The notes below the pieces were generated by a model. It made no database searches. It was given only the letters and a program-made list of their open reading frames with translations, and was not told the origin of the DNA. Positions 1 to 27,955 of a stretch of DNA of 27,955 nucleotides are shown piece by piece. The DNA is from a virus. The stretch spans positions 1-27,955 of IMG/VR virus record IMGVR_UViG_3300020471_000671. The stretch is one strand, 5' to 3'. Position 1 is the stretch's first letter, and each line of letters starts with the position of its first letter. Both the position numbers and the translations under genes were made by a program.

Positions 1-204
1 TGTGCAAGATTTGTACTACCTCTTGCTACACCAACTAAATTGTATATGACTGGAAGTATACGTTCGTGGATTCACTATATAGATTTACGTTCTGCACACG
101 GAACGCAAAAGGAACACATGGATATTGCGGAGGCATGTAGGGATATATTCATAGAACAATTCCCTATCACTGCTGAAGCATTAGAATATGTACACACCCA
201 ATAG
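1..204 (+). CDS. thyX: Flavin-dependent thymidylate synthase ThyX, C-terminal part (5' truncated by window)
   Basis: Frame 1 is open from the first base to TAG at 202-204 and gives 67 residues. They contain the ThyX C-terminal core: an A-R-(F)-V-L-P-L stretch followed by Y-M-T-G-S-(I)-R-S-W-I-H and a conserved Arg/His region (R..AHGTQKEH). In the family this part binds dUMP and FAD, and the enzyme makes dTMP from dUMP using methylene-tetrahydrofolate and NAD(P)H. Phage ThyX supports viral DNA synthesis in slow-growing marine cyanobacteria. The N-terminal part lies outside the window. It heads a tightly packed rightward run ending at gp32. The family call is from motif recognition only. Confidence 0.85.
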
Positions 205-216
205 AACTTACCAACA

Positions 217-447
217 ATGCCTACGTACGATTTTATTAATAAGAAAACAGGTGAGGTTACTGAGGTTGTCATGTCAATGACAAAGCTTGACCAGTTCAAA
301 GAAGAACATCCAGAGTTGGAACGATACTTTGGTAATCAAGCTACCTCTGCAACTTATGGCAAACCTAAATCTGATGATGGATTTAAGGAAGTCATGTCCA
401 AAGTGCAAGAAGCACATCCACTTGCAAACTTGAGTAGGTTTACTTAA
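217..447 (+). CDS. Small conserved-type cyanophage protein, FmdB-like N-terminus without zinc cysteines
   Basis: A 76-residue protein starting MPTYDF, 12 bases after the thyX stop. The opening (M-P-T-Y-[DE]-F/Y ... TGE) resembles FmdB/CxxC_CxxC_SSSS zinc-ribbon regulators, but the protein has no cysteine at all, so it cannot bind zinc in the usual way. The rest is hydrophilic with an acidic/basic helix (LDQFKEEHPELERYF). Its stop shares one base with the phoH start (TAATG), implying translational coupling. Function unknown; a degenerate zinc ribbon kept for protein contacts is one possibility. The gene itself is very likely real from its context and packing. Confidence 0.75.
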   Translation: MPTYDFINKKTGEVTEVVMSMTKLDQFKEEHPELERYFGNQATSATYGKPKSDDGFKEVMSKVQEAHPLANLSRFT

Positions 448-1217
448 TGCCAAGAGCTAGAAAGAAATCCAATGGTAATGGTAATGGTAATGCACCATTG
501 CAACCAATGTCTAAGAAGATGATGAAGAGGAAAAAACCAATTGATAAGTCATATATGACTGAGATCAAACCTCTTACTGACAATCAAACAGTTGCGTTTG
601 ATGAGTATAAGAAGGGGAAGAATCTTCTGTTGCATGGTGCTGCTGGTACAGGTAAGACATTTATTATGCTTTACCTAGCACTCCAAGAAGTATTAGATGA
701 GGTATCACCTTATGAAAAAATATATATTGTAAGGTCACTTGTGCCTACTAGAGAGATTGGATTTCTTCCTGGTGACCATGAGGATAAGTCATACCTATAT
801 CAAATACCTTACAAGAATATGGTGAGGTATATGTTTGGGATGCCAGATGACAATTCATTTGAGATGCTATATGATAACTTACGAACGCAAGAAACAATTG
901 ACTTCTGGTCTACATCTTTTATCAGGGGTACTACTCTTGACAATGCTATTGTTATTGTAGATGAATTCAGTAACTTGAATTTTCATGAATTAGATAGTAT
1001 AATAACAAGAGTAGGTGAAGACTCTAAGATTATGTTCTGTGGTGACATCACTCAGACAGATCTAACAAGAGAAGCAGAGAAGTCTAAGATATCAGACTTC
1101 ATACAAATTCTTCAGGAGATGAAGGACTTTGCTTGCATTGAGTTTGGCATAGACGACATCGTAAGGTCTGGTCTAGTCAAGCAATACTTAATAACAAAAT
1201 ACAATCTTGGTTTCTAA
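447..1217 (+). CDS. phoH: PhoH-like P-loop ATPase
   Basis: A 256-residue protein with Walker A G-A-A-G-T-G-K-T at residues 64-71, Walker B I-V-I-V-D-E (Asp172-Glu173), and a later FCGDITQTD segment like the sensor region of PhoH proteins. PhoH proteins are RecA-fold ATPases, sometimes linked to RNA handling and in bacteria to phosphate starvation; their role in phage is not settled. Phage versions are common enough in marine phages to serve as a marker gene. The first ~30 residues are basic and include a Gly-Asn run (10-15) encoded by a short GGTAAT tandem repeat at about 473-492, which looks like a flexible leader. It overlaps the previous stop by one base and is followed directly by the nuclease gene. 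Confidence 0.9.
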   Translation: MPRARKKSNGNGNGNAPLQPMSKKMMKRKKPIDKSYMTEIKPLTDNQTVAFDEYKKGKNLLLHGAAGTGKTFIMLYLALQEVLDEVSPYEKIYIVRSLVPTREIGFLPGDHEDKSYLYQIPYKNMVRYMFGMPDDNSFEMLYDNLRTQETIDFWSTSFIRGTTLDNAIVIVDEFSNLNFHELDSIITRVGEDSKIMFCGDITQTDLTREAEKSKISDFIQILQEMKDFACIEFGIDDIVRSGLVKQYLITKYNLGF

Positions 1218-1898
1218 ATGAGTTTCACCTTCGTCAATGATCCTATCGTACCGATAGATGTTGAACCTGTTAACAAGGATGGAGTACGGTTCTACCCTAT
1301 TCCTGGTGCTGATAAATACTATCCGAGTGTTACCTCAATCACATCGTTTAAGAACGCAGCATTCTTCAGTGCATGGAGAAAGAAAGTAGGTGAGCATGAG
1401 GCTAATCAAATCACTGCTAGAGCAACTCAAAGGGGTACTGCCTTTCATAGTATCACTGAGGATTATATTAAAGATAAATTAAATCTTGAAATATACTTGG
1501 AAAATAATCCATTATCTGTTAGAATGTTTCAGTCGGCCAAGACCACTCTTGATCGCATTGATAACATTCACTGTTTGGAGACCTTCCTATACTCACATTA
1601 CCTTGGACTTGCTGGTCGTGTAGACTGTATTGCAGAGTTTGATGGTGAGTTAGCAGTAATTGATTTTAAAACCTCCACTAAAGAAAAGAAGGAAGATTGG
1701 GTTGAACATTACTTTGTTCAAGAAACTGCATACGCAGCAATGTTCCTAGAACTCACAGGTATTGAGGTAAAGAAAATTGTCACACTCATTGCGGTTGAAG
1801 ATGGATCTGTTCAAGTATTTCAGAAGTACAATCTTGATGACTATCTACAACTACTCAAATCCTACATTGAAGACTTTGTTAGGGGGCAAAATGCCTAA
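1218..1898 (+). CDS. PD-(D/E)XK exonuclease (RecB/MGME1-like)
   Basis: A 226-residue protein starting one base after the phoH stop. It shows the ordered motifs of PD-(D/E)XK nucleases of the RecB/MGME1 type: R-G-T-x-F-H..x-E (residues 72-81), G-R-V-D (133-136), V-I-D-F-K-T-S (147-153) and Q-x-x-x-Y-A (169-173). Asp136, Asp149 and Lys151 are the expected metal-binding and catalytic residues. The probable role is single-strand DNA exonuclease or end-processing in phage replication or recombination, or host DNA breakdown. It lies in the replication gene run, and its 3' end overlaps the gp33 start at 1891. No key residue appears to be missing. The exact substrate cannot be judged from sequence. 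Confidence 0.85.
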   Translation: MSFTFVNDPIVPIDVEPVNKDGVRFYPIPGADKYYPSVTSITSFKNAAFFSAWRKKVGEHEANQITARATQRGTAFHSITEDYIKDKLNLEIYLENNPLSVRMFQSAKTTLDRIDNIHCLETFLYSHYLGLAGRVDCIAEFDGELAVIDFKTSTKEKKEDWVEHYFVQETAYAAMFLELTGIEVKKIVTLIAVEDGSVQVFQKYNLDDYLQLLKSYIEDFVRGQNA

Positions 1899-2145
1899 AG
1901 AAAACGTATTAGAAGATAAGTTTCTAACCCCTACTAAATTCTCTCAAGAAATTGAGAGACTAGTACACGAAAGTAATGGTTTAATAACTTACATTGAAGC
2001 AGTAGTAACATACTGTCAAGAGAAAGAGATTGAATTGGAAACAGTACCTAAACTGTTAGCTAAACCTCTCAAGGAAAGGTTGAAGTATGAAGCTCAGAGA
2101 TTAAATTATATGAAGCAATCATCAAAAGGAGTATTACCTTTATGA
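1891..2145 (+). CDS. 33: Late transcription coactivator gp33-like
   Basis: I start this gene at ATG 1891, giving 84 residues. A longer reading from TTG 1777 would lie mostly inside the nuclease gene, and ATG 1891 has a strong AGGGGG ribosome site six bases upstream region (1881-1887). The protein is short, charged and helical, with a C-terminal hydrophobic ending (KGVLPL). T4 gp33 (112 aa) bridges RNA polymerase and the sliding clamp for late transcription, ending in a hydrophobic clamp-binding tail. Size, position upstream of gp32 and the hydrophobic end support the call. The stop overlaps the next start (ATGA at 2142). The assignment is moderately sure, as gp33 proteins diverge strongly. 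Confidence 0.7.
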   Translation: MPKENVLEDKFLTPTKFSQEIERLVHESNGLITYIEAVVTYCQEKEIELETVPKLLAKPLKERLKYEAQRLNYMKQSSKGVLPL

Positions 2146-2474
2146 CATTTTTTAGTTCAAATCAAGTACAAGAAAACTTACAAGATATATTCAACACATA
2201 TCAAGAGATAGCATCTATGACTAACCAAGTACCTACCATGTCAAAGGAGGATAGGTTAGAGCATATAGAAAGTTGTAAGGTACTCATTGATAAACAGAAG
2301 ACATTCTATTTCAGACTGTCTCTTGCTGCTAAGGAAGATGCCGAGGCAGCAGACATGAGGACAAGGATTGATGCCTTGTCTCAAGCATTCGGGTACAAGA
2401 GTCTCTTGGACTGCATGGATGCTATGGTAGACACGTTAGGAAAAGCAGAAAAATCACAGCTTGACCTCACATAA
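2142..2474 (+). CDS. DUF1825-like protein
   Basis: A 110-residue protein beginning MTFFSSNQVQENLQDIF...YQ, which resembles the cyanobacterial DUF1825 family (start MAFFDSE.VQ.E...LF..YQ). The middle has a helical segment with repeated Phe/Arg spacing (KTFYFRLSLAAKED) and the end is amphipathic (ALSQAFGYKSLLDCMDAMVDTL). No catalytic motif is visible. The function of DUF1825 is unknown; the family occurs in cyanobacteria and their phages, so the gene was probably acquired from a host. It lies between gp33 and gp32, overlapping gp33 by four bases, where T4 carries gene 59 (the helicase loader), but I see no specific similarity to gp59. The coding call is strong and the family call moderate. Confidence 0.7.
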   Translation: MTFFSSNQVQENLQDIFNTYQEIASMTNQVPTMSKEDRLEHIESCKVLIDKQKTFYFRLSLAAKEDAEAADMRTRIDALSQAFGYKSLLDCMDAMVDTLGKAEKSQLDLT

Positions 2475-2477
2475 ATA
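2470..2477 (+). promoter_or_regulatory. T4-type late promoter motif CATAAATA upstream of gp32
   Basis: CATAAATA matches the NATAAATA late promoter box described for T4-like cyanophages. It overlaps the stop codon of the DUF1825-like gene and lies 55 bases upstream of the gp32 start, farther than the 22-25 bases seen at other late genes here. It could add late gp32 synthesis. Confidence 0.45.
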
Positions 2478-2480
2478 GTA

Positions 2481-2508
2481 TGCTACGATTAACCAGTAGC
2501 AATTTAAT
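2481..2508 (+). promoter_or_regulatory. Stem-loop (possible pseudoknot) in the gp32 leader
   Basis: TGCTAC (2481-2486) pairs with GTAGCA (2496-2501) around a 9-base loop. The loop bases ATTAA (2488-2492) can pair with TTAAT (2504-2508), giving an H-type pseudoknot fold. T4 gp32 represses its own translation by binding a pseudoknot upstream of its start, so this may be the equivalent. The second stem is all A-U and the connecting loop is only 2-3 bases, so the pseudoknot is uncertain; the simple hairpin is clear. Confidence 0.4.
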
Positions 2509-2532
2509 ACACTCAATACGGAGAATACGATT

Positions 2533-3444
2533 ATGTCATTTGCTTCACTAAAGAAGGCTGCCAATAAAGGTAGTACTCTTAGTAAACTGACACAAGAGAT
2601 AGAAAAACTCAACCAACCTCAGACTACAGGTGCTGATGAGCGTCTATGGAAACCTGAGTTGGATAAATCAGGAAACGGTTATGCCGTTATCCGATTCCTT
2701 CCTGCTCCAGATGGAGAGGACATGCCTTGGGCAAAAATCTGGTCACACTCCTTCAAAGGACCTGGTGGTCAGTGGTACATCGAGAACTCTCTTACTACTA
2801 TTGGTAAGGATGATCCTGTCGGTGAATTGAACAGGGAACTATGGAACAGTGGTCGTGAGACTGACAAGTCAACTGCTAGAACACAGAAGAGAAAACTCTC
2901 TTACTATTCTAACATCTATGTTGTAAGTGACCCTGCACATCCAGAGAACGAAGGAAAAGTCTTCTTATACCGCTACGGTAAGAAGATATTTGATAAGCTA
3001 GTAGAAGCAATGCAACCTGCATTTGCTGACGAGACTCCACTAGATCCATTTAACCTATGGAAAGGTGCAGACTTCAAGGTAAAGATTCGTAAGGTTGATG
3101 GGTACTGGAACTATGATAAGTCAGAGTTCGCTGCACCTGCTACTCTAGGTAAACTAGATGATGAAGAACTAGAAAAGATTTGGAAACAGTCTTACTCACT
3201 TGCTGAATTTGAAGCACCTAAGAACTTTAAGTCTTATGAGCAACTACAAGCAAGATTGAATCTAGTATTAGGTAAATCTTCACGTACACCAGCACCTGTT
3301 GTTGATGAGAGTGAAGAGGAAGTAGTACCTGCTAATTGGGGTAAAGAAGTTACTGATTTCAAAGCGAAAGCAGTTGCTGCTGCTCCAGCAAGCGGAGAAG
3401 AGGATACATTGTCATACTTTGCTTCATTGGCAGAGGAGGACTGA
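2533..3444 (+). CDS. 32: Single-stranded DNA-binding protein gp32
   Basis: A 303-residue protein, against 301 in T4. It begins with a basic N-terminal segment (MSFASLKKAANKGSTL...) like the cooperativity domain of gp32, has an aromatic-rich core (WSHSFKGPGGQWYIEN, LWKGADFKVKIRKVDGYWNYD) and ends in a strongly acidic tail (ESEEEVV...GEEDTL...AEED) of the type that contacts replication partners. T4 gp32 holds a zinc through a His and three Cys; here the stretch after QWYIEN has no cysteine, so the zinc site appears to be absent. It coats single-stranded DNA in replication, recombination and repair. CGGAGA at 2519-2524 is the ribosome site. A hairpin terminator follows the stop. Confidence 0.9.
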   Translation: MSFASLKKAANKGSTLSKLTQEIEKLNQPQTTGADERLWKPELDKSGNGYAVIRFLPAPDGEDMPWAKIWSHSFKGPGGQWYIENSLTTIGKDDPVGELNRELWNSGRETDKSTARTQKRKLSYYSNIYVVSDPAHPENEGKVFLYRYGKKIFDKLVEAMQPAFADETPLDPFNLWKGADFKVKIRKVDGYWNYDKSEFAAPATLGKLDDEELEKIWKQSYSLAEFEAPKNFKSYEQLQARLNLVLGKSSRTPAPVVDESEEEVVPANWGKEVTDFKAKAVAAAPASGEEDTLSYFASLAEED

Positions 3445-3458
3445 TTATAAACTGGCAC

Positions 3459-3483
3459 AAGGAGGACTTCATATCCTCCTTTT
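3459..3483 (+). terminator. Rho-independent terminator after gp32
   Basis: AAGGAGGA (3459-3466) pairs perfectly with TCCTCCTT (3474-3481) around a 7-base loop, followed by further T residues to 3483. It lies 14 bases after the gp32 stop and separates the replication run from the next cassette. Confidence 0.75.
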
Positions 3484-3488
3484 GCTGT

Positions 3489-3494
3489 TATAAT
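3489..3494 (+). promoter_or_regulatory. Possible -10 element TATAAT for the 3515-4899 cassette
   Basis: An exact TATAAT lies just after the gp32 terminator and 20 bases before the start codon at 3515. At 17-base spacing the -35 position reads ACTTCA, a poor match, so it may need an activator or be coincidental. A good ribosome site (AAAGGAG, about 3504-3510) follows. Confidence 0.4.
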
Positions 3495-3514
3495 TAGTAT
3501 ATTAAAGGAGACCT

Positions 3515-3952
3515 ATGAAGTTTACACCATTACTTTTGATTCCCTTCTTGTCTGCAACACCAGCACAAGCTGGGTGGAAAGATTTTTTTCAACCAGGATG
3601 GTCAGAGTCTGAGATCTGTTACAAAAAAGTATACAGAGAGGAGTATGTACCAGGCACTTACAACAGTCCAGGTTATGTTGAAACATATAAAGACAGGGTA
3701 GAGATTCCCTGCAACAGTATTATTTCAGGAGGAGGAAGAGAACCTCATTCTATAGGAAGACCTTCAAGACCACCATCCAGACCATACAGACCTTCACGTG
3801 ATGGAAATGAATGTGGTGATGGTAAGATTGCTGGTGGTATATTAGGTGGTGGACTTGCTGCTGCTATCTCAAGAGGAGATGGTCGTTGGTGGGCAATCCC
3901 ATTAGGTGTAGTTGCTGGTAGTCACATTGGATGTGATATTGATGGAGGATAA
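3515..3952 (+). CDS. Secreted four-cysteine protein with Pro/Arg linker and Gly-rich segment
   Basis: A 145-residue protein with a clear Sec signal peptide: MKF start, hydrophobic core (residues 4-12) and an A-Q-A cleavage site after residue 19. The mature part has Cys at 35, 66, 100 and 140, which could form two disulfides in the periplasm, a YREEYVPGTYNSPGYVETY segment, a Pro/Arg linker (82-95), and a Gly-rich hydrophobic end (101-145) with glycine-zipper-like spacing as in small surface-antigen lipoproteins. There is no lipobox. I do not recognise a family. It starts a three-gene cassette with its own ribosome site, and its TAA shares a base with the next ATG. A role at the host envelope, such as superinfection exclusion or lysis timing, is only inference. 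Confidence 0.7.
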   Translation: MKFTPLLLIPFLSATPAQAGWKDFFQPGWSESEICYKKVYREEYVPGTYNSPGYVETYKDRVEIPCNSIISGGGREPHSIGRPSRPPSRPYRPSRDGNECGDGKIAGGILGGGLAAAISRGDGRWWAIPLGVVAGSHIGCDIDGG

Positions 3953-4276
3953 ATGGATATACATGACGTACCTGGCATAGGTGGATTCTATACAAAGAAA
4001 GAAGTAGATGCTTTAATTAAGGCTGCTGTAGATGAAGCCAGAGCAATTGATGAAGAGTCTATGCGTAAGCATAATAGAGATGCTACTATCATTAGTATGA
4101 TACTTGGGTTTACAGCGTTAGCATTATTTGTTGATGGATTACTTCGTATACTTGGCATCATTCCACCGTTCTTAGATATAGATGTAAATGTAATTGATGA
4201 CATCATTGATAAAGTTGAAAGTGATATGATACCAGTAGTACAAGATACAGTTAAGAAAATACCAAGGATAAGATGA
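3953..4276 (+). CDS. Small single-pass membrane protein, unknown function
   Basis: A 107-residue protein. Residues 1-43 are charged and helical (KKEVDALIKAAVDEARAIDEES), residues 45-70 form one hydrophobic segment (IISMILGFTALALFVDGLLRILGII) and the rest is an acidic amphipathic helix ending in basic residues. It has no signal peptide, so it is probably anchored in the inner membrane. It starts immediately after the stop of the secreted protein and overlaps the methyltransferase start by four bases (ATGA), so the three are probably made together. I do not recognise a family. The pairing of a periplasmic and an inner-membrane protein recalls envelope-acting phage modules, but nothing in the sequence proves that. 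Confidence 0.65.
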   Translation: MDIHDVPGIGGFYTKKEVDALIKAAVDEARAIDEESMRKHNRDATIISMILGFTALALFVDGLLRILGIIPPFLDIDVNVIDDIIDKVESDMIPVVQDTVKKIPRIR

Positions 4277-4899
4277 CTCTAGAACAAGATTGGGATTTCT
4301 ATTTCCAACAACGTCCTAATGGTGGACCTTGGGATGTGGAGAATAATTATGTTCCAGATCTATCTGTGGTAAATTTTATTAGAGAACATAGTGTACCAAC
4401 TACAGCAAGAATATTAGATTGTGGTTGTGCTGATGGTAGAAACACTAAGTATCTTGCAAGTAGAAATTGTACAGTAATTGGATTAGATTTTTCAAAGACT
4501 GTAATAGATAGAGCTGCTAAGTCTATTCCTGAAGCAACTTTTGTGTATGGTGATGCTAGGTCATTACCATTTGCTGAAGGTAGTTTTGATTATATTATTG
4601 ATGCTGGAGCACTTCATGTTAATCATCCAGATGATGCTCTCTTTATTATAGAAGAGTATCATAGAGTTCTTTTGTCTTCGGGTAAAGTATTCATTAGAGT
4701 ATTCTCTGCTGGAAACGACTCATTATATGAACCTATCTTTAATGTAACAAAAGATAGTTTACCAGTCTACGGATACACTGTTGAGGAATTTGAAACTCTT
4801 ATTGAAGATCATTTTCGTGTGTCAAGAAGGACTCACGCTCCCATGTATGGTGCTCATGGTAACGGATGTAATTATTACCATCTGTCAAGGAAAACTTAA
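4273..4899 (+). CDS. Class I SAM-dependent methyltransferase
   Basis: A 208-residue Rossmann-fold methyltransferase. Motif I is I-L-D-C-G-C-A-D-G-R (residues 47-56), the acidic residue closing strand 2 is Asp72 (GLDFS), motif III-like G-D-A-R-S-L-P-F is at 93-100, and F-D-Y-I-I-D-A-G follows at 105-112, close to the Methyltransf_11 pattern. The substrate cannot be read from the sequence: no DNA-methylase catalytic motif (DPPY or PC) is present, so a small molecule or protein target is more likely. It is the last gene of the cassette starting at 3515 and is followed by a terminator at 4911-4933. Confidence 0.85.
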   Translation: MTLEQDWDFYFQQRPNGGPWDVENNYVPDLSVVNFIREHSVPTTARILDCGCADGRNTKYLASRNCTVIGLDFSKTVIDRAAKSIPEATFVYGDARSLPFAEGSFDYIIDAGALHVNHPDDALFIIEEYHRVLLSSGKVFIRVFSAGNDSLYEPIFNVTKDSLPVYGYTVEEFETLIEDHFRVSRRTHAPMYGAHGNGCNYYHLSRKT

Positions 4900-4910
4900 A
4901 TCATTATAAA

Positions 4911-4933
4911 AAAACCCTCTTTTATGAGGGTTT
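4911..4933. terminator. Two-way terminator between convergent transcription units
   Basis: AAACCCTC (4912-4919) pairs with GAGGGTTT (4926-4933) around TTTTAT. Read rightward it has only a TTT tail after the methyltransferase; read leftward it ends in a run of seven T residues (from the A run at 4908-4914). It can therefore stop both the rightward cassette and leftward transcripts from gp48-gp53, and looks stronger in the leftward direction. Confidence 0.75.
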
Positions 4934-4970
4934 CGTTATAAAATAGTGTGTAAGATTCAACACAATACAA

Positions 4971-5141
4971 ATGTCAGGAGATTTTTTCTCACATAATGAT
5001 CAACAACCGCCTCTATGCAAGGCATCTAAAGCTATGGATGAGATTAAAGAATCTCGGTGGTATAATACCAATTATATTATTGAAATAGAAAGCTTGATGG
5101 TTAATCAAAGGTACAGGACTGGTAGCCCCATGCAAGAGTAG
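4971..5141 (+). CDS. Possible small protein (56 aa), unknown
   Basis: ATG 4971 opens a 56-residue frame beginning MSGDFFSHND and ending RYRTGSPMQE. Composition is that of a soluble protein (mixed charge, two Trp/Tyr-rich spots, Pro-Pro pair). No strong ribosome site is seen, although TCAGGAGA lies just inside the frame. It lies between two convergent units, downstream of the terminator, with only a weak TATAAA (4937-4942) upstream. It could be a real small early gene or a chance ORF. Confidence 0.4.
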   Translation: MSGDFFSHNDQQPPLCKASKAMDEIKESRWYNTNYIIEIESLMVNQRYRTGSPMQE

Positions 5142-5221
5142 GGGGGTCATATATTATTCGATCTTTGATTCCCAGGAAACCGCAAAAAAAACTCGGCATA
5201 TTTTTTGGTCAAAAGGGTTTT

Positions 5222-6127
5222 TTAGTATCCTCCACTAGAAGAACTTGATGAACTAGATGATGAAGAACTACTACTGCTACTGCTGGTACTTGTTGTACTG
5301 GTGGTAGCAGTTGTTGTAGATGTGGTAGTATTACTTGCAGTAGATGTAAATGCTACTGATGGTGCTGTAACTGTTGTTTCTTCTCCAACCTTTATTATTG
5401 AACTACCTGGTCCATTATCATAAGAGGTTACAACTCCTAATTCGACTTGATTACTTACACTAGCACTAATATAACCTCTAGTGTCTATGAATCTTTGTGC
5501 TACGCTTAATTCTGTCTTCTTATTATTCTGATCATCTAATTCTGAATGTGGTTCATATGCAACTAAATTGGCAAATTCGTCAGTAATCATATTTGTCAAT
5601 TGTCCTGTAGGAATTCTTATAAGTCTCTTCATATCGTTTTCATACGATTCGTGTTCATAATTACTTACTGGATATATTGATTCCTCTGTTGACTTAGTTG
5701 TTCCGTCTGGTAATACTGCTCTAAATGTGGAATTGACCTCTATACCTCTTTTAATGAAAACTATATCATTGTACAGTATTTCTTTAGTTTCGTAATGATG
5801 GACTTGATCGGAATCTGTGTATTTTTCCTCGCAGTAGTTTTGAAGTTCAAATTCGGATTTTGGCCATTGTTCATATACATCTGTAATGTTGTTTACAAGA
5901 AGTATTACCCAATCAAGTCCAGAACTGCCAAGTACTGCTAATGCAAGATCTGAAGGTTTAATCCCATCTGGGATAGATGAGGTTTCAAACAGAGTTGTGT
6001 ATTTTTCAAGATCATCTCTGATTTTGCATCTTCTGAAAATATTCTTAACAAGGCGATATTTGAAACTTTCATCGTCTGTAAGACCTTCTCCAATATAGGT
6101 ATTTGGTAATTGTGAAAAATATGCCAT
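5222..6127 (-). CDS. 53: Baseplate wedge protein gp53 with Ser/Thr-rich C-terminal tail
   Basis: A 301-residue protein starting at ATG 6127 on the minus strand, two bases after the gp48 stop. Its first ~200 residues resemble T4-like gp53: start MAYFSQLPN, a segment on loading limits and wedge contacts (SDLALAVLGSSGLDWVILLVNNITDVYEQWP) and a later YEPHSELD region. In T4, gp53 (196 aa) joins the inner baseplate wedge. The C-terminal ~35 residues are a Ser/Thr tract ending in 17 consecutive serines, Gly-Gly and Tyr. The serines use mixed codons (AGT, TCT, TCA, AGC), so the tract is maintained at protein level and is not a simple nucleotide repeat. It is co-transcribed with gp48. Confidence 0.85.
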   Translation of the reverse strand: MAYFSQLPNTYIGEGLTDDESFKYRLVKNIFRRCKIRDDLEKYTTLFETSSIPDGIKPSDLALAVLGSSGLDWVILLVNNITDVYEQWPKSEFELQNYCEEKYTDSDQVHHYETKEILYNDIVFIKRGIEVNSTFRAVLPDGTTKSTEESIYPVSNYEHESYENDMKRLIRIPTGQLTNMITDEFANLVAYEPHSELDDQNNKKTELSVAQRFIDTRGYISASVSNQVELGVVTSYDNGPGSSIIKVGEETTVTAPSVAFTSTASNTTTSTTTATTSTTSTSSSSSSSSSSSSSSSSSGGY

Positions 6128-6129
6128 AT

Positions 6130-7218
6130 TTAGTAACCGTCTACAATATCTTCGGTTGTGAGTAGTTTAGTCTCTGTAAATTGTACGTTTAATACCAATG
6201 CTGGTACATTTAGTAGTGAATTACCACCTGCTCTTTTTAATGCATTGTATTGGTTATCTGGAGTATAGTTCACTGTAACGTTTGTACATACTGAAGGATG
6301 AATTTTAAAATGTAGGTTACTATCTAAATCACCACCACTTGTTACTAGATTTCCTTGAGAGTCAAAACGACAGAATTGTATATCAAACTTTCTTGGAACT
6401 TGGAAATATCTCTGACTTTCAGCAGTTGTCATTAATTGTTTCTTTCCTGTCCAAGGATCATCTTCGCTATTATCCCATCCAAATAGATCTTTCAATGCTT
6501 TGATTGTTTCATCAAATGGTTCGTATTTTGCTCCTTTTTTACCAATTTTAGTACCCTTTTTTCGTACTTTTCTTGCTAATTTACCAGATTCAAATGTTGG
6601 GTGAGAACCCATTTTAAACCATTGGCAAATTGACCATATATTCTCTGCTTCTGTAGGGTTTCTAGCAAGCATTTTAAAGCTGAAATTATGATTACGGAAA
6701 CTCATGTTATTGAAGACCTGTTCCGTATAGGGGTTAAATATTCTCCCCTTTGTCATTTGCTCTAAACTGTTAATATCAACACTACCTTGTAATCCTAAAA
6801 ATCCACTAATACTGTTTGCTGCTTGTACCATTGCACTTGCACCAAATTCAGGATTTGCTGCTTTTGCAGCCATTTGGATTGTTTCTGCTAATGAATCAAA
6901 ATTTATTTCACCTTCTACATTTGCTGCTGCGTTAGCAAGAGCAATACCACCAACTCCGAGATCTACGGTTCTATAGTTGGATTGATATGTTGTTGATAAT
7001 GCTGGTGGCATATTGATGTATACCGTATCATTATCATATACTTTATCTGCTTCAACTGCACCTATATTTCCACCATAAAATGCTTCATTATTGTCTCTGA
7101 ATGACATTTGGAAGCTTTTAAACCTCACCCAGTCAATTGCATAGGTAGCACCATCAGCATCTCTATGGCGATCACCGTGAGATACAGGAGCTCGGTATGG
7201 GTATCTAAAAATTGACAA
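6130..7218 (-). CDS. 48: Baseplate tail tube cap gp48
   Basis: A 362-residue protein, close to the 364 of T4 gp48, the protein that sits on the baseplate hub and starts the tail tube. It begins MSIFRYPYRAP from a TTG codon at 7218; no ATG lies nearby in frame (the next Met is about residue 34), so I keep the TTG. Typical structural features are the FNNMSFRNHNFSFKMLARNPTEAENIW segment and a final strand region with VNYTPDNQYN. The next gene on the strand is gp53. A late promoter box on the minus strand (7255-7248) lies 29 bases upstream. The gp48 name rests on size, motif memory and neighbourhood with gp53/gp54. Confidence 0.75.
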   Translation of the reverse strand: MSIFRYPYRAPVSHGDRHRDADGATYAIDWVRFKSFQMSFRDNNEAFYGGNIGAVEADKVYDNDTVYINMPPALSTTYQSNYRTVDLGVGGIALANAAANVEGEINFDSLAETIQMAAKAANPEFGASAMVQAANSISGFLGLQGSVDINSLEQMTKGRIFNPYTEQVFNNMSFRNHNFSFKMLARNPTEAENIWSICQWFKMGSHPTFESGKLARKVRKKGTKIGKKGAKYEPFDETIKALKDLFGWDNSEDDPWTGKKQLMTTAESQRYFQVPRKFDIQFCRFDSQGNLVTSGGDLDSNLHFKIHPSVCTNVTVNYTPDNQYNALKRAGGNSLLNVPALVLNVQFTETKLLTTEDIVDGY

Positions 7219-7227
7219 CTTAACTAC

Positions 7228-7234
7228 CTAAATA
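7228..7234 (+). promoter_or_regulatory. Late promoter-like CTAAATA upstream of gp4
   Basis: CTAAATA ends 22 bases before the gp4 start, the same spacing as the boxes in front of 8843 and 12878. It differs from NATAAATA by one base, so it is a weaker candidate. Confidence 0.35.
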
Positions 7235-7247
7235 TTAACATGACCTG

Positions 7248-7255
7248 TATTTATT
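7248..7255 (-). promoter_or_regulatory. Late promoter box AATAAATA for gp48-gp53
   Basis: On the minus strand this reads AATAAATA, matching the cyanophage late box, 29 bases before the gp48 TTG start. It lies within the 38-base divergent gap shared with gp4. Confidence 0.5.
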
Positions 7256-7256
7256 T

Positions 7257-7679
7257 ATGCGTTATAAGCGAGGAAAATACTTTCCCAAGAAACCTAATAA
7301 GTATAAAGGTGATTATCGTAATATAGTCTATAGGTCAGGGTGGGAACTTAAGTTCATGAAATTCTGTGATTATAATTCTTCTATTACTGAATGGGGTAGT
7401 GAAGAAATTATTATTCCTTATATTTCACCTGTTGATGGTAAACGTCATAGATACTATCCAGATTTCTATGTTAAAACTAACGGTAAGAAGTATATCGTAG
7501 AGGTTAAACCATCAAGACAGACTAAAGAACCAAAAACGCAGAAAAAGGTTACTAAAAAGTATATAAATGAAGTTGTCACTTGGAGTGTCAACAATGCAAA
7601 GTGGAAAGCAGCAACCGAGTTTTGCAAAGATTATAATATGGAGTTTATGATCATTACAGAAAAGGAGCTTAGAGTATAA
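7257..7679 (+). CDS. 4: Head completion protein gp4 (PD-(D/E)XK-like fold)
   Basis: A 140-residue basic protein matching T4-like gp4 (also called gp50/gp4), needed to finish DNA-filled heads before tail joining. It shows a nuclease-like arrangement: Glu30 in S-G-W-E-L-K-F, Pro-Asp at 68-69 in Y-Y-P-D-F, and V-E-V-K at 81-84. This fits the PD-(D/E)XK pattern E...PD...ExK seen in TnsA-like enzymes, so it may trim DNA at the portal. It is transcribed divergently from gp48 and its TAA shares a base with the gp54 ATG. The family call is strong; enzyme activity is inference from the intact motif. Confidence 0.85.
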   Translation: MRYKRGKYFPKKPNKYKGDYRNIVYRSGWELKFMKFCDYNSSITEWGSEEIIIPYISPVDGKRHRYYPDFYVKTNGKKYIVEVKPSRQTKEPKTQKKVTKKYINEVVTWSVNNAKWKAATEFCKDYNMEFMIITEKELRV

Positions 7680-8596
7680 TGCCTTGGCGTTCAGACATAC
7701 CACATAAACAGCAAGCTAGATCGGGATATCCAAGTTTGCAGGAGATGATGGCATTTTCCTTAAAGGATAAGGATTATTCTCCAGCTTCGACTAATTTATT
7801 TACAATACACATTGTAACACCAGCGTTATTAAAAAACTGGCAGGCAAGAGATGGGCAAGGTGGTCATATAATATCAGATACTATTGGATATAGAGATTCA
7901 ACATTTATGCCTGATGCAGGTGGTAAAGGTGGACTATTAGGTAAATGTTTAAATTTTTATTGTCAAACTATTAGTATACCAAGTAAACAGGTTACAACTG
8001 GTTCACTTGTTAATATAGGTACTGCAACTAAGTATGCTACAGGATCTGCTTTCAGTCAAATTTCTGCAACCTTTATTTCACCTAAATCTCAACATAGTAG
8101 AAATTTCTTTGAAAGATGGATACAATTGATGGCTCCTGATGCTAATCAGTATAGTGATTATTATGATTATTATAATGCTCCTAGAATGATGATTTTTAAA
8201 TGGGAGAAAGGTGGACAACGTGAAGAACCTTATACATTTGAAACTAGAAATCAAAATGCAAAGATAGAAGGATGGAATCCTAATGATAGACATCCACAGA
8301 AAGCATTTAATTATAAGTTAACTGCTAGTTGGGAGATGCAACAGGCATTTCCTTATAATCTAGGATCTACTCAGTTAAATAACGCAGCAGCACGTGCTAT
8401 GACGTTTACAGTAGGATTCTTCTTTGAACGTTATAGATTCTATACAGCAAGTCAATTTGACGAACCTGGTATAAGAACACAAATCTCTATTCCTGGAATG
8501 GGATCACGAGATGATGATTATTATGATCCTCTCGTTGATGCTCAACAGATATTTGGTTCTGTAGACGCAACACAAAAATCCCTCGGAATATGGTAA
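7679..8596 (+). CDS. 54: Baseplate tail tube initiator gp54
   Basis: A 305-residue protein (T4 gp54 is 320). It has the tube-protein-like features expected of gp54, which sits between the gp48 cap and the first gp19 tube ring: a leader MPWRSDIPHKQQARSGYPSLQEMM, a K-C-L-N-F-Y-C-Q-T-I-S-I-P segment typical of tube proteins and a central FFERWIQLMAPD segment. The DYYDYYNAPRM stretch matches tail-tube family wording. It overlaps gp4 by one base (TAATG). It is one of the first genes of the hub run and shares its transcript with gp4. Confidence is high for tube-initiator type, slightly less for the exact number. Confidence 0.8.
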   Translation: MPWRSDIPHKQQARSGYPSLQEMMAFSLKDKDYSPASTNLFTIHIVTPALLKNWQARDGQGGHIISDTIGYRDSTFMPDAGGKGGLLGKCLNFYCQTISIPSKQVTTGSLVNIGTATKYATGSAFSQISATFISPKSQHSRNFFERWIQLMAPDANQYSDYYDYYNAPRMMIFKWEKGGQREEPYTFETRNQNAKIEGWNPNDRHPQKAFNYKLTASWEMQQAFPYNLGSTQLNNAAARAMTFTVGFFFERYRFYTASQFDEPGIRTQISIPGMGSRDDDYYDPLVDAQQIFGSVDATQKSLGIW

Positions 8597-8602
8597 AATA
8601 AT

Positions 8603-8821
8603 ATGCCACTACCAGAAATACCTTACGACCCCTGGTTTCATAAACCTCACCCCCACGACTCTATGCCTATTGCAACTGATGAACCTCTAGATCTTGCACC
8701 AAGTTCTGTAGAACCTCAAGATGAAGAGAAAGAAGAAACACCACACGAAACTGCTTATCGTTTAGCAGTTGAAAAACATAGTCCTTGGCCTGGCGGAGGT
8801 TCCGAGAACTTTCATAAATAA
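8603..8821 (+). CDS. Small acidic Pro/His-rich protein, unknown
   Basis: A 72-residue protein beginning MPLPEIPYDPWFHKPHPHD, with an acidic middle (QDEEKEETPHE) and a Gly-rich end. It is six bases downstream of gp54 and its stop overlaps the late box in front of gp26. No domain is recognised. The composition suggests a disordered adaptor or small virion protein. Coding is supported by tight packing and codon use like its neighbours. Confidence 0.6.
   Translation: MPLPEIPYDPWFHKPHPHDSMPIATDEPLDLAPSSVEPQDEEKEETPHETAYRLAVEKHSPWPGGGSENFHK
8813..8820 (+). promoter_or_regulatory. Late promoter box CATAAATA upstream of gp26
   Basis: CATAAATA ends 22 bases before the gp26 ATG and overlaps the end of the 72-aa gene. 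The spacing equals that of the box before 12878. Confidence 0.55.
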
Positions 8822-8842
8822 TTTTACTGAATTGAATTTACA

Positions 8843-9553
8843 ATGCCATTACCTACATTAAGTGTACCTAAGTACAAACTGAAACTGCCTTCTGATGGCA
8901 GAACTGTCAATTTTAGACCTTTTCTTGTAAAAGAAGAGAAATTGCTACTTTTAGCAACTGAGACAGGTAGTCAAGAAGATATTGTTACTGCAATTAAAAA
9001 TATCATTACTGAATGTACTGATATTCATGATATTGATGATCTCCCAACTTTTGATATTGAATATGTCTTTCTTCAAATCCGTACCAAATCTGTTGGTGAG
9101 GCTGTTGAGGTTAATGTGACATGCCCTGATGATGGAGTAACGGAAGTACCTGTTAAAATACCTTTGAATGAAATTAAAGTCAAAAAAGACAAGAAGCATA
9201 AGAAGGATATTAAATTGGGTGACGATATTATTTTAACTATGAGTTATCCTAGTTTGGATACATTTGTTCAAATGAACTTCCAAGATGAAGAACCTACTGT
9301 AGATTCTGTTTTTGAAATGGCAGCAGGATGCGTAAAGCAAATTGCTGATGCTGAACAAGTATATGATGCGTTAGATACTCCTAAAGAAGAGATGATGGAA
9401 TTCTTTGAGCAGTTGAGTAGTAAGCAGTTTCAAGAAGTTCAAAATTTCTTTGATACTATGCCTAAACTATCTCATACTGTTAAGGTTACTAATCCTAAAA
9501 CTAAAGTTGTAAGTGACATAGTTCTAGATGGATTAGCATCTTTTTTCGGATAG
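8843..9553 (+). CDS. 26: Baseplate hub protein gp26 (tail-assembly-chaperone-like)
   Basis: A 236-residue protein (T4 gp26 is 208). It starts MPLPTLSVPKYKLKLPSDGRTV and contains the F-R-P-F-L-V-K-E-E-K segment typical of the T4 gp26/baseplate family, then an acidic helical C-terminal half (DALDTPKEEMMEFFEQL). In T4 it is needed to assemble the hub. The last codons are TCT TTT TTC GGA TAG, and the slippery heptamer T TTT TTC (9541-9547) lies one codon before the stop and leads into the gp51 frame. This layout, right before tape-measure-like genes, matches the lambda G/GT chaperone pair. A late promoter box lies 22 bases upstream. Confidence 0.85.
   Translation: MPLPTLSVPKYKLKLPSDGRTVNFRPFLVKEEKLLLLATETGSQEDIVTAIKNIITECTDIHDIDDLPTFDIEYVFLQIRTKSVGEAVEVNVTCPDDGVTEVPVKIPLNEIKVKKDKKHKKDIKLGDDIILTMSYPSLDTFVQMNFQDEEPTVDSVFEMAAGCVKQIADAEQVYDALDTPKEEMMEFFEQLSSKQFQEVQNFFDTMPKLSHTVKVTNPKTKVVSDIVLDGLASFFG
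9541..9547 (+). promoter_or_regulatory. -1 ribosomal frameshift heptamer T TTT TTC
   Basis: In the gp26 frame the codons are TCT TTT TTC GGA TAG, so the heptamer fits X XXY YYZ with X=Y=T and Z=C. Both tRNAs can re-pair on TTT TTT in the -1 frame, after which gp51 continues from CGG. The zero-frame stop follows after one codon (GGA). Confidence 0.65.
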
Positions 9554-9744
9554 CTCTACTCCATCAAAATTTACAAACCTTCTATGAAGTTAATTTTGCA
9601 CTTATGCACCATCATAAGTGGCCATGTGATTATATTGATAACTTGATTCCCTTTGAAAAAGAGATCTATATGAATCTCTTAATGAATTATCTTAAAGAAG
9701 AAAACAGGCGAATGGAGGAGAGCCAGAGGCAACAACAAAAGTAG
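9541..9744 (+). CDS. 51: gp51 (baseplate hub assembly), read as -1 frameshift extension of gp26
   Basis: The -1 frame relative to gp26 is open from 9517 (after a TGA at 9514-9516) to TAG at 9742-9744. The encoded stretch FRIALLHQNLQTFYEVNFAL followed by MHHHKWP...IPFEKEIYMNLL matches my recollection of cyanophage gp51. The first ATG in this frame is 9604, and no ATG, GTG or TTG occurs earlier, so an independent start would lose the first ~20 conserved-looking residues. A -1 slip at 9541-9547 would give a 300-residue fusion: 235 gp26 residues plus 65 gp51 residues. The end is charged (KEENRRMEESQRQQQK). T4 gp51 is a separate gene. The alternative is a rare ATT/ATA start. The coordinates mark the gp51 segment from the heptamer. 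Confidence 0.7.
   Translation, partial: FFRIALLHQNLQTFYEVNFALMHHHKWPCDYIDNLIPFEKEIYMNLLMNYLKEENRRMEESQRQQQK
9599..9620 (+). promoter_or_regulatory. Perfect stem-loop inside gp51
   Basis: CACTTATG (9599-9606) pairs with CATAAGTG (9613-9620) around CACCAT. The stem buries ATG 9604, the only normal start codon near the front of gp51. It starts 51 bases past the slippery heptamer, which is too far for a standard stimulator; it might instead block internal initiation. Confidence 0.45.
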
Positions 9745-9756
9745 CATTAATCAATA

Positions 9757-12700
9757 GTGGCAAATAAATTTACACATAAGTTTGTAAATGCTGGAGTAAA
9801 GGGTAAACTTACACCAGCACTTTTTGCTGCAAGGAAATCTATTACTGCTACTAATAGGATAGGTAATACAATAGCTAGTATTGGTAATATCGCATGGGAT
9901 ATAAGGCAAATTGCTGTTAAATCAGCAGCAAATAAAGTACTAGCAGAACAAGCACAAAGAAGGAGAGAGCAAAGAGAAAGAGACCAAGAAGCTGAAGAAG
10001 CAGCAGAACTGGATAAATCGTTACAATCGAAAACGGCACAGAAACCAACCTCTAAGCAGAAAGGTCTTGCAGGAAAGCACTTTGGTTGGTTAAATGGGTT
10101 CCTTAGACCTATAGTAGAATTTTTTGGTTGGTTAATTAAGGTTACTCTCATTAAGAAGATTCTTAATTGGCTGCAAGATCCTGAGAATAAAACAGCGTTA
10201 AAAACATTTTTAGAGAGATTTACCTTTGTTGTAAAGAAATTATATAGTTTTGTTAGTTGGATTGTAAAGGATAATATTCTTGATGGACTCGCAGATCTGT
10301 TTGGAGCTGGTGGTGAAGACGGTAAGGATTCATTCTGGGATAGAGTAAGAGGACTAGGTAAGCTCATGTTTGGGCTTACCATGATGCGATGGTTGCTCAA
10401 TCCATTTGCAGCAGTAACTGATATTGTAGGGTTACTTGACTTTATAATGAATTGGCGATTGCCAAAGTTGAGGATAAAAGGATTAAAGAGGCTTTGGGGT
10501 AGACGGATAAAGAAAGGGTTTAATGCACTTCGAGAGAGTAAACGTCTGAAGAAGATGGTTCAAACCATCAAGAAATTCGGCAGACCCATAATGAAGCCGA
10601 TTAAGTTCATTGGGAAGCAGTTTCAGAATTTTAGGAAGGGATTTAAGGGTGTAACAAAGACAGCAGATATTGCTAAGACGACTAATACGTTATTTCCTCA
10701 TATAGCAACTGGTGCTAAGAAGGGTGGGAAGGCATTTGAAGCTGGAAAACAAGTTAGGCAAACTCTTAAAAATTTCTTTGGACCTGGAAGTAAGTTTGGT
10801 AATTTATTAAACAAATTACCTTTTAAAAATTTCCAAGTTCCTAAACCAATGAAGCCAAACCTTTTTGGTAAGGCATTGAGTAACAGGTGGAAAAAGGCTA
10901 CTGATGGGATTAAATCTGGTATCAATACTATTGGTAAGTGGGGTAGTAATGGATGGGATTATCTAAGTAAACTTCCTAAAAAGCAATTTGATAAAGTTTC
11001 TAAGAGATTCCTTAAACCTATATGGGATAGGGTAAAACCTGTTAAGAAACATGCTGAGAATTTAATCACACCGTTTAATAAAGCGGTTAAAAATTCTCCT
11101 GTTGGTAAGCTTGTTAGAGGTGCAGGAGCAAAGAAAGTAGGGGCTTCAAGGTTAAAGGATATACCTCTTTTAGGATCTATTGTCAATTTTTACTTTGCTG
11201 TTGATTCGTTTAAGAGTGGTGATACTGTTGGTGGTGTATTAGAATCTCTTGCTGGTGCAGCAGAATTAGCTGGTTATATGATACCAGGTGCTCAACCATT
11301 ATTGATTGCTGGTGGTGTACTAGATCTATACTTACTTTCTAGGATTCTTCCTGGTGGTATAGGTGAATCTATAATGGAATGGGAGAGAACTAAAGCGATC
11401 CCAGGAATGGCTAATACGTTTGAAAGTGCTCTTTCAGGTAGTAAAAATTTAATACAAGGTGCTAAAACACAGATAAGTAAAGCATTTGATGGTATTAATA
11501 AATGGATTGGTGCTGATAAAGAAGCACAAAAAACAAAGCATATAACTGAAGGTCAGGGTGATGGCGAAGGAATGACCAAAGAGGAATCTGATTTTAAATC
11601 AGGTGATGGTAAAGGTGATGGTAAAAAGGAGAAAAAAGGTCTTTGGGGTTGGCTCTTTGGAAAGAAAGAGAAGAAGAAAACATATTCATATACCGCAGCA
11701 CATGGTACTTCTGAATATGGAGACCACGATGATTCTGATTATGCAATAGAAAGTGAAGCACATGAATGGGGACCAGATGGTCAACCTAGTGCAAGTAAAC
11801 AAACTAAGAAACCTTGGTGGAAGTTATGGGAGAAAGGTGGTTATCCAGTTAAAGGTGCAGGTGGATCATTCTTTCTTGGTGGTCTAGCTAAAGGTATTGG
11901 AAAGGCATTTGGTGGGATAGGTAAAGCAATTGGTGGTATAGTTAGTGGTATTAGTGGTGCTATTGGTGGCATCATTAATACAGTAAAGGATGTTTTAGGT
12001 GGTCCATTAGGACAAATCTTGATGATGGCATTACCAGTAATGTTCCCTGCTGTTGCTTGGTTGGGACCAGTATTGAAAGGTATTAATGCTGTTATGGCAT
12101 TGGCAAGTGGTGACCCATTAGGGGCCATAATGTCTCTGTCTGGTGCATTTAGCAGTATTAATACTGTTAACGCCATAGCTATGCCTAAATGGATGCAATC
12201 CATGAGGTTCAGTAAGTTTGGTAACTTTATGGCAAACTTGAATGGACCAGGTGGATTCTTGAGCACTAAGATGGGTAAGATTGGTGTAGGGATACTTTCT
12301 GGTAACTATGGTGCTGCATTTAATGCTGCTATTGATGGTACATCTTTAGGTGCTAGTTTGGCTAACCTTGGTAATAAAGTTGATGAATTAGGACTCGGAG
12401 GTATCCTTGGAGCCATACCAGGCTTAGGACCAACCCTACAGAATATGGGTCTTGGTGATGTTGTTGGAATTTCAAGTCTATTAACAGGTGATTTCTCTGC
12501 TGCTGGTTTCATTACTGGTATGGCAGAAAAGCATGGTTATGGTGGACTTGTTAAGGCAGCTCTTGGTATGGTCGGAGGTAACTTTGAACAGGGTATGATA
12601 GATCTCGCTTCTGAAATGGGTGTAAGTCCTGAAATGTTTGGTGTTATCGATACATTACAAATGTTAAGGGAAGGTGGTGAATCAGAGAAGCAAAAAATTA

Positions 12701-12852
12701 TGCAAGAGATTGGAAGTATATCTGTTGTTAGTTTCCCTGTTGTTGTTCAAAAACTTCTATCAATTCCAACACCAGTTGGAGTTGAGACTGGAGGTGGAGG
12801 TGGCTCCAGTGGATCTGGTGGACTTCTAAGTCGATTGGGATTTGGTAAATAA
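9757..12852 (+). CDS. Tape-measure-like tail/hub protein A (1,031 aa)
   Basis: It starts at GTG 9757 (MANKFTHKFVNAG), 12 bases after gp51. An N-terminal coiled-coil (about residues 60-90, QRRREQRERDQEAEEAAEL) is followed by a hydrophobic/aromatic region with I-L-N-W-L-Q-D-P-E-N-K-T near residue 134, shared with the next gene. A long basic Lys/Gly/Pro-rich part comes next, then a Gly-rich hydrophobic region (about 700-800) such as tape measure proteins use to enter the membrane, and a Gly/Ser end. Position right after gp26/gp51 is that of a tape measure protein; T4 gp29 (590 aa) holds that role but I see no specific match. It probably sets tail length or forms the hub core. GTG start and lack of a clear ribosome site suggest coupling to gp51. 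Confidence 0.7.
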   Translation: MANKFTHKFVNAGVKGKLTPALFAARKSITATNRIGNTIASIGNIAWDIRQIAVKSAANKVLAEQAQRRREQRERDQEAEEAAELDKSLQSKTAQKPTSKQKGLAGKHFGWLNGFLRPIVEFFGWLIKVTLIKKILNWLQDPENKTALKTFLERFTFVVKKLYSFVSWIVKDNILDGLADLFGAGGEDGKDSFWDRVRGLGKLMFGLTMMRWLLNPFAAVTDIVGLLDFIMNWRLPKLRIKGLKRLWGRRIKKGFNALRESKRLKKMVQTIKKFGRPIMKPIKFIGKQFQNFRKGFKGVTKTADIAKTTNTLFPHIATGAKKGGKAFEAGKQVRQTLKNFFGPGSKFGNLLNKLPFKNFQVPKPMKPNLFGKALSNRWKKATDGIKSGINTIGKWGSNGWDYLSKLPKKQFDKVSKRFLKPIWDRVKPVKKHAENLITPFNKAVKNSPVGKLVRGAGAKKVGASRLKDIPLLGSIVNFYFAVDSFKSGDTVGGVLESLAGAAELAGYMIPGAQPLLIAGGVLDLYLLSRILPGGIGESIMEWERTKAIPGMANTFESALSGSKNLIQGAKTQISKAFDGINKWIGADKEAQKTKHITEGQGDGEGMTKEESDFKSGDGKGDGKKEKKGLWGWLFGKKEKKKTYSYTAAHGTSEYGDHDDSDYAIESEAHEWGPDGQPSASKQTKKPWWKLWEKGGYPVKGAGGSFFLGGLAKGIGKAFGGIGKAIGGIVSGISGAIGGIINTVKDVLGGPLGQILMMALPVMFPAVAWLGPVLKGINAVMALASGDPLGAIMSLSGAFSSINTVNAIAMPKWMQSMRFSKFGNFMANLNGPGGFLSTKMGKIGVGILSGNYGAAFNAAIDGTSLGASLANLGNKVDELGLGGILGAIPGLGPTLQNMGLGDVVGISSLLTGDFSAAGFITGMAEKHGYGGLVKAALGMVGGNFEQGMIDLASEMGVSPEMFGVIDTLQMLREGGESEKQKIMQEIGSISVVSFPVVVQKLLSIPTPVGVETGGGGGSSGSGGLLSRLGFGK

Positions 12853-12855
12853 ATA
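12848..12855 (+). promoter_or_regulatory. Late promoter box AATAAATA before protein B
   Basis: AATAAATA overlaps the stop of protein A and ends 22 bases before the ATG at 12878. A GACGAGG ribosome site lies in between. Confidence 0.55.
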
Positions 12856-12877
12856 GAATGACGAGGTATATTCTCTA

Positions 12878-15800
12878 ATGGCAAGTATCCAGAAGTCATC
12901 AAAAATTAATATGTACAAGTTCGTCAATGTTGACGATCAAGGTGCATCTGCGGATCCTGTTGCCAAAAGTATTAATGTACAGACTAGTGCCATTAATAAT
13001 ATGGGTAAAACCATTAATGGTATTGCTGCAACTGCTGTAACTTTAAAAAATCTTGCTCTTCATAGATTAAATGAAGAAGAGAAAGCAGCACGAGAAAAGT
13101 TTAAACCCCAATATACAAAGCAAAGACAAAATCCATTTAAATCTTTAATGCTTAATATTAAGGCATATAAAGTTAAGGGATTCTTAGAGAGTATGCTTTC
13201 ATTCTTAGGAAGTTTACTTAAAATATTCATTATTAGACCAATATTAAATTGGTTGTCGAATCCAGAGAATAAAACAAAATTAGTTGCGATATTAGAAGGT
13301 ACTTGGAAGGTATTAACTTGGATTACTGATTTTCTTGGTAGTCAGTTTGTTCATGCTATAAATGAGCTGCATGATGTTCTGAGTGGTGAAACTAGTGTTT
13401 GGAAAAAGGTAACATCATTTACTAAACTTTGGATTAAATTTGCTGCTGGATTTTTAGCCATCAAGTTCTTAAGAAATCCAGTTAAACTCTTAAGATCTGT
13501 AGCAAATGTTGGCAGGATGCTTGCCATCAAAACAAAATTAGCGAAGGCACAATTAACTAAGAGGAAACAATTCTTAACTGGTGGTAAATGGGCTAGAGGT
13601 AAATGGTTACTTGGTGGTGCTGTTGGTGCAACTGTATTATGGCAATTTGCTAATTGGGCGTTAGGTAAGAAGGAAAACGAAGAACAAGGTGATGATAGTA
13701 CTCCCAATGCTTCGGGAGGTGGTGATAGAAATAAAGATAGGGCATTCTCTATACAGGAGTATGGTGAAGATCTTACTACTGCTATGTACGATTCATTAGG
13801 ATTAAAAAATCCTAATGAGAAGGATGATAAGAAGAAGAAGAATATGTGGAACCCGAAAAATTGGTTCGGGGGTAAAAAGGAGAAAGAATCTAAGAAGGAT
13901 GGTGAAAGTCCTAATCCATTAGGCGTTCTTGCTGGAATGTATACGGCAAATAAACAGTTTGAACATCTGCTTAAGACATTTAAGGAAGAGAGTTCAGAAT
14001 TTGGCAGTAAGATGAATGATGCTGATGGTAGTGGTAAAGCAGCATTAATGCTTAATCTTGCTGCTACACTTGAAGGTGCATTGGGTAGTAAAAACCAGAT
14101 GTTCCAGCAACTTCAGCTGCAGACTCAGAATCTTGTTGAAAGTGCTGGAAAAGTTTCTAGTGGTGATAAGACTAGTATTGGTGAATTTTTAAAATGGGCA
14201 GGACATGATGTTCAATCTAGAGAAGAAGGTGGTCCAATTGGTTCTTATGAAAATGGTGGAAAGTGGTTAAATGGACCTAATAGTGGATACCCTGCACATC
14301 ATGACGGGAATCCATTAATTGCTCACGGGTTAGAAGGATTGTTTACTAAGCCTGGTAGTAAGGATGGATTTATAGTACCATTTGATAATGCTGCAACTAG
14401 AAAAGATCCATCGTTAACTATGGTGAGGTTAGCACAAGCTAAGAAACTTGGATTTAAAAATGGACCACCAGGATTTGAGAAAGGTGGTTTTAATCTATTT
14501 AATCCGATGTCTTGGTTTGGGGATAAGAAAGCACAGACATTTATGAGAGGTGCTCATGGAGATAGAAATGTACAAATTCAAGGAAGTGGATTAGCAGCTC
14601 AAGTTGGTCGTAACCGTCAAAATTTAAATGCTATTATGCAAGAGATGGGATATGCTTCTCCTTATGGTAATTACGCTCTTGGTGGTCCACTTGGAGTGCA
14701 AAATCTTAAGGATAATAAGACATATAGAATATCTCAGGATAAAGGATACTTTGAAAAATCTAAAGTTAAATCTGGTGGAGGAGGTAATTGGTTCACCAAT
14801 ATGTTTAAAGGTTGGGGTGGTGATAAAGGAAGTGGTGGTAACTGGGGATTAGGTGCAAACTTTGGGCAACAATATCAAGAACCTGGTTCAGGTGGATTAG
14901 GATTAGTACAAAGATTGGTTGCTTCTCATCGTGGAGATGAACTAACTTCAGCATTACTAGCAAGAACAATCTTTAATAGAAAGGCTGCTATTGATAAGAC
15001 TGGTAATTCCCAAATGTTTAAAGCGAAGAGTGGAAGTTTCCATGATATATTACATGCACCAGGTCAGTATCCTAATGTAGAAAGTGGTAAGATAAAGGGT
15101 ACATTCTCTAATTCTGAGTTGAATGCTGCTGGTAAAGCTATGAAGTTAGCAAAAGAAGCACATAAACTTAAAGAACGTTTAACTGAAAGTGGACTAGATC
15201 CAGCTAAAACACAGCAATTAATGACTGCTACCATATTTAAACCTGGTTCTGGATTAAATAAAGGTGGATTAATGGGGTTACTTACTGGTGGTGGTGGAGT
15301 TAGATTTGGTAAATATACATTCCAGAATAAACCATCCAATGCTATGAATGCTTTGATGGGTGGAATGAATCCATTGATGATGAAAGGTATGATGACTATG
15401 ATTAGTAATCTAGTCGGAGGAAAGAAAGATGGTGGATTTGGTAGAGATCTTATTATGACACTTGCTAGTGGAATTATAGGTGGTGGATTTGGAAAAGAGG
15501 GAGGTAAAGGTGGTGGAATGATGGATGCTTTATTTGGAATGTTTGGTATGCCTACTAAGAGAGGTGGTCAAAAGGATAAGAAGCAATCTATGTCTGGTGG
15601 TTTAGGTCAAGTACTACAGAGTGTATTTGGTGGTAAAGGTGGAAAGGATAAGAAAGAAGAAAGGATGGAGTTTAAGAAGAGAGAGAATGAAAGACATAGA
15701 CAGATAATGAAGTATGAAGCATCACAGCAGAAACGTAATATCATGTCTAGATTGCATGACCAAGCTAGTCAAAATGCTAGAGAGATTACATCTGCTGTTA

Positions 15801-15952
15801 ATGCATCCAATAAATCTGCTGCTAGTCAGGCAAGAATGGGTGCAGAAGCTGTTGCTAGATTATCTCAAGCAGCACAACAACAAAAAGGAAATACCTTTAT
15901 GAGTGTCTTCAAGTCAATAGCAACCCAACTAAGTTCATCTAAGAAAAAATAG
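12878..15952 (+). CDS. Tape-measure-like protein B (1,024 aa) with SleB-like domain
   Basis: This is a paralog of the preceding protein: both have KFVN near the start, then a hydrophobic block with I-L-N-W-L-x-(D/N)-P-E-N-K-T (residues 122-133 here) and a later S-x-W-x-x-V...K-L block. Residues ~672-750 resemble SleB/CwlJ cell-wall hydrolases: L-V-A-S-H-R-G-D-E (680-688), A-R-T-I-F-N-R, then I-L-H-A-P-G-Q-Y-P-N-V-x-S-G-K-I (P728-G729-Q730). The EARGE glutamate taken as catalytic in SleB is Ser683 here. A Gly/Met-rich part and a C-terminal coiled-coil (about 915-1010, KKEERMEFKKRENERHRQ) follow. Peptidoglycan binding or cutting during injection is inferred; since gp5 here shows no lysozyme, this could be the virion's wall-acting part. 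Confidence 0.7.
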   Translation: MASIQKSSKINMYKFVNVDDQGASADPVAKSINVQTSAINNMGKTINGIAATAVTLKNLALHRLNEEEKAAREKFKPQYTKQRQNPFKSLMLNIKAYKVKGFLESMLSFLGSLLKIFIIRPILNWLSNPENKTKLVAILEGTWKVLTWITDFLGSQFVHAINELHDVLSGETSVWKKVTSFTKLWIKFAAGFLAIKFLRNPVKLLRSVANVGRMLAIKTKLAKAQLTKRKQFLTGGKWARGKWLLGGAVGATVLWQFANWALGKKENEEQGDDSTPNASGGGDRNKDRAFSIQEYGEDLTTAMYDSLGLKNPNEKDDKKKKNMWNPKNWFGGKKEKESKKDGESPNPLGVLAGMYTANKQFEHLLKTFKEESSEFGSKMNDADGSGKAALMLNLAATLEGALGSKNQMFQQLQLQTQNLVESAGKVSSGDKTSIGEFLKWAGHDVQSREEGGPIGSYENGGKWLNGPNSGYPAHHDGNPLIAHGLEGLFTKPGSKDGFIVPFDNAATRKDPSLTMVRLAQAKKLGFKNGPPGFEKGGFNLFNPMSWFGDKKAQTFMRGAHGDRNVQIQGSGLAAQVGRNRQNLNAIMQEMGYASPYGNYALGGPLGVQNLKDNKTYRISQDKGYFEKSKVKSGGGGNWFTNMFKGWGGDKGSGGNWGLGANFGQQYQEPGSGGLGLVQRLVASHRGDELTSALLARTIFNRKAAIDKTGNSQMFKAKSGSFHDILHAPGQYPNVESGKIKGTFSNSELNAAGKAMKLAKEAHKLKERLTESGLDPAKTQQLMTATIFKPGSGLNKGGLMGLLTGGGGVRFGKYTFQNKPSNAMNALMGGMNPLMMKGMMTMISNLVGGKKDGGFGRDLIMTLASGIIGGGFGKEGGKGGGMMDALFGMFGMPTKRGGQKDKKQSMSGGLGQVLQSVFGGKGGKDKKEERMEFKKRENERHRQIMKYEASQQKRNIMSRLHDQASQNAREITSAVNASNKSAASQARMGAEAVARLSQAAQQQKGNTFMSVFKSIATQLSSSKKK

Positions 15953-15954
15953 TT

Positions 15955-17334
15955 ATGAGTAGCAAAAGAGCTAATACAGCAGAAATTGATTTTAAAATTA
16001 GCCTCTGGCGTAATGGTAAGAGGATGGAGAATGCTTCTGGTAAGTATGAACTTGCTGAATTTGTTAAAGGTTTTGAAATCGTTGAAGCGGTTGAGTCTGC
16101 TACTATAGAAGCACGTATTATAGTTGAAGATGCTGCTGGACTTATGGGAGCATTGACTGGATCTGAAGTATTTAAATTAACTATATTTCATTTCACAGGT
16201 AATAGAGATTATTGGTTGAGGTGTGTTCATATTGAGGATAGAGTTAGAACAGCACAAACAGCAGATGTTTTTATTGTTAATTGTGTTTCTGATGAGTTTA
16301 TTAAGAATGAAATTAAAAATGTTTTTGGTCATACTGAAAAGATATTTTCTGGTTCTATAGAGGCATCACAGATTATTAGGAAGTTGGTAAGAGATAAGAA
16401 GTACTTAGGAAGTAAGAAACGTATGTTCCTAGAGCAGACTATCAATAAACAGAGGTTGGTTATCCCTAATTGGAGACCAATTGATGTAATTTATTGGGTT
16501 GCTGAAAGATCTGTTCGTAAATCTAAGAAAGGTGGAGTATTACAGAATGGATTTAATTTCTGGGAATCTGCTTTAGGATTTCATTTTAAATCAATTGATA
16601 AGATGATAGATGATGTTAATGAACAGAAGGAAGCTACGACAGATAATGTAAAAGGTAAACCAGCACTTTATACTTACACATATTCACCTAAAGGTATGAA
16701 GATTGATGCAGGTGAAGACCAATATAAGATTGATAGTGTAGTTTTTCCTGAAGAGAGAAGTTATCTTATGGGGTTAAGGCATGGTTCATGGTCTGGATAT
16801 AGTATTGGGTTTGACCCAGTTTCTATAAATCAATCAAGAATTGGTGTTAGTACTGATATGAAAGATAAGGAGTATAACTATACTCTTAAAAAGGTATGGA
16901 AGAAAATGTCTCATGTTGGTGGTACAAATTATGTCAATCCTAATACTTTGATGGATAAAGAAATACAAAAAGTTATTGACCAACCAAAGAGAGTTAGATA
17001 TACTATGATACCTAATCAGTTATTTGATCCAAAATATAAACTTAATCCTCAAAAAAATTATGAAGAGGTTGTTGAACTTCAAGCATATGAATATTTGCGT
17101 AGAGAAACACTTAAGAATATTAAATTGATGATTACTATTCCAGGTAACTTAGACCTTTATGCTGGACATGGTGTGCAAATTAAGTTACCAGGAACCTTCA
17201 GATCTGGTACGACAATTCAGAATGATAGGAAGTATAGTGGTAGATATATCATCATGGGTGTACGTCATCATACAGGGGATGGTCTTAAAATGAAGACAGA
17301 ACTGTTGCTAGGTCGTGATAGTATACTAGGATAA
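15955..17334 (+). CDS. 27: Baseplate hub protein gp27
   Basis: A 459-residue protein (T4 gp27 is 391) starting two bases after the previous stop. It begins with a tube-like beta domain (ELAEFVKGFEIVEAVESATIEARIIVEDAAGLM), followed by the TGSEVFKLTIFH and IEASQIIRKLV segments and the N-W-R-P-I-D-V-I-Y-W-V-A region known from gp27-type hubs (also phage P2 gpD / T6SS VgrG hub domain). A C-terminal beta region (PGNLDLYAGHGVQIKLPG...RYIIMGVRHH) matches hub proteins. gp27 forms a trimer that holds the gp5 needle at the tail tip. Here the gp5 gene does not follow directly but comes after cp12 and cpeT. Confidence 0.85.
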   Translation: MSSKRANTAEIDFKISLWRNGKRMENASGKYELAEFVKGFEIVEAVESATIEARIIVEDAAGLMGALTGSEVFKLTIFHFTGNRDYWLRCVHIEDRVRTAQTADVFIVNCVSDEFIKNEIKNVFGHTEKIFSGSIEASQIIRKLVRDKKYLGSKKRMFLEQTINKQRLVIPNWRPIDVIYWVAERSVRKSKKGGVLQNGFNFWESALGFHFKSIDKMIDDVNEQKEATTDNVKGKPALYTYTYSPKGMKIDAGEDQYKIDSVVFPEERSYLMGLRHGSWSGYSIGFDPVSINQSRIGVSTDMKDKEYNYTLKKVWKKMSHVGGTNYVNPNTLMDKEIQKVIDQPKRVRYTMIPNQLFDPKYKLNPQKNYEEVVELQAYEYLRRETLKNIKLMITIPGNLDLYAGHGVQIKLPGTFRSGTTIQNDRKYSGRYIIMGVRHHTGDGLKMKTELLLGRDSILG

Positions 17335-17365
17335 TAAATAGTATTGTTACCTATTAGTAACGGAG
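17332..17365 (+). promoter_or_regulatory. Late box TAATAAATA and hairpin in front of cp12
   Basis: TAATAAATA (17332-17340, overlapping the gp27 stop) matches the late promoter box, 34 bases upstream of the cp12 ATG. A hairpin GTTAC (17346-17350) / GTAAC (17357-17361) with loop CTATTA directly abuts the ribosome site CGGAG (17361-17365). If this is a promoter, cp12 can be made late, and the hairpin may tune its translation. Confidence 0.5.
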
Positions 17366-17374
17366 ACAAAAATT

Positions 17375-17602
17375 ATGAAAACTATCGAAGAACACATTCA
17401 GAAAGATAGAGATATTCTTGACAACCCAACAATTAGTCCTGCAGCTCGTAGGCATGTGGCAGAAGAGTTAAATGAGTTAGAAACTTATCGTGAGCATCAT
17501 ATCGATGAGATTAATGCTGGCGACCATCATGATCCTAATACCATTGAACTATTCTGTGAAATGCATCCTGATGAGCCAGAGTGCCTAGTGTATGACGATT
17601 AA
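17375..17602 (+). CDS. cp12: CP12-like Calvin cycle regulator
   Basis: A 75-residue protein with the CP12 C-terminal signature C-x8-C (Cys61 and Cys70; C-E-M-H-P-D-E-P-E-C) followed by L-V-Y-D-D, and an upstream helix with A-A-R-R-H-V-A-E-E-L (residues 23-32) comparable to the AWD..EEL core of CP12. CP12 is a redox-switched, disordered protein that binds GAPDH and phosphoribulokinase and shuts down the Calvin cycle. In infected cyanobacteria, phage CP12 is thought to shift carbon toward the pentose phosphate pathway and nucleotide supply. The N-terminal cysteine pair of some CP12 forms is absent. It lies inside the hub operon between gp27 and CpeT, sharing one base with the CpeT start (TAATG). 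Confidence 0.85.
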   Translation: MKTIEEHIQKDRDILDNPTISPAARRHVAEELNELETYREHHIDEINAGDHHDPNTIELFCEMHPDEPECLVYDD

Positions 17603-18060
17603 TGAGCAATTTTTTATCATGGTTACTTGGAACTTGGTCTAATAAGATTCAAGCACAATCAGCTCCCACTTTATACAAATCTGTATATGTCAGATGGGAG
17701 CAAAATGATGAGTTTATAAATTCAACTCATTGGGGGAGAAGAAGTCCTAATGAACCGTATTTAAAAACTTATAAGAAATTAGTAGAGGTATCGGATAAAG
17801 AAGTTATTTTAGAACATTGGGGTGGAACCTATAGTGGGTTGCAACGCAATGAAGATTGTGATATGGTATTAAAGTATGATGGTCAAGCATGGTTAGGTAA
17901 TTTTGATACCAGTATGGATGAAACTGGAGAAGTTATAACAGGTCATGCTGAACTTGGTGTCTATGGACATAAACTTTTTATGAGGGATAGATTTTTAGAT
18001 TCTAAAGGTAGGATTATTTGGGGTGCAGATGAAATTTATAAGTATCTGAGAGTTCAATAA
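17602..18060 (+). CDS. cpeT: CpeT/CpcT-like phycobilin lyase-family protein
   Basis: A 152-residue protein starting SNFLSWLLGTWSNKIQAQS..P.LY, followed by a Y-V-R-W-E strand, G-T-Y-S-G-L, N-E-D-C-D-M-V-L-K (Cys in the position of the CpeT NCxM segment) and a final strand E-I-Y-K-Y-L-R-V. These match the beta-barrel T-type bilin lyase family (CpeT/CpcT), although host forms are ~200 residues and this is shortened, as other phage CpeT proteins are. The family attaches or handles phycobilins on phycobiliproteins; the phage form may bind bilins without full lyase activity. It follows cp12 with a one-base overlap, and a late box for gp5 overlaps its end. Confidence 0.75.
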   Translation: MSNFLSWLLGTWSNKIQAQSAPTLYKSVYVRWEQNDEFINSTHWGRRSPNEPYLKTYKKLVEVSDKEVILEHWGGTYSGLQRNEDCDMVLKYDGQAWLGNFDTSMDETGEVITGHAELGVYGHKLFMRDRFLDSKGRIIWGADEIYKYLRVQ

Positions 18061-18063
18061 ATA
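18056..18063 (+). promoter_or_regulatory. Late promoter box AATAAATA before gp5
   Basis: AATAAATA overlaps the cpeT stop and ends 23 bases before the gp5 ATG at 18087. No strong ribosome site follows (CCCTAATAAAA). Confidence 0.55.
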
Positions 18064-18086
18064 TACATGATAAGACCCTAATAAAA

Positions 18087-21000
18087 ATGAACCAGACAAT
18101 CGATGGTATAATTAATGAGAATAATATTAACTTTGTAGGGAAAGACGGATTTTTCTGGTGGGTTGGTGAAGTTGAAGATAATGAAGATCCTATGGAGTTA
18201 GGTAGGGTTAGAGTTCGTGTGCTTGGATATTATACTAATGTTCGTGGTGGTACTACAGCAGATCTAAAGACAGACCATCTTCCTTGGGCAACAGTATTAC
18301 AACATACATCTCAAGCTGGTAATGATGGGCAAGGTGAATCTTCAGGACAATTGCAACCTGGTGCAGTTGTTATGGGATTCTTTATGGATGGTGATGATGC
18401 ACAAATGCCAATAGTAATTGGTGTTATGCGTGTTAATAAAGCTACAGAATCAAGACAGATAAAAGAATTTGCTTTCACTGGTGAAGATATGAAAGCAAGT
18501 AGTACTGGAACTATAAATCCTGCATCAAATAGACCAGGAGACCCTAATGGTATTGGGTCAGATAATTTTAGAAGACCAGGATTACAAAATAATAGTGTAT
18601 CAACAGTTGCAGCAACTACAACTACGGAGATTGGGGGTAGGGGGTCACCACTTAATGTGGGTATGACTCCAGGTATTAATGGTAGTGCTGGTAATCCTCA
18701 AAAACCAAGACAACCTGAAAAACCAATACCTGCTGCTAATGGTGTTGGTGGACCTTGGAAGAGTTTAGATTATACATTATCGTATCTTATAGAAGATCTT
18801 GCAGACCAAGCAGGTTTGTTAGTTAAATGTGCTGATGGTCAATATTTAAATGTTATTACTGGAACTCTTGTAACAAATGCAGAACTTACTGCAAAGATAC
18901 AAAATTTCTTAGGTACTGTATTCACTCAAGTTGTTAGTGCTATGCGTACAGCAACTTCTACTCTTATTGATGATTTGGAGTTGTCTGTTTTATTGAATAA
19001 GTCAACTGGAGCACCTTATATAATACAAACTACAGTACAGGCAGAAGTTAGTAAAATATTATCTAGTTTATGTGCTATTGATAATAACCTAACAGATTTT
19101 ATTAACACACCATTAACTACTGTAACATCTAATTTAGATTCATACTTAGATAGTCTGATTGATAAACCAACGTTTGTTACTCAGGGTGTTGAAGGTGTTA
19201 TTAGTATTGTAATATGTAATGTTGAAAAGTTATTGAATAATCTTACTACAGTAGTATCACAAACTGAAGCAGTAGTTGCTGATTACCAAGATGCAAAAGA
19301 AGTATTAGATACTTGGAAAGCAGGTAATAAGATATTCTCTGAGAAGACTAATTTATTTACTAAAGACGTTAATACATTAACTGGACTAATAAAGTTATTT
19401 GTTGAGTTTTCTGAATCGGGTTGTGTTAGACCACCTAAGAGTGGAGAAGATAATGTTGGTTGGTTCCCTCTATTTGGTGTAACTCATTGTACTCCTGAAG
19501 AATTTGCTTCCATAGCAGTACTTAGAGGTGAGACTAGAGGTAAGTGTGGAGAGTCTACTACTATTGCTGGTGGACTATTTGATTCTGTATTCTCTGAAGC
19601 GGATCCTTATTTAACTACTGCTAAGACACAAGTTAATGGTTCTTTTGAATTATATGTTGGTACACCTGGTCGTCAGGCAACTATTATTAAGAGAGAGAAT
19701 GGTACTACTCATACTTCAGTAAGTTTGAATAATGCCATGCACCAAGAGTGGATGGCTAAGAGAAAGATTAAAGAAGACTTCCCAGATCTATCAGAGGATG
19801 AAGTTAGTATTGCAGCAGCAGAAGCAGTTGCAGCATCAACTAGAACAACGTCTTCACAAACCCCTTGGGTTAGATCTGCTGACAATTTACCAGATGGTGT
19901 ACAGGGTTTATGGAGTGACTTCTTAAAAACTTATGGTGTTTACCCATCTAATACTTCAGCATTACTAGGAACACATACTGGTACATGGGAAGTAGTTGTT
20001 ACTGTTGAGGGAACATATACTTTTGATGTTCAAGCGGATAATCAAGGTAGTATTTCATGGGACGGAGTAACTCTAGGTCAGACATCAATGTTCCAATCTC
20101 ATAATGTAACATCTACATTTATTATAGAGAATGTACAAGCAGGTACACATACTATTAAAGGTAGTATAACCAATGTATATACTGAAAATGCTGGTTCTGG
20201 ATGGGAAAGAAACCCTGCTGCTATTGCATGGACATTAAAAGATCCTACAGGAACAGTTATAAAAACATCTCTTGATTCATTCCCAGTTAGATATCATCCT
20301 AGTACTGCTGCTAATGGAGATGAGGGTAATTTACTTGCTGACCATATTAGTTGGGCAGGTACTAAAACTGAAGAAGTGCATGGAGATGATGCAAAGGTTA
20401 TTGATAATGACTACTGTAGAACAATTCAAGGTGATTATAGATTAAAAGTAACTGGTGATTGTCACATTGAAGTTGGAGGTGGTTTCTTCTTTAATGCTCA
20501 AGGTGCTCCAAAATCTGTTAGTAAACATGGACATCCTAAGAATAAGGAAATTCAAAAGCATATTATTAATTTTGGATCTGATGTTGATATGAATGTTGCT
20601 GGTGCTGCATTTGAACTACAAGCAGCAAATCTAAGAATGGCAGCAACTAAGACATCTATTACAGGTAAAGAATATGAAAATGCATCAAAATTACAGAAAT
20701 ATTCTGGTGTAGAGTGTATTATCAGTGCTGATAATTCTATTGAAATGGTTACTACTGCTTTGTATCAGAAGATTAACATTAATAAGAACCCTGCTGCTAC
20801 CAAGTCTGGTATTAGTACAATATGTCATGGTTCTGTAGATCTTGCTCTTATGCCTGGTGGTTCTACAACTGATAATGTTCCTAGATTTACAGTTGCTAAT
20901 CCTTCAGGACCAGTTTCTATGCAGTGCGGTTCAACTGGATTTAATTTGAATGTAATGGAAGGTGCTTATAATGTAATGGCACATGATGGACTTATTCGTA

Positions 21001-21107
21001 TGGAGTCTAAGACTGGACCAGCAACCATTAAGGCAAAGGGTGCTATTGGTATAAATTCAGTTGCAGGTGCCATTTCTCAAACTGCCACCTCTATCTTCCT
21101 AAATTAA
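18087..21107 (+). CDS. 5: Baseplate hub/needle protein gp5-like, large
   Basis: A 1,006-residue protein with a clear gp5 N-terminal OB fold (residues ~15-120): G-F-F-W-W-V-G-E-V-E-D...L-G-R-V-R-V-R-V-L-G, L-P-W-A-T-V-L, then F-M-D-G-D-D-A-Q-M-P-I-V-I-G-V. This domain sits on gp27 at the tail tip. A Pro/Gly linker follows (~170-210), then a helical region (~220-400), and near 615-735 a beta-rich segment with a G-T-Y-T-F-D-V-Q-A-D-N-Q-G-S-I-S-W-D pattern like PA14/fibre sandwich domains. Residues ~760-1000 form the beta-helix/needle type repeat (EVHGDDAKVIDNDYCRTIQGDY, HIEVGGG). I see no T4 lysozyme domain, so the name gp5 covers the hub and needle only. The wall hydrolase may be elsewhere. Confidence 0.8.
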   Translation: MNQTIDGIINENNINFVGKDGFFWWVGEVEDNEDPMELGRVRVRVLGYYTNVRGGTTADLKTDHLPWATVLQHTSQAGNDGQGESSGQLQPGAVVMGFFMDGDDAQMPIVIGVMRVNKATESRQIKEFAFTGEDMKASSTGTINPASNRPGDPNGIGSDNFRRPGLQNNSVSTVAATTTTEIGGRGSPLNVGMTPGINGSAGNPQKPRQPEKPIPAANGVGGPWKSLDYTLSYLIEDLADQAGLLVKCADGQYLNVITGTLVTNAELTAKIQNFLGTVFTQVVSAMRTATSTLIDDLELSVLLNKSTGAPYIIQTTVQAEVSKILSSLCAIDNNLTDFINTPLTTVTSNLDSYLDSLIDKPTFVTQGVEGVISIVICNVEKLLNNLTTVVSQTEAVVADYQDAKEVLDTWKAGNKIFSEKTNLFTKDVNTLTGLIKLFVEFSESGCVRPPKSGEDNVGWFPLFGVTHCTPEEFASIAVLRGETRGKCGESTTIAGGLFDSVFSEADPYLTTAKTQVNGSFELYVGTPGRQATIIKRENGTTHTSVSLNNAMHQEWMAKRKIKEDFPDLSEDEVSIAAAEAVAASTRTTSSQTPWVRSADNLPDGVQGLWSDFLKTYGVYPSNTSALLGTHTGTWEVVVTVEGTYTFDVQADNQGSISWDGVTLGQTSMFQSHNVTSTFIIENVQAGTHTIKGSITNVYTENAGSGWERNPAAIAWTLKDPTGTVIKTSLDSFPVRYHPSTAANGDEGNLLADHISWAGTKTEEVHGDDAKVIDNDYCRTIQGDYRLKVTGDCHIEVGGGFFFNAQGAPKSVSKHGHPKNKEIQKHIINFGSDVDMNVAGAAFELQAANLRMAATKTSITGKEYENASKLQKYSGVECIISADNSIEMVTTALYQKININKNPAATKSGISTICHGSVDLALMPGGSTTDNVPRFTVANPSGPVSMQCGSTGFNLNVMEGAYNVMAHDGLIRMESKTGPATIKAKGAIGINSVAGAISQTATSIFLN

Positions 21108-21130
21108 TATACCTATGATATAATATCATT

Positions 21131-21292
21131 ATGGATGAACTAAGACAGCAGCAACTAATAGAACTCAAGGAAATACTTGAGGATACTATTCAGTATTTCT
21201 GTGATGAGAACTTAGTATCAGGTGAAACAGCATGGACAATGGTCGGTGCTTTATCTGATGCAAAATTAAACGTGGAATTTACTAATGACTGA
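21131..21292 (+). CDS. Small acidic helical protein (53 aa), unknown
   Basis: ATG 21131 to TGA 21292 encodes 53 residues (MDELRQQQLIELKEILEDTI...), a helical acidic protein with one Cys and a C-terminal TND. It overlaps the following ATG at 21285 by eight bases, which supports it being real. A TATAAT at 21119-21124 lies six bases before the start, inside the 15-base palindrome ATGATATAATATCAT (21115-21129); the -35 position (TTCCTA) is poor, so a promoter here is doubtful. Confidence 0.65.
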   Translation: MDELRQQQLIELKEILEDTIQYFCDENLVSGETAWTMVGALSDAKLNVEFTND

Positions 21293-21503
21293 CATTCAAG
21301 ATGTAACTGAAGAAGAGGCGTGTAAGAACCTCAAATTTCTTTTGACTATGACTGAAAGGAATCGTACTGTTTGGAGAATTAAATCTCCAGAAGGTGCTGT
21401 TGCTTTGTTATCCCCAGTAATTCAATCTGGTCCTCCAGTTGATGAGGAAGTATTGAAACAGGTCGATGAATTTAGAAAGGATTTTGTTGACAATCCTAAC
21501 TAA
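21285..21503 (+). CDS. Small hypothetical protein (72 aa)
   Basis: A 72-residue protein beginning MTDIQDVTEEEACKNLKFLL and ending DEFRKDFVDNPN, with a middle N-R-T-V-W-R-I-K-S-P-E-G strand-like segment. No family is recognised. It overlaps the 53-aa gene upstream by eight bases. Its last codons (encoding V-D-N) contain the -35 box TTGACA of the promoter at 21487-21515, so coding and promoter overlap. Confidence 0.65.
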   Translation: MTDIQDVTEEEACKNLKFLLTMTERNRTVWRIKSPEGAVALLSPVIQSGPPVDEEVLKQVDEFRKDFVDNPN

Positions 21504-21515
21504 ATATCTTATAAT
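21487..21515 (+). promoter_or_regulatory. Perfect-consensus sigma-70 promoter
   Basis: TTGACA (21487-21492), a 17-base spacer, then TATAAT (21510-21515): every base of both boxes and the spacer length equal the bacterial housekeeping consensus. The expected start of transcription is near 21522, giving a ~16-base leader before ATG 21538. A CTAAATA late-like box (21500-21506) lies inside the spacer. Such promoters are typical of phage early genes served by host polymerase. Confidence 0.8.
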
Positions 21516-21537
21516 CATCTAGTAACTGAGCAGACCA

Positions 21538-21666
21538 ATGCGTCTTAAAAGCCATGAAACTCCTAGAAAGCGAGGACGCAACATCAAATCCCGTCTAGCG
21601 TCTGCTCGCTTACGACAATTAAAGAAACGTACAAAATTATTTGTGAAGAAACTTTATAATGAGTAA
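21538..21666 (+). CDS. Very basic 42-aa protein, first gene after the sigma-70 promoter
   Basis: ATG 21538 to TAA 21666 encodes 42 residues (MRLKSHETPRKRGRNIKS... LKKRTKLFVKKLYNE) with about 16 Lys/Arg and very few acidic residues. It overlaps the next ATG (21659) by eight bases. Composition suggests nucleic acid or ribosome/RNA polymerase binding; it resembles no family I can name. As the first gene behind a consensus promoter it could be an early host-takeover protein. Confidence 0.6.
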   Translation: MRLKSHETPRKRGRNIKSRLASARLRQLKKRTKLFVKKLYNE

Positions 21667-22291
21667 CCTTATATCACTTTTTCCGATAATAATTCATCAG
21701 TTTGATATTCCTGATTTTGATGCAGCTGCTATAGAAGAGTATTGTTATGGTGAACAAAGGGTAGACCCAGAAGGAAAACAAAAATCTAATAGAGGAGGGT
21801 GGCAATCTCAAGATCATTATTGTAGGTTTGATAATATTTTAAGTAGAACTCTTATGAGGGGATTAAATAAATGGTCTGAAGGTGATATACTTCAGAAAGG
21901 AACTGAAATGGAAGTTGGTGCAATGTGGATTAATATAAATGGTCCTAACTGTTATAATATGAAACACAACCATCCTAATGCTGATTTATCTGGAGTATTT
22001 TGGGTTAAGGGATCTGGTCCAAATATAGGTTCTTTAATATTTGATGATACTAATAACTATTCAAGATTTCAAGAAAGTGTATGTTATAGTGAAACCTTTA
22101 AAAATTCCAATTATCTGTGGGACCAATTTACATTTGAACCTACAATAGGACAATGCATTATTTTTCCAGCATGTCAGGATCATAATGTAGAAATTAATGG
22201 AACAGATGAAGAAAGAATATCAGTTTCTTTTAATATTAGACTTGACATAGATTTTAATTCTGCTACAATAGGTAGGATGAGGAACAAATAG
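21659..22291 (+). CDS. 2OG-Fe(II) oxygenase-like protein (TIGR02466-type), copy 1
   Basis: A 210-residue protein with a double-stranded beta-helix oxygenase layout. An M-K-H-N-H-P-N-A-D-L-S-G-V-F-W-V segment (His103, His105, Asp109) holds the first iron ligands, and P-A-C-Q-D-H-N-V-E gives the distal His175. Arg186 in E-R-I-S-V-S-F-N-I is the likely 2-oxoglutarate anchor. This agrees with the TIGR02466 putative 2OG-Fe(II) oxygenases common in cyanophages. The reaction is probably hydroxylation, but the substrate is unknown. It starts inside the end of the 42-aa gene and shares its promoter. The protein at 22934 is related. The metal ligands were assigned by eye and need alignment. Confidence 0.8.
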   Translation: MSNLISLFPIIIHQFDIPDFDAAAIEEYCYGEQRVDPEGKQKSNRGGWQSQDHYCRFDNILSRTLMRGLNKWSEGDILQKGTEMEVGAMWININGPNCYNMKHNHPNADLSGVFWVKGSGPNIGSLIFDDTNNYSRFQESVCYSETFKNSNYLWDQFTFEPTIGQCIIFPACQDHNVEINGTDEERISVSFNIRLDIDFNSATIGRMRNK

Positions 22292-22332
22292 TGGGAGTAC
22301 AAAAGATGTCCACGTAGAAGGACTGCCCACTA
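22289..22332 (+). ncRNA. Nested stem-loop structure, possible RNA element
   Basis: TAGTGGG (22289-22295) pairs with CCCACTA (22326-22332), and inside it GTCC (22308-22311) pairs with GGAC (22320-22323) around an 8-base loop. It begins at the stop codon of the first oxygenase and ends 30 bases before the next start. No T run follows, so it is not a normal terminator. Two TATAAA-like boxes (22337-22342, 22349-22354) follow without good -35 boxes. Confidence 0.4.
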
Positions 22333-22362
22333 CCTATATAAACCAGCGTATAAAATGTTACC

Positions 22363-22596
22363 ATGATGAGAGATCAATTATTAAAAGCGATAACTTCCCA
22401 TGCTAAAGGTGAAATAGAAAGGCACAGAGCAAACGTTGAGGTATATCTTAGTAATCCTGCTGGTATAGGTGAACATTCGGATATAACAGATGCAATACAG
22501 GTAGAAATTGACAAGATCTCTCGTTATCATGATCAGATTGAAGTAATAAATACTTACTTAAGAGATAAGAAGCATCCAATACAATTAAATGAATGA
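22363..22596 (+). CDS. Small helical protein (77 aa), cyanophage-type hypothetical
   Basis: A 77-residue protein, MMRDQLLKAITSHAKGEIERHRANVEVYLSNPAGIGEH..., almost all helical with a central Gly/Pro turn (SNPAGIGEHSD) and coiled-coil-like second half (QVEIDKISRYHDQIEVINTYL). No enzyme motif is visible. It overlaps the next ATG (22589) by eight bases. The function is unknown; it may be a small dimeric helical hairpin. Confidence 0.7.
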   Translation: MMRDQLLKAITSHAKGEIERHRANVEVYLSNPAGIGEHSDITDAIQVEIDKISRYHDQIEVINTYLRDKKHPIQLNE

Positions 22597-22738
22597 TAAA
22601 GAGGCAGCGAAAAAATTAATAAAGTTAGCTAAAGAACATCCTGATTGGTATTCCAAAAAGGATGTTTTTTATGCAAAGCAAGTTAAAAAACAACTTAAAA
22701 GAGCAAAAAAACTCCGAAAAAAACAAACTGAAACTTAA
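22589..22738 (+). CDS. Basic 49-aa protein, unknown
   Basis: ATG 22589 to TAA 22738 encodes MNDKEAAKKLIKLAKEHPDW... ending with a Lys-rich helix (KQLKRAKKLRKKQTET). It overlaps the previous gene by eight bases and is followed within three bases by the next ATG, so it belongs to the same run. The charged helix suggests nucleic acid or acidic protein contact; no family is recognised. Confidence 0.6.
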   Translation: MNDKEAAKKLIKLAKEHPDWYSKKDVFYAKQVKKQLKRAKKLRKKQTET

Positions 22739-22740
22739 TT

Positions 22741-22941
22741 ATGGCACTATCCGAACAAGTTGAAACTGCTTTGAATGAAGCACAAGATAAACTAAGAGAA
22801 GCATTAGCCTTCGCAGCAAGGAGTGAAAAACCTTATATTAGTAAGCATATATCTGATATGATGATGAAGATAGATTGTTTATGCGAAGTGTCTGTATTAA
22901 TTGACCACGTTGAAGATAGTATGAGAGTTGAAGATGAGTGA
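22741..22941 (+). CDS. Small helical protein (66 aa), unknown
   Basis: A 66-residue protein, MALSEQVETALNEAQDKLREALAFAAR..., predicted helical with two Cys (C-L-C near residue 47) and an acidic end (RVEDE). It overlaps the second oxygenase start by eight bases (ATGAGTGA). No family is recognised. The repeated eight-base overlaps in this run suggest translational coupling of the whole set. Confidence 0.65.
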   Translation: MALSEQVETALNEAQDKLREALAFAARSEKPYISKHISDMMMKIDCLCEVSVLIDHVEDSMRVEDE

Positions 22942-23656
22942 AGTTCCTGAGTATTTTCAAGATAATATACTAGCCTCAACGGTAGCACAATTTCCTAGTG
23001 GGACAATGTTCCATGCGTTTTCGACACCAATATACGCAACTAGGATTAAAGATAATCTTGATGAAATTCAGACAGAACTCAGTAGATCTTATAGAAAGAC
23101 TACTTTTACATATAAAGAAGAGTTTGGGATGACACATCAGTTGTCAGATACTACTTTTTCTGGTAATGTTATAGTTGAACATGGATTAAAAGAATTTGAA
23201 CAAGTAATCCATTTTCATCTTTGTAATTACATGACAGGGATAAAATTTCCCCAGGATGGAGGTAGGAGTAGTAAGACTAAAATAGAGGATGTAAAATATA
23301 CAATCTCACAATCTTGGTGGTCTAAGTTTGGATATAGAGATTATGCTCATGTACATAATCATGGTAATAGTGATGTATCTGGAGTGTACTATTTCCAAGC
23401 ACCTTCTAGTGAAGAGATAGCATCTTTTGACACTCCTTGGGGTACTCAACCAGAAGGAAATATATATTTTAGTTCACCTGCACCTTCTTCAGTAACATCA
23501 TTTGTTTATGCTCATTATGCATTTAAGCAAAGTATGTTAGCAGAAGTGGGTAAAATGGTATTATTCCCTGCTTACTTAGATCATGGTGTAACAACTAATG
23601 AAACAAAACAAGATAGGGTAAGTTTAGCATTTAACATTAATTTTGATAGAGCATAA
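22934..23656 (+). CDS. 2OG-Fe(II) oxygenase-like protein, copy 2
   Basis: I choose ATG 22934 over the TTG at 22928, since it gives the same eight-base overlap as its neighbours. The 240 residues show the same oxygenase pattern as the protein at 21659: A-H-V-H-N-H-G-N-S-D-V-S-G-V-Y-Y (His139, His141, His143, Asp147), distal H217 in P-A-Y-L-D-H-G-V, and R228 in D-R-V-S-L-A-F-N-I-N-F. It is thus a diverged second member of the TIGR02466-type family, with a longer N-terminal part and an insert between strands (170-190). The substrate is unknown. Two copies in one operon hint at different substrates. Confidence 0.8.
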   Translation: MSEVPEYFQDNILASTVAQFPSGTMFHAFSTPIYATRIKDNLDEIQTELSRSYRKTTFTYKEEFGMTHQLSDTTFSGNVIVEHGLKEFEQVIHFHLCNYMTGIKFPQDGGRSSKTKIEDVKYTISQSWWSKFGYRDYAHVHNHGNSDVSGVYYFQAPSSEEIASFDTPWGTQPEGNIYFSSPAPSSVTSFVYAHYAFKQSMLAEVGKMVLFPAYLDHGVTTNETKQDRVSLAFNINFDRA

Positions 23657-23862
23657 TGGCATTACCCAAACATATATCACCAGGTGCTTTGACCCGAAAG
23701 GAATTTGGTTACACTCCACCTAGTCACGAAGAGTTGATAGAAGAAATGGAATATATAGCAGAGGAGATGGGTGGAACTTTATCAGTTCTTTATTGTTCTG
23801 ATCCATATAGAACTTGGAAAAGAGTTGAAATTATCTACGATAAAAAAGAGAAAAATGAATAA
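23656..23862 (+). CDS. Small hypothetical protein (68 aa)
   Basis: A 68-residue protein, MALPKHISPGALTRKEFGYTPPSHEELIEEMEYIAEEMGGTLSVLY... , sharing one base with the oxygenase stop (TAATG). It has an acidic helix (ELIEEMEYIAEEM) followed by a beta-like segment (TLSVLYCSDPYRTWKRVEIIY). No family is recognised. It overlaps the next ATG at 23855 by eight bases. Confidence 0.65.
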   Translation: MALPKHISPGALTRKEFGYTPPSHEELIEEMEYIAEEMGGTLSVLYCSDPYRTWKRVEIIYDKKEKNE

Positions 23863-24004
23863 GATAAAAAGAACACTACATGCACTAAAGGAATGGGATA
23901 AGAGATGGGCATTTAAGTTCCAAGGTAAGTTTGGACTATCTAATTATCAAATGTTTTGTGCTTGCTTTGCAAAAGGATTTATTATCGGTGCTATTCTATT
24001 ATGA
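23855..24004 (+). CDS. Small membrane-associated protein (49 aa), unknown
   Basis: I start at ATG 23855, giving 49 residues; a longer reading from 23771 lies mostly inside the previous gene. The N-terminal half is basic (NKIKRTLHALKEWDKRW) and the C-terminal end is hydrophobic (CACFAKGFIIGAILL), like a tail-anchored or short membrane protein. The stop overlaps the PyrE start (ATGA). No family is recognised. Confidence 0.6.
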   Translation: MNKIKRTLHALKEWDKRWAFKFQGKFGLSNYQMFCACFAKGFIIGAILL

Positions 24005-24639
24005 AGAATTATACAGAAAATAGAAGAAGATTGAAAGATCTTATAAAATCTTATGCTTATCGTAGAGGTGAGTTTAAACTTTCTTCAGGTCGCACAAGTG
24101 AACACTATGTTAATTGCAAACCTGTTATTTTAAGAGGTGATGGATTAACTTTAGTTTCTAATTTATTATTAGAACATATACATCTTGGTTCTAATTGTGT
24201 AGCTGGACTTACTTTAGGTGCAGATCCATTAGTTAGTGGTGTTGTTATGGCATCTCATGCATTTTGGGATGAGAGTGCATTTAAGTTTGGGGTTCCTGGT
24301 GGTATAATAGTTCGTAAGAAACCTAAAGGGCATGGAACTGGAGCATGGTTAGAAGGACCACTTCCACCTCAAGGAACTGTAGTAACAATATTAGAAGATG
24401 TTATCACTACTGCAAAGTCTGCTATATTTGCTGCTGAAAAGATTCGTGATGCTGGATATTTTGTAGACCATATAGTTTGTATCGTAGATAGGCAAGAAGA
24501 AGGTGAGGCAGACAAAGTATGTAAAGATGCTAAAATAAAATTAACAAGTATATACAAATTAGATGATATTGTTCCTATGCATGATGATTCTTTTAAATCA
24601 AATGACCACGAGCATATGAGTCTTAACATGGCTAAATAG
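24001..24639 (+). CDS. pyrE: Orotate phosphoribosyltransferase PyrE
   Basis: A 212-residue protein from ATG 24001; an upstream in-frame reading to 23956 lies inside the previous gene. It shows the OPRTase N-terminal F-K-L-S-S-G-R-T-S-E-H-Y-V-N-C motif (about 21-35) and the PRPP loop E-D-V-I-T-T-A-K-S at 132-140. The enzyme joins orotate and PRPP to form OMP in pyrimidine synthesis; phage copies would support nucleotide supply. The PRPP loop normally reads TTGGS, so the Ala-Lys pair in place of Gly-Gly is odd and could alter activity. It follows the small membrane protein with a four-base overlap and ends the operon before the fibre genes. Confidence 0.8.
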   Translation: MKNYTENRRRLKDLIKSYAYRRGEFKLSSGRTSEHYVNCKPVILRGDGLTLVSNLLLEHIHLGSNCVAGLTLGADPLVSGVVMASHAFWDESAFKFGVPGGIIVRKKPKGHGTGAWLEGPLPPQGTVVTILEDVITTAKSAIFAAEKIRDAGYFVDHIVCIVDRQEEGEADKVCKDAKIKLTSIYKLDDIVPMHDDSFKSNDHEHMSLNMAK

Positions 24640-24664
24640 ACATGTAGCAAAGGTATGATTATTC

Positions 24665-25990
24665 GTGGCAACTAAGAAGATATCGCAGTTAGAAACAATA
24701 TCAGACTCCAATCTATCGGGTGAAGCAATTTTACCTGTTGTTGTATCTGACCCATTGATTCCTAACAGGAAAGCAAAAGTAAATCAACTATTTAAAGGGG
24801 TATCACAGGGAACCAAAGCGGAACCTGGTCTTACCTTCGACCTCGATAGAGATACTGGATTGTATCAAAATGCATATGACCAGATAGGTGTTGCATTTGG
24901 GGATGGTGGTTTATATTGTACACGACTTGATAATGGTAACAGCAGTACATCATTATATGTAAACGCTGTTGATGATGTTGCTAATAATACTGATATAGTT
25001 TTTGCTCCAAAAGGTACTGGTGCTGTTAAAGTAACAGGTCAGTTCTTAATTGAGGATGGTTCTTTTGTATTGGAAGATACACAAGGTCCGAGAGCAAGAT
25101 TTGAGGTTGGTAATGTAGGAACTGGTAATAGTATTAGGATATTTACATTTCCAACTATTACTCAAGGTAGTGGTACTACTATAGTTGGTGATGATACTAC
25201 TCAAACATTAACAAATAAAACTGTTCTTATTGATGAGGATAACTTTGTTATTGTTGATGGCACAGAGGAAGCAATCTTCCAAATTAATTGGCCAACGACT
25301 TCAGGTACTAGGAGATCTTATTTCTTACCTGATGCTGGTGCTGTAACAACAGCAACAGAACCTACTGCTACTTCATCTACTTTACTTGATACTAAAACTG
25401 AGCAAACAGTCTTAAGTAAGACTTTGGTTAATCCAAGATTTGTTTCCAATGCAGATGTTGGTACGAGTTATGCTCAATTTTCTACTGGTGGTTTATCAGG
25501 TAATAGAACAATCACTATTCCTGACTTAAGTTTAACTTTAGTTGGAACAGATGCTACTCAGGTTTTAACTAACAAGAGTATTGGTGGATTGATACTTCAA
25601 GACACCACCGATGTAACTAAGAAACTTAATTTTAATCTTTCTAATCAGAACGCATTAACAAATACAAACTATCAGTTTCCAGCTACATCTCTACTAAATA
25701 ATTCAGGTAACGTTACTTCAACTTTAGTTGTTGAGTTAGCAGCTCAGGATCTAAAGAATAAGACAATTTACTCTCCTACTATAAGGAGTGTAAATAATAA
25801 CAACGGTTCTGCTGTTATTGAAGTAGATAACTTGTCAGCAAATAGGATAATTAGATTCCCTGATGCTGATGCAACTCTTCTTTCTACGGAAAACGTTACT
25901 GTTGATGATGTTAACTTCGGTGCTGGTATTGGTGCAGCAAACTTAACTTCACGAACACGATTACAACAATTCTTTTACGCAGGTTTTTAA
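24665..25990 (+). CDS. Fibre-type virion protein with LTNKT repeats
   Basis: A 441-residue protein starting at GTG 24665 (MATKKISQLETI), with AAAGG about 11 bases upstream. It contains four spaced copies of an L-x-N/S-K-T/S-(x)n motif: Q-T-L-T-N-K-T, T-V-L-S-K-T-L-V-N-P, Q-V-L-T-N-K-S and D-L-K-N-K-T-I-Y-S-P, at intervals of roughly 50-80 residues. The repeats are typical of trimeric phage fibre shafts. The N-terminal SQLETISDSNL is a common start in phage tail and baseplate attachment proteins. It is probably a virion structural or fibre protein; the exact part is unknown. Confidence 0.75.
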   Translation: MATKKISQLETISDSNLSGEAILPVVVSDPLIPNRKAKVNQLFKGVSQGTKAEPGLTFDLDRDTGLYQNAYDQIGVAFGDGGLYCTRLDNGNSSTSLYVNAVDDVANNTDIVFAPKGTGAVKVTGQFLIEDGSFVLEDTQGPRARFEVGNVGTGNSIRIFTFPTITQGSGTTIVGDDTTQTLTNKTVLIDEDNFVIVDGTEEAIFQINWPTTSGTRRSYFLPDAGAVTTATEPTATSSTLLDTKTEQTVLSKTLVNPRFVSNADVGTSYAQFSTGGLSGNRTITIPDLSLTLVGTDATQVLTNKSIGGLILQDTTDVTKKLNFNLSNQNALTNTNYQFPATSLLNNSGNVTSTLVVELAAQDLKNKTIYSPTIRSVNNNNGSAVIEVDNLSANRIIRFPDADATLLSTENVTVDDVNFGAGIGAANLTSRTRLQQFFYAGF

Positions 25991-25996
25991 TTAACA

Positions 25997-27445
25997 ATGG
26001 CAGACCAAGGACTCTTAGCACAATCAAAACCAGGAGCAAATACCAACGTGCTTTTGTACGGTGCTGACACTGATAAATCAGCAAGTGCTGTATTGACTAT
26101 CGCAAATGATGGAACAGGTTCAGCATATAAAGTTGGTATAAAGGATTATGACCAAAAATTAACTGTTGGTTCAGGTGCTCTTCTTCACGAAGGTGATGTA
26201 ATTACTGGATATAAAGTAACAGTTAATAACGCTATGTCTGATGCTACTGGTTTAGTGGCAGGAAATGAGATAACAAGTGATGACAGTGAAAAGAGTTTTT
26301 TCTTTGAATCTTTTATAGTACCTGATTATACAGAATATTTTGTTAAAGATGTTTTACTTAGAAACGTTACTACTGAATCAGTAACTGGTACGTTTACTGT
26401 TGGTGAAACAATAACCAAAGGTACTGGTAGTGATACAACAACAGCAGTTGTTTACAATGTAACTGGTACTATACTTAGTCTTGGACCTTCAACTATTAAT
26501 GGATCTGGTGCAGAATTCGCTGATGGTGATTCTATAACTGCTTCTGGTGGTGCTACAGCAACTGTATCTACTGGTGGTATTGCAACAGGTGTTCAAACTT
26601 GGGTTTTCTCTGTTACAACTGCTGGCGGTACTTACAATTCTTACGAAACAGATAATTTACAAATATTTGGGGATAGGATTTATAGATTTAATGTTGGTGA
26701 TTCCTCTATGAGTGGTAGAGATTTTAAAATATCAACTGATATTAATGGTGAGTGGGGATTAGATGGTATTGCTGGTAATGCTGATGATGGTACAGAATAT
26801 ACCACTGGTAAGACTTCGAGTGGTGCTGAAGGTGATGGTGCTAATGGTTATATTCAATATGACTTTAGTCAAAATACAACATTAACTGGATTACTTTACT
26901 TCTATGATGGAGGTACTGGTACTGCTGGTAATAATGTTTACGGTGGTAGTACACGTAATATGACAATATCAACTACTTTTACATACCTTGATATGTTTGT
27001 TTATAATGTAAAAGGAACATGGACTAATGGTGCTGATACATTTACTTCAGCAGGTACAACATTTACTGTAACTGCACAAGATGTTCAACCATACGGATAT
27101 GTTCGTAGTTATAGTGGAACTGACCTTAAAGTAATTAAGGGTATTAATTCTCCTGATTTTGCTGGTAGTGATACCTTTAGAGATGCACCTAGACAATTAG
27201 CTGCAGATAGATCTACTGTTACTGTAAGTTCTGTTGATGTTGCAACTACTGCTCTTGAAGATGCTAGTTATCTTGTTAATGGTGTTACTAATGGTAACAA
27301 TGAAGTTGATAGAATAACTTCTATTGTTGTTGGACCAGGTGAGAGATTAATTGTTAATAGTACTACTGCTAATAACTCATTTAATCTTATTGGATTTGAA
27401 GATGCTTCAACAGCATTATCAACTAGAGTATTTGGCGGTGCATAA
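25997..27445 (+). CDS. Virion structural protein, beta-rich
   Basis: A 482-residue protein, MADQGLLAQSKPGANTNVLLYGADT..., six bases after the preceding stop. It has a repeated F-T-V-G-E-T-I-T...G-S-D-T-T-T-A-V-V style beta motif (about residues 133-195), Gly/Thr/Ser/Asp-rich content and few Lys/Cys. These features fit a fibre or baseplate-periphery protein of cyanophages. The end region (VDRITSIVVGPGERLIVNS) resembles a beta-sandwich tip. It is probably co-assembled with its neighbours. No specific T4 match is seen. Confidence 0.7.
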   Translation: MADQGLLAQSKPGANTNVLLYGADTDKSASAVLTIANDGTGSAYKVGIKDYDQKLTVGSGALLHEGDVITGYKVTVNNAMSDATGLVAGNEITSDDSEKSFFFESFIVPDYTEYFVKDVLLRNVTTESVTGTFTVGETITKGTGSDTTTAVVYNVTGTILSLGPSTINGSGAEFADGDSITASGGATATVSTGGIATGVQTWVFSVTTAGGTYNSYETDNLQIFGDRIYRFNVGDSSMSGRDFKISTDINGEWGLDGIAGNADDGTEYTTGKTSSGAEGDGANGYIQYDFSQNTTLTGLLYFYDGGTGTAGNNVYGGSTRNMTISTTFTYLDMFVYNVKGTWTNGADTFTSAGTTFTVTAQDVQPYGYVRSYSGTDLKVIKGINSPDFAGSDTFRDAPRQLAADRSTVTVSSVDVATTALEDASYLVNGVTNGNNEVDRITSIVVGPGERLIVNSTTANNSFNLIGFEDASTALSTRVFGGA

Positions 27446-27453
27446 TACTGTCT

Positions 27454-27461
27454 AATAAATA
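27454..27461 (+). promoter_or_regulatory. Late promoter box AATAAATA before the 27487 gene
   Basis: AATAAATA ends 25 bases before the ATG at 27487, after the preceding stop at 27445. A weak ribosome site (AGGAAT) follows. Confidence 0.55.
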
Positions 27462-27486
27462 ACCATATAGGAATAGCGTATAAGTA

Positions 27487-27955
27487 ATGTCACTAACTAG
27501 GTTAAAGAATATTATTACGTCCCGTACGGGACGTATTATCTACGTCAACCCTGACGATTTCGATGCGTCAGACGCTATTGATAATAGGGGTAACTCTGCA
27601 TTGCGTCCTTTTAAGTCATTGCAACGTGCATTTCTTGAGGTGGCAAGGTTCTCATATAGAGTTGGTCTAAGTAATGACGAATTCGATGCATTTTCAATTT
27701 ACTTATACCCTGCTACTTACGAGATTGATAACAGACCTGGTGATGTATTATATACAAACGTTGCTCCTATTGACGATAATTCCAACCTAGATTTAACATC
27801 ACCTAATAATGTACTATACAAATACAACTCAGTTGAAGGTGGTGTCATTGTACCTAGAGGTTGTTCTGTTGTTGGTACTGACCTTAGAAGAACTAAAATA
27901 ATTCCAAAGTATGTTCCTTATCCTACAACATACGCTGCTAAAGGTATAAACACAG
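27487..27955 (+). CDS. Large virion structural protein, N-terminal part (truncated by window)
   Basis: ATG 27487 opens a frame that runs without stop to the window end (156 codons visible). The protein begins MSLTRLKNIITSRTGRIIYVNPDDFDASD, then N-S-A-L-R-P-F-K-S-L-Q-R-A-F-L-E-V-A-R-F and Y-L-Y-P-A-T-Y-E-I. The N-P-D-D-F-D-A-(S/T)-D and R-P-F-(K/R)-(S/T)-(L/I)-Q-R-A-x-x-E motifs are typical of long cyanophage structural proteins that begin with a beta-helix-type domain. It lies in the fibre cluster. The identity of the rest is outside this window. Its start region contains a 20-base palindrome (27516-27535). Confidence 0.75.
   Translation, partial: MSLTRLKNIITSRTGRIIYVNPDDFDASDAIDNRGNSALRPFKSLQRAFLEVARFSYRVGLSNDEFDAFSIYLYPATYEIDNRPGDVLYTNVAPIDDNSNLDLTSPNNVLYKYNSVEGGVIVPRGCSVVGTDLRRTKIIPKYVPYPTTYAAKGINT
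27516..27535. repeat. 20-base perfect palindrome in the start of a structural gene
   Basis: TACGTCCCGT followed by its exact reverse complement, with no spacer, at codons 10-16 of the truncated gene (27487). It is GC-rich compared with the surrounding AT-rich DNA. It may form a hairpin only if the centre opens, or serve as a protein binding site. Confidence 0.7.

Follow-up and report, generated by a model that had tools for sequence, protein, structure and literature searches.

A predicted -1 frameshift would join gp26 and gp51 of a marine T4-like phage into the long form of a tail assembly chaperone

Introduction

Passages of PMC5009743 describe lambda gpG and gpGT as chaperones of the tape measure protein, and G-T frameshifting as widely conserved except in T4. 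For T4 itself, a portion of PMC3004832 lists gp26 and gp51 as hub assembly chaperones, describes gp51 as required for assembly but missing from the finished particle, and refers to genetic work that places gp26 in the hub. According to an excerpt of PMC3037559, the gp51 proteins of cyanophages and marine vibriophages lack approximately the first 200 residues. The window analyzed here (a stretch of viral DNA of 27,955 bases, taken at its full length) contains the gp26 gene of a T4-like phage, with gp51-like residues continuing in the -1 frame across the gp26 stop codon. This arrangement raises the question of whether gp51 is a gene of its own or the end of a longer protein produced by a change of frame, as the original prediction held when it proposed that gp26 and gp26-gp51 are the G and GT forms of a tail assembly chaperone (TAC).

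Results

A slippery heptamer stands one codon ahead of the gp26 stop

The junction contains the following features.

8843..9553, plus strand: gp26, the putative TAC-N or G-like short form; 236 aa plus stop; PF12322 and phrog_150; predicted TAC-like fold over residues ~1-90
9541..9547, plus strand: slippery heptamer T TTT TTC, in phase and one sense codon ahead of the 0-frame stop
9551..9553, plus strand: TAG stop of the unshifted reading, read from the sequence
9547..9744, plus strand: -1 frame extension, the putative TAC-C or T-like part; 65 aa plus stop; phrog_634 at E 3.1e-26; aligns with the C-terminus of T4-type gp51, with protein-like substitutions
9604..9606, plus strand: earliest ATG in the -1 frame, encoding an internal Met within the conserved domain

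The gp26 gene ends TCT TTT TTC GGA TAG, and position 9541 is the third position of a gp26 codon, which gives the heptamer the phase X XXY YYZ. Reading in the -1 frame is uninterrupted between 9517 and 9741 and closes with a stop at 9742-9744; within this open stretch of the window, no ATG, GTG or TTG occurs ahead of 9604. A tandem slip on the heptamer would join 235 residues of gp26 to 65 residues of the -1 frame, giving a product of 300 aa. The position and phase of the heptamer, the -1 frame open to 9744 without an earlier start codon, and the length of the gp26-gp51 fusion had all been named beforehand, and each was confirmed.

Across the 23 plus-strand ORFs of the window, X XXY YYZ motifs occupied 29 of 7487 in-frame positions and T TTT TTC occupied two. 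The gp26 heptamer marks the exact point where the conserved -1-frame domain begins. The other copy, at 26296-26302 inside ORF 25997-27445, is probably there by chance.

The heptamer is conserved and its codons are constrained

Relatives were collected by similarity from viral contigs and phage records, and a plus-strand gp26 match together with a readable stop codon defined 187 loci, window included. Three more matched loci were dropped with no stop within the fetched DNA, and 11 T4-type loci (L001, L191-L200) lie outside the set, since none of them gave a plus-strand match at the chosen cut-off. An in-phase T TTT TTC or T TTT TTT was present close to the stop in 186 of the 187 loci, which were themselves found via similarity to heptamer-bearing genes; the heptamer is thus not a chance occurrence, and a check of its phase in relatives, as the original prediction had proposed, came out in its favor. 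TTTTTTC stood one codon ahead of the stop in 135 loci and TTTTTTT in 15, and in the other 36 the heptamer lay further upstream, at most 31 nt from the stop. The sole miss was Vibrio phage D504. Carriers included Vibrio phage ValKK3, Stenotrophomonas phage DLP6, Sinorhizobium phage phiM7, Pseudomonas phage pf16, Aeromonas phage AS-zj and Cronobacter phage LPCS28. The window being a single virus record, an error in sequencing or assembly or a disrupted gene might be suspected, but the recurrence of the arrangement in 186 of 187 loci leaves this explanation a negligible probability.

For codon analysis, the 187 loci were reduced to 126 genes sharing less than 90% nucleotide identity; the sequences compared are related, and P-values that ignore this relatedness overstate the case. 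The last Phe codon was TTC in 113 of the 126 genes, compared with 523 of 1702 for all Phe codons of the set, and its synonymous bias ranked first of 234 columns. The codon ahead of the two Phe codons ended in T in 125/126 genes while spanning at least five amino acids (constraint rank 4th), and the first Phe codon of the heptamer ranked 7th of the 234 columns.

A separate bias was noted at gp26 residue 224, the third base of which lies 27 nt 5' of the heptamer. Among relatives, Ser at this residue was encoded by AGT in 70 of 81 cases, a bias that ranks second among the codons of the gene. AGT followed by GA creates a TGA in the -1 frame; the bias may only reflect descent.

The -1 extension behaves as coding sequence

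Searching phage records with tblastn revealed 554 records matching the -1 reading. Among the best 60 of these, 58 alignments began with the first residue, which lies at the heptamer, and the remaining two began at residue 4 or 5. Alignment A1 comprised 77 of 116 listed proteins and alignment A2 comprised 60 of 112. Over 60 aligned sequences of the -1 domain, residues F1, F2, F19, P37 and E39 were invariant and L11, Y14 and N18 nearly so. Pairwise differences among 17 close loci (window included), counted over 57 nt ending just 5' of the window's first ATG, were, by -1 codon position, 0.218 (first), 0.152 (second) and 0.496 (third), the pattern expected if this frame is translated. Of 123 usable non-redundant loci, 121 had a -1 stop no more than 60 nt upstream. 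Pfam gave no match for the window's -1 domain.

These data bear directly on the alternative that gp51 is a separate short gene, started at an internal ATG (9604 in the window) through re-initiation or coupling after the gp26 stop. Several records give gp51 its own CDS, including those of S-RIM8, phiM7, DLP6 and P-HM1, and the first -1-frame ATG of relatives lies most often at +5, +53, +32, +50 or +14 from the stop. However, the start position is not conserved, the annotated gp51 starts differ between records, and no CDS is annotated over the extension in ACG-2014d, S-CAM4 and S-MbCM6. The expectation that a gp51 start codon would be missing throughout held in part: 49 of the 123 loci had none of ATG, GTG and TTG among the first 19 codons of the extension (61 had no ATG), whereas the remaining 74 had a start codon there, so some independent translation is possible. 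Since ATG 9604 is an internal Met of the conserved domain, a start at this position would cost conserved residues. F1, F2 and F19, as well as L11, Y14 and N18, are held as described above across the 60 sequences, even though 49 loci have no start codon in this stretch. A separate gene also does not predict the codon constraint on the heptamer, and leaves it unexplained. We therefore consider a separate gp51 gene very unlikely.

In Aeromonas phage AS-zj (L087:4705-6735), approximately 2 kb following gp26 is unannotated; this stretch contains the -1 extension and probably also the next long gene.

Putative stimulatory signals flank the heptamer in relatives

Of 125 loci, 64 had an SD-like GAGG that started 14 nt ahead of the heptamer and 30 had a GGAG that started 15 nt ahead. 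The duplex energy with the anti-SD was -7.02 compared with -5.51 in synonymous controls, and was lower in 92/125 loci; nine control windows taken from the gene differed from their controls in this direction by no more than ~0.2. The 60 nt 3' of the heptamer were predicted to fold more stably than synonymous controls (-10.67 versus -7.00; n = 121), while the following 60 nt gave no folding signal (-7.25 versus -6.85). A dinucleotide-shuffle test of 60 of the 121 loci agreed in direction, more weakly, with a mean z of -1.27 just after the heptamer compared with -0.42, -0.05 and -0.44 in gp26 and -0.60, 0.17 and -0.68 further downstream. Counting hairpins by stem geometry separated the site poorly from control stretches (41/121 versus 19, 18 and 32 of 121).

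The T run could also be read as a site of slippage by RNA polymerase, as opposed to the ribosome, and runs of T6 or longer are in principle slippery for the polymerase. This run is short, however, its last Phe codon retains the C in 113/126 genes, and the SD-like 5' and structured 3' signals fit ribosomal frameshifting; polymerase slippage is extremely unlikely. The window itself has no GAGG, GGAG or AGGA in the 30 nt 5' of its heptamer, and its downstream RNA structure does not exceed controls (z +1.4; dinucleotide-shuffle z -0.40). With both stimulators missing, its own frameshift efficiency may be low.

A variant junction replaces the heptamer in some relatives

Ten junctions were fetched after the main set. 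Three carried the heptamer (Bakedbeans, P-HM1 and S-MbCM6) and seven did not (K446, K369, 1.244.A, SFP10, RC-2014, 0507-KN2-1 and phiA8-29), and all seven non-carriers were Ackermannviridae or D504-type phages. The junction read ATT TTC in SFP10, RC-2014 and 0507-KN2-1, CTT TTC in D504, K446, K369 and phiA8-29, and CTT TTT in 1.244.A; near the 3' end of the gp26-like gene, [AC]TT TT[CT] occupied the place of the heptamer in L207, L208, L209, L210, L211, L089, L201 and L202. Ackermannviridae-type junctions kept the -1 extension and had no consistent start codon. The Vibrio D504 group has no heptamer and a TAATG overlap, and Vibrio phage Bakedbeans, the sister of D504 in the tree described below, retains T TTT TTC. 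The 51 records whose proteins match that of D504 at ≥95% were counted as one case.

Re-initiation at the TAATG of the D504 group was weighed as a third strategy and given less weight: SFP10, 0507-KN2-1 and phiA8-29 keep the extension without that ATG, so a variant slip site seems likelier. On sequence grounds, [AC]TT TT[CT] is a possible candidate for such a site in Ackermannviridae-type phages. The ATT TTC, CTT TTC and CTT TTT junctions resemble the phage T7 gene 10 site. The Ackermannviridae-type junction also resembles the GTTTTT motif described in part of PMC12846349.

T4 gp51 corresponds to the whole fusion

Comparison of gp26 from the window with PF12322 (T4_baseplate) gave E 2.1e-74 and 250.3 bits, against a curated cut-off of 24.5, over profile positions 2-218 of 219; comparison with phrog_150 gave E 3.7e-85. 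Both T4 gp26 (208 aa, 215.6 bits) and T4 gp51 (249 aa, 177.5 bits) matched PF12322 over positions 1-219 of 219, and phrog_634, the family hit by the window's -1 domain, matched residues 147-246 of T4 gp51. In hhalign comparisons gp26 ended at residue 202 of T4-type gp51 (E 1.6e-9) and the -1 domain began at residue 200 (E 1.8e-7), so the two tile T4 gp51. By these profile comparisons, the homologue of the complete 300-aa fusion is T4 gp51 and that of the unshifted product is T4 gp26, and the two T4 proteins are paralogues within the TAC family. Since T4 gp51 matches the whole fusion, the 'gp51' of the window is a C-terminal domain and not a whole second protein. The proposed link between hub proteins 26/51 and TACs therefore holds, but it comes from paralogy; the part of the proposal that implied a joining of two unrelated genes did not stand.

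That T4 has two separate genes was borne out: genes 26 and 51 are divergent in T4, and likewise in Aeromonas phage 31, while in Pseudotevenvirus PF-CE2 gene 51 is followed in tandem by gene 26. A tree was built from 40 of 42 rows, with two T4 duplicates omitted and the gp51 rows trimmed of their last 46 residues; its frameshift group (n = 24) comprised 23 sequences with the heptamer plus D504 without it. One branch (support 100/98) placed the 16 two-gene sequences on one side and the 24 one-gene sequences opposite in this unrooted tree. The gp51 rows formed one group (100/100). The gp26 rows did not do so in the best tree, in which gp26 of phage 31 and PF-CE2 were long branches. A single duplication is the simplest reading of the two-gene lineage, not a proof of it.

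In alignment A3, covering 6 of 10 T4-type loci, residues C85 and C88 (CxxC) and C185 of T4-type gp51 were invariant across the six sequences. The gp26 of the window has a single Cys (TCPDD) at the place matching the T4-type gp51 cysteines, and a metal site may be lineage-specific.

The short form has a predicted TAC-like fold

An AlphaFold2 model of gp26 built from 77 sequences had a mean pLDDT of 85.3. In a second-look structural alignment its best PDB match was the HK97 tail assembly chaperone gp14 (2ob9) at Z 7.6, a score in the range below 8 that can be noise according to the alignment tool's own note; the match took in 83 of the 107 gp14 residues at an rmsd of 4.5 and covered only gp26 residues ~1-90. 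A comparison with tail assembly chaperones had been put forward as a check on gp26, and it was one of these that ranked first. Next were 3fgx (Z 7.3) and 3klu (Z 7.2), followed by matches at 4.8 and below; we take 3fgx and 3klu to be TAC-like prophage proteins. Foldseek alone gave no PDB match to the gp26 model at E <0.001, with the HK97 chaperone at rank 12 (E 1.3), and no tail protein emerged when PDB sequences were searched using the gp26 profile (best E 0.059). A library of viral structures contained 58 predicted proteins matching the gp26 model at E 0.001 or better, many of them named baseplate hub subunit. For the T4-type gp51 model, the HK97 chaperone was found at Z 3.7 (rank 4). The modeling predicts a TAC-like fold for the short form, and gp26 has an additional region beyond these first ~90 residues.

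A gene with weak tape measure similarity follows the junction

Downstream of the extension lies one long gene, followed by a second.

9757..12852, plus strand: next gene, 1031 aa, weak tape-measure similarity; phrog_790 at E 1.9e-114 (named endolysin) and phrog_1272, tape measure, at E 8.4e-5

Pfam gave no match for this 1031-aa gene. The claim that the frameshift gene lies directly before two tape-measure-like genes was supported in part: the first has the weak phrog_1272 match, and for the second (1024 aa) the profile search gave no tape measure match. Long downstream genes of relatives had weak tape measure matches in ValKK3 (1.6e-6), phiM7 (1.8e-5), DLP6 (2.4e-4) and pf16 (0.0085) and none in LPCS28; a small gene intervenes ahead of the long gene in phiM7 and DLP6. 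The frameshift gene probably sits ahead of the tape measure gene.

The consecutive 1031- and 1024-aa genes (9757-15952 in the window) share PHROG families 790, 1200, 2588, 13530 and 17500, which suggests related proteins in tandem.

Discussion

It is very probable, from the comparative sequence data, that one gene encodes two tail assembly chaperones of the G/GT type through a -1 frameshift. The majority of ribosomes would terminate at 9551-9553 and produce gp26, a 236-aa TAC-N like lambda gpG. A minority, with tRNA-Phe in the P and A sites on T TTT TTC, would slip back one base to TTT TTT and so bypass the stop; with 65 more residues, their product would be a 300-aa TAC-NC like gpGT. If lambda is a guide, the tape measure protein would be bound by the short and the long form alike, with the additional domain recruiting tail tube subunits before the chaperones leave. 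We infer the occurrence of slippage, its rate and the binding roles. The assignment of gp26 as G and gp26-gp51 as GT is strongly supported for two predicted forms, with the gp51 part as the C-terminal domain. T4 and its close relatives would make the same two products from paralogous genes, 26 (short) and 51 (long).

Vladimirov and colleagues reportedly found in 2022 that several T4-like groups retain the frameshift and that T4 relies on genes 26 and 51. Judged by its title and by citing papers, Vladimirov, Gautam and Davidson (2022, Virology 566:9-15) made the same TAC identification in T4-like phages, so the frameshifted TAC described here is of a kind already known. Passages in papers citing that work state that in some T4-like phages a short gene and a longer, fused one take the place of frameshifting, and a portion of PMC12846349 attributes to it poly-T slippery sites in T4-like TAC-N genes. 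A frameshift switch of this kind in T4-like phages has thus been published previously.

The arrangement has parallels and differences elsewhere. As predicted for the window, lambda gpG/gpGT has a -1 shift near the 3' end of the chaperone gene and a short and a long product. The lambda slippery site is G GGA AAG, in contrast to T TTT TTC here, and gp26 of the window, unlike the lambda protein, has a region beyond its TAC-like first 90 residues. T4 obtains the two products from divergent genes without a shift, whereas the window would use one gene. As described in part of PMC12846349, the TAC gene of Pseudomonas phage Adele shifts by -1 at a poly-T GTTTTT, as predicted for the window's heptamer, and its extension is routinely annotated as a separate gene, which resembles the annotation of gp51; Adele belongs to a different family, the Vandenendeviridae, and the likeness is one of arrangement.

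We tentatively suggest, as a reading somewhat short of probable, that the T4-like site is a three-part cassette comprising an SD-like element ~14 nt 5', T TTT TTC and 3' RNA structure. Lineages would tune it by losing the stimulators, as in the window, or by changing the site, as with [AC]TT TT[CT] in the sampled Ackermannviridae-type phages, which keep the -1 extension without a consistent start codon; the T-even lineage would use two genes, the long one equivalent to the whole fusion.

The predicted frameshift accounts for the fragment-like appearance of gp51 in cyanophages and marine vibriophages, lacking approximately its first 200 residues in the account excerpted from PMC3037559. In several of the records examined, the extension is entered as a small gene of its own or is omitted. 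The exception to the G-T frameshift rule that passages of PMC5009743 make for T4 is not valid for T4-like phages at large.
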